Below, piece after piece: positions 1 to 64,000 of a stretch of DNA of 64,000 nt (positions are counted from its first letter, which is position 1; each line of letters opens with the position of its first letter). The translations under genes were made by a program, and so were the position numbers. Source of the stretch: Phycisphaeraceae bacterium (GTDB lineage: Bacteria; Planctomycetota; Phycisphaerae; Phycisphaerales; Phycisphaeraceae); the NCBI GenBank assembly GCA_002686995.1, contig NYZC01000352.1:1-64000 (forward strand), written 5' to 3'. The notes beneath the pieces are model-generated. The model was not told the origin of the DNA. It ran no database searches and was given only the letters and a program-made list of their open reading frames with translations.

Positions 1-1662
1 GCCGCGGCCGTCGTTGCGGTAGATTCCCGCCGCCTCGTCGAAGTGGTGGGCGACCAGGTCGAGATCGCCGTCGCGGTCGAGGTCGCCGAGGGCGGCGCCG
101 AAGCTCACCCCGACGTGATCGAGCCCCCATTGGGCGCCGACGTCCTCGAAGGAGAGATCGCCCCGGTTCCGATACGCCCGGTTCGCCTGGCTCAGCACCG
201 GGCTCGGTTGCCAGACCGTTTCCCACGCGTTCTCGCCACGGTGCATGGCGCGGTCGCGCTGCCGCTGGAGGTCGCTGTTGAACCAGTCGCGGGTCATGCC
301 GTTGGTGATGAAGACGTCGGTCCAGCCGTCGTTGTCGAGGTCGGCGAGCTTGACCGACCACGTCCAGTCGGACGAGGCCAGGCCGGTGAGGAACGCGGCC
401 TCCATGAGCCGTCCCGTGCCGGCGTTGAGGTACACCGCGTTGCGCATGTACTGGCGGGGCCGGGCGCTCTCCAGGAACCAGCGGCTGCGGTCCATGTCGC
501 CCATCGACAGCTTCGCGCCGCGGTGAGTCGTGGCCGCCATGTCCGACGCCATGAAGTCGACCAGTCCGTCGTTGTTGATGTCCGCCTGGTCGGCGCCCAT
601 GGAGAACCACGGCGTGTGGGGCAGGGCCTTCCCGGTCACGTCCGTGAACGTGCCGTCGGCGTTGTTGCGGTAGAGTTGATCCGGCCCGTAGAAGTCGTTG
701 CTGACATACAGATCCGGCCAGCCGTCGTGGTCGTAGTCCCACCAGGTCGCGGCCAGGCCGAGGTGCCGGCCGGAGATCCCGGCATCATCGGTGACGTCGG
801 TGAACCGGGGGCTCCCCGACGTCGTGTCGTTGCGGTAGAGGCGGTCGGCCTGGCCGGCGAGGTGCAGGGTCCGGAATCCCCCCGGCTTGTCGATGAACGT
901 GAACAGGTTCTCGAAGCGGGAGGTCACCTGTGGATAGCCTCGGTCGTCCCGGTAGGTGATGCCGCGCGCGTTCGACTCCTCGACCGTCGACGGCATGACC
1001 GCCGTGTGGCCGCTGCGATGCCGGTTGGTGAGCAGGTAGGCGTCCAGGTCTCCGTCCCGGTCGTAGTCACCGAAGGCGGCCATGATGCCGGCGCCTTGAA
1101 AATCGAGGCCCCAGGCACCCGCTTCATCGGTAAACGTGCCGTCGCCCTGGTTGACGTAGAGCCGGCTCGGCGCATCGAACGTGCAGACGAACAGGTCGAG
1201 ATCGCCGTCGTCGTCGACATCGACGAAGGTCGCCCCGGTGCACCATGCGCCGCCGCCGTCGACGCCCGCGCGTTGCGTGGTGTCCTCGAACCGCCAGCCG
1301 CCGAGATTGCGGTAGAGGCGATTGCCCGCGGCCTGGTTCGTCAGGTAGACATCCGGACGGCCATCACCGTCATAGTCGCCGATGCATGCGCCACCGCCGG
1401 CGAAGGGGCCGGCCACGTGCCTGACGGCCCCGGGCGGGTACCGGTTGACGACCGTGATGCCGGTGGTCGACGCGTCCAGGCGTTCGAATCGGGTCGCGCC
1501 CGAGGTCCCGTTATCGGCAAGGGGAGTGGAACGGATCGAACGAGGCTTGGCGGTGCTGACCGACGGGACCTCGGACCTGCGGTCGCATCCGATCAGCGCA
1601 AACAACAGCGGCGGCACGGTGAGTGCCGCCGCCATGGATGCGTTGCGTGTGAAGCGGCGCAC
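1..1662 (-). CDS. FG-GAP/VCBS-repeat (CRTAC1-like) lipoprotein, C-terminus cut by window edge
   Basis: Reverse-strand translation: GTG start at 1662 (or ATG at 1635), lipobox-like LLFALIGC, then repeated FG-GAP motifs such as IGDYDGDGRPDVYLTNQAAGNRLYRNLGGWRFEDTT and FVDVDDDGDLDLFV. Absent from the ORF track because it has no stop in the window. Confidence 0.85.
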   Translation of the reverse strand, partial: MRRFTRNASMAAALTVPPLLFALIGCDRRSEVPSVSTAKPRSIRSTPLADNGTSGATRFERLDASTTGITVVNRYPPGAVRHVAGPFAGGGACIGDYDGDGRPDVYLTNQAAGNRLYRNLGGWRFEDTTQRAGVDGGGAWCTGATFVDVDDDGDLDLFVCTFDAPSRLYVNQGDGTFTDEAGAWGLDFQGAGIMAAFGDYDRDGDLDAYLLTNRHRSGHTAVMPSTVEESNARGITYRDDRGYPQVTSRFENLFTFIDKPGGFRTLHLAGQADRLYRNDTTSGSPRFTDVTDDAGISGRHLGLAATWWDYDHDGWPDLYVSNDFYGPDQLYRNNADGTFTDVTGKALPHTPWFSMGADQADINNDGLVDFMASDMAATTHRGAKLSMGDMDRSRWFLESARPRQYMRNAVYLNAGTGRLMEAAFLTGLASSDWTWSVKLADLDNDGWTDVFITNGMTRDWFNSDLQRQRDRAMHRGENAWETVWQPSPVLSQANRAYRNRGDLSFEDVGAQWGLDHVGVSFGAALGDLDRDGDLDLVAHHFDEAAGIYRNDGRG

Positions 1663-1708
1663 GGTGAAAAGGATATCAGGACGCCGCGAACGTCTGGAAG
1701 CCAGCCCT

Positions 1709-2461
1709 CTAACGGCGCCGTCTGAGCGACATCAGTCCGGCGAGCGTCAGCGCGCCAAGGGTCGCCGGCTCGGGGACCACCACGTTGATGAAATCGACCT
1801 CAGTTAATGCGCCAGAGGTCTGGCGGTTATAAAAGGAGATGTGGTTGCCGTTGGTAGCGCCGGAGTAGCTGGTCGAGCCCGAGATCGTCGCGACGTTGGC
1901 GAGCGCGTCGGTCACCTCGAATGTGAAGTTCGTCCCGTCATCCGTGATCAGGACATCGAGGGTGTCGCCATTGGCGATGTCGAGGCCAAACACGTTGAGG
2001 TGAGTCACCGCGTTTCCCTGGTCGTCCAACAGCGTGTCGTCGGCGTCACCGAAGTCGAACACCGAGAGGCTGTCATTGATGCCGGATCGGTTGTCCATGT
2101 TGATCCTGAAGCCGAGACCGTGCGTCTCACCGAACTGGCCGGGGAGGGCCGAGGCGCGGGTCACGATGTTGAAGTTTTCCTGGTCACCATCGGTGTCGGT
2201 CATCCGGAGCCGCGCCCTGATGACGAGCTGCTCGGTGGCGGGGTCGAACTCCTCGACGGAGGACAAGAACGCACCCGTATTGAACTTCATGAAACCACCT
2301 TCCTCGATCGGGAGGAGGCCCGTATGACTCGCGTTGACGAACGCGCTCGACCACTTTGCCGCGTCGACCGTGCCGTCGTTGAAATCGTCCGTGAGTGGCA
2401 GCGCGGCCCAGGCCGGCGCGGCCAGAACCGTCAGGATCGTCAGTGCCGTCAAGCTTCTCAT
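1709..2461 (-). CDS. PEP-CTERM sorting-domain secreted protein
   Basis: 250 aa, N-terminal signal peptide, C-terminal VVPEPATLGALTLAGLMSLRRRR; AAGGAGA ribosome-binding site upstream. Confidence 0.85.
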   Translation of the reverse strand: MRSLTALTILTVLAAPAWAALPLTDDFNDGTVDAAKWSSAFVNASHTGLLPIEEGGFMKFNTGAFLSSVEEFDPATEQLVIRARLRMTDTDGDQENFNIVTRASALPGQFGETHGLGFRINMDNRSGINDSLSVFDFGDADDTLLDDQGNAVTHLNVFGLDIANGDTLDVLITDDGTNFTFEVTDALANVATISGSTSYSGATNGNHISFYNRQTSGALTEVDFINVVVPEPATLGALTLAGLMSLRRRR

Positions 2462-2929
2462 CGTCGAATCTCCTTGCAGCCTCTACCGTTGATGTGGTGC
2501 AGTCCTGCTGCGTGGGGGGCAGGTACACACACGCAGGCCCGATTCAATCTCCGATTCTTGAGTGTGCGGGTCCAGACCGACAAGGGTCTGAAAATGCTGG
2601 AAATCTCCCGCCTTTGCTTGATTGATTATGGACGCACTTGGGGGATCAGTCAAGCATCTTGCCGGCGGATTTCCTCGTTGTCTTGATGTAAATGACTGTT
2701 GATGCAAGTCTTGCGCACAATGGTGGTTTGCCGGGCCGTGTCGGTTTCGATCGCAGCACGATCGACTGGATTCTCAACTCGACGATGCCCGTGTCCGGAT
2801 CGGCGAGTGCACCGGTTCGATCATGGGGCGATCTTCACGCGACCGCCGCGGCGGCTTGCCGCATGGTCGAGCTCCTTATGATGCGGTTGAAGCGATACGC
2901 TATGGAATTGACATCGCCGCGTAGGACCG

Positions 2930-3820
2930 ATGATGGCAACCACAGTACACGCCCAACTCGCTGAACGAATCGGCGTCTCCACCATCTGCATGCCCGGGGA
3001 TTCGATGCCTGAGGCGCTGGAGCGGGCGCTGGACGAAGGCTTTCGCAGCGTCGACCTGATCCCGCACCATTGCGATCGCAATCTTGGCTGGCCCGATACC
3101 GTACCACCGATCGGAATCGATCTCGACGAGATCACGCCCACCGAGATCGATCGGGTGATCGGAATCGTGCAGCGGTTTCCCTACTACAACATTCACGGGC
3201 CGGCGACCGACATCAATCTCGCCTCGCACAACCGAGGCATCACGCGAGAGACGCGCCGGCAGTATCACCAGGTGTTCCAGTTCGCCGTGGATTGCGGCGC
3301 CGCGTCGGTCACGTTCCACCCCGGCATGCCGCCCGAGCCCAGCCAGCCCGGTGAGCACCGCCACGCTACGGAGCGCAACATCGAGTTCGGCAAGGAGCTG
3401 GCGGACCTGGCCGAGAAGCACGACCTGGACACGGGATACGAGAACCTCGGCCTGTACCCCGATCCGGACCAGATGCAGCAGATCATCGATGCCGTCGGAA
3501 GCGATCGCTTAGGTCTGCATTTCGACGTCGGTCACGTCTGGCTCGATCCGGTCAAGGATCCGATGGTCTGGCTGCGTCAGCTGGGGCGACACCTCGTGGC
3601 CGTGCACATGCACGGTGCGTTCCATCGGCCCGATCGCGGCTTCGTCAACCACCAGACGCTGGAGCAGGACGGATGCACGGATCTGCGCGCGGTCATGCGC
3701 GCACTGGACGACCTGGATTACGATCGCGGCATCAACCTCGAGCTGCACGCTCCGGACCTGGGGACGTACTTCGAGTTCTGCCGGCGCAGTCGCGACATCC
3801 TGATTCGCGCGGCGACGTAG
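2930..3820 (+). CDS. sugar phosphate isomerase/epimerase (xylose isomerase-like TIM barrel)
   Basis: 296 aa; GYENLGLYPDPDQMQQIIDAVGSDRLGLHFDVGHVWL and VAVHMHGAFHRPDRGF typical of AP_endonuc_2 family. Confidence 0.8.
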   Translation: MMATTVHAQLAERIGVSTICMPGDSMPEALERALDEGFRSVDLIPHHCDRNLGWPDTVPPIGIDLDEITPTEIDRVIGIVQRFPYYNIHGPATDINLASHNRGITRETRRQYHQVFQFAVDCGAASVTFHPGMPPEPSQPGEHRHATERNIEFGKELADLAEKHDLDTGYENLGLYPDPDQMQQIIDAVGSDRLGLHFDVGHVWLDPVKDPMVWLRQLGRHLVAVHMHGAFHRPDRGFVNHQTLEQDGCTDLRAVMRALDDLDYDRGINLELHAPDLGTYFEFCRRSRDILIRAAT

Positions 3821-3930
3821 CTTGCGATCGGGCTCTGGCCATCAGATCGTTTACTGCAATCCAGACCGGGATTTCCGACAAAGCCTAGAATTAATTCAGG
3901 TCGCGCGCTGTCGCGACGGGAGATCTCGTC

Positions 3931-4761
3931 ATCAGGCCTCGACCACCGAATTCGGCGTTTACCCTCATCGAGCTGCTCGTCGTCATCTCCATCGTGGCCC
4001 TGTTGATTGCCATCCTGCTCCCTGCGATCAAACGGGCGCGGGCGACGGCGCGGACCGTGATCTGCTCGTCGAATCTTCGGCAGGTCGGCATCGGGGTGCA
4101 GGTCTACGTCTCCGAGAGTGACCGGATCCTTCCACTGATCAACGAGCGTCGATGCTGCTCGTCGCCGATTCCCGGCGGGGCGGGAGGCGGCCGGGGCTAC
4201 AACTGGCTTGGGCTGATCGAGCACGTGGCCGACGGCCAGGGGACGCGGAACCTGCATTGTCCCGCCGACGACCGCAACCCCGATCCGCACGACGAGCTTC
4301 GCATCTTCACCCCGCTCACATTCGATGAGTCGACGCGTGCCGTCGAGCGGGGCGCGTACAGCTACGGGGCGAACTTCGTGGGCCGCCGCCTGCCGAACCG
4401 CCGCATTCCCTGGTCGTCGACGGACGGTCCGTTCGGTGCGACCGGTGACGATCCCGACGAGCTGGGGCCCGTCTTGATCGACACCATCCCGGATCCCGCG
4501 GAGACGGTGCAGGTCCTCGACGCGTACTACCAGGACCTCAGCGTCAAGTTCTCCGTCATCGATGCCCAGATCTCGATGAACGACGCGCTCGAAGGCCATG
4601 GGTACTGGGTGACCTCGCTGCAACTGTTCCGTCATGACGTGAACCCGGAGCCCGATACGCCGATCGGGCCGAACGTCCTGTTCGCGGACGGTCACGTCCG
4701 GGCGACAGTCGATTTCTTTCGGCTGACCGACGACAACTTCAGCTTCGAAGTCGATGACTAG
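3931..4761 (+). CDS. prepilin-type N-terminal domain protein with H-X9-DG-like C-terminus
   Basis: In-frame upstream translation gives (I/M)[37 protein letters not shown]-term [18 protein letters not shown]. The ORF track starts at 3994, inside the TM helix. Confidence 0.75.
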
Positions 4762-4824
4762 TCGATGGGGTCCCCCCGCCGGACCTTCCGACCTTCCGGC
4801 TTCTCGACGCTTTCGAATCCGCGG

Positions 4825-5388
4825 CTATTCGTCGCGATTCCCCGTGGAAGTGCCCATCCGGACGTACGTGCCGAACCTGTTGATCGAGCTGCGGATGAGG
4901 CGGTTGATCGAGGTGTCGAGGTCGTCTTTGTGGTCGAGGATGGTCCCGACCATGGTGCTGACCGGAAGCTGCATGTCCTGGCCGAGCCGATGGATGTGCA
5001 CGCGCTGGTGAATCGAGAACACGATCGTCACGCCGACGGTGTCCGGGGCGCTTTCGTCGACGGCGTCGTAGAACTGGACGACCAGGCGCGGCAACTCGAT
5101 CCGGTCGTCCACGACGAACCGCTCCTTCGTCAACGCGGCGCGGAGGACCCGATCCACGCTCTCTTTGGTCGTATTGTCGAGGACGTGCCTGGGAAGCGGC
5201 TCGAGGACAAGCGAAATCGTTTCGAGCCCGTTCAGGCACCGTACCTCGTCCGGCAGCTTGCGTTTGAGCATCGGCCCTGCGAGGACGGCCGCCGCGCCGA
5301 CCAGCAGTGCGCAGGCGCCGACGGCGTATCGCTGAGACGTTCGGTCCGGATCGTGCCGCGTGTTCATGATGACCTTCCGTCTGCCCAA
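4825..5388 (-). CDS. hypothetical membrane-anchored protein
   Basis: 187 aa with one N-terminal TM segment (YAVGACALLVGAAAVLAGPML); no family recognised. Confidence 0.5.
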   Translation of the reverse strand: MGRRKVIMNTRHDPDRTSQRYAVGACALLVGAAAVLAGPMLKRKLPDEVRCLNGLETISLVLEPLPRHVLDNTTKESVDRVLRAALTKERFVVDDRIELPRLVVQFYDAVDESAPDTVGVTIVFSIHQRVHIHRLGQDMQLPVSTMVGTILDHKDDLDTSINRLIRSSINRFGTYVRMGTSTGNRDE

Positions 5389-5436
5389 TTCGAAGACGGG
5401 ATCCTATCAACCGTCTCCGCTCGATTCGAGTACGGA

Positions 5437-5505
5437 AAAGTGCCGGTGGAAGGACTCGAACCCACCTACAAATCTCCTCGAAATGTAGCACATTCGGAAA
5501 CGGGC
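5437..5505 (-). other. possible tRNA/tmRNA-like T-arm remnant
   Basis: Minus strand CTACATTTCGAGGAGATTTGTAGGTGGGTTCGAGTCCTTCCACCGGCA: contains GGTTCGAGTCC T-loop-like sequence, but no D-arm or proper 7-bp acceptor. Confidence 0.2.
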
Positions 5506-5649
5506 GGCGCAGAATCCGGCGCACCAACGGTCCCGACCTTGCCGCACTGATCAACGCATGGGATCACCTGCCCGAACCCGTCCGCCGAGCATCCTGTCGA
5601 TCGTCGAAGAGGCCAAGGGGAGCCGGCACGGTATCTGCCAGCCGTCGGG

Positions 5650-7149
5650 TCACCGGTAGTTGATTCTGATCTCGACGCCCTCCAGATACAGACCGCCATG
5701 CTGCGTCAACGTCACACGCAGGTCGTTGCGTCCCGCGACGACGGGGGCATCGGAGCAAGTGAGCGTCGAGAAGTGCAAGTGCGTCGTCGGCTCCGACTCC
5801 GGCAATCGTCGGCCGTTGAGAGTCACGGCCACGCGCCCTGCCGGCGGTGCGTTGAACGTAAGGGCAAGCGTGACCGAGCGGAGAGTGCCGGCACGACGCG
5901 CCGCGTCCAGATCGTCTCCCACGTTGAAGGTCAGCAACTTCGCCACGCCCGGCTCCGTCAGGTTCACGGGCAGCGGCATCTGTCCGCCGGCATCCGGTGA
6001 CAGCCCCTGCGCGTCGCGCGTGATGAAGTAGTGCTTGTCCTTGGCGCAAAGCGTCTGCGGGCTGCCGATCTGCTCGAGCATCTGCCGCTCGATCGGCGCC
6101 ATCGGGTGGAACCGATTCAAGGCGTGACAGTCGAAGTTGAACAGGTAGATGCTGCCGGCTCCCTGCCTCCAGAACGAGGCGGCAGCACCACGCATCATCT
6201 CGATGCTCGCGCGCGTGATCTTGCCACCGCCATAGTCCTGCACGTAATACTCGATGCCGCCGGCGACCTCGACGGCCGTGCCTTGGGCCGCCTCGACGAA
6301 CCCGGCGACGTCGGCGTTCATGTCGAGGCAGCTTCGTGACATCGGCTGGAGCACGTCGACCAGCCCCTCTCGGATCCACGTCCGCACGTCCATCCCCACC
6401 TGCTCGCACTCGGAAAAGGTGGGGCCGACGCGGGCCAGCAGCGTCAGCTTCCTGCCTTTGTGCCTGCCGATCTCGTCGAGCCGGCTGCGCACCCGGCGCA
6501 TGAAGTCGTTGAGCAGCGGCATCCCCTCCTGCTCGTGGCCGTTTCGGAAGTACATCGGGTGGCTCAGGAAATCCATCTCGAAGCCGTCGACGTCGCGCTC
6601 GGCACACATCTCGTCAATCAGTGCGAACTTGCGCCGGCGGACCTGTTCATGGGCAAAGTCCATCGCCCAACTGAACCGGTGCTCGTAGCACTTTACGTAG
6701 ACGTCGGGAACGTCCTCGCCGATCATCAGGTGCGGGTTCTGCTTTTGCCACTCGCTGCGAATCGATGGCCGGCGATCCACCCAGTCGTTGTGAATGTCGT
6801 TCATCCTCATGCTGGGCCAGAACTGCATGCCCAGCTCGTGGGTTCGCTCGGCCCAGAGCGCCAGCGGGTCGAGGTCCCGGTCCAGCAGGGATCGCACGTT
6901 GAGCGCCCACTTTCGAAAATTGTCTTGTTCAAACTTGCCGCCCGGCACGTGCCGCCCATCGTACACCTGGGCGACCTTCGTGTCGTACAGGAACTGGTCA
7001 TTGCCGTGATTGACACTTTGGATGAAGACGCTGACCTGGGTGCCGACAAGCTGGTTGACGACGTTGCAGAGCTGCTCAGGGCTGATCGGTGGTTCGAAGT
7101 GGTACAGGGCCCCTGCGCCGCCGTCACTGTTGAAGAGGATGCCGTGCAT
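5650..7149 (-). CDS. glycoside hydrolase-like TIM-barrel protein (GHL10-like), paralogue of 11544..13145
   Basis: 499 aa; WAMDFAHEQVRRRKFALIDEMCAERDVDGFEMDFLSHPMYF matches the paralogue YDFDGVEIDWMRQPPFF; C-terminal beta domain. Confidence 0.65.
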   Translation of the reverse strand: MHGILFNSDGGAGALYHFEPPISPEQLCNVVNQLVGTQVSVFIQSVNHGNDQFLYDTKVAQVYDGRHVPGGKFEQDNFRKWALNVRSLLDRDLDPLALWAERTHELGMQFWPSMRMNDIHNDWVDRRPSIRSEWQKQNPHLMIGEDVPDVYVKCYEHRFSWAMDFAHEQVRRRKFALIDEMCAERDVDGFEMDFLSHPMYFRNGHEQEGMPLLNDFMRRVRSRLDEIGRHKGRKLTLLARVGPTFSECEQVGMDVRTWIREGLVDVLQPMSRSCLDMNADVAGFVEAAQGTAVEVAGGIEYYVQDYGGGKITRASIEMMRGAAASFWRQGAGSIYLFNFDCHALNRFHPMAPIERQMLEQIGSPQTLCAKDKHYFITRDAQGLSPDAGGQMPLPVNLTEPGVAKLLTFNVGDDLDAARRAGTLRSVTLALTFNAPPAGRVAVTLNGRRLPESEPTTHLHFSTLTCSDAPVVAGRNDLRVTLTQHGGLYLEGVEIRINYR

Positions 7150-7481
7150 GATCGATTCCTGCCGCCTGGATGCCTGGCGATCGGGCCGTCGACGGACGAG
7201 GGTCGAGTCGCAGTAACAGCAGAACCTGACCCTGAACGCCGCTACCTGATGAGGTCCAAGTCCCGAGATTATAGAAGACGTTACTCTGCAGCACGATTAC
7301 AGCCTGTCCGGACGGCGATTCGTACAGGGCGGAAACGGTGCCGTTCGACGGCGTACGCATCGATGACGGTCAGGCAAAGGTCACGATGCCGCCGCTCTCG
7401 TTTGTCGCGATGACATTGACGTTGGCGTAGATGGAGGCCGAAGTTCGACCTTTTGCCATCCGACGTTCCCGCTCTCCGAGC

Positions 7482-8249
7482 TCACCACCGGCCGTGCGGT
7501 CCGGGATCCTCCATCGACCAATGCAGGTACGTGTCGAGCCGTTCCTCGTCACCATCGGATCCCGCATGCCCGTCCGCGTAGGCCAGGGCGGCGACCGTCT
7601 CGCCCATGTGACGTCGCGTGGCCGTGAGGTCGATCCGGTTCAGCGGCGTGGATCCGTTGCACATGCAGTCGATGGCGTAGGTCGGATGCGCTCCGGCCTC
7701 GTACACGCCGTGGCTGCCGTCACCGAACATGATGATCTCCGAGGGGCGCGTGACGTCGTCCGGTGCGACGAGGGCCAGGTCGAACCAGGCACCTGCGCTC
7801 GCGGGGTTGACGCGCTCCCGGTCCAGACCGCGGGCGGCGGCGAACGTCTTGGCGTTGTAGCCGTACGAGAGGTTCTGGTACCAGGTACCGAGATGTTCGG
7901 GAGCCGCGGGGCAGACAAGGAACCCGTAGCTCGTCTCGCCGTGATAGGGTTCGGGGCGGTAGCCGGCGCGAAGGGGCAGGTACTCGCCGAGAAGGAACGA
8001 CCATTCACGGTGGGGGCGCTCGCCGGTGGGAGGATAGGTGACTTCGCCAAGCAGCGGCAGGTACACCCCATAGTCGAGCGCGTACGCGTGAGCGGCCAGC
8101 GCCGTCTCTCGGAGGCTCGTGACGCACACTGTCGTCTGCGCGACGTCGCGTGCCCGCTTGATTGCCGGGAGGAGCAGGGCGATCAGCAGCGCGATAATGC
8201 TGATCACCACGAGCAGTTCGATGAGGGTAAAGCCTCGTCGATCCGTCAT
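7482..8249 (-). CDS. prepilin-type N-terminal domain protein (DUF1559-like)
   Basis: [39 protein letters not shown]-term [10 protein letters not shown]. Start set at ATG 8249 rather than the 8306 of the track. Confidence 0.85.
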
Positions 8250-8276
8250 CCCTGAATGATAGCCCGTGGCCACCCC

Positions 8277-8299
8277 CGAAGTCTGGCGACTTCGGCTAC
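8277..8299 (-). repeat. short hairpin repeat, copy 1 (GAAGTC-loop-GACTTC)
   Basis: + strand CGAAGTCTGGCGACTTCGGCTAC; contains the TAG stop (8296-8298) of the upstream gene. Confidence 0.75.
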
Positions 8300-9453
8300 G
8301 GCACAAACCCCTCCGGGATCCGGCCGACGTAGATATGGGGAATCCCCGATTCGTCGCTGTTCCAGCCGATCGTCCGGTCGTCGCCGAGAAAGAACGGGTG
8401 GGGGTGCGTCCACTGCGGCGCGCCGAACGACGTGCCGCTGCTGCAGAAGAGCCGGTGCTGTCCGGTTGCGACCGAACCGACGTAGATCTTCGCGGTGCGG
8501 TTGCAGTCCGAGACCCAATGCCGTCCGTCGCTGGTCACGTGAACGTGCGTAAACGACTCGGGACCGCCCTCGCACACGACGGTCCCTGACGTCTCGCCCG
8601 GCGCGATCGTCACGATCCGGTCCTGGGACCATCGGTCTCCGGGACGGGCGCGCCGGTGGGTCGTCGTGATGATCCTGTTTTCGCGCCCGATCCAGCAGTG
8701 ATGCCCCTGGACGTGCTCGTCTTCGGCGCGCCCGACGTTGAGCACTTCGTGCCCGGTGCCGTCGTCGTTGATCACGTGGATGCTGCAGCCGTGCTTGCCG
8801 ACCAGTCGTGTGAACGTGCCGTTCTCGTCGCGCTCCACACCGTCGTTGACCTGGAAGACGAGGCGGTGCGGATCGCATCGCGAATACTGCAGGTGCGTGT
8901 TGAAGCACTCGGGGTGCTCGTAGACCACGTGCATTGCCCCTGTCGCAAGCTCGAAGCACCCGATGCCGGAGGTCTCATCGTTCGTGTAGGGAATCAGCAT
9001 GCGGTGGCCGCACAACGATATGCTGCACATTCGATCGATCGCGCCGAATCGGGGATCGATCTCGCCGCACGTTTCCCGCGCGCACGTCTGCGGATCGAAG
9101 CGGACGATGGTTCGCCCGGCGACGTAGTAGAACCAGGCGCCGTCCGGCGCGATCACCGGGTAGCGCACGTCCTGCTCGTCGCTGACCTGGCGGATGCGCA
9201 GCGTGGGCACGTCCGCGATCCAGATGTCGCGCCGGCCGGAGAACTGGTTGATGCGATGGAAGAGAAAGCGCTGCCCGTCCGGTGTCGAAACAGGGATCTC
9301 CGGGTAGACGTGCGTGCTGATCCAGGGGGCGCTCGTCAGTCGAAGCTTGCCGACGCCGGTGTCCGGATCGGCGAAGCGCTCCTGCACTTCGACTTCAGGG
9401 TCGTAGACGACGTTGCTCTCGTACACCCAGTCGAAGCGGGCGGCCTCCATCAT
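8296..9453 (-). CDS. oligogalacturonate lyase-like / TolB-type beta-propeller protein
   Basis: 385 aa; [29 protein letters not shown] and [36 protein letters not shown]. Confidence 0.65.
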
Positions 9454-10481
9454 GAGGCGATCTCCACGCGACGGCCTTCGGCGGCGGCCCGGCGCGCGGC
9501 TTCGAAGACGGCCAGCGTCCGCCGGCCGTCGATCCCCTGCGCTTCGTCGGGAGCGCGTCCCTCGATGACGCAGTCCAGGAAGTACTCCGTTTCGACGGTC
9601 AGGGCGCCCGAAAGGCGGCCTTCATATTCCACCCACGTGAGCACGTCCTCGTACTTCCAGCCCTCTTCGTTGCAGAGCGTCACCGGAGAGTGGAACAGGT
9701 CGAGGTAGAGCGACCCGGTCGTGCCGAGCACCTCGAAGCTTCGATCGACGCCCATCGGCATCGTCGTCGGATGCGCGTAGCTTTCCACCTGGGTCACGAG
9801 CACGCCGTTCTCGAGGCGGGCGATGACCGAGGCCACGTCCGTGAAGCCGGGCGAGATCCCGCTTTCGACCTGCTCCGCGCTGACGTGGACGACCGGGCTG
9901 TCGAACAGCCACTGCACGAGATCGATGTTGTGACACCCGGTGTGCAGGAAGGCGCCGCCGCTCTTGGTGTCGTCCATGATCCATGTGCCCTTGCGCGGCG
10001 GATGCGCGCGGCGCGACGAAACCATGACCGGCTTGCCGATCTGACCCGACGCGATGCGCTGCTTGAGCACGCGGAAGGCGGCGTTGAACCGCTCGAGGAA
10101 ACCCACCATGAACAGGACGCCGGCATCCTCGGCGGCCGCAAGCATCTCGTCGGCTTCGCGCGTGCTGAGGCACAGCGGCTTGTCGCAAAGGATGTGCTTG
10201 CCGGCAGAGGCGGCGGCGATCGCCATTTCGTGATGGAGGTACGTCGGGCTGGCGATGAACACGGCTTCGACCTCATCGTCTTCGAGGACCGAATTCCAGT
10301 CGCCGGTGCAGCGATCGACCTGTTGCAGGTTCGCCCCCGCGGCATCGGCTTCCTGTTCCGATGCCGCGCACAGCATCCTCAGGCGCCCGTTCGCCGATGC
10401 GTTCACCGCCTTCGCAAACAGAAAGCCTGCCTTGCCGGCCCCGATGATGCCTGTGTTGACCTGGCGCATGGGGGAGATCAT
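9450..10481 (-). CDS. Gfo/Idh/MocA family oxidoreductase
   Basis: Rossmann GIIGAGKAGFLFAKA, EAVFIASPTYLHHEMAIAAASAGKHILCDKPLCLS. Confidence 0.9.
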   Translation of the reverse strand: MISPMRQVNTGIIGAGKAGFLFAKAVNASANGRLRMLCAASEQEADAAGANLQQVDRCTGDWNSVLEDDEVEAVFIASPTYLHHEMAIAAASAGKHILCDKPLCLSTREADEMLAAAEDAGVLFMVGFLERFNAAFRVLKQRIASGQIGKPVMVSSRRAHPPRKGTWIMDDTKSGGAFLHTGCHNIDLVQWLFDSPVVHVSAEQVESGISPGFTDVASVIARLENGVLVTQVESYAHPTTMPMGVDRSFEVLGTTGSLYLDLFHSPVTLCNEEGWKYEDVLTWVEYEGRLSGALTVETEYFLDCVIEGRAPDEAQGIDGRRTLAVFEAARRAAAEGRRVEIAS

Positions 10482-10558
10482 AGCCGATGCGGTTCCTGCC
10501 GCAGCATGATCGGACGCCTTCGATGGTCACGGCCTGTTCATGTCATCGGCGCGTCCTC

Positions 10559-10581
10559 TGATGTCTGGCGACTTCAGCTAC
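10559..10581 (-). repeat. short hairpin repeat, copy 2
   Basis: + strand TGATGTCTGGCGACTTCAGCTAC; contains the TGA stop (10574-10576) of the kelch gene. Confidence 0.75.
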
Positions 10582-11500
10582 GAACCTGCCACATGTCGTT
10601 GAAATGTCCGTCCCGTTGACCGGAGAGACATCCACCGAACAGCCAGAGCCTTTCGCCCTGCACCTGCATCGCTCCGCAATGGCGGACCGGCCAGGGTGTC
10701 TGATGTTCGCTGCGATGCCAGGTGATGCCATCCTTCGACCACCAGATGTCGCTGACGTGACCGTCGGGCCGATCTTCGCGGCCGCCGAAGAGCCACATCC
10801 GATCGCGCCATACGACGACCTGTGGAAAGTCACGGGCGGACCAGGCGGCCGCGGATGTTTCACGGCGCCAGTCGGCGCCGTCTTCGCTGGACCATACGTC
10901 GTGAACCGTTTGGCTCACCGCGGGTCGCACCAGCTCGTTTCCGCCGATGATCCACAATCGGCCGCGAAAGCTCACGCATGCCGGGTTCTTGCGCACCGGG
11001 AACCGAGGTCTTTCGCAATGGTGCTCGGTCCAGTGCAGGCCGTCCTGCGACGACCACACGTCATTGAAATAGACCATGCCGTCCGGTGCGCCGGCGATCA
11101 CCCACATTCGGTCGTCGTGAACGACGGCGCTGAACACGTGTCGCGGCGGCCACGGGGCGGCGCCCGTGATCTGCTGCCAGGACTCGGCGTCGTCGCTGAC
11201 CCAGACATCATTGAGGTTGACCCGGTCCGGCCGATACCGGTGCATGCCTCCGAACATCCAGAGGCGCCCGCGAAACACCAGCATCTGGTGCAGGTAGCGC
11301 TCGGGCCATTCGGCCGCGTCCGTCAGACACGACCATCTCGCGCCGTCGGTCGACGTCCAGACGTCGCGCCTGATCGACGAGGGATCGGTGCCTTCGGCCT
11401 CGCATCCACCGGCCAGGATGAATCGACCGTCGTGCCAGACGCAGGTGTGTCCGTGCCGGGCGGACCAGGGCGCTTCGACCTGAACCTGGTGGAACCTCAT
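10574..11500 (-). CDS. kelch-repeat / galactose-oxidase-like beta-propeller
   Basis: Repeated blades: RGRLWMFGGMHRYRPDRVNLNDVWVSDDAESWQQIT, RDRMWLFGGREDRPDGHVSDIWWSKDGITW. Likely ATG at 11500. Confidence 0.8.
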   Translation of the reverse strand: MRFHQVQVEAPWSARHGHTCVWHDGRFILAGGCEAEGTDPSSIRRDVWTSTDGARWSCLTDAAEWPERYLHQMLVFRGRLWMFGGMHRYRPDRVNLNDVWVSDDAESWQQITGAAPWPPRHVFSAVVHDDRMWVIAGAPDGMVYFNDVWSSQDGLHWTEHHCERPRFPVRKNPACVSFRGRLWIIGGNELVRPAVSQTVHDVWSSEDGADWRRETSAAAWSARDFPQVVVWRDRMWLFGGREDRPDGHVSDIWWSKDGITWHRSEHQTPWPVRHCGAMQVQGERLWLFGGCLSGQRDGHFNDMWQVRS

Positions 11501-11543
11501 GCGTATGGTTCTCAGATTACCAACTCGATACGATGAGGGCATC

Positions 11544-13145
11544 ATGTCTGAAGCCAGGTTGCCGAAGCTCATCTTCAACACCGACGGGAACTGGATGCTG
11601 CATTATCTTCCCGACCGCGATCCGTCCGCGGTGATGAAGATGCTTCCGGACCTCGTCGGCTCCGGCGTCGACTGCCTCTCCGTCCTGGTCGGCATCGACG
11701 ACGATATTTCGTGGCGCGGCAGTCCGCATGCGGAGATGTGGGGCGACGCCGTCGAGCAGTGGGAGGTCGGCAACCGGACTTCGTCCGGGGGTTTCGCCGC
11801 GGAGCGGCTCAAGCACCTTCACGACTGCATGGTCGCCGTGATCGAAGACGGTCGCGAACTGATGAACATCTACATCGAGGGTTGCCGCGCCGCCGGCGTG
11901 ACGCCCTACGCCTCGTTCCGCATGAACGACGCCCACACCAGCGGCGAGAAGATCGAGGCGCACGTGCGGAGCCGGATCAAGCGCGACCACCCGGACTGGC
12001 TCATCGGCCCGCTGATCCAGGCCGAGACGCTCGGCTGGCAGTGCGGCTACTCGTGGCAGTGGGACTACGCGCACGAGGCGGTCCGCAACCGCTTTCTCGG
12101 CCTGATCGACGAGACGCTGGAGCGGTACGACTTCGACGGCGTCGAGATCGACTGGATGCGCCAGCCGCCGTTCTTCAGGCCGGCGGAGGCGTACAAGCAC
12201 GTCGACAAGCTCACCGACTTCATGGTGCGCGCCCGGGAGATCGTGGACCGTCACGCCAGGGCGCGCGGTCGCGCCTTGACGCTGGTCGCGCGCATCGCGC
12301 CGGATCTCGACGAAGCGCACACACTCGGGATGGACGCGCGCGCCTGGATGCGACGCGGCCTTGCGGACATCTTCGTCCTCGGTTCGGCGTCGCTGACCTG
12401 CCCGGAGATGCACCTCGCGGAGGCGATCGAGCACGCCCGGTCCTGCAGTGAACGAGACGTCAGGGTGTACCTCGGCCTGGAGGGCGCCTACAGGCTGTCC
12501 TCGCCCCTGGAGGGTTTCGAGACCAGCGTCCCTGCGGCGCAGCGCGCCGTGGCGCACAACGCGCACGCCGACGGCGTGGACGGCGTCTACATCTTCAATT
12601 ACGACCAGCGCGGTCATCGGGCCGGGGTCGTCGAGAGCCAGGACATGATCGAGGAGCACAAACAGCTTCTGCGCGACGTGACGCGGCCGGACGCGCTCGC
12701 CGCGTCGACGCGCTGCTATACCGTCACGAGCTCGATGATCGGTCCTAATCGTAGTTACGCCCATGGCGATCCTCGTCCGAAGCTGCCGCGACAGCTTCCC
12801 ATCCTGGCGTTCGGGTCGGGGCCGCGGCACGCCGTGCCGGTTCGCGTGGCCGACGACGTCGAGGCGGGGCTCGCGGCAGGACGAATCAAGAAGATCGAGC
12901 TTCGCCTTCGCCTGACCGATCACGAGGACTGCATGGATCGTATCGTCTGCGAAGTGAACGGTGAGCGCGTCGACCTGAACGACCGCCCGACGGTTTCCAA
13001 CCGCTGGGACGACACCTGGATCCAGGTTGATGACGCACCCGTCGTGCAAGGGGGGAACAACGTGCTGGTTGCCCTCGACGGGCACCAGGTTCCCGACCCG
13101 TGGCCGGTGCTGAACCAGTGTGAGATCGTGCTGTTCGGCGCGTAG
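11544..13145 (+). CDS. glycoside hydrolase-like TIM-barrel protein (GHL10-like)
   Basis: MSEARLPKLIFNTDGNWMLHYL...; paralogue of 5650..7149 over full length. Confidence 0.65.
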   Translation: MSEARLPKLIFNTDGNWMLHYLPDRDPSAVMKMLPDLVGSGVDCLSVLVGIDDDISWRGSPHAEMWGDAVEQWEVGNRTSSGGFAAERLKHLHDCMVAVIEDGRELMNIYIEGCRAAGVTPYASFRMNDAHTSGEKIEAHVRSRIKRDHPDWLIGPLIQAETLGWQCGYSWQWDYAHEAVRNRFLGLIDETLERYDFDGVEIDWMRQPPFFRPAEAYKHVDKLTDFMVRAREIVDRHARARGRALTLVARIAPDLDEAHTLGMDARAWMRRGLADIFVLGSASLTCPEMHLAEAIEHARSCSERDVRVYLGLEGAYRLSSPLEGFETSVPAAQRAVAHNAHADGVDGVYIFNYDQRGHRAGVVESQDMIEEHKQLLRDVTRPDALAASTRCYTVTSSMIGPNRSYAHGDPRPKLPRQLPILAFGSGPRHAVPVRVADDVEAGLAAGRIKKIELRLRLTDHEDCMDRIVCEVNGERVDLNDRPTVSNRWDDTWIQVDDAPVVQGGNNVLVALDGHQVPDPWPVLNQCEIVLFGA

Positions 13146-13168
13146 CGTTTTTCGAATCGAGGAGTCCC

Positions 13169-14782
13169 ATGCGCGCATGCCTCTCGTGCTTTGCGATTTT
13201 GTGTTCGTCGCTGCTCGTGCCTGTTCTCGATGACGCCGTCGCGGCGCCGTTCGCCGATCATGGCGGCGCGGAGTTGTCCGTCGATGGCCCGGTGCTCGCT
13301 CCGATCCGCCACAAGCCGATGTGGATCAATGAGCGCGACCAGTTCGGTTACAACCCGCGCTATCCCGCCGCGCCCGTCACGTTCGGACCGGACAACCGGC
13401 CGTACATCTGGGACGGCGACGAGCTCGTGACGCTGAACGAGGAGGGCCGCTGGATCTCCCTGGAGGTCGTGCAGAAGGTGCAGGCGAAGTATGGCGGGAT
13501 TGCCGGCGGGCCCGGGGCGAACGATCCCTTCCTCGGATTCGACGCCGACGGCGACGCTTACCTGCTCGTCCGCCTGATCCTGGAACGACAGGACGTCTTC
13601 CGCGACTCGGCTCCGCAGCGCGTCGACGCGTTCGGGTTCCTGCACTCCGGTGACGGGATGCAGTCCTGGACCTTCGTCGAGACGCATCCGGTGTCGTGGT
13701 ACAGCGCGACCGGGCCGTTGCCGCGCAAGCTCTACCTCGGTCCCGGGCGTCTCGAGCACTGGCAGCCGAACAGCCAGGTCACCGGACCGCCACCGATGGT
13801 CGAGGGGCGCGGGCGCGAACTGGCGCTCTACCTGCCGCAGAAGAACGAGGACGGTTCGATGGGGCCGGTGAAGCGGCTTGTCGTAGCCGGGGTGAAGCCG
13901 CCGGTGGTGGGCAAGGGGCGCAACTGGATCACGCCGCTGCACTCGGGCGCCGGCAACGTGTCGGCGACGTACGGCGGCAGGACGCACGTCGTCTGGCTCA
14001 GCATCCAGCCGCACGAATGGCACAAGGAGCAGGTCGAGGCGCTGTCGGCCGAGATGCAGGGGCCCTACGTTCCCTACGCATTGCGCTACAAGGACGGGCT
14101 CGACGCCTTGGCGCCCCAATACATCCGGACGTATGACCACGCGACCGGCGAGCTGGGACCTCGGGTCCTGCTGGGGTTTTCGCGGCGCGACAATCATGAC
14201 GGACCGGTAATCGGCGTCGACTCGAAGGGCTACCTGCACGTGATACTCGGGGCGCACCACGACAACTTCCAGTACACCCGGTCGCTCGAGCCCAACAGTG
14301 CGACCGGCGGCTGGACCGAGCCGATCATGTTCGGCACGCCGCGCCCGGCGAAGGGCGGAGGTAGCTACACCTACCAGGCGATGGTCATCGACCGCGAGGA
14401 CGTGATCCATCTCGTCAGCCGTAGCGCCGCCAACAGCGGGTACTACTTCAACCTGGCCTACAACCGGAAGAAGCCCGGAAGCGACTGGGAGCCGGAGGTG
14501 GTGCTCGTGCACCCGTTCCGTCCTGGCTACTGCGCGTGGCGACAGAAGCTGACCACCGATCGACTCGGGCGGCTCTTCCTCAGCTACGCCCACTACCCGT
14601 CGGAGCTGACCGGCGAGCAGAAGGCCGCGTACCACAGGAAGTATCCGCAGTTCAAGGGCGGCATTCGCGAGACCGGCCACACCGTGCTGATGTCGGACGA
14701 CGGCGGTGATTCGTGGCGGCTGGCGCTGACGGGGGATTTTGTGGAAGGGTGGCGGAGGGGGAAGGAGGGCACGGGAAATTAA
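13169..14782 (+). CDS. BNR-repeat (BNR_4-type) secreted protein, tandem copy 1
   Basis: Signal peptide; DHGGAELSVDGPVLAPIRHKPMWINERDQFGYNPR; stop codon TAA at 14780-14782 lies in the palindromic repeat. Confidence 0.8.
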   Translation: MRACLSCFAILCSSLLVPVLDDAVAAPFADHGGAELSVDGPVLAPIRHKPMWINERDQFGYNPRYPAAPVTFGPDNRPYIWDGDELVTLNEEGRWISLEVVQKVQAKYGGIAGGPGANDPFLGFDADGDAYLLVRLILERQDVFRDSAPQRVDAFGFLHSGDGMQSWTFVETHPVSWYSATGPLPRKLYLGPGRLEHWQPNSQVTGPPPMVEGRGRELALYLPQKNEDGSMGPVKRLVVAGVKPPVVGKGRNWITPLHSGAGNVSATYGGRTHVVWLSIQPHEWHKEQVEALSAEMQGPYVPYALRYKDGLDALAPQYIRTYDHATGELGPRVLLGFSRRDNHDGPVIGVDSKGYLHVILGAHHDNFQYTRSLEPNSATGGWTEPIMFGTPRPAKGGGSYTYQAMVIDREDVIHLVSRSAANSGYYFNLAYNRKKPGSDWEPEVVLVHPFRPGYCAWRQKLTTDRLGRLFLSYAHYPSELTGEQKAAYHRKYPQFKGGIRETGHTVLMSDDGGDSWRLALTGDFVEGWRRGKEGTGN

Positions 14783-14836
14783 GCTATTAGTTGTTAAGCC
14801 AATGGTTATTCGTTGTTTCGGACTCGGTTTTCGACG
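14779..14836 (+). repeat. half copy (copy A) of the ~105-bp palindromic repeat
   Basis: TTAAGCTATTAGTTGTTAAGCCAATGGTTATTCGTTGTTTCGGACTCGGTTTTCGACG aligns with the left arm and centre of the 50141 copy; no right arm present. Confidence 0.8.
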
Positions 14837-16364
14837 TGTGTCTGCGCCGTTCGTGGTTGCCGTGTTTGCGATCGCAGCGACACCGACCTTCGCGGCGCCT
14901 CCGTCGTTTACCGATCACGGCGGGGCGGAGCTTTCCGTCGACGGTCCCGTCTTCGCGCCGATCAATCACGAGCCGAACTACGTCACCGAGCGCGAGCTTT
15001 TCGGTTACAACCCGCGGTTCGTGCCCAGCGCGGTCAGCTTTGGACCTGACAACGAGCCGTACATCTGGCGGGGCACGTACCTGATCACGCTGAATCGCGA
15101 CGGCAGGTGGATCGTGCTCGACACGTCGAAGGCGATTCGAGAGAAGTACGACGACATCGCCGACAACGGCCACGTGGCGGCGTACGATCCGCACCTGGCG
15201 TTCGACGTCGCCGGGGACGCGTACATGGTGGCGCGGCTCGGACCGATGCGCAGCGACCCGAACGAGTTCAAGTACGGCATGCTGCATTCGACGGACCGCT
15301 GTCGGACCTGGACGTTCTACGAGACGCCGAACCGGCCGGAACGTCTGGAACGCCGCGAAGCACACAATCCGTTACCCGGTCCGCCGCCGCTGGTCGAAGG
15401 TCGGGGACGCGAGCTGAACCTGGTGACGTTCAGGAAGAAGGGCGACGGCACGCTGACCAACGCCAGGCTGACGGTCGTGGCGAAGGTCATCCCGCCGGTC
15501 GTGCGGAAAGGGCGGCACTGGATCACGCCGGCGCACTCGGGATGCGGCAACGTGACGGCCACGATCGGAAGCAGGACGCACGTGGTCTGGTTCAGCATTC
15601 AGCCCCTGTCGTTCCACCGCGAGGCCGCCGAGAAGTTGCCGACGGAAATGCAGGGGCCGTACGTGCCGTACGCATTGCGATTCAAGGACGACGGGCTGGA
15701 GGCGCTTGCCCCGGCGTACGCCGCCACGTTCGATCACGAGACCGGGCAGGTGACCGAGCCGATCATCATCGGCTTCACCCGCCGCGACAGGCACAACGGC
15801 CCGGTCATCAGCGTCGACTCGAAGGGCTACCTGCACGTGATCATCGGCGCGCACGGCGACAACTTCCTGTACACGAAGTCGCTGAAGCCGAACAGCACGA
15901 CCGACGGCTGGACGGAGCCCTACATGTTCGGCACGCCCAACCCGCCGCGCGGAGGCGGCAGCTACACCTACACCGGCACGGTGATGGACGGTGACGACAC
16001 GCTGCACCTGGTCAGCCGGTTCAGCGGCAGCGGGAATCACTTCCGGCTCACCTACAACCGCAAGCCGATCGACGGCGCATGGTCGTCGAACTTTTACCTG
16101 GTCAATCCGGGGCGGGTCGACTACAGCGTCTGGTACCACCAGGTGAACATGGACCGGCGCGGACGCCTGTTCGTCAACTACTGGAAGTATGTCGCCCGCC
16201 TGCGCCCCGGCGAGATCGAGGCCTATCGCCGCAAGTATCCTGACGACGATTACCGCAAGGAGAACGGGCGCGAGGTGGGGCTGCGCCGTCACGATCCGTG
16301 CATGCTGATCAGCGAGGATCAGGGGCAGACCTGGAGGATCGCCGTGACCGAGGATTTCCGGTAA
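14802..16364 (+). CDS. BNR-repeat (BNR_4-type) secreted protein, tandem copy 2
   Basis: DHGGAELSVDGPVFAPINHEPNYVTERELFGYNPRF; signal peptide MVIRCFGLGFRRVSAPFVVAVFAIAATPTFA. First plausible ATG (14802) lies inside repeat copy A. Confidence 0.8.
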   Translation: MVIRCFGLGFRRVSAPFVVAVFAIAATPTFAAPPSFTDHGGAELSVDGPVFAPINHEPNYVTERELFGYNPRFVPSAVSFGPDNEPYIWRGTYLITLNRDGRWIVLDTSKAIREKYDDIADNGHVAAYDPHLAFDVAGDAYMVARLGPMRSDPNEFKYGMLHSTDRCRTWTFYETPNRPERLERREAHNPLPGPPPLVEGRGRELNLVTFRKKGDGTLTNARLTVVAKVIPPVVRKGRHWITPAHSGCGNVTATIGSRTHVVWFSIQPLSFHREAAEKLPTEMQGPYVPYALRFKDDGLEALAPAYAATFDHETGQVTEPIIIGFTRRDRHNGPVISVDSKGYLHVIIGAHGDNFLYTKSLKPNSTTDGWTEPYMFGTPNPPRGGGSYTYTGTVMDGDDTLHLVSRFSGSGNHFRLTYNRKPIDGAWSSNFYLVNPGRVDYSVWYHQVNMDRRGRLFVNYWKYVARLRPGEIEAYRRKYPDDDYRKENGREVGLRRHDPCMLISEDQGQTWRIAVTEDFR

Positions 16365-16508
16365 TGGGCTTCGACGGAAAACTCTACTTCAGGCGATTGA
16401 CCCAGCCAGCGTGGCCACGAGACGGTCGGTATTCTTTTCGTGGCTTTTCGTGGCCATGAATCCGCTCCCGGCGCGGTCCGCGGCGTCGCAGGAGCGCGCG
16501 GCTTCAGA

Positions 16509-17315
16509 TCAATGGTCAAACAGCGCCGCTGCGTTCTTCCCCAGGATCGCGCGTTTCTGATCGGGCGCGATGTCCGCGAACAGCACGCGCCCGATCTGGT
16601 GGGCGGCGCTCATGAACAGCTGGTCGGAGCCCCAGACGATCTTGTGGAGGGGCACCGCTTCGACCAGCGTCTCGAACAGGCCGCGCGGGCACTGGGAAAA
16701 GCAGGTTTCGAGGTAGACGTGCTCGTGCTCGTTGGCGGCGCGAATGTACTTCGGCAGGTCCTGGGCGCCGGTGTGTGCAAGCAGCCATCGGATGTTGCGG
16801 CAGGATTGGAACGACGCCTCCAGCTCGTCAAGCTCGGCGCCCCAGGTGTGCGCGAGGATCGGCAGGTGGTGCTCGTCGGCGAATCCATACACGAGGTCGT
16901 AGTGCGCGTGATCGTACGGCAGCCCCTCCCGGGCGCCGTAGCTCCAGATCTTGACCGCCCGCAGACCGGCGTCGAAGCAGCGCTGCAATTCGGGCAGGAT
17001 GTCGTCGCGATCGCTCACGTTGACCGCCATGTACCCGATCAGGCGATCGGGCCATGTACGCAGCGCTTCGAGCAGCTGATCGTTGCCCTGCCGGGCCGCA
17101 AGGCTGAAGACGGCGCCGAGCGCGCTGACGGCCGCGCGATCGATGCCGAGTCGATCCATCTGGCGGATCAGCGTTTCGGCCGTCGTTCCGATCGGAGGCA
17201 GGCCGGGGGGCGGTCCGATGTGCGCGTGGGCGTCGATCATGAGGCAGTCGGTGATCGGCCGTCCGGCGCGGCCGGCCTCGGCGAACCTGTCCGGCTTCGT
17301 GGTTTCGACCTTCAT
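16509..17315 (-). CDS. amidohydrolase family protein (TIM-barrel metal-dependent hydrolase)
   Basis: MIDAHAHIGPPPGLPPIG, HTWGAELDELEASFQSCRNIRWLLAHTGA, IVWGSDQLFMS. Start ATG 17315 overlaps the upstream stop (ATGA). Confidence 0.85.
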   Translation of the reverse strand: MKVETTKPDRFAEAGRAGRPITDCLMIDAHAHIGPPPGLPPIGTTAETLIRQMDRLGIDRAAVSALGAVFSLAARQGNDQLLEALRTWPDRLIGYMAVNVSDRDDILPELQRCFDAGLRAVKIWSYGAREGLPYDHAHYDLVYGFADEHHLPILAHTWGAELDELEASFQSCRNIRWLLAHTGAQDLPKYIRAANEHEHVYLETCFSQCPRGLFETLVEAVPLHKIVWGSDQLFMSAAHQIGRVLFADIAPDQKRAILGKNAAALFDH

Positions 17316-18064
17316 TGCACTCGTGCGAGAAGACGTTCCAGGTTTCCGCTGCCGATCGCGCTGCGCGCCTCGTCGCTCACTTCCGCGTAGGCCAGGCCGG
17401 CCACGGCAGCGCCGGATTCCGCGTCGGGATATCCCGTTCCGAACACCCAGCGCTCGTGACCGAAGGTGCGGCACAGGTCCTCGATGCCGTCGACCACCGA
17501 GTACGAGTGGCTCAGGCAGAGCACCAGGTTCGCGTGTCGCTCCAGTAGCGGATAGATCATCCGGTTGCGCCCCAGTCGCGGTGCTTCGAGCAGGATGAGC
17601 ATCAGTTCGGGATAGGCTCCCAGGACCGCGTCCAGGTCGTCCATTCGTTCCGGTCGGTAGTTCAGGAGCAACGGCATGCGGCGCTGCGACAGGACGTCGT
17701 AGAGGGCTCCGGCACACCAGGGCTGCAGGCTGAAGGTCTCGAGATCCGGGTCGATCCAGCAGGACCGCGCGCCGGTCCCGATGAGCCGGTCGATCGTGGC
17801 GCCGATCTTGAAGTCCGGCTCCTCTCCGTCGGGCGTGACCATGGGGCAGGGCAGGAGAAGGTCGTGGCCGGCCGTCTCTTCGGCGACGAGCAGGTTGCCG
17901 GTGATGGGCCCGCAGTCGATCGCGCCGCGATGCCGCACGACGGCGCGGCCGATCTCGAGCCTGGCGATCTCGGCGAGAAGATCCGCACGGTCGCTGCGCC
18001 GCCCCGGGCTCGGCAGCCGCGGCGCTCCCATCAGCGGATCACAGGCGAAGAGTTCGAAGGCCAT
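17312..18064 (-). CDS. amidohydrolase-like TIM-barrel protein
   Basis: MAFELFACDPLMGAPRL...; LCLSHSYSVVDGIEDLCRTFGHERWVFGTGYPD; directly coupled to 16509..17315. Confidence 0.7.
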   Translation of the reverse strand: MAFELFACDPLMGAPRLPSPGRRSDRADLLAEIARLEIGRAVVRHRGAIDCGPITGNLLVAEETAGHDLLLPCPMVTPDGEEPDFKIGATIDRLIGTGARSCWIDPDLETFSLQPWCAGALYDVLSQRRMPLLLNYRPERMDDLDAVLGAYPELMLILLEAPRLGRNRMIYPLLERHANLVLCLSHSYSVVDGIEDLCRTFGHERWVFGTGYPDAESGAAVAGLAYAEVSDEARSAIGSGNLERLLARVQ

Positions 18065-18146
18065 GCGGTGGGTCCGAAACGTTGCCCGAGTGGTTGGTGT
18101 TCGGTGTTGCGTGTCGGTGTTCGGAGCGTCGACTCCCCGGCTCACC

Positions 18147-19202
18147 TTACTGAATCTCCACCGCACGGCCCGTCTCCGCCGACTCGTAAATCGCATCGGT
18201 GATCTTCTGCATCACCAGGCCGCGCTCGAAGCTCGTCATCGGCTCGCGACCCGTCCGGATCGCGCGGGCGAAATCGATCAGCGGCTGCCGCGCCGTGATC
18301 TCCCAGTCGTTGTCGCCTTCCCAGAGCACGTCGGTGGTCACGGGCCCGTCGGGATCGGAGCGATCGAGCAGCACCTGGGTCCGCTCCGTGCCGAGCATGT
18401 CGAGGCGCAGCGAGGCGTTCGCGCCGACGATCTGCCAGAGCGAGGGCGTGCTCAGCGGCATCGACTCGCCGCGCTCCATGCTCAGCACGACCCCGCCTTC
18501 GCAGCGCACCAGCGCGATCGCGTGCTCCTCGGCATCCGAGTCGTCGGCGACCCGGTCGGGCAGGTGGTCGGCCACGGGCCAGGTCTGGGCGAGCGCGATC
18601 CGGGGTTTCAGCGTCCAGCCGGTCACACCCATGACGAAGTCGAGGTCGTAGCTGCCCCAGTTCACCCAGAAGCCGCCGCCGTTCAGCCTGTGACTGACGC
18701 GCCATGGGGCGAGGGGACGCGATCTCGGTCCGTTGTCGGCCAGAATGCCGCGGAAGTGGACGACTCGCAGCGGTCCGAGCGTCCCGTTCGCCACCGTGGC
18801 CGCCGCAACCTTCGCCGATTCGAAGCATCGGAAGCGGCAACTGCACACGCCGCCCACCAGCGACCCGCGTGCCGCGATCAGTTCCTGCACTTCGGCCGCG
18901 CTTGTTGCGATCGGCTTTTCGAGCAGGGTGTGCTTTCCCGCATTCAGTGCCCTGAGCGCGATCGGTGTCCGCAGTCCTGCCGGAAGGGCGATGATCACGG
19001 CTTCGACTTCACGGTCGTCGATGAGCGCTTCGGCGCTGTCGTATGCGCGCAGGGCGCCGGTCTGCTCGGCGACGGTCCGGGCCACGTCGGCCCGGACGTC
19101 GGCCACGGCGGCAAGCTCCATCTCGGCATGCCCGGCGACCACGGCCGCATGCCGCGCGCCCATGACGCCGCATCCGATGATCCCGATTCGGACGGGTTTC
19201 AT
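18147..19202 (-). CDS. Gfo/Idh/MocA family oxidoreductase
   Basis: MKPVRIGIIGCGVMGARHAAVVAGH, NAGKHTLLEKPIATSAAEVQEL. Confidence 0.9.
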   Translation of the reverse strand: MKPVRIGIIGCGVMGARHAAVVAGHAEMELAAVADVRADVARTVAEQTGALRAYDSAEALIDDREVEAVIIALPAGLRTPIALRALNAGKHTLLEKPIATSAAEVQELIAARGSLVGGVCSCRFRCFESAKVAAATVANGTLGPLRVVHFRGILADNGPRSRPLAPWRVSHRLNGGGFWVNWGSYDLDFVMGVTGWTLKPRIALAQTWPVADHLPDRVADDSDAEEHAIALVRCEGGVVLSMERGESMPLSTPSLWQIVGANASLRLDMLGTERTQVLLDRSDPDGPVTTDVLWEGDNDWEITARQPLIDFARAIRTGREPMTSFERGLVMQKITDAIYESAETGRAVEIQ

Positions 19203-19230
19203 TTCGCGCGAATCCTCAACTGCTGATTGC

Positions 19231-19316
19231 CTGTACCCGTGCCCGTGCCTGTGCCTGTACCCGTTCCCGATCCCGTTCCCGATGCACGGGCACCGGCACG
19301 GGCACGGGTACGGGGA
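19231..19316. repeat. hexamer-period (CCCGTG) array folding into a 22-bp inverted repeat
   Basis: TACCCGTGCCCGTGCCTGTGCC (19234-19255) vs GGCACCGGCACGGGCACGGGTA (19289-19310): 21/22 complementary. Confidence 0.85.
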
Positions 19317-19332
19317 GAGGAATCCCGAACAA

Positions 19333-19498
19333 TCATTGCTTCTCTTGCTTCGTCCATCCCACGCGCTCGACCTGCTCGTACACGGCGTCGCGGCTCAGCA
19401 GCAGGTCGTGATCGGTCACCGGCAGACGGTCGACGACGATCAAGCCGTCGGTCAGGAACTTCTCGACGGAGCTTTTGATCGGTCTCGTCCAGGCTCAT
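19333..19498 (-). pseudogene. small (~55 aa) ORF with apparent 1-nt frameshift
   Basis: RBS GAGGAG plus ATG 19498 gives MSLDETDQ; +1 frame from the AAAA run (~19473) continues SSVEKFLTDGLIVVDRLPVTDHDLLLSRDAVYEQVERVGWTKQEKQ*. Confidence 0.5.
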
Positions 19499-19596
19499 CC
19501 GGATTCTCCTCGTCGTGGCGGATTCTCCGGTCGCGGGCGCCATCATAGCGACGGGTCCTCGCCTCGGCCGCGATGTAGACTGTCAGCGCGAACTCA

Positions 19597-20997
19597 ATGA
19601 AAGCCGAACGGATTCATTCAGGTGCCGGGCACGATTCCGAAGCGATGCGTTCGCGCGCGCTCGAGCACCTGTGGATGCACAGCGCCGGCTGGGCGCAGAT
19701 GGCGGAGGCCGGAGAGCCGCTCATCATGGTGGAAGCCGACGGTGCCAGGGTGACCGACAGCAGGGGGAGAAGGTGGATCGACGTGAACGGGGGCTACGCC
19801 TCGGTGAACGCGGGGTACGGGCGCGAGGAGCTTGCCCGGGCGGCGTACGACCAGGCGCGGCGGATTCATTTCTTCCCGCAGCGAACGACCTGTCCGCCGA
19901 CGGTGAACCTGGCCGCGAAGCTGGCCGCGATCACCCCCGGCGACCTGTCGCGATCGTTCCTGGTCAGCGGGGGATCGGAAGCCAACGAAACGGCGCTGAA
20001 GATCGTTCGCGCTGCCCAGCGCCGGCGCGGTGAGCGCGGCCGGTACCGGATCGTCAGCCGGAGGGGGTCCTATCACGGCGGGTCGCTCGGCGTGCTCTGG
20101 CTCGGCGCGCCTGAAGACGGCGCTCTCGATGAGTACGGTCCGCGCCCGCCGGGTCTGCTCTATGCGCCGCAGCCGCATTTCTACCGGTGCGCGTTCGGAT
20201 CGCAGTCCGCCGAGCAATGCGCCGCACGGTGCGTGGAGGCCACCGAGAAGCTGATCCTGGAAAACGGCCCTGAAACCGTGGCGGCCCTCATCGCCGAACC
20301 GATTCCGATCACGCCGCGCGCCGGCGCGGCGGTGCCGCACGACTCGTACTGGCCGATGCTCAGGGAAGTCTGCGACCGTCACGGCGTGCTGCTCGTCGCG
20401 GACGAGGTCGTGACGGGATTCGGCCGCACCGGCAGGATGTTCGGGATCGAGCATTGGGGCGTCGTGCCCGACGTCATGACCGTCGCGAAGGGATTGTCCA
20501 GCACCTGCATGCCCCTGGGGGCGACGATCGTTCGAAAAGACATCGCCGACCTGTTCGCCACCGAGGACACTTTGCTCCGGCACGTCTTCACGGCCGCGGG
20601 ACATCCTGTCGCGGCGGCGGTCGGACTGAAGAACCTCGAAATCATCGAGCGCGAGAAGCTGGTCGAGAACGCCGCCGGAGTGGGTGCGTATTTCAAGCAG
20701 CGCCTCGAAGCACTGACGGGGAGGCATGCGATCATCGGCGACGTGCGTGGCCTCGGCCTCCTCCTGGCGGTGGAGATCGTTGCGGACCGCAAGACGAAAG
20801 CGCCGTTTCCGCCGGAGCGGAGGATCGCGGACGAACTGGAGGCGGCTTTCAGGAAGCGCGGCCTCCTGCTGCGCGCCGGGGGCGGCCTCATCATGCCGAC
20901 GCCGCCACTCTGCGTCACGAGAGACGATATCGACGAGATCGTCGACGCAATGGACGAAGCGCTGTCGGAAGTGGCACTGAATCAAGCGAATAAATAA
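19597..20997 (+). CDS. class III PLP-dependent aminotransferase
   Basis: VNGGYASVNAGYGREELARAAYDQ, GVLLVADEVVTGFGRTGRMFGIEHWGVVPDVMTVAKGLSS. Confidence 0.9.
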   Translation: MKAERIHSGAGHDSEAMRSRALEHLWMHSAGWAQMAEAGEPLIMVEADGARVTDSRGRRWIDVNGGYASVNAGYGREELARAAYDQARRIHFFPQRTTCPPTVNLAAKLAAITPGDLSRSFLVSGGSEANETALKIVRAAQRRRGERGRYRIVSRRGSYHGGSLGVLWLGAPEDGALDEYGPRPPGLLYAPQPHFYRCAFGSQSAEQCAARCVEATEKLILENGPETVAALIAEPIPITPRAGAAVPHDSYWPMLREVCDRHGVLLVADEVVTGFGRTGRMFGIEHWGVVPDVMTVAKGLSSTCMPLGATIVRKDIADLFATEDTLLRHVFTAAGHPVAAAVGLKNLEIIEREKLVENAAGVGAYFKQRLEALTGRHAIIGDVRGLGLLLAVEIVADRKTKAPFPPERRIADELEAAFRKRGLLLRAGGGLIMPTPPLCVTRDDIDEIVDAMDEALSEVALNQANK

Positions 20998-21055
20998 CCT
21001 CGACCAGGCGAAGGGGGAATTCCTGAATTCTGATTCTTGATTTTCGATTCGGTTC

Positions 21056-21928
21056 TTACCCGAGCCATTGGTAGAGTTCGGGGTCGTTCATCGGTCTGGA
21101 CCAGTCGATGCGCAGGATCCGGTCGGCGCAGGGAATCTCGATCACGCTCTGTTGTGCGAAGTCGTCGTCGACGTCGTTGCGACGCGTTCTGAGGGGACCG
21201 GCTGCCGCCTTGAACGCGTCGAGCCGGGTGCTGGCCGGTTCGAGGCCGTGATCGCCGCCTTCGTACCAGGTGGCGGTGACCGGGGTGCCGAGGGATTCGA
21301 GCTTCCGTGCCATGGCGCGACCGTGCTCGTCGCACGGCACGATTTCGTCGGCCGTGCCGTGGTCGATGTGCACGGGGCAGCGGATGCGATCGGCCATGGC
21401 CAGAGCGTCGCGCGCCGCCAGCTCGAAATCGGCGAACGTCCGATCGGCCCAGACCTGGTACGTCGGGGCGAGAAAGACGATCGGGCAGGCGGCGTAGAGC
21501 AGGGCGAACGTGCTCGGGGCGAAGATGCCGCTCAGCAGGCCGATGTGCCCGCCCTGGCTGCTGCCGTAATGGAACATCCGGCGCCGGTCCGCCATCGGAT
21601 AGAGCGACAGGGCCTTGCGCAGGCCGTTGAGCACGTCGAAAACCTGGTGAAAGCTGGCGTCGTAAGGCCGGTCGAAGCCGTCGCCGCGGGCGGGGTCGAA
21701 GGCAAAGCCGCTCTGGCGGTACTCGACACCGACGCAGACGACGTCGAGCACGTCGGGGGCGTATTCCATGATGTTCTGCACGCGCAAGCGGCTGCCGCCC
21801 CACCCGTGCGTACAGAGCAGGACGCCGGTATCGGGTGTGACGCGGTCGGGTGCCGTGACGCCGGCGGTCAGACGGGTCGGGTTGTCAGGGTAGTCGCAGG
21901 TCTCGTAGATGATGTCGAAGGATTGCAT
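21056..21928 (-). CDS. alpha/beta hydrolase (prolyl-oligopeptidase/dienelactone hydrolase-like)
   Basis: MQSFDIIYETCDYPDN...; nucleophile elbow YGSSQGGHIG, VHIDHGTADEIVP, GGDHGLEP. The 896-aa track ORF runs on upstream in a shadow frame. Confidence 0.8.
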   Translation of the reverse strand: MQSFDIIYETCDYPDNPTRLTAGVTAPDRVTPDTGVLLCTHGWGGSRLRVQNIMEYAPDVLDVVCVGVEYRQSGFAFDPARGDGFDRPYDASFHQVFDVLNGLRKALSLYPMADRRRMFHYGSSQGGHIGLLSGIFAPSTFALLYAACPIVFLAPTYQVWADRTFADFELAARDALAMADRIRCPVHIDHGTADEIVPCDEHGRAMARKLESLGTPVTATWYEGGDHGLEPASTRLDAFKAAAGPLRTRRNDVDDDFAQQSVIEIPCADRILRIDWSRPMNDPELYQWLG

Positions 21929-21933
21929 CGCGA

Positions 21934-23922
21934 TCAAAACGCCAACTGGACTGCGCTCTTGCTCATCAGCACCAGCCCGAAGCTTAGCATCGTCATCAGC
22001 CCCATGCCCGCGGCGAATCCGGCGGCGAACACGATTCGGTAGCTCGACCAGTGCTCGCCGAATCTCTTGCGGAGGATGAAACGGCCAATGATGGCCCCAA
22101 GAAACATCGGCACGATCGCGTGGGGCGCCGACTGGTCGAGTCCGCGCACCACGCCGTAGACGAGAAAGACGGGCAGGCCGAAATAGCTGAGGATCCCAAA
22201 GATCGCGAGGGCCAGGATCCCGCCGGCGGCGACGTATTGCCACACGAAGGCTTCGCGGAAGGGGTTCGGCGCATCGCCCGGCAGGGTCGCCGAGTAGAGC
22301 AGGCCCTGCTGGAATGCCTTCAGCTCCCAGAACTCGTTGGCATAAGGAAACAGGGCGCTCGGGACATCGGCGATCGACCAGATGAACTGCGCGAAGAGCA
22401 CGGTGCCGAGCGCCATGATCGGGAAGATCAGAAGCTCGGCCTTGATCAGCGAGGTGAAACGCGTGCCGGTCAGCTCCGTGGTCCGGAAGAACTGCACCTG
22501 CTGGGCGTAGTTGTGCAGCGGGATCGGCGCGAACCAGATCGCGGCGCCCTTGTAGCCGGACAGGATGAACGTCGCCTCGCGCACGAAGGGAATGGTGACC
22601 TGCTGGCCGACGATGCCTTCCATGCGCGCCGAGACGTAACTGATGAAGGGCGTGTAAACGAACCCGTAGAAGAGCAGCAGCCACAACGGAAACGGCCGGC
22701 CACCCTCGGGAATCGGAATCGCGACGTTGACGAGCCAGTACGTCAGTCCGATGTAGGTGGCCGTCGAAGCGAGATAGATCATGATGCCGATCCAGATCGC
22801 GAAGTCGCCTCGGCCGGCCGGCGGACGCGCGAGCGATTTCCACCCTTCGGCGTCGGTGCTGCGCGCGGCGCGGCGCCGCTTGAGCAGGCCGCGCGCGATC
22901 TGCAGCAGGCCGATCAGCGCCACCGCGAAGGACAGGCCGAGCCCGAAGCTGAAGTAGAAGTCCATCGTGTTGGCCTGGATCGTTCGGATGCCGCCGAGCC
23001 CGGGCTCCCAGCTCGGAAGCAGGCCCGTGTGGAACAGGACGGGATTGACGATCACCGTAAACAGCAGCCCGATCAGCGCGCCGACCATCGCCCAGTACGG
23101 CAGCACCATGCCGAGCACCATGAACGAGAGATCGAGGCTGATCATCATGGGCATCGTCGGCAGCAGGTGCTCGCTGTACGGCGTCAGGTCGACGAACGGA
23201 AGGGGGATGATCTGCAGTCCGCGCGTGAAGACGGCGCTGGTCACGTTCGGGATGCCCAGGTAGATGAGTCCGAACGCGGCGCCCGCGACGCCGCCGATGC
23301 TGAAGACGCGCCACTGCCAGCTGTCGCGCTCGTTCACCGCGTCGGCCAGGGCCGTCATGCCCATCGCGCCGACGGGCGCCATCGGAAACGGCAGCTTTTC
23401 CACGTCGCTCGTCAGGCGGAACATCACGTAGCCGAGGCCGAAGTGGTCGAGTCGCGACACGGCCAGGGTGAGGATCGTCAGGAGGATGGGGACGAGCCAC
23501 GCGCGCATGAAGAAGCTGCGGTGTCCCAGCACGTCCGGATCGCCCGGCGCGAACCATTCGGGGATGTACTCCGTGACGCCGAGTTTCCGCATCTCCTCGC
23601 TCTGCACGAGGAACTGGTTCCAGAGCAGGCCTCCGCCGCTGTGAATGACGGCGCCGCACATGTAGAAGAGCACGAAGACCTCGGGCCGCTTCAGCTTCGC
23701 CATGGCGCGCCGCGCGACCTCCACGTAGAGGATCACGGTCACCCACTGGGCGGCGGAACCCATCTCGACGCCCGCGACGAGGTGCATGTAGAGCTGCGCC
23801 GGCGTCATGAGCAGGCCGACGAACAGGGCCATCGCCGCCGTGCCCCAGTGCACGCCGTCCTCGAAGCGGTCCGGCCGCTTCATGAGGTCGCGAAACTCTC
23901 GGAATTCACTGTCTTCAACCAT
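21934..23922 (-). CDS. multi-TM membrane protein, DUF6785/DUF6784-like (OPT-like 'peptide transporter')
   Basis: 662 aa, many TM helices; LGYVMFRLTSDVEKLPFPMAPVGAMGMTALADA; paralogue of 28447..30504. Confidence 0.7.
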   Translation of the reverse strand: MVEDSEFREFRDLMKRPDRFEDGVHWGTAAMALFVGLLMTPAQLYMHLVAGVEMGSAAQWVTVILYVEVARRAMAKLKRPEVFVLFYMCGAVIHSGGGLLWNQFLVQSEEMRKLGVTEYIPEWFAPGDPDVLGHRSFFMRAWLVPILLTILTLAVSRLDHFGLGYVMFRLTSDVEKLPFPMAPVGAMGMTALADAVNERDSWQWRVFSIGGVAGAAFGLIYLGIPNVTSAVFTRGLQIIPLPFVDLTPYSEHLLPTMPMMISLDLSFMVLGMVLPYWAMVGALIGLLFTVIVNPVLFHTGLLPSWEPGLGGIRTIQANTMDFYFSFGLGLSFAVALIGLLQIARGLLKRRRAARSTDAEGWKSLARPPAGRGDFAIWIGIMIYLASTATYIGLTYWLVNVAIPIPEGGRPFPLWLLLFYGFVYTPFISYVSARMEGIVGQQVTIPFVREATFILSGYKGAAIWFAPIPLHNYAQQVQFFRTTELTGTRFTSLIKAELLIFPIMALGTVLFAQFIWSIADVPSALFPYANEFWELKAFQQGLLYSATLPGDAPNPFREAFVWQYVAAGGILALAIFGILSYFGLPVFLVYGVVRGLDQSAPHAIVPMFLGAIIGRFILRKRFGEHWSSYRIVFAAGFAAGMGLMTMLSFGLVLMSKSAVQLAF

Positions 23923-26900
23923 GCGCCGTGCCCTGACGTGCCGACGTTCCGACCTTCCGGCCTTCCGACTCTTTCACTGCTTCGACATACTCGGTCACTT
24001 TCTCCGGGCTCAGCTGGCGCCAGCCCAGCATCTGGCGCCGCAGCCTTCCGACGAAGAAGCGGTTCAGCTTGTGCCAGGCGGGGACCTGCCCGCTTTGTCG
24101 GCGCAGCTCGAAGAAGAAGCTGACGACACCGGGCTCCTTCGCGGGCGCCGCGGTGATGCGGATCTCCTGTCGCACGCCCAGGTCGTAGGGCGACAGCCAC
24201 ACGGTGCATTGCACCTCGCTGGCGCCGCTGACGACCTGGTCCGTCGCGAAGTTGCCGATCGTCCGCTCCCGGTGCGATTCGAAATACTCCGCGACGAATC
24301 GGAGCAGGCCCGGCGCGGTGCGATCCGTGGCGGAGAACGGAAGCTTGTCGGCGATGATGTCGTCGACGGGTGACGGCAGGCGCCAGGTTCGATCATGGCT
24401 CGGGGCCGCGAGACGACCGGCCAGGAACGCGGGGACGAGCGCCGAGACGGCAACGACCGCGAGCACGAGCAGCATCACGAGGATCGCGTGCGAGCCCGAG
24501 TAGTTCAAGGTGAGGCCGCCGAGCCAGCCCAGGCGGGAAAGTACGGTGGCCGCGCCCTGGCCGGCGACGTAACCGAAGATCGTGCCCATCAACCCGTAGG
24601 TGATTGCCTCGGCCAGGAAGAGAAACGCCACGTGTAGTGGCGCGAGACCGAGGCTCGTGTAGATATAGATGTCGCGCCGGCGCTCGGTGATCGAGCTGAG
24701 CATTGAGTTGAAGATGATCAGGCCGCCGATGGCCAGAGGAATCAGGACGCGCCCGGGGACGCGCGGCAGGAGCGGCATGATGACCACGGCCCGAACGCCG
24801 TGCTCATCATGGTACGAGACGGGGTAGGCGAACCGCTCAGCCAGCGCCTGCGCGGTCCGCCGGGCTGCGGCGCCATCCTGTCTCGAGATCGCGATGCTCC
24901 GCAGCGTCGCTCCGCTCAGCGTGCGAACCATGCCGGCGGAAAGGATCGCGACGTCGGTGCTGCGCAGGTGCGGAAGGCTCGCGCCGGCGGCGGTTTCGCC
25001 GGCGATGCTCTGCTCCAGTTGCAGGCGGACGTCCGCGGACATGACCATCCGCCGCACCTCGCGCGGCATGCGCCAGTAGGCAAGCGGCAGGATGGATCTT
25101 CCGTCCGCATCCCGCGCCGCCTCGTCGACCGGACCCGGCTCGAAGACACCGATCAGTTCGAGATCGTGACCCGCGATCACGATGCGCTCGCCGGGCTCGA
25201 CGTCGAGCGCTTCGGCGACGGCGGCGGGAAGATAGCCGCCGCCCTCGCCCATCCGCTCCCAGTCAGGCAACCGCTCCGGGAGATCGCTGACGTCCGCTTC
25301 GGCGGGATCGAGGCCCAGGGCCGCCTTGAGGCTGACTTGCGCTCCCGTCGCGTGATTGCGAACGATCACGGTCCATTGACCGTCCCACGGGTTGACCCAC
25401 CACCAGCGGGTGGCGACGGCTACGGGCGACGTCTCGCGCTCCGCCATCGCCTGAACGTGATCGAGCATTTCAACCGGCAGGGCGCGACCGGCGGGCGGGC
25501 GGATCAGCGTGCCGGCTCCGGCAGCATGGGATGACGCGGCAACGACGTATTCCCTGTCGCCGGCGTACTTCCTCGTGGATACGAAGCACATCAGGACGAA
25601 CGTGATGAGGACGATGCTGATGCCGTTCAGGGCGGTTCGAAGGCGCCGCTTTCGCATGTGGGCGATGCCAAGTCGAAACGCGGTGTTGAGGACGCCGAGG
25701 CGCGAGGTCTCCGCGGACACCGCGCCGGTCTGCTCGCGGGCGCGGGCCAGCGTGCCCTCGAACCGCGAGAAGATCAACGAGAGCACGAGGCCGCTCATCA
25801 GGACCAGCGCGAAGGCCATGATCACGGTCAGCGGCTGCGCGGTGATGCGAAAGGCCGGGTGGAAGCTCCAGAGCAGGGCCGTCATGACGAGGAAGATGCC
25901 GGCGCCGGCGAGGATCTGGTGGTGAACGCGAGGCGAGGCGAAGAGCAGCCGCTCCATTGCGTATGAGAACGGCACCAGCACGATCAGCAGGAACACGGCG
26001 CCGCGCACGACGTCGTCGGCCGTGCTCCGGACGGCCTGGTACACGCGCACCTCGTTGCTCAGAGGCGCCTGGTAGTCGACTGACGAACCGGAATCCGTAT
26101 GGCGAGCCTCGAGCAGGCTGCCCGTCCGCGCGTGCAGGGCGTCGATCGCGTGACTGTGAATACCTGCCGCGGCGTAGTGCTCGAGGCGGCGACCGTCGAG
26201 CCGGTACAGGTCCCGGGCCGCCTGCTCGGTCGACGGCGCGGCCATCGCATCGTCGATGCGAAACCCCTGGCCGGTCGCCGTGCGGCCGGTTGCGGCGCCG
26301 GGATCCGGGAAGTTCGCCAGAACGAGGCGGTTGCGCACCAGTCCGGCTCGAAGGACGAGCTGCCACCTTGCATCGAGCGGCATCTGAGCCGCGAGCATAC
26401 CTTCCCAGTGAAAGATGTTGCTGCGGCGAAACGGCTGCCCGCGTCGCGCGTCCAGCAGGGAGACGCGCAGATTCGCCAGCAACCTCGGATCGCGCAGCTC
26501 GAAGAGGGCCAGCTCCCGGCAGGGAAAGACCTGGGCGCGCAGCGGCGTGCGATTGACGGTGCGCACGTTCACGTTGAGCCTGGCGTCCGAGTCGCCGCCG
26601 CTCAGGTTGATCGCGCTGACGATGCGCCCGTCCTCCGCGATCGAGAACGACTGAGGCACGTATCGCTTGAATCGGCTGCGCACAGGCCAGAAGTCGAACT
26701 CGAACTGACCGTCATCGGCGGTGAAGGTGAACTGCTCCCGACGCATCCCGGGACTGCGCGGCAGGCCGCGAAACGGCTCGAGCGGCATGGTGCCCACCTG
26801 GCCGTCGTGCCACATGCCGTCGATCAGCGTGGTGAGGTAGCCCGCCATCGGGACGCGCGCCGTGGCCGCGCCGGCGGCGCGATCGACGACGAAGCCGCGC

Positions 26901-28450
26901 AACTGCGTCCAGCGGTGCGCGCCGCCGGTAGGTGTGACGAATCCGGATGCCTGCGCAAGGGCGTCGACCATCGCGGCGGTGGCCTCGATCTGCGGTCCGA
27001 GACGATCGAAATCCAGGCGGTCCGCGGAATCTGACGGTGTATCGACGCGACGCCGTGGAGCCGCGAGCGTCGTCCAGGTGATCGCCTGCGTGCCGAAGCT
27101 CTCCGCGGGCGAGGTGAGCGTGGCGAACTCCCCGATGTTGAACGAACGCGGGCTGTCCGAAGCGCTGAGCGGTCCGAGGTTCACCGCGCGGGCGAGCGGC
27201 GGGGGCCAGATCGCCCGGCGCGCGTCCTCGTCCAGGCCGCTGAGCCACCGGGTGAACGAGCGCGCGTTGTTGAACTCGTCCCAGACCTGGTAGCCGCAGT
27301 ACCTCATCGGACCGACGGCGTGTCCGGCGTCCGAGAGATCGATCCCGAGCACGAAGCCGAGCGGCAGACCGTCTTCGGGATCGAGGCCGAGGGCGGCGGA
27401 CAGCTCGCGGCGCAGACGGTCGCGCGCGGTCGCTTCGGCCGGGGCTTCTACGCGATCTGCCACGCCTGCGTCGCCGGGACGTACGGTGAGCGCCGCCAGC
27501 ATCTGTCGAATGCCGACCTGGTTGTGACCGAACGCGTCGATGAAGCAGAAGAGCAGCGGTCGGGAGGGCGGTCGGTCCACGAATCGGCGCAGCAGGTGAA
27601 GCGCGAGTGCCGTGTCGATGGCGGCGTCCGCACCGGGAGCCAGCTCGGGGACGAGGCTCATCGCGTCGTACGTCACGGCGATAGCGATGGAGGGCTGGGG
27701 CGGCGCATCGTTCAGGGGAGCGATCAGCGCGTAAAGATTCGTTGCCGTAGCGTTCGACCACGCGCCGTGTGCGCGCAGCGTGCCGCGTCGGGTCGTTCTT
27801 CGAAGTTGGCCGGCAGGAACGCCGTCCGGGACGAAGAACCTGGGGGCGTGGATCGAAAGCGTAAGCCGGTGGCTCCTGAGATGGTCGAACGCGAGTCGCT
27901 CGTGGCCGAGCAGGATCACCGCGGCGGCACCGGCGTGAAAGGCGCGGGTCCACCGTCGGCCGCCGGTCGCTTCCATGACGGCGATGCGACCGCGGAGATT
28001 CGTCCCGATCTCCGCGTGGCGGCCTTCACCGATGTAGGTCAGATCGCCGGTGATCCCTTCCGCGGGTGTCGTGTTGAGCCGGGCTCCTGCGGGCCAGAGG
28101 GGATGGACACGGTGCGTATCGTCGCCCTCGAGTGCGAGGGTGGCGCGTTCGCCGTCGCGTGTGGTTCGCGGGACGACGACGTCGAAGTCGTGCCGCCAGA
28201 GTCGTACGTTCGGCAGGTTTTCGAGACGGGCCTGCAGATCATGCAAGGCCTGGTCGTGTCCCTCGCTTCCGACGACGCGCGACGGGTACGAAGCGAATCG
28301 CTGCGCGTCGCGGCGGACATCGTCGACGATGCCGGCGCCGGCAACGAGGGGGAACGTGGCGAGCAGGGCGGCGAAGATCCCCGCAACTCCCTCTTGGAAA
28401 GGGGGGAGTCGCATGGCTCTGCGCATCAGCAGTCTCAGTCCGCGCATCAT
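23915..28450 (-). CDS. FtsX/MacB-type permease fused to an N-terminal PA/M28-peptidase-like domain (~1511 aa)
   Basis: N-term VVGSEGHDQALHDLQARL..., AVTYDAMSLVPELAPGADAAIDTALALHLLRRF..RPLLFCFIDAFGHNQVGIRQ aligns to M28; middle RKRRLRTALNGISIVLITFVLM; C-term FtsX VLIPLAIGGLIIFNSMLSSITERRRDIYIYTSLGLAPLHVAFLFLAEA. Start taken at ATG 28450. Confidence 0.75.
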   Translation of the reverse strand: MMRGLRLLMRRAMRLPPFQEGVAGIFAALLATFPLVAGAGIVDDVRRDAQRFASYPSRVVGSEGHDQALHDLQARLENLPNVRLWRHDFDVVVPRTTRDGERATLALEGDDTHRVHPLWPAGARLNTTPAEGITGDLTYIGEGRHAEIGTNLRGRIAVMEATGGRRWTRAFHAGAAAVILLGHERLAFDHLRSHRLTLSIHAPRFFVPDGVPAGQLRRTTRRGTLRAHGAWSNATATNLYALIAPLNDAPPQPSIAIAVTYDAMSLVPELAPGADAAIDTALALHLLRRFVDRPPSRPLLFCFIDAFGHNQVGIRQMLAALTVRPGDAGVADRVEAPAEATARDRLRRELSAALGLDPEDGLPLGFVLGIDLSDAGHAVGPMRYCGYQVWDEFNNARSFTRWLSGLDEDARRAIWPPPLARAVNLGPLSASDSPRSFNIGEFATLTSPAESFGTQAITWTTLAAPRRRVDTPSDSADRLDFDRLGPQIEATAAMVDALAQASGFVTPTGGAHRWTQLRGFVVDRAAGAATARVPMAGYLTTLIDGMWHDGQVGTMPLEPFRGLPRSPGMRREQFTFTADDGQFEFDFWPVRSRFKRYVPQSFSIAEDGRIVSAINLSGGDSDARLNVNVRTVNRTPLRAQVFPCRELALFELRDPRLLANLRVSLLDARRGQPFRRSNIFHWEGMLAAQMPLDARWQLVLRAGLVRNRLVLANFPDPGAATGRTATGQGFRIDDAMAAPSTEQAARDLYRLDGRRLEHYAAAGIHSHAIDALHARTGSLLEARHTDSGSSVDYQAPLSNEVRVYQAVRSTADDVVRGAVFLLIVLVPFSYAMERLLFASPRVHHQILAGAGIFLVMTALLWSFHPAFRITAQPLTVIMAFALVLMSGLVLSLIFSRFEGTLARAREQTGAVSAETSRLGVLNTAFRLGIAHMRKRRLRTALNGISIVLITFVLMCFVSTRKYAGDREYVVAASSHAAGAGTLIRPPAGRALPVEMLDHVQAMAERETSPVAVATRWWWVNPWDGQWTVIVRNHATGAQVSLKAALGLDPAEADVSDLPERLPDWERMGEGGGYLPAAVAEALDVEPGERIVIAGHDLELIGVFEPGPVDEAARDADGRSILPLAYWRMPREVRRMVMSADVRLQLEQSIAGETAAGASLPHLRSTDVAILSAGMVRTLSGATLRSIAISRQDGAAARRTAQALAERFAYPVSYHDEHGVRAVVIMPLLPRVPGRVLIPLAIGGLIIFNSMLSSITERRRDIYIYTSLGLAPLHVAFLFLAEAITYGLMGTIFGYVAGQGAATVLSRLGWLGGLTLNYSGSHAILVMLLVLAVVAVSALVPAFLAGRLAAPSHDRTWRLPSPVDDIIADKLPFSATDRTAPGLLRFVAEYFESHRERTIGNFATDQVVSGASEVQCTVWLSPYDLGVRQEIRITAAPAKEPGVVSFFFELRRQSGQVPAWHKLNRFFVGRLRRQMLGWRQLSPEKVTEYVEAVKESEGRKVGTSARQGTAHG

Positions 28451-30504
28451 CCCCTCCCCACCGGGACGTAATCGAGGCCCATCAAGACGCGCACCGTCGG
28501 CTCGAGCGTCCAGAATGCGATCGCGAGGATCTCGCCGACGATCAGGCCGAGAAAGCTCGCCCTGGCGCGCTCGAACAGGGCGGCGCCGCCGTACCGCAGC
28601 ACGAGCATCTTGATCAGCCATCCAAGAAAGAGGCTCGGCCAGGCGCGGTTGGCGAACCAGGTGTCGATCATGACCAGGCCGATCGGGTGCAGCGGCCATG
28701 CGGGGGAACGCAGGCACAGCCAGTAGAGAATGCCGGCGACAATCGCGCCGGCGCCGAGGTGTCCGAAACCGAGATCGAGCCGGTCCGGGTGATTGAACCG
28801 GTTGACGTCGAAGGGAAGCCCGGCCCCGCCGGATTGCTCGTGCTCGGTGACGCGCAAAAGGCCTTCGTTCGCGGCAAGCAGGGCGCGCGTGTGCCACCAG
28901 TTCAGCGGCACCACGCTCGCGTCGGCCGATCCGGCGTGGTGGTACGCCACGTGGAGCGTCGCCGCGCCGCCGATGATCAGGCCCGCGACCAGGACGACGA
29001 GCAGGATCCACACGCGTCGCGACGAACGCGGCCGGTCCCCGCCGCTTTCGTCGTCGAGACCGATTGCGTGCGTCGCCATGGTGGCGGCGCTCATCTGCGC
29101 GCCGCTGTAGACCACCATGCCGATGACATAGGAGAAGAAGAGCGAGGCGGGCGAAAGCAGCCAGAGCATCTTCGCGTGGGCGAGGTGCGCGCCGATGATG
29201 CTGACCAGCGAGCTTTGCTCCAGGCCGATGAACGGAATGCCGGTCTCCGCGACGATCCGGGTGACGACGAGGCACACCATGAACGCCGACAGGGTGAACA
29301 CCGCGGCCCACCAGGGCTGGACGCGGCCGATCCAGACGAGCCAGGCGAACAGCCCGGCGGCGCCGATCAGCAGCATCCAGCCGCCGCGTCGATCGGCCCG
29401 GCTCGGTTCGTCAGATGGATTCGAGAAAAGCTGCTGCGCCACGGCGACCCAGCGCGATCGGCCCAGCCATAGAACGACGATCATCACCGCGAACGTCGCA
29501 CCGGAGCGGTAGTCAGCGATGACCTGCGGTGCGAAGTCCGGGACGTACGCACGCCCGAGCATCACGTAGCCGCCTGCGATGACGACGGTCGCCCAGATCG
29601 AGAAGGTCACGCGGGTGGGCACGAAGAACGCAATGCCGACGAGCAGGAAGAAGAGCCTTCCCTGCGGGATGTGCCAGGGCATGTGGCTCAGCGGCTCGGC
29701 GTTGAACAGCGGCAGCAGGTTCCAGCTGAACGGAATCGCCGGGACGCGCTCGGGGCTGTAGAGGTGAAAACCTCGAAGCAGGTGCACCAGCAGGACCGCC
29801 GCCGCCGCGATCCAGAACGAGGCGCTTCGAAAGACCGGCGCGACGAGACGGCCTTCGTCCGGATCCTGGATGAGCGACTGCTGCACCGTGAGCAGCGGAA
29901 ACGCGAGAAGCTCGTTGCGGCGCCATTGCGGCCAGACGACCGTGGCCAGGCCGATCATCATCAGCCACAGGCCGACGTAGAGCAGCCCCCACGACCACAA
30001 CGGCCCCTCGATCCATGCCTGCCAGGGAATCGGGCGCCCCTCGGGCAGCTCGCCGATAAAGTCGTTGACCACCGTGACCGGTTGACCGCCGTCGATCCGG
30101 TCCGGAAACAGCGAAGCACGAATGCCGGCCTCGCTGTATGCTTCCGCGAGCCGGGCGTTCCCGCTGATCTCGCGCGGCACGTTCGCGATCGCGAACGGCG
30201 TCGTGCGCAGCGTGCCGGGGCCGGGCAGCACGCTGGCCATGAGCCACATCGACAGGACCAGGGCCAGTCGTGATCGATCGAGCGCCCAGCCGGGACGCCA
30301 TCGGCGCAGCAGCGGATTGACGACGACGACCATGAAGAGGATGAGCACGAGCGCCGTCGCCGGAAGATAGCTCGTGTCGAGCAGGCCCGTGAAGATGACG
30401 TGGTCGGTGTACGGCGACGAGATCCAGATCAGCGTCGAGCCGACCAGGCCGAGCAGCAGGGCGGCGATCGACGCGCGTCGTGGCTCGGACCGGGCAGACG
30501 TCAT
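28447..30504 (-). CDS. multi-TM membrane protein, DUF6785/DUF6784-like
   Basis: 685 aa: MTSARSEPRRASIAALLLGLVGSTLIWISSPYTDHVIFTGLLDTSYLP...; overlaps the next gene by ATGA. Confidence 0.7.
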   Translation of the reverse strand: MTSARSEPRRASIAALLLGLVGSTLIWISSPYTDHVIFTGLLDTSYLPATALVLILFMVVVVNPLLRRWRPGWALDRSRLALVLSMWLMASVLPGPGTLRTTPFAIANVPREISGNARLAEAYSEAGIRASLFPDRIDGGQPVTVVNDFIGELPEGRPIPWQAWIEGPLWSWGLLYVGLWLMMIGLATVVWPQWRRNELLAFPLLTVQQSLIQDPDEGRLVAPVFRSASFWIAAAAVLLVHLLRGFHLYSPERVPAIPFSWNLLPLFNAEPLSHMPWHIPQGRLFFLLVGIAFFVPTRVTFSIWATVVIAGGYVMLGRAYVPDFAPQVIADYRSGATFAVMIVVLWLGRSRWVAVAQQLFSNPSDEPSRADRRGGWMLLIGAAGLFAWLVWIGRVQPWWAAVFTLSAFMVCLVVTRIVAETGIPFIGLEQSSLVSIIGAHLAHAKMLWLLSPASLFFSYVIGMVVYSGAQMSAATMATHAIGLDDESGGDRPRSSRRVWILLVVLVAGLIIGGAATLHVAYHHAGSADASVVPLNWWHTRALLAANEGLLRVTEHEQSGGAGLPFDVNRFNHPDRLDLGFGHLGAGAIVAGILYWLCLRSPAWPLHPIGLVMIDTWFANRAWPSLFLGWLIKMLVLRYGGAALFERARASFLGLIVGEILAIAFWTLEPTVRVLMGLDYVPVGRG

Positions 30505-30705
30505 GAGAGTCGGACGAGTCGGAGGTGGGGGGTCGAAGGTCGAAGGTCGAAGATCGGGAGAGTATCGAATCATGTTAACGACGATTGACCGTGGTAGGTC
30601 AAAGTTGGTGCGCCGGTACGATGTGACCGTTCCGACGCGTGAAGGGGCCGTCGGTGGTCGATTCCTGCCAGCACGGACCGGATCGCAAACCCGTAACTTC
30701 GAAAG

Positions 30706-31938
30706 GTGATCCAAGTGCCGAAAACCATTCTGCTGCTGGGCGCGTTCGATACCAAGGGGCTGGAGTACGCATTCGTTCGCGATCGGCTTACGGACGCAGG
30801 CTGCGGGGTCATCTGCGTCAATACCGGCGTGCTCGACGAACCGGTGAGCATGAAGGCTGATGTCAGTGCCGACGAGGTCGCACGCGCGGGAGGTTCGACG
30901 ATCGACGCGCTGCGTGGCGGCAACGATCGTGGGCAGGCGATGAAGGTGATGGCTGCGGGGGCCGCGGTGGTCGCGCGGCGTCTTCACGACGAAGGACGAA
31001 TTGACGGCATTTTCGGAATGGGCGGCACGGGCGGATCGAGCGTCGTGACCGCCTCGATGCGCGCGCTGCCGGTGGGCGTGCCCAAGGTTTGCGTATCGAC
31101 GGCGGCCTCGGGTGACACGAGCGCTTACGTGGGGACGAAGGACGTCGTGCTGATCCCCTCGATCGTCGACGTGGCGGGCATCAATCGCGTCAGTCGGATC
31201 ATCTTCACGCGGGCAGCCGGGGCCATCGCCGGCATGGTGGAAGCAGAACCGGAGAAGGTCGGCGACGACAAGCCGGTGATCGTCGCGTCGATGTTCGGCA
31301 ACACGACCGAGTGCGTCGATGCCTGTCGCGAAGCGCTGACGGCGAAGGGATACGAAGTGCTCGTGTTTCACGCTACCGGTGCGGGCGGGCGTACGATGGA
31401 GTCACTGATCGACGAGGGGCTCGTCAACGGGTGCCTCGACATCACGACGACCGAGTGGGCCGACCAGGTTTGCGGCGGCGTGTTCGACGCGGGACCGGAC
31501 CGCCTGCGCGCCGCGGGTCGCGCGGGCATCCCCCACCTGATCGTGCCCGGCTGCGTGGACATGGCCAACTTCGGAGGGCCCGAGACGGTGCCGCAGCACT
31601 ACCGGGACACCGGGCGGAAGTTCTACGAATGGAATCCGTCGGTCACGCTGATGCGCACCGATGCCGACGAGAATCGGCGCATGGGGGAGGCATTCGCGGC
31701 GGCCGCAAACGATGCGAAGGGGCCCGTGGCCGTGCTGATTCCGATGAAGGGCGTGTCGATTCTCGACGGCGACGGCGAGATGTTCTGTGACCGCGACGCG
31801 GACCAGGCGATGTTCGATGCCATCAGGTCGAATCTCCGCGACGGCATTCCGGTCGAAGAGCTTGATGCCAACATCAACGACGCGACGTTCAGCGACAAGG
31901 CGGTCGCGATGATGCTGGAATTGATGACCCGGGTCTGA
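30706..31938 (+). CDS. Tm-1-like ATP-binding domain protein (UPF0261)
   Basis: [71 protein letters not shown] start (30706 or 30715). Confidence 0.9.
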
Positions 31939-32006
31939 AAGATTCCCGGCGCCCGATCGCGCGCCGCTGCCAGTACAATCCCGCTTCTGATCGAAGGGAC
32001 TCTGCC

Positions 32007-32834
32007 ATGGCATTCACCCGACAGCAGGTGCTCGATCGTCTTCGCCGGCGCATCGAAGAAGGCGTCCCGATCGTCGGCGGCGGCGCGGGATGCGGCCTCA
32101 GCGCCAAGTGCGAAGAGACGGGCGGCATCGACCTGATCATCATCTACAATTCCGGTCGATTCAGGATGAACGGCCGCGGCTCCCTGGCCGGCTGCATGCC
32201 CTACGGGGACGCCAACGGCATCGTGATGGAGATGGCCGGCGAGGTGCTGACGATCGTCGACGACACGCCGGTGCTCGCCGGCGTATGCGGAACCGATCCG
32301 ACGCGCCTGATGGATCGTTTCCTTGCGGATGTCGTGAACGCCGGATTCTCCGGAATCCAGAACTTTCCGACGGTGGGGCTGTGCGACGGCATGTTCCGCG
32401 CCAACCTCGAGGAGACCGGCATGGGGTACGGGCTCGAGGTCGAGATGATCCGCAAGGCCCGAGAGATGGACATCTTTACGACGCCATACGCATTCAACGT
32501 CGACGAAGCCCGTCAGATGGCCGAGGCCGGCGCCGACGTCGTCGTCGCGCACATGGGGCTGACGACCAAGGGGGCCATCGGCGCGCACACCTCGAAGACG
32601 CTCGACCAGTGCGTCGAGGACGTCCAGGCGATCGGCGCGGCGGCGAAAGAGGTCAACCCGGATGTGATTATGCTGTGCCACGGCGGACCGATCTCGATGC
32701 CGGACGACGCGGCGTACGTGCTGCAGCGCGTCGAGGACGTCCACGGGTTCTACGGCGCGTCGAGCATGGAGCGCCTGCCCACCGAAGTCGCGATCACGAA
32801 GCAGATCGAGCAGTTCAAGGCGATTCGGCGCTGA
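32007..32834 (+). CDS. TIM-barrel / phosphoenolpyruvate hydrolase-like protein (COG5564-type)
   Basis: [66 protein letters not shown]. Confidence 0.88.
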
Positions 32835-32861
32835 GCGCGAATCGAAACTCACGAGTCACGA

Positions 32862-33941
32862 ATGCCTTATCCCTACAAGTGCATCCTCGTCGGAACCGGT
32901 GGCATGGGCGGGTCGTGGTGCCGCAGCGCGCTGCCTTCGAACATGACGGACGGACTCGTCGAACCGGTCGCCGCGGTCGATATCGTGCCGGAGCACCTCG
33001 ACAACGCGATCGACGGCCTCGGTCTGAGCCGTGATCGCTGCTACACCGACGCGCGGAAGGCCTTCGCCGAGAACGAGGCGGACTTCGCGATCGTCGTCGT
33101 CCCACCCGCCGCGCACGAGTCGATCGTCGACGTCGCGCTCGAGCACGACTGCCATATCCTTTCCGAGAAGCCGATCGCCGACAGTATGGAGGCCTCCGTC
33201 CGCATCGCCAGGAAGGTGGCGGCGGCTGAACGGAAGATGGGCGTCACGATGTCGCACCGTTTCCGCCAGGACATCACGACGCTCCGCACGATCGTTCACG
33301 AGCAAACGTATGGGCGCCTCGACTACCTCGTTTGCCGCTTTACGTGTGCGAACCGCAACCGAGGCGAATGGGGCCGGTTCCGGTACGACATACCCGACGC
33401 GCTGCTCGTCGAGGGTTCGGTCCACCATCTCGATCTGCTCTGTGACATTGCGTGCGGGGGAGACGGCTCACTGTGCGACACGATCTACGGTCGAACGTGG
33501 AACACGCCGTGGAGCGATTTCAACGGTGACGCGCAGGCCCTGGTCACGATGACGATGCAGAACGGCCGCCAGGTCATGTACGAAGGCGCCAAGACCAACG
33601 CCGTGGGGATCAATTGCTGGAGTCAGGAGTACATCCGCGCCGAGTGCGAGCACGCGACGCTGATCATGAACCACGGCGGCATCGAGGCGCTGCCCTACGG
33701 CCGCGGCAACGCGCAGCGCGGCGAAGGCGAGCCGGTTGCCCTGATCGACCAGCCGAAATGGAGCAACACCTGGCTTTGCGAGAAGTTTCTGCACTGGCTT
33801 GATGGCGGCCCGGCGATGGAGACCAACGTACAGGACAACCTGCAGTCGGTCGCCCTGATCTTCGCGGCGGCCGAGAGCAGCCGTACGGGACAGCCGGTGG
33901 ACGTGCAGGCATTTATCGATCGATTCCGCACGCAATCATGA
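32862..33941 (+). CDS. Gfo/Idh/MocA family oxidoreductase
   Basis: YKCILVGTGGMGGSWCRSAL, HILSEKPIADSMEASVRIARK. Confidence 0.88.
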   Translation: MPYPYKCILVGTGGMGGSWCRSALPSNMTDGLVEPVAAVDIVPEHLDNAIDGLGLSRDRCYTDARKAFAENEADFAIVVVPPAAHESIVDVALEHDCHILSEKPIADSMEASVRIARKVAAAERKMGVTMSHRFRQDITTLRTIVHEQTYGRLDYLVCRFTCANRNRGEWGRFRYDIPDALLVEGSVHHLDLLCDIACGGDGSLCDTIYGRTWNTPWSDFNGDAQALVTMTMQNGRQVMYEGAKTNAVGINCWSQEYIRAECEHATLIMNHGGIEALPYGRGNAQRGEGEPVALIDQPKWSNTWLCEKFLHWLDGGPAMETNVQDNLQSVALIFAAAESSRTGQPVDVQAFIDRFRTQS

Positions 33942-34050
33942 AGGAGGTTCTAACGCGTTCGACGAGAGCGGTGGCTGGGCGGCGGATCCGTGGTTCCTGA
34001 TCGTTGCGGCTCAGCCGCGTCAGGCTTTCGAACGGCGCGGGCGCGTACAT

Positions 34051-34074
34051 CTGAAGTCTGGCGACTTCAGCTAA
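34051..34074. repeat. short hairpin repeat, copy 3
   Basis: CTGAAGTCTGGCGACTTCAGCTAA, perfect GAAGTC/GACTTC stem, intergenic. Confidence 0.75.
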
Positions 34075-34181
34075 GCGAGTAGGGGACCAGAAGCCACGAA
34101 TAGCCGCAGCGCGGGCCGAAGCCCGCAACCCATCGCGATGCCAGGTCCGGACAATATGACACACCCCCGACACCTCCTCCC

Positions 34182-34204
34182 ACCCCCCCTTACAAAGGAG
34201 GGCT
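34182..34204. repeat. palindromic CCCCCCTTACAAAGGAGGG element
   Basis: Near-perfect palindrome between convergent genes; similar sequences at 28386-28410 and 59525-59545. Confidence 0.5.
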
Positions 34205-34234
34205 TGCAAAGGAACGAGCCCCGACCGGCACATC

Positions 34235-35488
34235 TCACTCCAGGTACGCCAGTGCCGCCAGCGCGTGGATCTTGCACGCCTGCACGATGCTTTCGAGACC
34301 GACGTACTCGTTGGCGCCGTGGGCGAGGGGGAGCAGTCCTGGACCGAAGGCAGGTATGGTCGGGATGCCGCCGTACCCGTGGAGAAAGATCGCGTCAGTG
34401 CCGCCGGCGAAACCACCGAGTGGAATGGGCTCCCCCGTCACCGTCGCGCTCGCGTCCTGCAGAATTCTGACGAACGGGTCATCCGCCGGCACCTCGGGCT
34501 GGACCATGGTCATCGATTCGGCCCGGTGAATGGCGGACACGATCTCGACGTCCAGGTCCGGATCGGCAGCGCGTAGTCCGTCGACGAATGCCTCGACGTC
34601 ACGCTGGGCGTCGGCGGGCGTCATGCCGGGCAGGATTCGGATGTCGCAGGCAAAGGACGCTTCGCCGGGGTAGACGCCGTACCAGACACCGCCGTTGACC
34701 ATGACGCCGACGTTCCGGGTCACGCCGCCGGGGTACAGCGGGTGCGGATCGTGGCGTACCACCAGCTCGTGCTGCATGCGCGCCAGTATCTCCGCCATCT
34801 TCACGCTGGCGTTGACCGACGGAAACTGATCGGAAATGCTGCTGTGCATCTGCGTGCCGCGGACGCGCACCTCGAACGCGAAGGTGCCGCGCGACGCGAT
34901 GCAGATCTGCTCGAGCTCGCGCCGCACGCCTGACGGCTCGGCGATGAGCGCGATGTCGGCTTTGAGGCCGTAATCGTTCGCGAGGTGAATCGCGCCGTAA
35001 CCGCTGCCGGTCTCTTCGTCGGCGGTCAGCGCCAGCAGCAGGTCGCCTCGAAGTGTCGGCGCGACCGCGCGCAGGGCGGCGCTGGCGTAGATCAGGGACG
35101 CCACGCCGCTCTTCATGTCGGTGGAGCCGAGACCGTACAACCGGTCGCCGATGATCGTGGGCGTCAGCGGGTCGGTTTCCCAGTCATCGGCCGCGCCGTC
35201 GCCGACCGGCTTCGTGTCGATGTGACCGTTGTAGCAGAGCACCGGGCCGCCATCGGCGCCCTTCATGCGACACAGGACGTTGGGCCGGTGCGGCTCTTTC
35301 GCGACGATCTCCGGCTCCCCGATCTCCAGTTTCTTCAGCCGCGCCGCGACGACGTCAGCGACGGCCCGCTCGTCGCCGGGAGGGTTCACGCTGGGCGTCG
35401 CGACAAGGTCGCAAGTGAAATCGATAAGCGAGTCGCGATGATCATCGACCCAGGACACGACCTGTCGCTGCATGTCTTCAGATGGCAT
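34235..35488 (-). CDS. M20 family metallopeptidase (ArgE/DapE-like)
   Basis: VLCYNGHIDTKPVGDG, YGLGSTDMKSGVASLIYA, LLLALTADEETGSGYGAIHL. Confidence 0.9.
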   Translation of the reverse strand: MPSEDMQRQVVSWVDDHRDSLIDFTCDLVATPSVNPPGDERAVADVVAARLKKLEIGEPEIVAKEPHRPNVLCRMKGADGGPVLCYNGHIDTKPVGDGAADDWETDPLTPTIIGDRLYGLGSTDMKSGVASLIYASAALRAVAPTLRGDLLLALTADEETGSGYGAIHLANDYGLKADIALIAEPSGVRRELEQICIASRGTFAFEVRVRGTQMHSSISDQFPSVNASVKMAEILARMQHELVVRHDPHPLYPGGVTRNVGVMVNGGVWYGVYPGEASFACDIRILPGMTPADAQRDVEAFVDGLRAADPDLDVEIVSAIHRAESMTMVQPEVPADDPFVRILQDASATVTGEPIPLGGFAGGTDAIFLHGYGGIPTIPAFGPGLLPLAHGANEYVGLESIVQACKIHALAALAYLE

Positions 35489-35576
35489 GGCGGCGGATTG
35501 TAACCGAACGTGATATTGGTTATCAGTTACCCGCTCTCGTCATGCGTCACGCGTCTCTTGTCACTGGAGCTCTCAC

Positions 35577-35945
35577 ATGCAGTTCATTCGAAGCAATCCT
35601 GATTTCCCCTTCAGCTCCGCCGTCATTCACGGAGGCAAGGTGCTCGAGACGGTGCTGACCGCCATCGACCCGAGGAGCGGCCTTCCGGTGGAAGGCGGTC
35701 CCGAGGCCGAATTGCGCGACATCTTCCGCCAGCTCGACGAAATCCTCGCGGAGGCGGGACTGTCGAAGAAGAACCTCTGCTCGGCGCGCATCTACCTCCA
35801 GGATGTCAACCGCGACGTGGGCGTCATCAACAAGGTCTGGACCGAGTACATGGGCAGCCACCCCTGCAATCGTCGATGCTACGGCGTCGACCTGCAGGTG
35901 GGCATGCTCGTCGAAGCGGGGTTCGTCGCGGAATTCCCGGAGTGA
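35577..35945 (+). CDS. RidA/YjgF family protein
   Basis: 122 aa; AELRDIFRQLDEILAEAGLSKKNLCSARIYLQDVNRDVGVINKVWTEYMG. Confidence 0.85.
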   Translation: MQFIRSNPDFPFSSAVIHGGKVLETVLTAIDPRSGLPVEGGPEAELRDIFRQLDEILAEAGLSKKNLCSARIYLQDVNRDVGVINKVWTEYMGSHPCNRRCYGVDLQVGMLVEAGFVAEFPE

Positions 35946-35962
35946 GCAGGGCACCAGCGGAA

Positions 35963-38900
35963 TCAGGCCGCACTTCGTCGCTGCGCCTCGACCAGTGACG
36001 CCGCGAGAGCGTCGGCAAGATGGTGGGCCCAGCGTTCCTGGAACATCTGGTTGTGTGAGCCCGGGACGCTTCGCACGTCGACGCCCCCGCGCGCCAGGGC
36101 GCTCCAGCCCATGTCGGGCTCGCCCGGGCAGGTGATCGACCGGATGTGCGAGCGAAAGACCGTGACGCTTCCGTTGGTGGGAATGGGTTCGTAGCTGCGC
36201 ACCGCCCGGAAATGAGTCTCGAGAAATCGGCGCCGCTGTTCCGGGAGGTCGGTGACGCCGAAGACCGCGCGGATGTCGGGCAGAACCTTGTCCGCATGCG
36301 GGTCGTCCCGTGACACCTTCATGCCGTCGAGCCAGTGGCGCATCCTGCCGCGCGCCCGGACGAGGGTCGTCAGGAAATCCGTCGTGAGCAGCTCGTGTCG
36401 GATCCATCGCGGTAGATTGGCGGCGATGCGCGCCAACCGGACCGGGTGCGTGAGACGACGATGGGGCGTGCCCGGTGCCGGCGCATCGAAGAACGCGAGG
36501 TAGGCAACGTCCTCTCCGGCGTCGCGAAGCTGACGGGCCATCTCCCACGTGATCGCGCCGCCCGACGAGTATCCGCCCAGGTAATAGGGACCGGAAGGGG
36601 TGATCTCGCGGATCGCGTCGAGATACCGTCGCGCCATCGTGGCCACGTCGGTGTCCGGGGCCTCGTCGGCGCGCAGGCCGCGGGCCTGGATGCCGTAAAA
36701 GGGCTGGTCCGGACTCAGCCGGCGGGCGATCGGACGGAGGAACATCACCTCGCCGCCGATGCCGTGGACGCAGAAGAAGGGCGGGCGACGCCCTTCCGGC
36801 TGCAGTGAGACGAGGGGCGACGAGACGATGTTGGGCCGGTACTCGATGTGCTCGGCCAGGGATGCGATGGTCGGTGTTTCAAACAGCAGCGACAGCGGAA
36901 GCTCGTGTCCGTATGTCCTCTGCACCCACGCGACGAACCTGACGGCAAGCAGCGAGTGGCCGCCCAGCTCGAAGAAGTTGTCCTCGGGGCCGATCGCATC
37001 GACGCCGAGGAGCTCCGACCATGCGGCGGCAAGCTGCTGCTCCATGACGCTGCGCGGCAGCTCGACGGTCGCCGTCTTCGACCTGGTCTCGTGTCGGGCA
37101 GGCACGAGGGCGTCACGATCGAGCTTGCCGTTCGCGGTCAGCGGAAACCGGTCCATCACGGTGATGCCCGTCGGAATCATGAATGCCGGAAGTGCGCGCG
37201 CCAGGTGGTTCTGTAGCTCGTCGGGGTCGACGGCACGTTTCCTGGTCGTGACGACGAACGCGAAGAGTCCTGGCTCGCCGGACGGCTGGTCGCGGACGAC
37301 GACAGCGGCCTCGCGCACGTCGGGATGATGGCGCAACACGGTTTCGATCTCCCCCGGCTCGATGCGATGGCCGCGGATCTTGACCTGCTCGTCAGTGCGG
37401 CCGTGATACTCGATGAGGCCGTCCTCGCGGAACCGGCCGATGTCGCCGGTGCGATAGAGTCGCTCAGCTGTATCCGGGGCTTCAATGAACCGTTCGGCAG
37501 TGAGCTCGGGGCGATTCAGGTAGCCGCGGGCCAGGCCGTCGCCGCCGATGCATATTTCACCCGGAATGCCGATCGGCACGGAGCGCAGCTTCGAATCGAG
37601 AATACGCACCGTCGTGTTTCCGATCGGCCGACCGATCGGAACCGGCGTCGTCCCGTCCTGTCCGTCGTGCGGAATCTCGAAGGTTGTTGCGAACGTCGTG
37701 CTCTCGGTCGGTCCGTATCCGTTGACCAGCCGCGTCCCGGGAAGGTGGTCGAGGGCGGCGCGAACGTGGGCGGGTGAGAGTGCTTCGCCTCCGGTCAGGA
37801 CGTGCTCGACGGTTTCGAGGGCGAGCGGGTCATGATCGACGACGGTGTTGAACAGCGACGCGGTGAGCCAGAGACACGTCACGCCGAAGTCGCGCACGGC
37901 GTCGGCCAGGTTGCGGACCGTCGGCACATCGTGCGGAAACAGGACGCAGCAGCCGCCGTTGAGCAGCGGTCCCCAGATCTCGAACGTCGACGCGTCGAAC
38001 GTGACGGGCGCCATCTGCAGCGTGACCTGCCCCGCCTCCAGCGGTACGTAGTCGACGCCGCGCACGAGCCGAACCACGCCGCGATGGGGCACCATCACTC
38101 CTTTCGGCTCACCGGTCGAGCCGGAGGTGTACATCACGCAGGCCAGGTGCTCCGGCCCGGGACGATCGGGCGTGGACGCCGTTCGGCACCTGTCGTCCGG
38201 CTCTTCGGCCGCGTCGACGCGAACGACACGGGCGCCGAGCCCGCAGAGCACTTCTGCGTGTCGTTCGGTGGTCAGGACGATGGGGGCCGAGGCGTCACGA
38301 AGCATGAACTCGAGCCGCTGACGGGGCCAGGCGGCTTCCATCGGGACGTACGCGCCTCCGGCCTTGAGCACGCCGAGCATCGCGACGATCAGCTCAGGCG
38401 AACGATCAAGACAAATCGCAACCGGGACGTCCGGCCCGACGCCCCACCCGGTAAGCGTGCGCGCGAGTCGATCGGCGCGGTCGTTCAGATCACCGTAGGT
38501 GATGCGATCTTCATCGTGAACCAGAGCGATTGCGCCCGGCGTGGATCGCGCCTGTGTCTCGAAGAGCGCGTGAATCGTTTCGTCGCGCGGGTAGTGGGTG
38601 ACGGTGTCGTTGAGATCGGCCGTGCGGCGACGCTCTGTCTCGTCCATCAGCGACGCGTCAGAAACGGACACGTCCGGATTCGTCGTGACCGACTCGATGA
38701 CATTGCCGAAATGCCTGCTCAGGCGTTCGATGGTGCCCCGGTCGAAGATGTCCGTATTGTAGTCGAAGATGCACTCGAGGCCTTCATCGACCATGTGAAT
38801 CGTGATCGAGAGATCGAACTTGGCCGTGCGCACCGCGATGATGCCCGGGTTCGTCTCGATCTCGACGCCGGGGAACGTCGCGCCCCGGATCGGCGTGTTC

Positions 38901-41845
38901 TGGAGGCTGAGCACCACCTGCACGAGCGGCGCGTACCGCAGCGTTCTCTGGATCTTCAGGTGTTCGACGAGCTTGTCGAACGGGATGTCCTGGTGCGCGA
39001 ACGCGCTGACCGCCGTGTCCTGGACTCTTCGAAGCACCTCACGGTAGGAGGGATCGCCGCACAGACGGGTGCGTATCGGCAGCGTGTTCGCGAAGAATCC
39101 GATCACCTTCTCGAGATCGATGTGCTGGCGGTTGGCCACCGGTGATCCGACGACGAGATCCGTCTGCCCGGTGTAGCGGACGAGAAGCATCTTGAACGCC
39201 GCCATCAGCGCCGCGTAGAGCGTGACGTGCTCCTGGATCGCGATCGCCTCGAGCCGCTCGCGCACCTCGGGCGGGAGCATCATGACGTGGCGGTCGCCTT
39301 CGTTCGTCTGGACGTCCGGGCGCGGGCGGTCCGACGGCAGGGCGAGCAGGTCGGGCGCGCCGCCCAGCCGGTCGGCCCAGTAGTCGAGCAGGCGGTCGAG
39401 CGTCTCGCCCTTCAGGTGTTCCGCCTGCCAGGTGGCGAAGTCGACATACTGCAGGGACGGGTCGTCGAGTGTCGACGGCCGCTGTTCGCGCCGGGCGGCG
39501 TACAGCTCCGCCCATTCCCGCAGCAGGAGCCATGACGACCAGTAGTCCGAGATGATGTGGTGCATGACCAGGATCAGCTCGTGCCGGCCGTCGCCGGTGA
39601 TGAGCACCGTGAACCGCGTAAGCGGGCCGCGCTCCAGGTCGAAGGGCGTTCGCGCGATCCGGCTCTTCAGCCGTTCGGCCTGGACGGCACGGCGCGCAGG
39701 CACCAGGTGCCGGAGATCGAGCACTTGAATCTCGTGCTTCACTGCTTCGTGGACGACCTGGATCGGTTCGCCGTCGTGCTCGCGAAACGTCGTTCGCAGG
39801 GCGTCGTGGCGGCGGACGAGCGCGTCGAGTGCATGCTGCAGGTCGGGCAGGTCGAGTTCGCCGGTCAGGTGGAACGCCTTGGCGACGTTGTAGGTCGGCC
39901 TGTCGGGGGCAAGTCGATGGATGAACCAGAGCCGACGCTGGCCGACCGAAAGCGGCAACGGTCCGTCACGGTCCGCGCGCGGGATTCGAGGGCGGTCATC
40001 GCCGGTCCGACCGGCCAGGCGCGGGGCCAGTGCGGCGATGGTCGGCGCGTCGAACAGCTCGGGCAGCGTCAGTGGGACGGTCAGCCGGTCACGAACGCGC
40101 GATATGGCCAGCGTGGCGAGCAGCGAGTGTCCGCCGAGCTCGAAGAAGTCATCGTGAACGCCGACCCTGTCCAGGCCGAGCAGGTCGGCGTAGATCGAGG
40201 CGAGACATTGCTCCGTGTCGTCCCGTGGCGCGACGTATGAAGCGTCAAGGTCGGCGCGGCGGCGCTGCGGGGCCGGCAATGCCGCCTTGTCGAGCTTGCC
40301 GGCGGCGTTGAACGGCAGCGCGTCCAGGAAGACGAACGCCGTGGGAATCATGTGGTCCGCGAGGTCGCGCGACAGCGCCTGGCGAATCTCCAAGACCGCC
40401 GGTCGGGTGTCGGGGTCGGCGACAAGGTAGGCCGCGAGCGTGACGCCGCTGGCGTCCTTGTGCGCCACGACCGCCGCTTCGCGAATCGCGTCGATTCCGA
40501 GCAGCGTCTGCTCCACCTTGTCCATCTGGACCCGGTGTCCCCTGATCTTGACCTGGTTGTCGCGGCGTCCGGCCAGCTCGAGACAACCGTCGGGGCGCAG
40601 TCGCCCGACGTCGCCGGTCAGGTAGATTCGACGGTCATCGTCGTCCGAAACGGGCAGGAAGACCTTTGCGGACAATTCCGGCTGCTTCCAGTAGCCCAGC
40701 GCCAGGTACCGGCTTCTTACCGCGACCTCGCCGATTTCATGGTCGTGGCGCGGATGGCCCGCGTCGTCGAGAATCAGCACCTGCTTGTCCGGGACGGGGT
40801 ATCCGGCGGGCGCCGCGTCCGTGTCGAGCCGCGCGTCCATGTCGAACTCGGCAGAGCGGAAGATGCCGGCTTCGCTCGCACCGAGGCTGTTGCTCAGGAT
40901 GCATCCACGGTCGCAGTGTTTCTGAAACAGCCGGACGTCATGGGCCGTCAACGGCTCTCCGCCCAGGAACAGGCGACGCAGGAAGCCGGGCGGGTTGTCG
41001 GGCCCGAATCGGACGCACAGCTGGCGGAAGACGGTCGGGACCGTGTGCAGCAAGGTGACTCGATCGCGCTCGATCATTTCGGCCAGCCCGTCGATGCCTT
41101 CCTTCCTGACGTCGAGCATGCACACCCGGGCGCCGTAGAGCAGCGGGGAGAACAGGTCCTTGACTCCCGCACCGGCCGTGTAGGAGTAGAGCATGGCGAC
41201 GCGGTCCTCGGGGCCGAGGTCGGCGCGGCCGGCATGCATCATGACCAGGTGCATCAGGTTGCGATGCGAGTGCATCACGCCCTTGGGCGTTCCGGTGGTG
41301 CCGGAGGTGAAGATGACGTACGCGAGATCACCGGGCTGCGGCGAGGTCTCGGGATCCGCGCAGCGCATTTCGTCCTCGAGCCGGTCGAGGTTGACGATAC
41401 GCCCTGGATCCGGACAGATGCGCGCCGCGACGTCGGCGTGAGCGTCGTCGGTGACGAGGACGCGCGCGTCGGATTGAACGAAGATCTCCGAAAGCACGCG
41501 ATCGGGACCGGCTGGATCAAGCGGCACGTAGGCCATGCCGGTCTTGAGGACGCCGATCATCGCGACGGGCCGGCCCGCGTCGTGACCCAGCATCAGGGCC
41601 ACCGTCGCGTCTTCCCGGAGTGAACGGTCCAGGACCTGGTGAGCGACGCGATTGGCCTGTCGATTCAGCTCGTCGTAGGTGATCGTGTCGCCGCGAGCGT
41701 CACTGACCGCATGGCGATCGCCGAACTCGGCAACGACGGCGCGGAATCGATCGAGGAGCGAGGTCTCGAGATCATCGTGGGTGAGGCCCGTGAGCGATGC
41801 GCACGCGTCAGTCGTCGACAGGATCGGCCCGGGCTCAGCGCTCAA
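35963..41845 (-). CDS. non-ribosomal peptide synthetase, A-PCP-C-A-PCP-TE (1960 aa)
   Basis: A1 YVIFTSGTTGTPKGVMHSHRN; PCP1 DDFFELGGHSLLA (~40115-40153); C domain HHIISDY (~39541-39561); A2 CVMYTSGSTGEPKGVMVPHRG, NGYGPTEST; PCP2 DNFFELGGHSLLAV (~36935-36977); TE GGYSSGGAI (~36550-36582). Confidence 0.95.
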   Translation of the reverse strand: MSAEPGPILSTTDACASLTGLTHDDLETSLLDRFRAVVAEFGDRHAVSDARGDTITYDELNRQANRVAHQVLDRSLREDATVALMLGHDAGRPVAMIGVLKTGMAYVPLDPAGPDRVLSEIFVQSDARVLVTDDAHADVAARICPDPGRIVNLDRLEDEMRCADPETSPQPGDLAYVIFTSGTTGTPKGVMHSHRNLMHLVMMHAGRADLGPEDRVAMLYSYTAGAGVKDLFSPLLYGARVCMLDVRKEGIDGLAEMIERDRVTLLHTVPTVFRQLCVRFGPDNPPGFLRRLFLGGEPLTAHDVRLFQKHCDRGCILSNSLGASEAGIFRSAEFDMDARLDTDAAPAGYPVPDKQVLILDDAGHPRHDHEIGEVAVRSRYLALGYWKQPELSAKVFLPVSDDDDRRIYLTGDVGRLRPDGCLELAGRRDNQVKIRGHRVQMDKVEQTLLGIDAIREAAVVAHKDASGVTLAAYLVADPDTRPAVLEIRQALSRDLADHMIPTAFVFLDALPFNAAGKLDKAALPAPQRRRADLDASYVAPRDDTEQCLASIYADLLGLDRVGVHDDFFELGGHSLLATLAISRVRDRLTVPLTLPELFDAPTIAALAPRLAGRTGDDRPRIPRADRDGPLPLSVGQRRLWFIHRLAPDRPTYNVAKAFHLTGELDLPDLQHALDALVRRHDALRTTFREHDGEPIQVVHEAVKHEIQVLDLRHLVPARRAVQAERLKSRIARTPFDLERGPLTRFTVLITGDGRHELILVMHHIISDYWSSWLLLREWAELYAARREQRPSTLDDPSLQYVDFATWQAEHLKGETLDRLLDYWADRLGGAPDLLALPSDRPRPDVQTNEGDRHVMMLPPEVRERLEAIAIQEHVTLYAALMAAFKMLLVRYTGQTDLVVGSPVANRQHIDLEKVIGFFANTLPIRTRLCGDPSYREVLRRVQDTAVSAFAHQDIPFDKLVEHLKIQRTLRYAPLVQVVLSLQNTPIRGATFPGVEIETNPGIIAVRTAKFDLSITIHMVDEGLECIFDYNTDIFDRGTIERLSRHFGNVIESVTTNPDVSVSDASLMDETERRRTADLNDTVTHYPRDETIHALFETQARSTPGAIALVHDEDRITYGDLNDRADRLARTLTGWGVGPDVPVAICLDRSPELIVAMLGVLKAGGAYVPMEAAWPRQRLEFMLRDASAPIVLTTERHAEVLCGLGARVVRVDAAEEPDDRCRTASTPDRPGPEHLACVMYTSGSTGEPKGVMVPHRGVVRLVRGVDYVPLEAGQVTLQMAPVTFDASTFEIWGPLLNGGCCVLFPHDVPTVRNLADAVRDFGVTCLWLTASLFNTVVDHDPLALETVEHVLTGGEALSPAHVRAALDHLPGTRLVNGYGPTESTTFATTFEIPHDGQDGTTPVPIGRPIGNTTVRILDSKLRSVPIGIPGEICIGGDGLARGYLNRPELTAERFIEAPDTAERLYRTGDIGRFREDGLIEYHGRTDEQVKIRGHRIEPGEIETVLRHHPDVREAAVVVRDQPSGEPGLFAFVVTTRKRAVDPDELQNHLARALPAFMIPTGITVMDRFPLTANGKLDRDALVPARHETRSKTATVELPRSVMEQQLAAAWSELLGVDAIGPEDNFFELGGHSLLAVRFVAWVQRTYGHELPLSLLFETPTIASLAEHIEYRPNIVSSPLVSLQPEGRRPPFFCVHGIGGEVMFLRPIARRLSPDQPFYGIQARGLRADEAPDTDVATMARRYLDAIREITPSGPYYLGGYSSGGAITWEMARQLRDAGEDVAYLAFFDAPAPGTPHRRLTHPVRLARIAANLPRWIRHELLTTDFLTTLVRARGRMRHWLDGMKVSRDDPHADKVLPDIRAVFGVTDLPEQRRRFLETHFRAVRSYEPIPTNGSVTVFRSHIRSITCPGEPDMGWSALARGGVDVRSVPGSHNQMFQERWAHHLADALAASLVEAQRRSAA

Positions 41846-41905
41846 TCGAAGATCCTTCTACCTGCGGATGCTGAAGAACCGGTGAAGGCGGGCTGTCGCC
41901 GCGCT

Positions 41906-42895
41906 CTACGCGACTCGCGCGCTCGCCGGATCGCCGATCCGGCCGAGCGCCTCTTCGAAGGTCTGGTACGGCGCGCGTTCGAGTCGATGCAGCAACAGCT
42001 CGGTCTGAGCTCCGTGCTGCTCGACCAGCAGCGGAATCCATTCCTGCTTGAGGTTCTTCTCGCCGGCGAGCGCGTAGAGCGTGGCCGGCTCGGCGGGCGC
42101 TGGAAGGTCGATGCGCTCCGCGAGGCGTTTGAGCGGCGCGAGGGCGTCGCGAAGGTCGGGTCGCGCGGCCTGGACCAGCCCGTGGAGATTCGTGTTCTGC
42201 CCGCCCAGTCCCAGGCCTTTCAGCGAACCGTCGACCCAGGTGCATCCGGCGGAGAGGGCGACTTCGCTGTTCTCCAGGGCGAGGCCGAGGTTGTCGTGCC
42301 CGTGAAAACCGAGCACGCCGGGCCAGGCGCCGCGGGTGATCGGGACCAGTCGCCTGACCTCGTCGGGCCGCAGGGCGCCGCGTGAATCAGCGAGGTAGAG
42401 GCACGTTGCCGATCCCTCGAGCGCGATGGCCTCGATGGCTCGGAGCAGCTCGTCGTCGGTGAAGGCGCTGACGCTCGTGAGGTTGATGCTCGCGGTGATG
42501 CCGTGATCGCGGACGCGGCGCGCGGCCTGGATGGCCGGGCCCGGCTGCCTGATCGCCGCGGTGATGCGGACGAGGTCGATCAATCCGTGGCGCGACCGGA
42601 TGACGGCGTCCGCGTCGGGCAGATCAGGCCGCATCATCGCGGCGATCCTGGTCCGAGGCGCGCGCTCGCGGACGCGGGAGAGCAGTTCGGCGGTGCAGCG
42701 CGCGGCAGGCGGCTCGATCACATCGTCACTGAGGTAGCCGACCTCGACGACGTCGATGCCGGCCTGGTCGAGACCGTTGACGATGTCGAGGATCTGATCG
42801 TCGCTGAAGCGCCAGTCGTTGAGGTAGCCGCCGTCACGCAGGGTGACGTCAAGAACGGTGGGCTGCGCGGCGCGATGGGCGGCGGGATGGCTCAT
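41906..42895 (-). CDS. DRE-TIM metallolyase / HMGL-like aldolase (4-hydroxy-2-oxovalerate aldolase-like)
   Basis: VLDVTLRDGGYLNDWRFSDDQILDIVNGLDQAGIDVVEVGYLSDD; GFHGHDNLGLALENSEVAL. Confidence 0.85.
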   Translation of the reverse strand: MSHPAAHRAAQPTVLDVTLRDGGYLNDWRFSDDQILDIVNGLDQAGIDVVEVGYLSDDVIEPPAARCTAELLSRVRERAPRTRIAAMMRPDLPDADAVIRSRHGLIDLVRITAAIRQPGPAIQAARRVRDHGITASINLTSVSAFTDDELLRAIEAIALEGSATCLYLADSRGALRPDEVRRLVPITRGAWPGVLGFHGHDNLGLALENSEVALSAGCTWVDGSLKGLGLGGQNTNLHGLVQAARPDLRDALAPLKRLAERIDLPAPAEPATLYALAGEKNLKQEWIPLLVEQHGAQTELLLHRLERAPYQTFEEALGRIGDPASARVA

Positions 42896-43001
42896 GGGTG
42901 GCTCGGGATTCGGTGTTCGGGTTCGGTCGATCGCGGGTTACCCCGCTCGTTTCGTCCGCGTTCGTCCATGGCTCGTCAACCATGACGCACGCGCTGCCGA
43001 G

Positions 43002-43877
43002 TCACGCGGGCACGGCGTCCGCCTCGGGTGCGGCGTGCGAGTTCGAAGCTGCAATCCGGTTGAAGTCGATGATGAGCATGTCGCGGAACGCGGGGCCCGG
43101 GCCGGCGCGTTCGAACGCCGAGACCCCGTGCCATGTTCGATGGTCGTCGACGACGACGAGGTCGAACGAGGTTTCGAGCGTCTGGCGGACGAGCGTCTCG
43201 TCGCGCGTCTCGTTCAGGACCGTACTCTCGGCGCCGGTGATGTTGTGGCGGCGAATCAGCACCTGGGCCACGAAGTCGTGTCCGTCCTGGTGCAGCCCTT
43301 CGGGCGTGGGCGATGCCGACTGATCGCCCGCGATGACCCTGATCTGGTGCGCGTTCACGTCCATCGGCGCCTTGGGATCGATCGGCAGGCAGTCGATGAC
43401 GAAACGGACGATCCGTCCCAGGACCGGACTCGTGGCGACGTCGTCGCGCATCGGCTCGAAGACACGCTGGATGCCGCCGCTGAGCTGGTTGATCTGCTTC
43501 GACTGGAAGAACGGCCGATGAGGCAGACGCTCCAGGCGACTGTCGGCGCGGTCGAGCGTGAACCGGCCGAACCGGCGGCGCCGCGTCATGTCCTCGCGCT
43601 GGATGTACCGATCGACCGCCATGTCCTCCCAGCTCAGCAGGAAGTTGCGGGTTTCGGGGCTGTCCAGCCCGAGCGCAGCCTGCAGGTCCTGCCCGGGCAC
43701 ATGGACGGCGCCCCGGCTCCTGATTGATGCGCAAACCTGTCCTGGATCGATCAAGGCTTTCGTCCCGGTCTCCGGCGGTGCGGGCACGGTCGTTCGGCAC
43801 AGAGATCGGATCAAGCGTCCCTGGCGATTAGTCGAATAAGAGCAACAGGACGGTCGCGAATATCGGCGATTCGTCAT
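43002..43877 (-). CDS. 2OG-Fe(II) dioxygenase, PF10014 type (free amino-acid hydroxylase-like)
   Basis: TPEGLHQDGHDFVAQVLIRRHNITGAESTVLNETRDETLVRQTLETSFDLVVVDDHRTWHGVSAF: HxD...H facial triad context of this family. Confidence 0.75.
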   Translation of the reverse strand: MTNRRYSRPSCCSYSTNRQGRLIRSLCRTTVPAPPETGTKALIDPGQVCASIRSRGAVHVPGQDLQAALGLDSPETRNFLLSWEDMAVDRYIQREDMTRRRRFGRFTLDRADSRLERLPHRPFFQSKQINQLSGGIQRVFEPMRDDVATSPVLGRIVRFVIDCLPIDPKAPMDVNAHQIRVIAGDQSASPTPEGLHQDGHDFVAQVLIRRHNITGAESTVLNETRDETLVRQTLETSFDLVVVDDHRTWHGVSAFERAGPGPAFRDMLIIDFNRIAASNSHAAPEADAVPA

Positions 43878-43924
43878 GTAACGACTGCGGCGAATTCAAC
43901 GGCGCGGCGCGCCGGAGGGGCCGG

Positions 43925-44899
43925 ATGTTTGCAGGTGAGATCTTCGCGCCCCGGCAGGTTCGCCTGATCGAGGTACCGGACGCCACCCTCGACGCCGGCC
44001 CGGCGGATACCGGGCGCATCCTCTTCCAGCCTGAACTGGCCTGCCTTTGCGGCTCCGACACGCCGTATTTCGAAGGCGGTTATCCGGACTTCCAGCCGCG
44101 CGTCGGTCAGTCGCTGCACGAGATGATCGGCGTCGTCGTGGCGTCGGACGGGAGCCGATTCGATGCCGGGACGCGCGTCCTCACCGTGCCGGACGACCAG
44201 GCCGGCCTGTTCGAGCGGTTCAGCGTGAGTGACGACCGGGCGATTCCGCTCGACGCGCGCATTCCCGAGGAGCAGGGGCTGCTGGCCCAGCCGCTCGGGA
44301 CCGTCATCTACGCGCTGAAGAAGCTTCCCGGCCTGATCGACCAGGATGTGGTCGTGGTCGGCCAGGGCCCGATCGGACAACTCTTCTGCGCGTGCGTAAG
44401 CAATCTCGGCGCGCGGCAGGTCATCGCGATCGACCCGATCGCGTCGCGTCTCGAAGTGAGCCCTCGCATGGGCGCCACGTCGACGCTCGCCGCTACCGGG
44501 GACGACGCCATCGCGGAGGTGCGGCGCCTCACCGACGGCGCCATGGCGGACGTCGTGATCGAAGCCGTGGGCCGTCGCGAGCAGGCGCTGAACCTGTGCG
44601 TCGAGCTCTGTCGGCGGGAGGGGCGGCTGCTGGCCTTCGGCCGGCCCGAGGCGACCGTCGAGGGCGTGCGCTGGGATCGAATCTACCGAAAGAACCTGAA
44701 CCTGCAGATGAGCGTCGATCCCGACTTCACGAGGGACTATCCGCTTGCGATGCGGTGGATCGTCGAGGGGCGCATCGACGTGTCGCCGATCGTCACGCAT
44801 CGGTTCGGCCTTGATGATCTGCAGACGGCGTTCGAGACGTTCACGGATCGAACCGACGGCGCGCTGAAGGTGTTCATTGACTTTCGATGTCGCAATTGA
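43925..44899 (+). CDS. zinc-dependent alcohol dehydrogenase (MDR family)
   Basis: ELACLCGSDTPYFEGG, VVVVGQGPIGQLFCACVSNLGARQVIAIDP. Confidence 0.85.
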   Translation: MFAGEIFAPRQVRLIEVPDATLDAGPADTGRILFQPELACLCGSDTPYFEGGYPDFQPRVGQSLHEMIGVVVASDGSRFDAGTRVLTVPDDQAGLFERFSVSDDRAIPLDARIPEEQGLLAQPLGTVIYALKKLPGLIDQDVVVVGQGPIGQLFCACVSNLGARQVIAIDPIASRLEVSPRMGATSTLAATGDDAIAEVRRLTDGAMADVVIEAVGRREQALNLCVELCRREGRLLAFGRPEATVEGVRWDRIYRKNLNLQMSVDPDFTRDYPLAMRWIVEGRIDVSPIVTHRFGLDDLQTAFETFTDRTDGALKVFIDFRCRN

Positions 44900-44964
44900 T
44901 GTGTGATCCAGGCGAAGATCCGCCGAAGGCGGGTTGAACGCTGGCACGAAGAGGCACGAATCAG

Positions 44965-45267
44965 ATGATCTACCGCATGAGAACCTATCGTTCGACGCCC
45001 GATCGGATCGCCTCCTCCCACGAAGTGTTCTACGAGCACGTCCATCCCGTGCACGTGAAGCACGGTGCCCGCTTCATCGGCCGCTGGCAGACCGAAGACG
45101 ACCGCATCGTCGTCATCTGGGAGTACGACAGCGTCGAAGAGTGCGAACGAATCCAGAAGGCGGTCCACGATGATCCGGCCCTCGTCGCGACGGACACGAA
45201 GAGAAAGTCGAGCGGACTGCTGGGCGCCGATCGGGAAGAAATCCTGATGACGCCGACGGGGGGGTAG
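44965..45267 (+). CDS. NIPSNAP-like small protein
   Basis: MIYRMRTYRSTPDRIASSHEVFYEHVHPVHVKHGARFIGRWQTEDDRIVVIWEYDSVEECERIQKAV. Confidence 0.7.
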   Translation: MIYRMRTYRSTPDRIASSHEVFYEHVHPVHVKHGARFIGRWQTEDDRIVVIWEYDSVEECERIQKAVHDDPALVATDTKRKSSGLLGADREEILMTPTGG

Positions 45268-45311
45268 GGGCGGGGACCGAGGAGCGGGGAGCGGAGGCCG
45301 ATCGAGTTCAG

Positions 45312-46373
45312 CTATCCGGCCAGCCAGGTGTCCCGGTGCTCGGCCACGAACGCGTCGTCATTCAGGTGCGGGTATGCCGCGTAGACGCGGTCGATCTGCT
45401 CGGACTGGCCCGGGCTCATCGATTCGTCCGGATTCAGGCACCAGAGGCCTTCGAACAGACCCTGGCGGCGCAGCACTTCATGCAGGCCCGGGATGCAGCC
45501 GGCGTACTGGTTGGCGGAGTCGAAGAATGCAGCGTTGGCGTCCGTCACCTCGACGTTGGCCTGGAGCAGTGACGCGGGTATCGGATCCTGCGGGCTCGCG
45601 ACGGCCGCCTGGCAGCCATTCAGAAGCTCGACCGCCTTCTTCGTCCAGACCGCCCAGTGTCCGAGCAGGCCGCCGACGATTCGGCGCTCGACCCACGCGC
45701 CGCCGACCCTGAATCGATAGGTCGTCAGCAGATCGAGGACGATGTTGTCGTCGTTACCCGTGTAAAGCGCCACGTCGCGGCGCCCTGACTCGGCGATCGC
45801 ACGGATCACGTCGATCGTCTGGTAGCGGTTGAACGGCGCGATCTTGATCGCGACGACGTTCTCGATCTCTGCGAAGCGACGCCAGAATTCGTATTCGAGC
45901 ACTCGCCCGCCGACGGCGGGCTGGAGGTAGAAGCCGAACACCGGGATCACGTCGGCGACGGCGCGGCAATGCGCGACGAGCTCGTCATCGTTTGCGTCCG
46001 GGAGGGCGGCGAGGCTGAGCAGCCCCGCGTGGTAGCCGAGGTCGCATGCCCGCGCGGCCTCGGTCACGGCCTGGTCGGTTCGCCCGCACACGCCGGCGAT
46101 GCGCAGCGTGACGTGGCCGGCGGCTTCGTCGGCACGCCTCAGCTCTTCCGAGGCAAGCTCGAGGACGGGACGAAGCAGGCCGACGTGAGGCTCGCGGATC
46201 TCGAACTGCGTCGTGTGCACGCCGACGGCGAGGCCGCCTGCGCCGGCGGCGAGGTAATAGCGACATAGTGCGCGCTGTCGGCGCTCATCGAGCCGGCGAT
46301 CGGCCGTGAGCGCCAGCGGACAGGCCGGTATGACGACGCCCTGGTCGAGTCGCTGGCGGGCAGTAGTTTCCAT
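45312..46373 (-). CDS. dihydrodipicolinate synthase family protein
   Basis: RALCRYYLAAGAGGLAVGVHTTQF, VIPVFGFYLQPAVGG, VVAIKIAPFNRYQTIDVI. Confidence 0.85.
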   Translation of the reverse strand: METTARQRLDQGVVIPACPLALTADRRLDERRQRALCRYYLAAGAGGLAVGVHTTQFEIREPHVGLLRPVLELASEELRRADEAAGHVTLRIAGVCGRTDQAVTEAARACDLGYHAGLLSLAALPDANDDELVAHCRAVADVIPVFGFYLQPAVGGRVLEYEFWRRFAEIENVVAIKIAPFNRYQTIDVIRAIAESGRRDVALYTGNDDNIVLDLLTTYRFRVGGAWVERRIVGGLLGHWAVWTKKAVELLNGCQAAVASPQDPIPASLLQANVEVTDANAAFFDSANQYAGCIPGLHEVLRRQGLFEGLWCLNPDESMSPGQSEQIDRVYAAYPHLNDDAFVAEHRDTWLAG

Positions 46374-46403
46374 ACGCGCTTCATTCCCGCTGATACGAAT
46401 AGA

Positions 46404-46438
46404 ATCCCCCGCGCCCCGCGCCCCGCGCCCCGCGCCCG
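46404..46438. repeat. heptanucleotide tandem repeat (CCCCGCG)n, about 4 units
   Basis: CCCCCGCGCCCCGCGCCCCGCGCCCCGCGCCC, directly before the nitrilase-like gene stop codon. Confidence 0.9.
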
Positions 46439-46439
46439 G

Positions 46440-47369
46440 CTACTCGTTACGACTCAACCAATCCTCGCGCACCTTCTGCGCCCGCTCGAAGTACTCGTCC
46501 ACCGTCTCGATCTCGAACTCCGAGAGCATCTGCGGCGCCGACACCGTCTTCGACCGACTCGTGATCAGCACCGACCCGAGTCGTCCGGGGTCGTGCATGT
46601 TCACCTCGGTTCCGTATTTCCTCTTCAGCGCCGTGAACTTCTCCGCGTGATAGTCGAGATGCGCCAGGCAGCAGTCCAGGTTGAGCGTGGCCGTCGCATG
46701 GTTCGTGTAGTTCGTCGCGGTGGCGAGCACCTCACCGATCGGCGAAAGGATGCTGCCGGGGACGCCGGAGATCGCGCCGACGAAGTGCGCCCGGCAGCGG
46801 TAGGCCCACATCTGCTGCATGAGGCCGCCGTGGTACATCGAGCAGAACAGGACCAGGTCGGGCTGTTGCACCTCGACCTTTCGGACCAGGCGTTCGAAGT
46901 TCAGGTCGAAGCAGATCACGCCGGCGACGGAGCCGAACTCCGTCTCGATGACGTCGGCGCAGTCGGAGGGCGCGATGCCGTTTTCGATCTCGCCGATGGT
47001 CGGGTGGTTCTTGTCGTAGCTGCCGCGGACTTTGCCCGATCGATCGAGCAGTCGGATCGAGTTGTAGATGCGGCCGTCTCCGCCCGGTCGCAGCGATGGC
47101 AGAGCGATCCACGTGTCGTGGCTTCGGGCGAGATCGCCGAAGAACTCGAGCAGCAGTGGGTCGCGCTGCGGGCAGCCGGCGACGTACGGCTCGAAGCTGT
47201 TCAACTCGCAAAGCTCGGGCAGCACGATCAGGTCGGGGCGGCCGGGCAGCACCTGCACGATCTGCTCGGTCCAGAACGACCTGACGGCGTCGATGTCGTC
47301 AGGTCGCGGCAACTCCGCCGGATCCGAGGGGCGGGCGCTGATCAGGCTGACGGTGACGGGTCGGGACAT
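46440..47369 (-). CDS. carbon-nitrogen hydrolase (nitrilase superfamily)
   Basis: LIVLPELCELNSF, GSYDKNHPTIGEIENG, GSVAGVICFDLNFERL: Glu-Lys-Cys triad context. Confidence 0.85.
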   Translation of the reverse strand: MSRPVTVSLISARPSDPAELPRPDDIDAVRSFWTEQIVQVLPGRPDLIVLPELCELNSFEPYVAGCPQRDPLLLEFFGDLARSHDTWIALPSLRPGGDGRIYNSIRLLDRSGKVRGSYDKNHPTIGEIENGIAPSDCADVIETEFGSVAGVICFDLNFERLVRKVEVQQPDLVLFCSMYHGGLMQQMWAYRCRAHFVGAISGVPGSILSPIGEVLATATNYTNHATATLNLDCCLAHLDYHAEKFTALKRKYGTEVNMHDPGRLGSVLITSRSKTVSAPQMLSEFEIETVDEYFERAQKVREDWLSRNE

Positions 47370-47371
47370 CT

Positions 47372-48541
47372 TCAGAGAATCTCCTCGCAGGGGACGATCG
47401 TCGACTTCACGCTGCGCATCGCCATGGCGGCGTCGATGGCGTCGCGGACGCCCTGTTCCGAAAACGGAAAGAGCGTCTGCATCTGCTGCCACGGAAAGCG
47501 GTCGCGAGCGCGATCCAGCATCGCGATGCCGAGCGGGATGTCGTTGGCCGTAAAGGCCCAGCTTCCGAGCACGTTGACGTCCTTCGTGCAGATGCGATGC
47601 CAGTTCGTCTCGATGGCGCCCGCGTCGGTGAACTGCCCCATCTCCACGTAGGTCCCGCCGTCGCGAAGCATCTCGATGCCTTCCGGACCGGCCGAAGGAT
47701 GGCCGCTGCAGTCCATCACGAGGTCCGCGCCGAACCCGCCGATCATCTCCCGTACGGCGGCGATGCGCCCTTCCGGGGCGGGGTGGGCTTCGAGGCTGAT
47801 CGTGCCGTCGGCGCCGAATTCCCGGCAGAGGGCGAGGCGCGGCGTTTCGGGGGCACCGATGACGAAGACGCGACCGGCGCCCATTTCGCGCGCGGCGGCT
47901 GTCGCGAGCACGCCGATGGGGCCCGAGCCCTGGATGATCACGGTGTCGCCGTGTCGAAAGCCCTGGCAGCGGATTGCCCGGTTGAACGCGCGGATGCATG
48001 ACGTCAGCGGCTCCGCGAGCGTGCCCAGGCGCAGCGGCATGTCGTCCGGCAGTCGGTAGATCTTCGTGCCCGGCAGATCGTCGAGGTCGACGTAGACCAT
48101 CTCGGCCCACCCGCCCCAGAGGTGGGGGGGCTTCTCGAAGCCGAGGTACCGCCCGTAGTAGACGGGCGTCAGGCACTTGTTCGCCGTCTCTGGATAGTGG
48201 ACGCAGTAGTGGCAGCGTCCGCAGGGCATGAGCGGCGGCAGCATGATCTTCGATCCGACGGAGAGCGGCAGGCCCATGAAGTCCTCCGTGAGCCCGTCGC
48301 CCTTCTCGACGATCACGCCCGCAAGCTCGTGGCCCAGCGTGAACGGCCACGGCAGCGGCTTCGGCCAGTGTCCCTTCAGGATGTGCAGGTCGGTGCCACA
48401 CACGCCGCAGGCGCCGATCCGGATCAGCGCTCCGCGCTGCGGCACGGCCGGCCGGGCGACCTTCCGGATGACCGGGTCGGTGCCGGGGCCGTCGAAGGTC
48501 GCGACGCGGACGTCGGAATCTGATTCGATTGCAGGGCTCAT
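47372..48541 (-). CDS. zinc-binding alcohol dehydrogenase (MDR family)
   Basis: IGACGVCGTDLHILKGHWPKPLPWPFTLGHELAGVI, structural-Zn cysteines CGRCHYCVHYPETANKC. Confidence 0.9.
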   Translation of the reverse strand: MSPAIESDSDVRVATFDGPGTDPVIRKVARPAVPQRGALIRIGACGVCGTDLHILKGHWPKPLPWPFTLGHELAGVIVEKGDGLTEDFMGLPLSVGSKIMLPPLMPCGRCHYCVHYPETANKCLTPVYYGRYLGFEKPPHLWGGWAEMVYVDLDDLPGTKIYRLPDDMPLRLGTLAEPLTSCIRAFNRAIRCQGFRHGDTVIIQGSGPIGVLATAAAREMGAGRVFVIGAPETPRLALCREFGADGTISLEAHPAPEGRIAAVREMIGGFGADLVMDCSGHPSAGPEGIEMLRDGGTYVEMGQFTDAGAIETNWHRICTKDVNVLGSWAFTANDIPLGIAMLDRARDRFPWQQMQTLFPFSEQGVRDAIDAAMAMRSVKSTIVPCEEIL

Positions 48542-49266
48542 GGTCGGCACTTCGCGCGGCGCGCCTGCGGAACGTTCGTGCTTTGCCCGGAAACGACCAG
48601 CGCCGTATTCCATACCTTCGAATCGTCGACGACGCTCGCATCGCGGTACGTGGAGATGAACGAAAAGCGATCCTTGCCCGAGGTGTTGAGGTGCGAGCTG
48701 TGCGCGGTCCGGTCGGAGAAGAAAACGACGTCGCCGCGCTGCACGCTCAGCGTCCGGTCCGACATGCCTGCGAGCTGGGCGTCGTCGATATGATTGTTGA
48801 AGGAATCCTCCCGTTCGTCGTAGCGATTCTCGAAGTCGACGAGGTGAGAACCAGGAATCATCCTGAGGCAGCCGTTCTCCGGCCGCGCGTCATCGAGCGC
48901 GATCCAGATCGAGATCTTCGGAGCCCCGTACCAGTAGTACCAGTCGAGGTGCCAGGGCGACGCGAAGGTGATGCGGCGATCCTTCAGCACCGCCTTGGCG
49001 CTGAGAAACTCGACGTGGTCGCCGATGAGCTGGCGCAGTTTCGTGACGATGCCGGGAGCGGTCATTCTCGACAGCAGGGTCGCTGGCATGGCGTCACACA
49101 TCCAGATGCGGACGCCGGATTCAGGTATGCGCTCGTCGCCCAGGGCCACTTCGACGTCCTGCTTCCACCGCGTGATCTCGTCCGAGTCGTAGAGCGATTC
49201 GACGACGAGATACCCGTCACGGTGGTAGGCTTCGACCTCATTGTCGTTCAGGGCGCGTAGGTCCAC
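48538..49266 (-). CDS. phytanoyl-CoA dioxygenase family protein
   Basis: FASPWHLDWYYWYGAPKISIWIALDDARPENGCLRMIPGSH, FSDRTAHSSHLNTS. Confidence 0.88.
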   Translation of the reverse strand: MDLRALNDNEVEAYHRDGYLVVESLYDSDEITRWKQDVEVALGDERIPESGVRIWMCDAMPATLLSRMTAPGIVTKLRQLIGDHVEFLSAKAVLKDRRITFASPWHLDWYYWYGAPKISIWIALDDARPENGCLRMIPGSHLVDFENRYDEREDSFNNHIDDAQLAGMSDRTLSVQRGDVVFFSDRTAHSSHLNTSGKDRFSFISTYRDASVVDDSKVWNTALVVSGQSTNVPQARRAKCRP

Positions 49267-49331
49267 GGCGTGATTGTACTCGACCGGAATCTGCTAAGCT
49301 TGCCCGGCGATCCCATGAACGGAATCGAACC

Positions 49332-50144
49332 ATGGTCAGCGACAGAGATATCTATTTTTTCGACCTGCAGGGCTTTCTGCACCTGCGCGGCGCGCTCTCC
49401 GGGAATGAGGTCGCCGCCCTGAACGATGGGATCGACGCGATTCCGCCGCTCGAATCCGGACAGTGGCACGGCAGCATCCAGGCGCACGACTACGGCACGA
49501 ACGACGGGCTGAACCTGCAGCAGATTTACGAGGCGGGAGAGCCCTTCGAAGCACTGATCGACCATCCGTCGTGGTACGAGCGGGTGCGTCACTTCGTGGG
49601 CGGCGAGGGGACGTTCGACTGCTATCACGGACCGGTCTTCATCGACGAGGCGTTCGCGACGCTGCGCGGACCGGGCGAGGCGATCGGCGTCCACAACGGC
49701 GGGCACCTCGGCCTGATGCGCTGCCAGTTCCGCGTCCTGCACGGCAGGTTTCATTGCGGTCAGATCAACATCCTGATCGCGCTGTCGGACATTCACGAGG
49801 GCGATGGTCCCACGATGCTGATTCCCGGAAGCCACAAGTCGAACTTCGCACACCCGGACTACGACGACTTCGTCATGGCGCCGGGTCGTTCGGTGGACGG
49901 AATGGAGGGAGCGATCGAACTCTTCATGGACGCGGGCGACGCGCTGCTCTTCGTCGATGCGATCTCGCACGGTTCGGCGAAGCGCACGAATCCCGCAATG
50001 CGCCGCACGATCGTGTACCGATACGGCCCCTCGTGGGGAAGCTATCGCCACGCGTACCGGCCGTCGCCCGAGCTGCTGGCGCGGCTGGCGCCACAGCGCC
50101 GGAAGATCGTGCAGCCGGTGGATCCGGTGGAGCCTCCTCATTAA
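49332..50144 (+). CDS. phytanoyl-CoA dioxygenase family protein
   Basis: INILIALSDIHEGDGPTMLIPGSHKSNF, LLFVDAISHGSAKRTNPAMRRTIVYRYGPSW; TAA stop lies in the palindromic repeat. Confidence 0.88.
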   Translation: MVSDRDIYFFDLQGFLHLRGALSGNEVAALNDGIDAIPPLESGQWHGSIQAHDYGTNDGLNLQQIYEAGEPFEALIDHPSWYERVRHFVGGEGTFDCYHGPVFIDEAFATLRGPGEAIGVHNGGHLGLMRCQFRVLHGRFHCGQINILIALSDIHEGDGPTMLIPGSHKSNFAHPDYDDFVMAPGRSVDGMEGAIELFMDAGDALLFVDAISHGSAKRTNPAMRRTIVYRYGPSWGSYRHAYRPSPELLARLAPQRRKIVQPVDPVEPPH

Positions 50145-50246
50145 GCTATTAGTCGTTAAGCCAATCGTTATTGGTCATTTCGGACGCGGTTTGCGACCCG
50201 ATTCTGATATGACCAATAACGATTGGCTTAATGACTAATAGCTTAA
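50141..50246. repeat. 106-bp palindromic repeat, full copy B
   Basis: Left arm TTAAGCTATTAGTCGTTAAGCCAATCGTTATTGGTCAT; reverse complement of right arm TTAAGCTATTAGTCATTAAGCCAATCGTTATTGGTCAT (37/38 identical). Confidence 0.92.
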
Positions 50247-50255
50247 TTGATTGAA

Positions 50256-51746
50256 TCAATCTCCCGCTTCCAGCCCCAGCCTTTCATACTGCTCGGCCGG
50301 CGCCTCCGCCTCTTTCATCAGTCGCACGAGATGACCGGTCATCGCTGATTCGACCGACGTGTCGTCCAGTGGTTGCTGCTGGCCCGGATCCTTCTGCAGG
50401 TCGAACAGCAGGTTCTTGTCGACCATCTCGGTAATCCATCGCACCTCGGCGTGGATCTTCATCGTCGGGCATCCCTTCGTGAACGGGAGAGGATCGCTCA
50501 GCTCGACGTTGTCGCTCAGTTCGTTGACCGCGAAGGGTCTCACCATGTGCGTTGGCATGAGCGTGTACTCGTAAAGCGGCCCGTTCTCCACGTTCGCGGC
50601 GCCGCGCATGTACACGTAGCGACCGTCGGTGACGTTCACGTGTCCGCCGTGCACGCCGAAGATCGCCGCGTCGCGTACGGAGGTGTCGTCGTCGATCGCA
50701 GGAACCAGGTTCCGGCCGATCATGTCGGGGGTCGTCGGAACCTGGAAATATTTCAGCAGCGTGACGGGCAGGTCGATGGACGGCTGCACCAGGGCGTCGC
50801 GGCGTTCGCCCTTGCGCCGACTTCGCGGATCCCAGAGGAAGAAGGGGGTGTGCGCAACCTCATCGTAGAATGGCATCCAGACCTTGCCGTACATGTCGCG
50901 CTCGCCGAGGAGAAAGCCGTGGTCGGTCCACACGATCAGCATCGTGTCGTCCCACATGGCGTGACGGTCCATCCGGTCGAGTACGTCGCCAAGATGGGCA
51001 TCGCACTTGGCGAGCAGCGACGCGTACTCGTAGCGCAGGTGCTCGACGGCTTCGGGCGGCTCCTCGACGTGCCGGTACGGCGGCCAGTCGAAGTGTTCGC
51101 CTTCGTACCGGTCGTAGTGCTCGGGAAACTGGTCCTTCCATTGCCGGTGGCTGAAGTAGGGTTCGTGCGGGTCGAATGTCTCGATGTGCAGCAACCACCG
51201 GTCCTGCTCGTGGTTGCGATCGATGAAGTCCAGGCCGTCGCGAAACGTCCGCGTCTGGTGGTGCTCCGCGTCGGTCGGCATGAACTGCCGGTTGATCCAG
51301 TCCTGGCGCCAGTTTCCCCACATATCGCGCGGCGCGACGCAGAGCGGGATCTCGGGGTCGGCGACCTGACCCATCCAGTGGTCACCCTCCTGTCCCCGGT
51401 TGAACTGCCACGTCTTGTAGCGGTTGTGGTAGGTGCCGCCGCCGTCCTCGAAGTAGTGATAGTGGTCGGTCGTGAGGTGCGTATGGACGCCGCGCTGCGC
51501 GAGCATCTGCGGCATCGAGTCGTCGAAGGGCTCGATCGGTCCCCAGCTTCGGTGCAGAAAATTGGGCCGGCCGGTGTGAAAATCGCGGCGCGCCGGCATG
51601 CACGGCATCGAGCAGCAGTAGCTTCGGTTGAACGTCACCGTTCGTTCGGCGAGGCGCATGAAGTTCGGCGTTCTGGTCCAGTCGCACCCGTAGGGCTGCA
51701 GGTGGTGCCGGTTCAACGTGTCGAACATCACGACGATGGCTTTCAT
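50256..51746 (-). CDS. sulfatase (formylglycine-dependent arylsulfatase family)
   Basis: CxPxR motif in SYCCSMPCMPARRDFHTGRPNF; MLIVWTDHGFLLGERDMYGK. Confidence 0.9.
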   Translation of the reverse strand: MKAIVVMFDTLNRHHLQPYGCDWTRTPNFMRLAERTVTFNRSYCCSMPCMPARRDFHTGRPNFLHRSWGPIEPFDDSMPQMLAQRGVHTHLTTDHYHYFEDGGGTYHNRYKTWQFNRGQEGDHWMGQVADPEIPLCVAPRDMWGNWRQDWINRQFMPTDAEHHQTRTFRDGLDFIDRNHEQDRWLLHIETFDPHEPYFSHRQWKDQFPEHYDRYEGEHFDWPPYRHVEEPPEAVEHLRYEYASLLAKCDAHLGDVLDRMDRHAMWDDTMLIVWTDHGFLLGERDMYGKVWMPFYDEVAHTPFFLWDPRSRRKGERRDALVQPSIDLPVTLLKYFQVPTTPDMIGRNLVPAIDDDTSVRDAAIFGVHGGHVNVTDGRYVYMRGAANVENGPLYEYTLMPTHMVRPFAVNELSDNVELSDPLPFTKGCPTMKIHAEVRWITEMVDKNLLFDLQKDPGQQQPLDDTSVESAMTGHLVRLMKEAEAPAEQYERLGLEAGD

Positions 51747-51771
51747 CGCGATCGCTCCTTCGTTCGTTGAT

Positions 51772-52962
51772 TCAGGTGGGTAGCGGCGCGACGCGCTGCA
51801 CGCCGCCCTCGCGGATCGAGCGCGTGGCGGCGATGGCGGCCGCGACGCTCATCCGCCCGTCCAGACTGCTGGCCCGCGGCGGGGCGTCGTGCCGGACGAA
51901 GTCGAGAAACGCGTCGGCGACAGCCGGATCGGCGCCGCCGTGACCACCCTCGGTCGCGCCTTCGTCGAGGGACACCAGGCCGTCGCCGTCATCGAAGTCG
52001 CCATGACCACTCTGGTTGTTCGGTCGCTCGAGCAACCGGATCACGTTCTTTTCCAGGCGGATCTCGATGCGGCCCGTCGTTCCGATGACGGTGTAGTTTC
52101 GCTCGGTGTCGGGCGTGAAGTGGCACTGCAGGTAGGAGGCCTTGACGCCGCTGGCGAGCCTCAGGATCAGCACCTGGTTGTCCTCGACGTCGATCTCCTC
52201 GCGGAAGGCGCATTGGCGCCGCGGGTGCGGCAGTCCGAAATGATCCTCGAGCGGCTGAGCCTCGGGGCAGTCGTCACGTTCGTCGCAGGCGTCGCAGGTC
52301 AGGTCGTCCGGCTTGTCGCCGCCGAACATGTCGCGATCTCCGAACGCCGCGACTTCGCTTGCGTAGCTGCCAGCCAGCCAGTGCATGATGTCGAGGTCGT
52401 GCGACGCCTTCTGCAGCAGCAGGCTGGTCACCCTGTCGCGGCGGGCGTGCCAGTCGTGGAAGTAGAAGTCGCTGCCGTAGCCGACGAAGTGCCTCATCCA
52501 GACGGCCCGGATCTTGCCGACGGCGCCTTCCCGAAGCATCTGCGCTGCCTTGTGAAGGACGGGGCTGTAGCGAAGGTTGAAGCCGATCATCACCTTTCGA
52601 TCGACACGGCGGGCCGTATCGCGGATGCGGTCGCACCCCTCGACCGTGATCGCCATCGGCTTTTCGAGGTAGATGTGGTGTCCGGCTTCGAGCGCGGCGA
52701 CGGCGTGCTCCTCGTGGCAATAATCCGGCGAACTGACGATGACGGCGTCGAGATCGCGGCTCAGCAGTTCGCGGTAGTCTGCGGTTGCCAGGGCGTCGGG
52801 TCCGGCATACTCGCGGAACTTCTCAAGTGCGAAATCGGAAACATCGGCGCCAGCCGTGATGATGGACCGGCCGCCGGGCTGATGAAACAGGTCCTTCAGG
52901 TAGTAGCCTCGGCCCCATGTGCCGATGATGCCGAGGCGAAGCGGTGGTGATTCGGAAGGCAT
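51772..52962 (-). CDS. Gfo/Idh/MocA family oxidoreductase
   Basis: LRLGIIGTWGRGYYLKDLF, GHHIYLEKPMAITVEGCDRIRDTA. Confidence 0.88.
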   Translation of the reverse strand: MPSESPPLRLGIIGTWGRGYYLKDLFHQPGGRSIITAGADVSDFALEKFREYAGPDALATADYRELLSRDLDAVIVSSPDYCHEEHAVAALEAGHHIYLEKPMAITVEGCDRIRDTARRVDRKVMIGFNLRYSPVLHKAAQMLREGAVGKIRAVWMRHFVGYGSDFYFHDWHARRDRVTSLLLQKASHDLDIMHWLAGSYASEVAAFGDRDMFGGDKPDDLTCDACDERDDCPEAQPLEDHFGLPHPRRQCAFREEIDVEDNQVLILRLASGVKASYLQCHFTPDTERNYTVIGTTGRIEIRLEKNVIRLLERPNNQSGHGDFDDGDGLVSLDEGATEGGHGGADPAVADAFLDFVRHDAPPRASSLDGRMSVAAAIAATRSIREGGVQRVAPLPT

Positions 52963-53013
52963 GAGCAGATCGTAGCGGACGGGCGTTGGGTCTGGTAGGT
53001 CTGCAGGCTGATT

Positions 53014-54597
53014 TCACTCAGCGAACTGGAATGCGTACAGCTTCGCGCCGCGCATCCGGACGTGCATGCGCACCGGCTGGCCGGCAAGCTCCGACACGTC
53101 GGACCTGCCTTTCCAGGTCACGGTGTGGTTCGTCGCGTTCGTGACGACCGGGTCACACTCGTTGAGGGCGAAGCCGTTGATGCGGTAGCCCCAGATCTCG
53201 TGACCGTGCTCGCGGACAAGCTCGACGCGGATCCACCCGCCGCCACCGGTGTCCGCGTTCAGCACGAGCTTGCGGCCGTCGAAGACCATCGGCGGCGTGA
53301 CGAAGCCGCCGACGGCGTTGCCCGCATCGACGGAGGTGTACCCGTCCGTGCGCAGCCGGGCGCGCCGGATCGAACCGCAGTACGGATCGTGCGGCACGAC
53401 CTCGTAACGGCCCGGCTCACCCCAGCCGTGCCATGCGGGGACGCGCGTGTGGTGATGCAGGATGTGAGGGCCTTCGCGAATGATGCCCGGCGCGCAGTAC
53501 ATCATGCCGCAGAACTCGTCGACCGGCATGCGGATCCACGGCTGGCGGTCGCCGGGGCGCTCCCACCGGATGCCGTCACGGCTTACGGCGAGATGGATCT
53601 CCTCGAGGTTCGACCGGTGGTGAAAGACGGTGAAGGGCATGACATACGCGCCATCCGCGTACTTCGTGACCGGCTGGTTGTAGAAGTCCATGCCGTCGAG
53701 GTCCTCGACGCGGTCCGTGCACCAGACGAAACGCTCCTTCGGGCCGTGCGGGTCGTAGCGCCGACCGTCGATGCGTTCGTCGATGAACTGGCCAGGACGG
53801 AAGCAGGGATGGTCGAGATGGGTCTCGTAGCTGTCCAGCTCGTCCGGAGCCAGCACCAGGTCGTCGATCGTCCGATCGGGCCAGTTCGTCCAGTCGTCGC
53901 TGATGATGCGCCCGATCCGGCGCGTCGCGTCCCACATTCGAAAGTAGCCGACCCATTTTCCGATCGCGTCGTCCCAGAAGAAGATATTGCCCGAGTCGGC
54001 GCCCTGGTTGCTGATGGGTTTCCAGTCGTTGACGATCGTCCAGCGGAAGCCGTCCGGCGACGTCGCGCCGCGCATCTTGCACTCGGCCCCCGCGAAGATC
54101 AGCTTGTAGCGGCGCTCGGGGTCGTCGTTCTCGTCGATGACGATGCTGCCCATCTGGTCGTAGGCGCGGTCCTTGCGAAGCATCGTCGCGACGCCATCAC
54201 CGCCGACCTCCGCGTCCTGCTGCTCGCCCTGGAAGGCGATATTGTTGTTCCGGCTGCCTTCGAACTCGTACAGCCCGAGGTCGGGCTTCTCCCAGTTGAT
54301 CCCGTCGCTGGAGATTGCGCAGCACATCATCCGGCGGAAGTCGTAGAAGCTGTCGCTTGCGGGATTCGGACAGGTTGCCTCGTAGTACATCTTCACGTGG
54401 CCGAGCTTTTCGTCCGGCACCACGACGCACCACTGGCAGGACAAGCCGGCTTCCCACGGCCGATCGGCGCGGATCGCCTCGCCCGCGTCCTCGGGCGTGT
54501 TCATCACGATGCGCACGCCGCTGGTCGCGGCGAAGAGGGATTCGTCGAAGAAGAGCTGGCGGCGCGAGCCGATGTCGATGGGGGAGCTGGTGCTCAT
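53014..54597 (-). CDS. glycoside hydrolase-like (GH32/43-type beta-propeller) protein
   Basis: RRQLFFDESLFAATSGVRIVMNTP...; SSDGINWEKPDLGLYEFEGSRNNNIAF; ATG at 54597. Confidence 0.6.
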   Translation of the reverse strand: MSTSSPIDIGSRRQLFFDESLFAATSGVRIVMNTPEDAGEAIRADRPWEAGLSCQWCVVVPDEKLGHVKMYYEATCPNPASDSFYDFRRMMCCAISSDGINWEKPDLGLYEFEGSRNNNIAFQGEQQDAEVGGDGVATMLRKDRAYDQMGSIVIDENDDPERRYKLIFAGAECKMRGATSPDGFRWTIVNDWKPISNQGADSGNIFFWDDAIGKWVGYFRMWDATRRIGRIISDDWTNWPDRTIDDLVLAPDELDSYETHLDHPCFRPGQFIDERIDGRRYDPHGPKERFVWCTDRVEDLDGMDFYNQPVTKYADGAYVMPFTVFHHRSNLEEIHLAVSRDGIRWERPGDRQPWIRMPVDEFCGMMYCAPGIIREGPHILHHHTRVPAWHGWGEPGRYEVVPHDPYCGSIRRARLRTDGYTSVDAGNAVGGFVTPPMVFDGRKLVLNADTGGGGWIRVELVREHGHEIWGYRINGFALNECDPVVTNATNHTVTWKGRSDVSELAGQPVRMHVRMRGAKLYAFQFAE

Positions 54598-54636
54598 GGA
54601 AGGATGGTAATGGGTGTGCCCCACGACGGCCTCGAA

Positions 54637-55785
54637 TCAAAATTCGACATCCCGCAACTTCCGTCCCATCTCTTCCAGCACCGCGACGTCCTCCGGATCG
54701 AGCGAGCCGTCCGGCCGCGGCGCCGTGTTGAGCAGGAGGTTGAAGCCGGCACCTCGGGCTTCGTTGAGCGCCCGCATCGCGTCGTCCAGCTTCATGTGCG
54801 TGCCGGCCGCGGACGCAAGGTACCCGTAGGACCTGTGTGGCTGGTCGCACATCGTGCGGCACACCTCGCCGGGCTTGTCGCGCGACCGGACGGCTTCAAG
54901 TTCCGGAGAGTAGAAGTCCTCGGTGCCGAGCAGACCCTGCTTGTAGGAAATCAGCACCTGCGGCTGCAGGGCATGGATGTGGTCGTACAGCGCCTGGCAC
55001 TCGAACTGTGGCGCATTGTCAGGCTGGTTCGTGTCGCGCGGGCACGGCGTGCGCGTTCTGTCGGCCAGGGGCACGGCAATGCCATCGAGCCAGATCGCGG
55101 CGATCGGTCCGTAACCGGTCAGTAGCTCGGTGACCTGGTCCTTCATGAACTGCACGTAGATGCCGAGGTCGTGGTCGTCGCCGGTCGCATACTCGGACTG
55201 CGGCTCGTCGTACTCGGGACGCGCGGCGCCGCCCCACAGATCGTTGTTGGGGGCATGTGGGTGACGCCAGTCCCGACCGTGCGAGTAGTAGAGACACAGG
55301 CCGAGGCGATGGCGGTCGCAGGCCTCGGCCAGCTCGGCGATCAGGTCACGACCGCACGGCGCCTTGATGCTGTTGAAGTTGGTGCAGGCAGTGTCCCAGA
55401 GACAGAACGAGTCGTGGTGGCGCGTCGTGATGTTGACGTACCTCATTTGTGTCGCCACCGCGAGACGACAGATCGCCTCGGCGTCGAAGCCTGCCGCCGT
55501 GAAATCATCCATGAGCTTCGCGTACTCGGCGACGGGGATCTTCTCGTGGAGCTGAAGCCATTCGTGGCGTCCGGGAAGCGAGTAGGGGCCGTAGTGGAGC
55601 ATCAGGCCGAACCGGGCTTTGCGAAACCACTGGATCGCGGCGCCGCGCGGGTCGGCGGCGTACGCGTCTTCGTAGCCGTGGAGGTAGCGGGGGATGGGGG
55701 GAGGTGGAGTGTCGACTGCCGTGCTCCGGGTATCGGGTATCGGGGCGCCATTCTGTGACGCCTCCGGCATGTGGGTGCCGCGCAT
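54637..55785 (-). CDS. alpha-L-fucosidase family (GH29-like)
   Basis: FGLMLHYGPYSLPGRHEW, YVNITTRHHDSFCLWDTACTNFNSIKAPCGRDLIAELAEACDRHRLGLCLYYSHGRDW. Exact start uncertain. Confidence 0.8.
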   Translation of the reverse strand: MRGTHMPEASQNGAPIPDTRSTAVDTPPPPIPRYLHGYEDAYAADPRGAAIQWFRKARFGLMLHYGPYSLPGRHEWLQLHEKIPVAEYAKLMDDFTAAGFDAEAICRLAVATQMRYVNITTRHHDSFCLWDTACTNFNSIKAPCGRDLIAELAEACDRHRLGLCLYYSHGRDWRHPHAPNNDLWGGAARPEYDEPQSEYATGDDHDLGIYVQFMKDQVTELLTGYGPIAAIWLDGIAVPLADRTRTPCPRDTNQPDNAPQFECQALYDHIHALQPQVLISYKQGLLGTEDFYSPELEAVRSRDKPGEVCRTMCDQPHRSYGYLASAAGTHMKLDDAMRALNEARGAGFNLLLNTAPRPDGSLDPEDVAVLEEMGRKLRDVEF

Positions 55786-55828
55786 CCTGATGCCGAATGC
55801 AACGAGCTTTCGCGCCGCGGCCCCCGCT

Positions 55829-57670
55829 TCAGAATGCCTCGCCGTCCTTCATGTCCAGCGCCTTTCTCAGCCGTTGCGCCGCGACGCGCACCGGTTGGCC
55901 TTCACGGTTCTCGCGGACGTCATGCATGCGGCAGAGCTCGAACAGCCGACCGGCGATCTTCCTGGCATCACGACGTTCGGTATCGCTCATGTCGTCGGGC
56001 GCCTTGCCATACCAGAGATGGCCCAGCGCAAGGCGGTAGGCGCCGACGGACGCCTTCTCGACGCGGTCGCGCTCGACCTGCGTCGCGGCCGCGGCGCGCG
56101 CCTGCTCGAAGATCTCGATGCCTTTGCGGCCCAGCTCGACCGACAGGCCGAACTCGTCGAACGGGCCGTTGCAGTTCGAATGCCCTTCGCCGTTGCGCTG
56201 GGTTCGTCGCTGCAGGTCGAGGTAGCGGCGGATGTCCGGCGCCGCGGCGCCGTAGTGCAGGTCAATGAACTGCTCGCGCAGCGCCGTGGGCGAATCACCT
56301 GGATCCCACATCATGCGCGCCATCAGGTACATCATCATGTCGGCGAACGGGCAGTTCAGGCCGCTGCCGGGCCCCTGCATCATGATGCCGCGCCCGTCCA
56401 GCGCGACGCTCGTGCGGATCTGCGACGCGACGGCGTCCAGGTTGGTCGGCGGGGCCAGGTAGTCGTTGAAGTTGACGGAATAATGCCAGAAGCAGAGATC
56501 GTCGGTGAGCGTGCGCCAGGTCCTGATGTCATGGACGGTGTCGACGTTCGTCGGGCAGGACAGGCGGTCGTACGGGTGCCGCTGGCAGGCGTGGTACGTG
56601 GCGTATTGGATGCGCACATTCGACTCGACCGGCATGTTCTCGGGCGGCTTGCGATACCAGGCGTACGCGAGCGTGCCGATCGTGAGATCGGGTCGGACCA
56701 TTGCGACCTTGCGCGCGACGTCGTTGACCAGCTTTATGACGACGGCCGCATGGGCGCCGCCGTACTCGTCGGCGATGCCATGACAGCGCTCGCACTCGCA
56801 CCGACCCGCGTCCTCCGGCACGACGCGGATCGTGGCTCCCTTGCCGTGCTTCAGAGCCGATAGCGCGACGTTGGCGGTCACGCGCCGGATCACCTTGGGA
56901 TGGCTCATGCAGAACTGACGCGGGCTGCGCTTGCCGTCCTTCTGCAAAGCCCGGATCGCGGGATCCGAGTCGGCGTCGTAGTCGCCCATCCATGAGCCGA
57001 TCGAATGAAGGAGGAAGTAACCCGTCACGTACCCGCCGATCCGCGCCTTCTGGGTATCGGTGAATTTCGCCAGCATGCCCGGCCCGGTTGCGTTCATACG
57101 AAGCCGCGCGCTGAGCTTCGGATCCTGCATGACTTCGGTGTAATAGAGCATGCGATAGGTCAGCGGCGGCGTGAAGGTGAAGTCCACCTCCTGCAGCCGG
57201 CCGGAGTCTTCGGACTCGAGTCGCGGCACGTGCACGTGGTCGCGCGTCAGGAACCGCACGCCCAGGCACTCCTCGAGGAACTGGTACACCCCGTAGAGCA
57301 CGCCGCGCGGCCGGCCTCCGACGATTGCGATGTTGTCCTTCTGCACGACGACGCGAAGCTGCTCGGGCGCGTAGTCCTGCTTCATCGTGTAGTCGAGGCT
57401 GCTGTATTCCAGCGCCCGTCCTGCGCCGATGAAGATGTTGCCGTCGGACTCACCGATCTCGCGCACGGTCGGCAGGTCGTGGCCGGTCACCTTCAGAAAC
57501 AAGTCGTGGAACTCGTCGGCGGCGTACCGCTCCGCCGGACTCGCGTCGTCGTCCACGACGATGCGCCAGCCGGCCATGTCGCGCAGGTCGAGCGTGTCGG
57601 CGGCGCGGGAGGGCAGGACGGTGACCGGGATGACGACGAATATCGTGAAGAGCCAGAATCTCATGACCAT
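55829..57670 (-). CDS. DUF4838 glycoside hydrolase-like protein
   Basis: Signal peptide; AERYAADEFHDLFLKVTGHDLP, IVGGRPRGVLYGVYQFLEECLGVRFLT. Confidence 0.8.
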   Translation of the reverse strand: MVMRFWLFTIFVVIPVTVLPSRAADTLDLRDMAGWRIVVDDDASPAERYAADEFHDLFLKVTGHDLPTVREIGESDGNIFIGAGRALEYSSLDYTMKQDYAPEQLRVVVQKDNIAIVGGRPRGVLYGVYQFLEECLGVRFLTRDHVHVPRLESEDSGRLQEVDFTFTPPLTYRMLYYTEVMQDPKLSARLRMNATGPGMLAKFTDTQKARIGGYVTGYFLLHSIGSWMGDYDADSDPAIRALQKDGKRSPRQFCMSHPKVIRRVTANVALSALKHGKGATIRVVPEDAGRCECERCHGIADEYGGAHAAVVIKLVNDVARKVAMVRPDLTIGTLAYAWYRKPPENMPVESNVRIQYATYHACQRHPYDRLSCPTNVDTVHDIRTWRTLTDDLCFWHYSVNFNDYLAPPTNLDAVASQIRTSVALDGRGIMMQGPGSGLNCPFADMMMYLMARMMWDPGDSPTALREQFIDLHYGAAAPDIRRYLDLQRRTQRNGEGHSNCNGPFDEFGLSVELGRKGIEIFEQARAAAATQVERDRVEKASVGAYRLALGHLWYGKAPDDMSDTERRDARKIAGRLFELCRMHDVRENREGQPVRVAAQRLRKALDMKDGEAF

Positions 57671-57720
57671 CCCTTGATCCGATCCAATGAGAAAACGAGG
57701 AATCAGGAATCGATGATTCG

Positions 57721-58497
57721 CTATTGCTTGCGCGGCAGGAACACCGTCGCGGGGCCCGAGTTGAAGTAGTCGATCGCGATCCAGCGGTCATCGGACAGGT
57801 CGACCGGCGCCACCCATTCGGCGGCGCCGTTCAGATATAGGAAGTTGCCTCCGGCCATCGACGCGGGAACGTCATCGCCAGTGCCGTGATGGTTGGTGAA
57901 GCTCGTGTCCTCGTCGAGGACGAATATGCTCCCCGTGCTTGTCTGGTACCCCATCGAGTCGCCCGTGAGCAGCAGGTGTCCGGGATCGTCCCCGAATTGA
58001 GCTATGCCCTGGAGATCCGGCGTATCGGGATCGCGCCGCCTGTCGCCCCAGGCAAGGACCCTGTGCGTGCTGCCCCACCAGTTACCGTTCGAGAAGGGGT
58101 CCGACCGGAAATTCTCCGCGCGGTCGGGCCAGCCGAGGCGCTGACCCGGCGGCCAGCCCTCCTGGCTTGGGCAGAACCACGTGAGGATGCCGGTCGTCTC
58201 GGTGACGACCTCGGCCACGTTGGGGTAATCGGCCAGGCCCAGCACGTTTCCGAGCACGTGGATGGCCGCGCTGGCACCCGTCATCGAGCGCCCCGTGGGC
58301 GGCAGCTCGCCGTTCTGCTCACCGGCGTACGCGATCAGTCCGATGCCGATCTGGTGCAGACCGGAGGCACAGGCGATCCGCCGCGCAATCTCCTTCGAGC
58401 GCTTGATCGCCGGGAGCAGCAATGCGATGAGGAGGGCGATGATCGAAATCACCACCAGAAGCTCGATGAGGGTAAAGCCGCGGCGGCAGGAGATCAT
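57721..58497 (-). CDS. prepilin-type N-terminal domain protein (DUF1559-like)
   Basis: [40 protein letters not shown]. Confidence 0.85.
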
Positions 58498-58606
58498 GAA
58501 CGGGGAATCATAGCACTGCCGGGCCCTTGGAGAGACTGCACTTGCGTTGGCCCGGGCGGCGCCGGCGCATCGCGCCGGACACCGCCCGTACCGCGATCGA
58601 GTCGAA

Positions 58607-59524
58607 TCAGCGCCGACGTCCGAGCAGCGCAAGGCCGCCGAGGCACAGCAGCGTCAGCGCGCCCGGCTCCGGCGTGACGATTTCGTTCAGATTCGCGAAC
58701 CGGTGGGCCGAGTACTCGGACGGCGTCATCCCGCTGGCGATGCTGTTCGAGATCGTCGGGCCCGAGTAGACCTCGACGAACTGGATTTCACCGAAGAAGC
58801 GCGGCTCTCCGCCAGGGTTGAGGCCCGCCGGTGAGCCGATATGAAGCTGATCGCTGTTTCCCGTGTAGGCGTCGCCGCTGTTGGCGATGCCCGGAAAGCC
58901 GGTTGCGATGTTCGTCGTGCTTCCGTTGTAGTAGATCTCCCACTCGGGTGCGGCCTGCCTGCCGTTGAAGTGGACGACGAACAGTTCGAGGTTGTTGGTG
59001 CCGCCGACCCCGGGCGTGGCCATGGCAATGGCGCGCTCGCCGGTGTTGTTGCCGACGCCTCGGTCCGCCAGGACGCGGTCCTCGCCGCCGACGTTCTCCA
59101 CGGCGACCGAGTGGTGTGACAGGTTGCCCGCGCCTTTGCTCCAGAACGCGGTGTTGTCGCTGAACCCGGTATTGCTCATGTACGCCACGACGGTCATGAC
59201 GCCGTTCGGATCTTCAGTGGCGCTGAACCCGGGCGCGGGGAAGTCGAAGTTGTCCTCGTCGCTGCCCACGGTCTCGAACCAGTGCTTGTGGCTGCCGCGA
59301 CCGAACTCGTAGACCTGCGCACCGGCGTTGTAGACCGGGTTGCCGCCCGTCGTGCTGTTCGGCACGAGTGGGGCGTTGACGCCCGACAGGTCGTCCCACT
59401 GGGTCGTCGGCGACGCTCCGGGCGCGCGGGCGTCGAGCGACAGCAGGAAGTTCGCGCTCGCGGCGCCGCTCAGGGTCGTCAGCGCTACCAGGGTCGTCAG
59501 GGTAAGTGTGACCTTCTTCATCAT
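58607..59524 (-). CDS. PEP-CTERM sorting-domain protein (LamG-like body)
   Basis: [47 protein letters not shown]; strong RBS AAAGGAG. Confidence 0.85.
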
Positions 59525-59670
59525 GATCTCCTTTGTAAGAGGACAGGGGTGATGCCGCGGCCGCACACCTGCATGCAGGCCGCGCGCCTGCTCGTCGTGC
59601 TCCTGGGTTTGGCTTTTCTGTCTCCAGCGTCTCCGGGAACGACGGTGGAATCACCGTCGAACTGACCAAT

Positions 59671-60108
59671 ATGATACAGTATATCGAGGTGCTCGCCAGA
59701 AGGGGACTGTCATCTTTGGGCCGGTGGATCTTCGATCATGACCATGCCGACGGAACAGACCTGGCGACCTTCCTCACGGCGGCGCTCGAGGATCCGCCGA
59801 CCGCGTTCGTGACTTTCAATGACATCACGGCGATCGCACCTGCAAGCAGCTGGCGCGGATCGGCCTTACGGTTCCCCGTGACATCAGCGTGATCGGTGTG
59901 GATGACCATTTCTACGGCCGGCTGGCGAGTCCCGAGCTGACGACCGTCCGCCAGCCCATTCGGGAGATGGGGCATGCGGCGGCGGAGGACCTCCTTGGAC
60001 GATTGTCGAAGATGCAGGCGCAGGAGGATGCGCCGACGAGCGCGCCGAGGGTGTTCCAGCCAACACTGGTGATCAGGGAATCCACGTGTCCGCCTTCGGG
60101 CCGGAGTG
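59671..60108 (+). pseudogene. truncated, frameshifted LacI/GalR-type regulator (sensor-domain C-terminal part only)
   Basis: Frame 1 GTDLATFLTAALEDPPTAFVTFNDITAIA; next frame TCKQLARIGLTVPRDISVIGVDDHFYGRLASPELTTVRQPIREMGHAAAEDLLGRL...TLVIREST; no DNA-binding HTH. Confidence 0.7.
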
Positions 60109-60902
60109 ACTCGCGCCGCGCACGGAAAGGGCAGAGAGGAATCCCGGCGTTCACGCTCATCGAGCTCCTGGTGGTCATCTCGATCATCGCGCTGCTGATC
60201 GCGCTGCTCCTTCCGGCCGTCAAAAAGGCGAAGCGCCTGGCGTTGATCGTGACCTGTGCTTCGAACCTGCACCAGGCTCATGTCGGTCTCGCGGCCTATG
60301 GTGCCGACAACGACCTCGCGCTGCCGCCGCAGTATTCATGGGCGCCTTCGCAACCGAACCTGGTGGGCCATCACAGCTCGAACGCCTGGGTCCCGACGCC
60401 CGAGGACCGGTACCGGACGGAGCTGGAGGTCTACGCGGGCGTCGAGACCTGGTATTGCCCGAGCGGTCCGGAGCATCGCACCGACAACTACGTCGATCCG
60501 GTGCCCGCGGACGGTCGCGAAGCGTGGGAGAACGGAGGGAGAACCTATGGCCAGATCGACTATGCGGCGTTATGGGGACGGGCCGCGATCCTCGGATTCG
60601 GGGCCGAGCCGATCTCGAGCCTTCAGCCCGAGACCGTGGAGTGGGCGGCGAAGGACCTCCGCGGCTCACCGCAGCTCCAGCTCGCCGGTGACCTGTACGC
60701 GGGCGAGAGCATCAGCCAGCTCTGCCCGGAGTTGACCTGTCATCCCGACGAAGGCGCGAACTACGTCTTCGTCGGCGGCCATGTCAGGTGGTACAACGTC
60801 GCGGCGATGCAGGGCGGGCCGTACGCTTTCGACGTATCGTCAAAGTTCTGCCGGTTCGGGAGCTTCCCGCTGTCGTTCTTCGCGGCGCCGCGGGAACAGT
60901 GA
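59889..60902 (+). CDS. prepilin-type N-terminal domain protein, in frame with upstream LacI remnant
   Basis: ...[56 protein letters not shown]; no ATG between remnant and FTLIE. Confidence 0.7.
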   Translation: MIGVDDHFYGRLASPELTTVRQPIREMGHAAAEDLLGRLSKMQAQEDAPTSAPRVFQPTLVIRESTCPPSGRSDSRRARKGQRGIPAFTLIELLVVISIIALLIALLLPAVKKAKRLALIVTCASNLHQAHVGLAAYGADNDLALPPQYSWAPSQPNLVGHHSSNAWVPTPEDRYRTELEVYAGVETWYCPSGPEHRTDNYVDPVPADGREAWENGGRTYGQIDYAALWGRAAILGFGAEPISSLQPETVEWAAKDLRGSPQLQLAGDLYAGESISQLCPELTCHPDEGANYVFVGGHVRWYNVAAMQGGPYAFDVSSKFCRFGSFPLSFFAAPREQ

Positions 60903-61041
60903 GGGGATGGGGGAGGCGCTTCGAGGTGTATTCGGATCCCCATGCCATTCGACCCGCGGGCTTACGCCGGCTTACGCCACGCGGTTCGCCGGCGGGTCGG
61001 ATGTGCGGCGTCGTCATGACGGCGGCACGTTCGGTTGGCCG

Positions 61042-62109
61042 TCACGCGCCGAGTTGCGCCTTCAGAAACCCGTATGCCTTCTCACCGCTGATCTGGTGCC
61101 GGCCTTCGAAGTAGTCCGTCTGCACTGCTTCACGGGCGTTGAACACGCCGTAGACGCTACGCGCTCCCGAGACCGCCTTGCGCACGGCCGAGATCGGAAA
61201 AATGTGGTCGTGGTCGCCCGCCTCGACGAGCACGGGGCGCGGGGCGATCAGGCCGACCAGGTCCTGCATCTCGCCGAAGCGCCACAGCCCGGGAACGAAA
61301 TTGCAGGGGCAATGGGACATGGCCAGGACGCTGTCCCTGAACGTGCAGTAGTAGCCGCTGATGACGCACGCGCGGATGCGCGGGTCAAGGCAGGTCGAGA
61401 AGAAGGTGTGCATCCCGCCGCCGGATATGCCCATCGCGCCCAGGCGCTTCATGTCGGTGTCGCGCCGCGTGGCCAGGTAGTCGACGAGTCGCATCGCGTC
61501 GTACACGCGCAGGCCGATGACCGACGCGCCGAGGTGGAATGACAGGAAGGCGGTGTGGCCGCAGGTCGACGGCTGGGGCGCGGCGAATCCGAGCTTCGAG
61601 AAGTCGGTCTGCCGCTCGCCGAAGCACGAGATCTCCGGCGCCGCCACCAGGAAGCCCGCCCGGCACAGGGCGACACCGAAGTCCTTGTGGTAACCGTCAG
61701 CCGAGTCACGATCCGTGCCGTCCTCCCACAGGCCGACGATGTCCTTCACGCCGTAGCCGTGTCCGTGCAGCGCGAGGACGACCGGGAGCCGCCCCCTCGC
61801 GCCGGCCGGCTTGAGCACGTACACCGGCATCTCGGTGTGCGCGGACGTCCTGATGACGATCTTCTCGCGCACGTAGTCGCCACGGTCGACAAGCTCGACG
61901 CGTCGGGGCTGCGGTGGCACCGGTTGGAGCAGCTTGAGGTTGATCGTGCGCGCAAGCTCACGCCGGGTCGCGGTCTGCCAGCGCCGCGCCGCGGGGATCG
62001 ATCTCGCCTTGAAGCGGAGCGGCGCGGCCTCGGGGCGATAGCGATTCCAGAGCGACGTGGCGGGCTGGAGGTTCTTGTGCCTGCGGGGATCGAGGATCTT
62101 GCTGGGCAT
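61042..62109 (-). CDS. alpha/beta hydrolase (acetyl-xylan esterase-like)
   Basis: LPVVLALHGHGYGVKD, RLGAMGISGGGMHTFFSTCLDPRI, PRPVLVEAGDHDHIFP. Confidence 0.8.
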   Translation of the reverse strand: MPSKILDPRRHKNLQPATSLWNRYRPEAAPLRFKARSIPAARRWQTATRRELARTINLKLLQPVPPQPRRVELVDRGDYVREKIVIRTSAHTEMPVYVLKPAGARGRLPVVLALHGHGYGVKDIVGLWEDGTDRDSADGYHKDFGVALCRAGFLVAAPEISCFGERQTDFSKLGFAAPQPSTCGHTAFLSFHLGASVIGLRVYDAMRLVDYLATRRDTDMKRLGAMGISGGGMHTFFSTCLDPRIRACVISGYYCTFRDSVLAMSHCPCNFVPGLWRFGEMQDLVGLIAPRPVLVEAGDHDHIFPISAVRKAVSGARSVYGVFNAREAVQTDYFEGRHQISGEKAYGFLKAQLGA

Positions 62110-62138
62110 GGGTGGTAGCGGGTAACGAGTCGTGTGTG

Positions 62139-63170
62139 TCAGAACTTGCCGTCGCGCACTTCGTAGTGCGTGGGCTTGCCAAGGCTTTCGCCGCCGCGCT
62201 GCACCCAGTCGGCGACCCACCGGAGCATCCGGTCGGTATCGACGCGGGGCGGTCCGAAGAGGCGATTCGCCTGCGCAGCGTCGCAGAGCAGGGCGTCATC
62301 GGCTTCGGCGCCGGTGAAGCTGACGGGTCGATCGATAATCCGTCCGAGCGATTCCGCGGCGCGGCGAACGCTCAGGAGTTCGGGCCCCGTCACGTTGAAC
62401 GGACGTGGCGGCGACGCGGCGTGATCGAGGGTTTGCAGCGCCATGGCGTTCGCGTCGCCCTGCCAGATGATGTGCGCGTGGCCCATCGTCACGTCGATCG
62501 GTTCGCCGGCCAGGATCTTCCTGGCCAGATCGGAAAGGACGCCATACCGTAGCTCGTTCGCGTAGCTGAGCCGGATGAACGTCATGTCGATGCTCAACTC
62601 GTTGCTGAAGTATTCGAAGATACGCTCGCGCCCGAGGCAGCTTGCGTAGTACTCGCCCTCGGCGTGAAGCGGATCGGTCTCGACGGGCCCGCCGCCGCTC
62701 ACGGGCGTCATCCCGTAGACACACGTGGAGAACACGGCGATCCGGCTCGCCCGATACCTCCGGGCCACGAGGCTCGGCAGGTGCGTGTTCATCGCCCAGG
62801 TCAGCGGCTCGTTGCCGGTCGAGCCGAACTTCCGTCCGGCCATGTAGACGACGTTGGGCGCGTCCGGCAGGGCCATCAGCGCATCGACGTCCAGCAGGTC
62901 GCAGCGGATCGTCTCGACGCCGGCGTCCCGAAGCTGCGCCGCGACGCCTTCGGAGGAGAAGCGCGACACGGCAATGACGCGACGACTGACGCTCGCGGCA
63001 TCGGAAGCGAGCCGCGCCATGCGCGACAACGAAGGCCCCATCTTGCCGGCGGCGCCGAGCACGATGACGTCGCCTTCGAGGCGGCCGAGCGTCTCGACGA
63101 CGCCGGGCGAGGGATCGCTGAGCAGCTCCTCGAGCTGTTCGACGGACTCGACCGTGTTTGGGAGGGTCAT
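62139..63170 (-). CDS. NAD-dependent epimerase/dehydratase (extended SDR)
   Basis: VIVLGAAGKMGPSLSRMA, RIAVFSTCVYGM, YYASCLGRERIFEYFSNE. Confidence 0.85.
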   Translation of the reverse strand: MTLPNTVESVEQLEELLSDPSPGVVETLGRLEGDVIVLGAAGKMGPSLSRMARLASDAASVSRRVIAVSRFSSEGVAAQLRDAGVETIRCDLLDVDALMALPDAPNVVYMAGRKFGSTGNEPLTWAMNTHLPSLVARRYRASRIAVFSTCVYGMTPVSGGGPVETDPLHAEGEYYASCLGRERIFEYFSNELSIDMTFIRLSYANELRYGVLSDLARKILAGEPIDVTMGHAHIIWQGDANAMALQTLDHAASPPRPFNVTGPELLSVRRAAESLGRIIDRPVSFTGAEADDALLCDAAQANRLFGPPRVDTDRMLRWVADWVQRGGESLGKPTHYEVRDGKF

Positions 63171-63217
63171 TGGGCTTTAGAGGGTACAGATTATGGCGAC
63201 CGGCGGGGCGGGAGAAA

Positions 63218-63322
63218 TTAAGCTATTAGTCATTAAGCCAATCGCTATTTGTCGATTTGGGCGGGTCTCCGAACGCGGTCCGAAATGACAAACAACGATT
63301 GGCTTAATGACTGATAGCTTGA
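63218..63322. repeat. 105-bp palindromic repeat, full copy C
   Basis: TTAAGCTATTAGTCATTAAGCCAATCGCTATTTGTC ... GACAAACAACGATTGGCTTAATGACTGATAGCTTGA. Confidence 0.9.
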
Positions 63323-63369
63323 TTTTCCCCGCCCCCCCCCGCCCCAAGACTACGGAAAGATTCCCACCC

Positions 63370-64000
63370 ATGAAAAAGGATTGGCACCCTCAGGAGTTCA
63401 AAAAGCTTGTCACGCTCGGTGAAAGCACCACGGCCGGAGGGTGGGCAAGCTGCCGCGAGCGATGCTGGGCGAGTCGGCTCGCGGCGCTGATCGACGAATT
63501 CCAGCGCGTGCCCGTCGAGCTGATCAACTGTGGGATCGGCGCCAACGTGATCTCCACGCGCAGTCCCTCATACGAGCGGAGCGGCAGGCCTGCCGCGGAC
63601 GAGCGCCTCGACCGCGACGTCATCGCGCACGAGCCGGATCTGCTGGTCATCTCCTACGGTCTGAACGATGCGCGCGGCGGCACGACGCTCGACCTGTTCG
63701 ACGAGCTCGTGACCGGCCTGATCGGACGCGTTCGGAAGTCGATCCAGCCGCTCATCCTGCTTCCCGGTCCTTATTACATGAATGACTTCACCGTGGGCGA
63801 GGCACAGTGGTCTAACGCGGACCTCGAGACGTTCTATCAGTTCAATGAACGCACGCGCGAGATCGCGGATCGGCTCGAGTGCCTGTACGTGGATCTTCTG
63901 TCGGCCTACGGCGACGCTGACTGGCTCGTGCACGATGACGGCGTGCATGCCAACGACCTGGGACACCGCATCGTGGCGAACAGGATGTTCGAGGTGCTGG
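63370..64000 (+). CDS. SGNH/GDSL hydrolase, C-terminus cut by window edge
   Basis: KLVTLGESTTAGGW, ELINCGIGANVIS, LLVISYGLNDARGGTT, DDGVHANDLGHRIVA. Absent from ORF track. Confidence 0.85.
   Translation, partial: MKKDWHPQEFKKLVTLGESTTAGGWASCRERCWASRLAALIDEFQRVPVELINCGIGANVISTRSPSYERSGRPAADERLDRDVIAHEPDLLVISYGLNDARGGTTLDLFDELVTGLIGRVRKSIQPLILLPGPYYMNDFTVGEAQWSNADLETFYQFNERTREIADRLECLYVDLLSAYGDADWLVHDDGVHANDLGHRIVANRMFEVL

Follow-up and report, generated by a model that had tools for sequence, protein, structure and literature searches.

A half repeat at the junction of two BNR genes

The window analysed here, a 64,000-nucleotide stretch of contig NYZC01000352.1 from a Phycisphaeraceae bacterium (assembly GCA_002686995.1), carries two tandem genes of the BNR_4 family (PF15892), which score 34.7 bits (gene 1) and 41.9 bits (gene 2), both above the Pfam gathering cut-off of 27.3 (Table 1). 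Their junction is occupied by a sequence termed copy A, of which the outer 27 bp (TTAAGCTATTAGTTGTTAAGCCAATGG, 14779-14805) match, with two to three mismatches, the arms of two further copies in the window, copy B (from 50141 on the forward strand and from 50246 on the reverse strand) and copy C (from 63218, forward strand). Similarity to the full element extends to about position 14836, and dinucleotide shuffling gave an expectation of zero for such an arm match.

The initial annotation had described copy A as a half copy of a repeat. Indeed, copies B and C are whole palindromes of 105-106 bp that fold as DNA far better than their shuffles (z -14.8 and -10.1, respectively), and copy A is a left half without the right arm, forming no hairpin (z +1.3). 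The TAA near its outer end, already proposed as the terminator of gene 1, was confirmed as the in-frame stop of the 537-residue reading frame; judged from the sequence, donation of this stop codon by the repeat is certain. The frame of gene 2 is open through copy A, and the earlier estimate that its first 12 or so codons come from the repeat agrees well with the extent of repeat similarity, which covers 11-12 codons from ATG 14802.

Table 1. Features at the gene junction and related repeat copies (window coordinates, except for the last entry, which gives locus labels).
Feature	Position	Strand	Basis or remark
Half copy A (106-bp palindromic element reduced to its left arm and loop)	14779-14836	+	Sequence match, folding
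Stop codon of BNR gene 1 (TAA at 2-4 of the element)	14780-14782	+	In-frame end of the ORF
Probable start codon of BNR gene 2 (ATG at 24-26 of the element, CCAATGG variant)	14802-14804	+	
BNR gene 1, PF15892 BNR_4, 537 aa	13169-14782	+	Signal peptide by inspection
BNR gene 2, PF15892 BNR_4, 520 aa from ATG 14802	14802-16364	+	Residues 1-11/12 probably from the repeat
Full copy B, between convergent genes	50141-50246		TAA 50142-50144 ends PhyH-family gene 49332-50144
Full copy C, between divergent genes	63218-63322		
Contig ends with an apparent intron in the element	L015, L017, L028, L031, L035, L040:4295, L078, L079, L081, L082, L086		

A lineage-restricted family of palindromic elements

Searching the 7.8-Mb source genome (446 contigs, 88% complete) with the arm gave 65 forward and 62 reverse matches, and none with a reversed-pattern control. 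A covariance model built on 24 copies returned 110 two-strand matches in the same genome, about 57 of which are full copies; 93% of the stem positions pair across copies, and 12 pairs carry changes on both sides, compared to 4.8 in shuffles. The element is 106 bp long with arms of 44 bp and has no gene of its own. Chance similarity or an assembly artefact as the source of copy A is hardly credible given the shuffling result and the more than 120 arm matches genome-wide; nothing was found in favour of either, and although contig ends in this assembly coincide with repeat copies, copy A lies well inside its contig.

Each arm places stop codons in two of the three inward reading frames within its first 12 bases. 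The consensus has TAA at positions 2-4 in frame 2 and TAG at 10-12 in frame 1, with frame 3 open to position 96, and the opposite strand of the palindrome gives the same pattern.

No arm match was found in any of 50 other genomes of the family, no exact 20-mer of the element in the scan of the GTDB collection, no match in plasmids and phages, and no Rfam match over the window. The covariance model did find cousin palindromes in two genomes of the same order (G045 and G049; loci L128, L129 and L130), suggesting from their sequences that the order hosts a wider class of heptad-patterned palindromic repeats. By inspection, the arms of these long palindromes consist of degenerate words of about seven bases, such as ATTAGGC, ATTTGTC and ATTTTCC. 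In our reading, the 106-bp element is lineage-restricted and MITE-like. A separate GTDB scan for relatives of gene 2 gave 11 stretches that fitted the search patterns, none of which was confirmed.

The flanks of full copies are purine-rich on the left (71% in the last five bases) and pyrimidine-rich on the right (69%), a bias that could extend the hairpin or mirror a target preference. At another locus (L042), a short series of CAGCCATTAAG-like units in tandem forms the outer flank of the half copy at 1599 and may have arisen from the arm. The window also contains, at 19228-19314, an inverted array of short 6-base units (TGCCCG.. / CGGGCA..) with 29-nt arms separated by 27 nt.

Placement at gene ends

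Genes were called around 68 full or half matches with a home-made codon scorer, of which the predicted 3' ends are reliable and the starts are not. Outer ends of the element facing the 3' end of a gene (n=55) lie at a median of 6 nt from the stop codon, with 44 of the 55 within 15 nt, the corresponding proportion for random intergenic points being 38%. The stop codon falls inside the element at 18 of these 55 ends, and in 10 it is the same TAA that terminates gene 1; copy B ends its upstream PhyH-family gene in this very way (Table 1). Ends facing a gene start (n=42) lie at a median of 36 nt. The element thus takes up positions at the 3' ends of genes, where it frequently serves as the stop codon, and this family-wide placement argues that the stop donation at 14780 is both real and typical. 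It can do so because its arm has stops in two frames and leaves the third open.

The start and N-terminus of gene 2

Read from ATG 14802, the product of gene 2 begins MVIRCFGLGFRRVSAPFVVAVFAIAATPTFAAP; this would be a credible signal peptide with three Arg residues in its n-region, which is unlike the n-regions of the paralogues. By sequence inspection, 37 residues would then precede the conserved DHGG motif, equal to the number in the minus-strand paralogue on contig C38 counted from its own ATG. The predicted structure around ATG 14802 is weaker (-12.6 kcal/mol) than around GTG 14838, 14853 and 14862, the other start candidates (-16.4, -20.0 and -21.8 kcal/mol). Taken together, gene 2 probably starts at ATG 14802. 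The initial annotation had singled out this codon as the first good start; it remains the best candidate but is not the sole one, given the GTG codons and an upstream frame open to TTG 14739 within gene 1.

A competing reading is that the repeat donates the stop codon and an intergenic spacer only, with gene 2 starting at GTG 14838 or another internal GTG. The third frame of the arm is open in the consensus, so that an open frame through copy A needs no selection; several GTG codons lie downstream, and the best start according to the codon-score caller is 14862. The caller's choice carries little weight, however, because it also trims the signal peptide of gene 1, and a protein beginning at 14838 (MSAPFVVAVFAIAATPTFA, MSAPFVVAV..) would have a signal peptide with no basic residue in its n-region. 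The same reading draws on the absence of a Shine-Dalgarno motif before ATG 14802, while gene 1 and two genes on contig C38 are preceded by Shine-Dalgarno-like sequences. This is weak counter-evidence, since in the window such motifs precede 37% of called starts and 29% of random positions, a small enrichment. We regard a GTG start as unlikely, though it is the most serious of the alternatives.

The ATG itself had been attributed to a C-to-G change relative to copies B and C. The ATG is present as described, but the change is not specific to this locus: of 90 sampled arms, 13 carry CCAATGG and 15 an ATG at that position, with compensation on the other arm in some full copies (pair 26/82). The change is a common, standing variant of the arm rather than an innovation peculiar to the 14779 locus. 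A degenerate full copy with CCAATGG was also observed at L026:1563-1694, where the frame is open through the whole element into the downstream gene, and a possible N-terminal extension would be read wholly from the repeat.

Paralogues and the tail of gene 1

A 3' tail of gene 1 (VEGWRRGKEGTGN) had been reported as absent from its tandem paralogue. Gene 2 does lack it, yet the paralogue C38:9964-11529 possesses it, with its C-terminus DFIAGMQRWREKK aligning with DFVEGWRRGKEGTGN of gene 1, and no element match was found at the C38:9964-11529 locus. The tail as a product of the repeat was therefore rejected, being common to a paralogue at a repeat-free locus. On this alignment it is a trait of a subfamily, of which at most the last few residues would have been altered when the repeat took over termination.

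A comparison with repeat-free loci, proposed earlier for orthologues, was run on paralogues only. The element was not found in the fetched loci of three BNR paralogues (contigs C38 and C168), and the N-termini of all four paralogues, gene 1 included, are unrelated. Different N-termini at loci without the repeat agree with a repeat-derived N-terminus in gene 2.

Other half copies and a group II intron

Genome-wide, 36 half matches were recorded, 15 at contig ends and 21 elsewhere. Taking all of them as real breakage was rejected, as the 15 at contig ends are truncated by the contig end, interrupted by an intron, or complete though degenerate, and the remaining 21 include degenerate full copies, leaving about 16 true halves by reading. 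In eleven of the contig-end matches the element gives way to an end of a group II intron that appears to be lodged in its loop, and the assembly breaks there (Table 1; RF00029 with 33.2 bits and E 0.001, a score under the gathering cut-off). Its 5' end directly follows CATTTCG(G) and exists in at least two variants, beginning GTGCGCCGTGTAACC and GAGCGCCGGTTAACC. No intron reverse transcriptase was found in the assembly, as expected if multi-copy introns collapse at contig ends.

A second half copy, L040:1476 (G000:C255:3275), takes up all 40 nt between two genes: the upstream TGA directly adjoins the element, and element position 40 adjoins the ATG that starts a PhyH-like gene. The Met encoded by this ATG aligns with the Met of two homologues from another genus of the family, whose 60-bp regions upstream of the start contain no element; the leader at L040:1476 consists entirely of the half arm. 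At C187:28902 (L037), another half copy gives TAA to one gene and sits just before the start of the next. On the strength of these two cases, bridging from stop to start by a half arm recurs in this genome.

It could be asked whether such half arms are kept as useful A/T-rich, unstructured leaders that couple the translation of both genes. The exact fit at L040:1476, from stop to a homology-supported ATG, speaks for this, as does the finding that, of the half copies lying off contig ends and having both neighbouring genes called (n=20), 12 are between co-directional genes, eight of the 12 with an intact outer end at the upstream stop. The numbers are nevertheless small and the call criteria simple, tandem arrangements prevail in the background too (67 of 106 intergenic regions), and the same facts are explained by passive decay of a tolerated insertion, making selection for a leader a doubtful account of copy A.

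Relation to known repeat systems

Gene ends donated by repeats have precedents elsewhere. In Yersinia YPO1552, RU-2 accounts for residues 1-30 and for part of the predicted signal peptide (Delihas 2007, PMC2759123), and RU-1 (ERIC) removes the normal stop codon of ECA3499, extending the gene (PMC2759123). The enterobacterial RU-1, RU-2 and RU-3 MITEs resemble the 106-bp element as short repeats fusing to genes; they differ in sequence and host lineage, and here a single half copy ends one gene with its stop codon and probably provides the start of the following one. In Coxiella, several genes overlap QMITE1 or QMITE2 at their C-terminal ends, by 1-50 bp, and QMITE2 copies are hot spots for IS1111 (PMC5896051). 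The QMITEs share the location at gene 3' ends and are unrelated in sequence, and the invader of the loop here is a group II intron instead. Rickettsia palindromic elements of about 150 bp add coding sequence to proteins of their hosts (reviewed in PMC2229807 and PMC10969869), sitting in frame inside genes, whereas none of the sampled copies of the 106-bp element lies inside a called gene.

The element is shorter than about 500 bp, non-coding, multi-copy and bounded by terminal inverted repeats, in common with MITEs. Formal membership of that class does not follow from this, as no target-site duplication turned up and no parent transposon is known, nor was an IS or transposase with the same ends seen in an assembly that breaks at repeats: flank identity at 2-10 bp equalled that of shuffled pairings, with at most one exact match in 30 copies, and a TA could still be hidden in the terminal TTAA as the duplication. 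We conclude that the repeat family is new and that, MITE-derived stop codons and signal peptides having already been published (RU-2/YPO1552, QMITEs), the copy A junction is a new example and not a new principle.

REP/BIME palindromes are likewise many-copy and intergenic, some lying within 15 nt of a stop codon; they are targets of insertion sequences and, in Pseudomonas putida, also of some group II introns (PMC12306157; PMC1525189). Their units are 20-40 bp long, compared to the 44-bp arms here. Mobilisation by a RAYT, as for REP/REPIN sequences, has no support, given this arm length and the absence of the element near the Y1 transposase genes in the fetched Y1_Tnp loci. According to PMC12306157, citing Liang et al. 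2015, ribosome stalling has been reported for E. coli REPs that lie no more than 15 nt from a stop codon, and most 3'-facing ends of our element fall in this range. Copy A might by this token be a REP-like translation or mRNA-stability element at the 3' end of gene 1, but it has no pairing arm and folds no better than shuffles, which excludes the role at this junction and leaves the idea very improbable here; full copies could play such a part.

Proposed origin of the junction and implications

Combining the anatomy of the locus with the behaviour of the family, we propose that an element inserted at 14779, either in the gap separating two tandem BNR paralogues or at their edges, where its TAA became the stop codon of gene 1. 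The right arm and some of the loop would then have been lost, joining the open frame of the remaining arm to the 5' end of the signal-peptide region of gene 2; the resulting anatomy is seen directly, and the order of events is our reconstruction. With the right arm gone, ATG 14802 no longer lies inside a 44-bp hairpin, and it probably took over from the original start and n-region of gene 2. Initiation may proceed from an A/T-rich leader without a Shine-Dalgarno sequence, perhaps aided by ribosomes that finish translating gene 1 at its stop 19 nt upstream. Overall, we assign a probability of roughly 0.7 to copy A being a decayed half element that provides the stop codon of gene 1 and the probable start codon and n-region of gene 2, the latter two being likely donations on the sequence evidence.

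A broader and much more speculative possibility is that the element is a stop-ended gene-boundary module, retained for capping upstream genes, whose one-armed forms become the leader or start, and sometimes the N-terminus, of the downstream gene, so that decay of the repeat would time and again give this lineage new stop-to-start junctions and signal-peptide n-regions.

The stops in two frames of each arm suggest why such repeats concentrate at gene ends, and the junction is a practical warning for start-site annotation in the source genome. At one small locus, a mobile-looking palindromic repeat appears to have become coding sequence at both its ends, and if half-arm leaders are functional, this would represent a simple route for selfish DNA to create signal peptides and translation starts.

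Follow-up and report, generated by a model that had tools for sequence, protein, structure and literature searches.

ATP-driven transmission of movement has been established for the type VII ABC systems LolCDE, MacB, and FtsEX. OPT proteins, in contrast to such ABC machines, are secondary transporters; barley YS1 (7wst/7wsr) is a member of the OPT/YSL group (PF03169). The M28 pseudo-peptidases, such as the transferrin receptor, nicastrin, and nicalin, combine the M28 fold with a lost active site in a membrane-anchored ectodomain. In YbbAP-TesA, a hydrolytic partner works with the type VII system, and ATP-driven movement is transmitted there as well (PMC12646458).

Here, we analyzed a four-gene operon in a 64-kb stretch of DNA (the window). 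We propose, with a probability of roughly 0.7, that this operon encodes module A, the membrane part of a bipartite type VII ABC-OPT system, the ATPase of which is encoded in trans. Like the type VII ABC systems, gene 2 and its homologues have an FtsX domain in which the coupling-helix motif ER..EI is present, and a LolD/MacB-like family is the candidate cognate ATPase. As in LolC/LolE, one large and one small FtsX subunit could plausibly form a heterodimer. Unlike in those systems, the gene 2 permease carries an additional N-terminal M28-fold ectodomain and about three additional hydrophobic segments. It is also linked to two OPT-fold transporters, a PqqD protein, and a protein of about 300 residues (U300), and the ATPase is often unlinked. 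YbbAP-TesA likewise joins a type VII permease to a hydrolase-fold periplasmic part, but here this domain is fused, has the M28 fold and appears catalytically degenerate, and OPT partners are present. The gene 2 domain shares the features of the M28 pseudo-peptidases listed above, but is fused to a bacterial FtsX permease. Gene 3 resembles the OPT/YSL transporters in its predicted fold and by a weak sequence match, and gene 1 through a remote profile kinship; unlike these transporters, which are encoded singly, both genes are linked to that of a type VII ABC permease. In the literature searched, neither DUF6785 nor DUF6784 was named in any paper, and no publication on the gene module was found. 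The module appears to be undescribed there, although its parts are of known kinds.

Results and Discussion

Layout of the Operon

The four minus-strand open reading frames are all intact (Table 1). They are joined by a 4-bp overlap (genes 1/2), an 8-bp overlap (genes 2/3), and a 5-bp gap (genes 3/4), so the overlapping four-gene operon described in an earlier note on this DNA was confirmed, coordinates included. The linkage of genes 1–3 is not due to chance, because their homologues co-occur in several bacterial phyla. No ABC ATPase, small FtsX, PqqD, or partner of about 300 residues was found in the 64-kb window and the remaining 9 kb of the contig.

Table 1. Genes of the operon and domains of the gene 2 product, with positions in the window.
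Feature	Position	Strand	Description
Gene 1 (P0001)	28447..30504	-	685 aa polytopic membrane protein; DUF6785 + DUF6784
Gene 2 (P0002)	23915..28450	-	1511 aa type VII permease, predicted pseudo-M28/FtsX
Gene 2 ectodomain, residues 41-838	25937..28330	-	Predicted PA-insert M28 aminopeptidase fold, then beta-rich and helical parts
Gene 2 second periplasmic domain, residues 983-1133	25052..25504	-	Weakly MacB_PCD-like (Pfam E 0.007, below cut-off)
Gene 2 FtsX C-terminal domain, residues 1239-1345	24416..24736	-	PF02687, 41.8 bits (cut-off 25.5)
Gene 2 candidate ATPase-coupling helix ERRRDIYIYTSLGL, residues 1256-1269	24644..24685	-	Motif alignment
Gene 3 (P0003)	21934..23922	-	662 aa OPT-family membrane protein (predicted fold)
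Gene 4 (P0004)	21056..21928	-	290 aa alpha/beta hydrolase; no apparent signal peptide

Gene 2 Encodes a Type VII Permease with an M28-Fold Ectodomain

The homologues of gene 2 in relatives are about 1500–2100 residues long. The AlphaFold2 model of the ectodomain had a mean pLDDT of 91.0 and a pTM of 0.91. Foldseek matched it best to the aminopeptidase 2ek8 (E 1.3e-22), followed by BSAP and the transferrin receptor. A profile built from 48 gene 2 ectodomains also found 2ek8 (E 1.2e-20), together with nicastrin, the transferrin receptor, and nicalin. Generic Pfam and NCBIfam scans reported no M28 domain in gene 2; it was revealed by the profile and fold searches.

Alignment to 2ek8 placed Thr260 at a ligand His, Phe307-Gly308 at the catalytic/ligand Glu-Glu pair, and Asp470 at the His of the HTPND motif. 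One ligand Asp is kept (Asp275). The His of the HxD motif was lost across about 70 homologues, with three exceptions (L044, L047, and L049). Judged from these alignments, the gene 2 ectodomains form a putative pseudo-peptidase family with a degenerate catalytic site, like the transferrin receptor. An active M28 metallopeptidase was not supported: the fold is present, but the full set of metal ligands and the catalytic Glu pair are not. Thus, of the FtsX-M28 fusion proposed earlier, the M28 fold stood by profile and predicted structure, while the catalytic residues are lost and Pfam gives no M28 match.

The FtsX domain was detected by Pfam with an E-value of 1.3e-10. Within it, ERRRDIYIYTSLGL aligns with the motif ER..EI...S.GL, which is conserved in about 70 homologues, whether or not an ATPase is encoded locally. 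Hydropathy, the one basis for these assignments, placed hydrophobic segments at residues 939-957, 1223-1254, 1274-1292, and 1322-1340. They form a four-TM core, and the weakly MacB_PCD-like periplasmic domain is located between TM1 and TM2. By its FtsX domain, motif, and hydropathy, gene 2 is a type VII ABC (MacB/Lol/FtsX) permease.

Genes 1 and 3 Point to the OPT Superfamily

The product of gene 1 has 13 hydrophobic segments and matched two Pfam models above their cut-offs, DUF6785 (E 3e-64, 217.7 bits) and DUF6784 (E 8e-23, 81 bits). Gene 3 matched neither model, and its assignment to DUF6785/DUF6784 was rejected; it has only a remote profile similarity to gene 1. Hence, the earlier description of two DUF6785/6784-like proteins applies to gene 1, and gene 3 is instead a marginal OPT match. 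Its score against Pfam OPT (PF03169; E 8e-6, 25.2 bits) fell 0.6 bit short of the cut-off of 25.8. The same model matched 14 of 38 gene 3 homologues at E-values up to 0.01, the best being 5.7e-12. For the AlphaFold2 model of gene 3 (pLDDT 80.8), Foldseek returned only two significant PDB matches, both of them barley YS1 (7wst/7wsr; E about 1e-9, TM about 0.6). By its predicted fold, gene 3 is an OPT-family protein resembling barley YS1.

The profile–profile comparison of genes 1 and 3 with larger alignments gave a probability of 90% (hhalign, E 1.5e-6) over the N-terminal ~200 columns; small alignments gave only 26%. Sequence searches of the PDB with the profiles of both genes returned no match. 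Support for the OPT fold of gene 3 therefore comes from Pfam and the predicted structure, and that for the kinship of gene 1 from hhalign only, which would make gene 1 a remote relative of gene 3 and the OPT superfamily. Two OPT-superfamily proteins, one of them much diverged, are thus probably encoded in the operon.

Genes 1–3 Belong to a Conserved Cassette

We surveyed 80 named genome loci plus planctomycete loci. In Planctomycetota, Lentisphaerota/Verrucomicrobiota/Kiritimatiellota, Omnitrophota, Sumerlaeota, and Desulfobacterota, genes 1–3 recurred with U300, PqqD (PF05402), a small FtsX permease, and either a single ABC ATPase or two. The linkage of two OPT-like membrane proteins with the FtsX-M28 fusion, noticed earlier in this one operon, is thus conserved in several phyla. 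The order is gene1-gene2-gene3-U300-PqqD-FtsX-ABC in the closest PVC/Omnitrophota/Sumerlaeota relatives of the window and FtsX-ABC-gene2-gene1-gene3-(secreted protein)-U300-PqqD in Desulfobacterota. Gene 3 was the most conserved component, and gene 2 adjoined gene 3 in 110 of 124 gene 3 loci (own genome left out). Among the 37 gene 3 loci with full flanks, mostly from Desulfobacterota (25/37), gene 2 was found in 35, the small FtsX in 33, and a cassette-type ATPase in 32. For all 55 planctomycete gene 3 loci, the counts were 52 with gene 2 and 28 with an ATPase nearby. An adjacent ATPase in 32 of the 37 full-flank relatives speaks largely against the ATPase-less machine suggested in the earlier note. 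In the nearest relative outside the genome (L065, gene 3 identity 74%), U300, PqqD, and FtsX directly follow gene 3; the full cassette is therefore probably ancestral. Two members of the U300 family were scanned without a Pfam match, and the alignment of the family (A9) shows four invariant Trp residues.

The Desulfobacterota loci (L096-L141) have glycosyltransferase 28-like and polysaccharide-deacetylase-like genes just upstream of the cassette and, after gene 3, a secreted protein of ~200 residues with no known family. HATPase, STAS, and cNMP-binding genes were seen near several of these loci. The upstream genes argue for a role in the envelope. The complex might thus serve export or biogenesis, extracting or flipping a glycoconjugate or lipid-linked product in a Lol/MacB-like manner, with the OPT-fold proteins as the membrane path. 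The secreted protein and the YbbAP-TesA precedent of a type VII system with a hydrolytic partner (PMC12646458) would fit as well. However, the deacetylase match falls just below the Pfam cut-off, no such neighbors were seen around the window, and the closest OPT relative with a solved structure is an importer, so that we regard this alternative as possible but doubtful. It concerns function only and is compatible with an ATPase in trans.

The Genome of the Window Holds Candidate ATPases

A second gene1-gene2-gene3 operon was found in the same genome, on contig C160. Its gene 3 is 80.4% identical to that of the window, and the two are sisters in the tree; genes 1 and 2 have identities of 45% and 50%, respectively. 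Convergent with the C160 operon are a 216-aa FtsX and then a 270-aa ATPase (C160:6287-7752), and an orphan ATPase of 257 aa is encoded at C160:39760-40533. The two ATPases are 77.4% identical sisters in the tree (support 100/95), nested among the full-cassette ATPases. Unrelated LolD/MacB-type ATPases of the same genome are encoded on C212, C9, and C82. Gene 3 and the ATPase diverged in parallel, which suggests co-duplication. The genome search for an orphan ATPase proposed in the earlier note was thus positive, and the trans-acting ATPase that it had considered is supported by these lineage-matched genes. The note was right that the window lacks an ATPase, but this does not extend to the system as a whole. 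The window and C160 have tetranucleotide profiles that correlate at 0.993, in keeping with one genome, and an assembly mix-up was judged unlikely.

Module B of the window's lineage was found in part: neither U300 nor PqqD of this lineage was detected in the genome, the assembly of which is 87.6% complete. The U300 and stand-alone PqqD genes present are confined to C163 and C131, where they accompany other cassette genes, and two further PqqD domains lie inside much longer reading frames. Module B may be incomplete in this genome or partly missing from the assembly. The local lack of module B genes, together with the low identities of genes 1 and 2, would also fit an operon that has become a paralogue of the C160 system in decay or with reduced function, no longer tied to an ATPase. 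We consider such decay improbable, as all frames are open, the start–stop overlaps are kept, gene 3 is still 80% identical to its C160 counterpart, and the second sister ATPase is retained.

The genome also contains at least 13 gene 2 paralogues and at least eight gene 1 + gene 2 pairs, counts taken from a genome search that may miss weak copies. The available flanks of these pairs (L038, L151, L152, and L154-L158; contigs C10, C104, C262, C353, C404, C288, C156, and C214) contain neither an ATPase nor a small FtsX nor gene 3. The combination of DUF6785 with pseudo-M28/FtsX is thus an expanded paralogue family within one genome. A transposase-like frame, recognized by eye, is located near the C10 pair (L038, 12116-13819).

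The ATPase at Separate Loci

Genes 2–3 stand alone in many planctomycetes, with the second module at another locus. An intact or near-intact U300-PqqD-FtsX-ABC set was located on a contig apart from module A in G370, G495, G532, G521, G471, G109, and G194; in the last three, the true distance is uncertain, as the contig bearing module A is short or stops nearby. G225 and G240 have similar extra copies of the set. In G518, FtsX-ABC lies at the start of a contig; G154, G266, G236, G174, and G206 have only tandem ABC genes; and in G530 the ABC gene alone has moved away. The very large contigs of G154 and G266 make the separation firm in these two genomes. Five loci (L240-L242, L270, and L276; family f54) show two tandem cassette-type ABC ATPases with no recognizable small FtsX beside them, and genes 2–3 elsewhere.

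In a sample of 392 genomes of the phylum (completeness floor 85), gene 2 was present in 36. A cassette-type ATPase (at least 331 bits) occurred in 32 of these 36 genomes and in none of the 356 without gene 2 (Fisher p 6e-43, counted on genomes with relatedness uncorrected). The count assumes that the same genomes came up in both of two identical sampling requests, which their shared handles support. The next ATPases scored 303 bits or less and came from genomes without gene 2 or were additional copies. Gene 2 was present with no ATPase detected in G159, G279, G364, and G374. Where the ATPase of the full cassette is not adjacent, it is usually elsewhere in the genome.

These data bear on an arrangement that works independently of an ATPase. 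Gene 2 would then be a static receptor or scaffold presenting the ligand, its FtsX fold a leftover, and the OPT proteins would run on an ion gradient. Secondary transport is the established mode of OPT proteins, no ATPase is encoded locally, and the eight gene 1 + gene 2 pairs of the same genome also lack a nearby ATPase, so that gene 2 might work without one. Against this, the coupling helix of gene 2 is conserved, gene 2 and the ATPase family co-occur near-perfectly, and the genome has kept two apparently co-duplicated ATPases that belong to the matching lineage. We consider the ATPase-independent arrangement unlikely, somewhat less so than decay of the operon.

Proposed Mechanism

In the preferred bipartite system, module B in its full form would consist of U300, the PqqD-like protein, the small FtsX permease, and either one LolD/MacB-type ATPase or a pair of them. 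For the window operon, the FtsX and ATPase at C160:6287-7752 and the orphan ATPase at C160:39760-40533 are the candidate trans partners. The FtsX half of gene 2 and the small FtsX would form a pair seated on an ATPase dimer, much as LolC/LolE or MacB do. Mechanotransmission powered by ATP would then move the pseudo-aminopeptidase ectodomain, as in the type VII systems. The ectodomain may bind a periplasmic ligand and either hand it over to the OPT-fold transporters of genes 1 and 3 or gate them. By analogy, the OPT kinship argues for the import of peptide-like or metal-chelate ligands, and the uptake role suggested in the earlier note may apply.

A more specific version is tentative. A type VII engine driven by ATP could energize or gate the OPT-fold pair through a dead-aminopeptidase receptor, with one or a few trans ATPase/FtsX engines serving many interchangeable receptor modules in the same cell. 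Such a machine might combine primary (ABC) with secondary (OPT) transport. The survey defines a recurrent gene module across several phyla, the isolated Desulfobacterota included, and a type VII ABC system with an ATPase often encoded away from its permease. Isolates carrying the full cassette include Desulfatibacillum alkenivorans, Halodesulfovibrio spirochaetisodalis, and Desulfopila sp. IMCC35008. It also gives DUF6785/6784 a genomic context and a probable OPT kinship.

Gene 4 and Neighboring Genes

Gene 4 matched Peptidase_S9 (E 1.1e-8) and Hydrolase_4 (E 1.5e-6) in Pfam. No homologue was found beside any cassette examined, and among 100 relatives we found one close homologue, on contig C217 of G017, the cassette of which is on contig C62. 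Gene 4 was therefore rejected as a core component. It is lineage-specific, and the alpha/beta hydrolase that had been counted as part of the machine is not conserved with it.

The divergent operon next to gene 1 (30706-33941, plus strand) encodes a UPF0261 protein, a PEP-hydrolase-like protein, and a GFO/IDH/MocA oxidoreductase, and is probably a separate catabolic unit. Farther along the window, a 1960-aa reading frame (35963-41845, minus strand) resembles a non-ribosomal peptide synthetase. Inspection of its translation by eye showed two adenylation modules and a terminal thioesterase.
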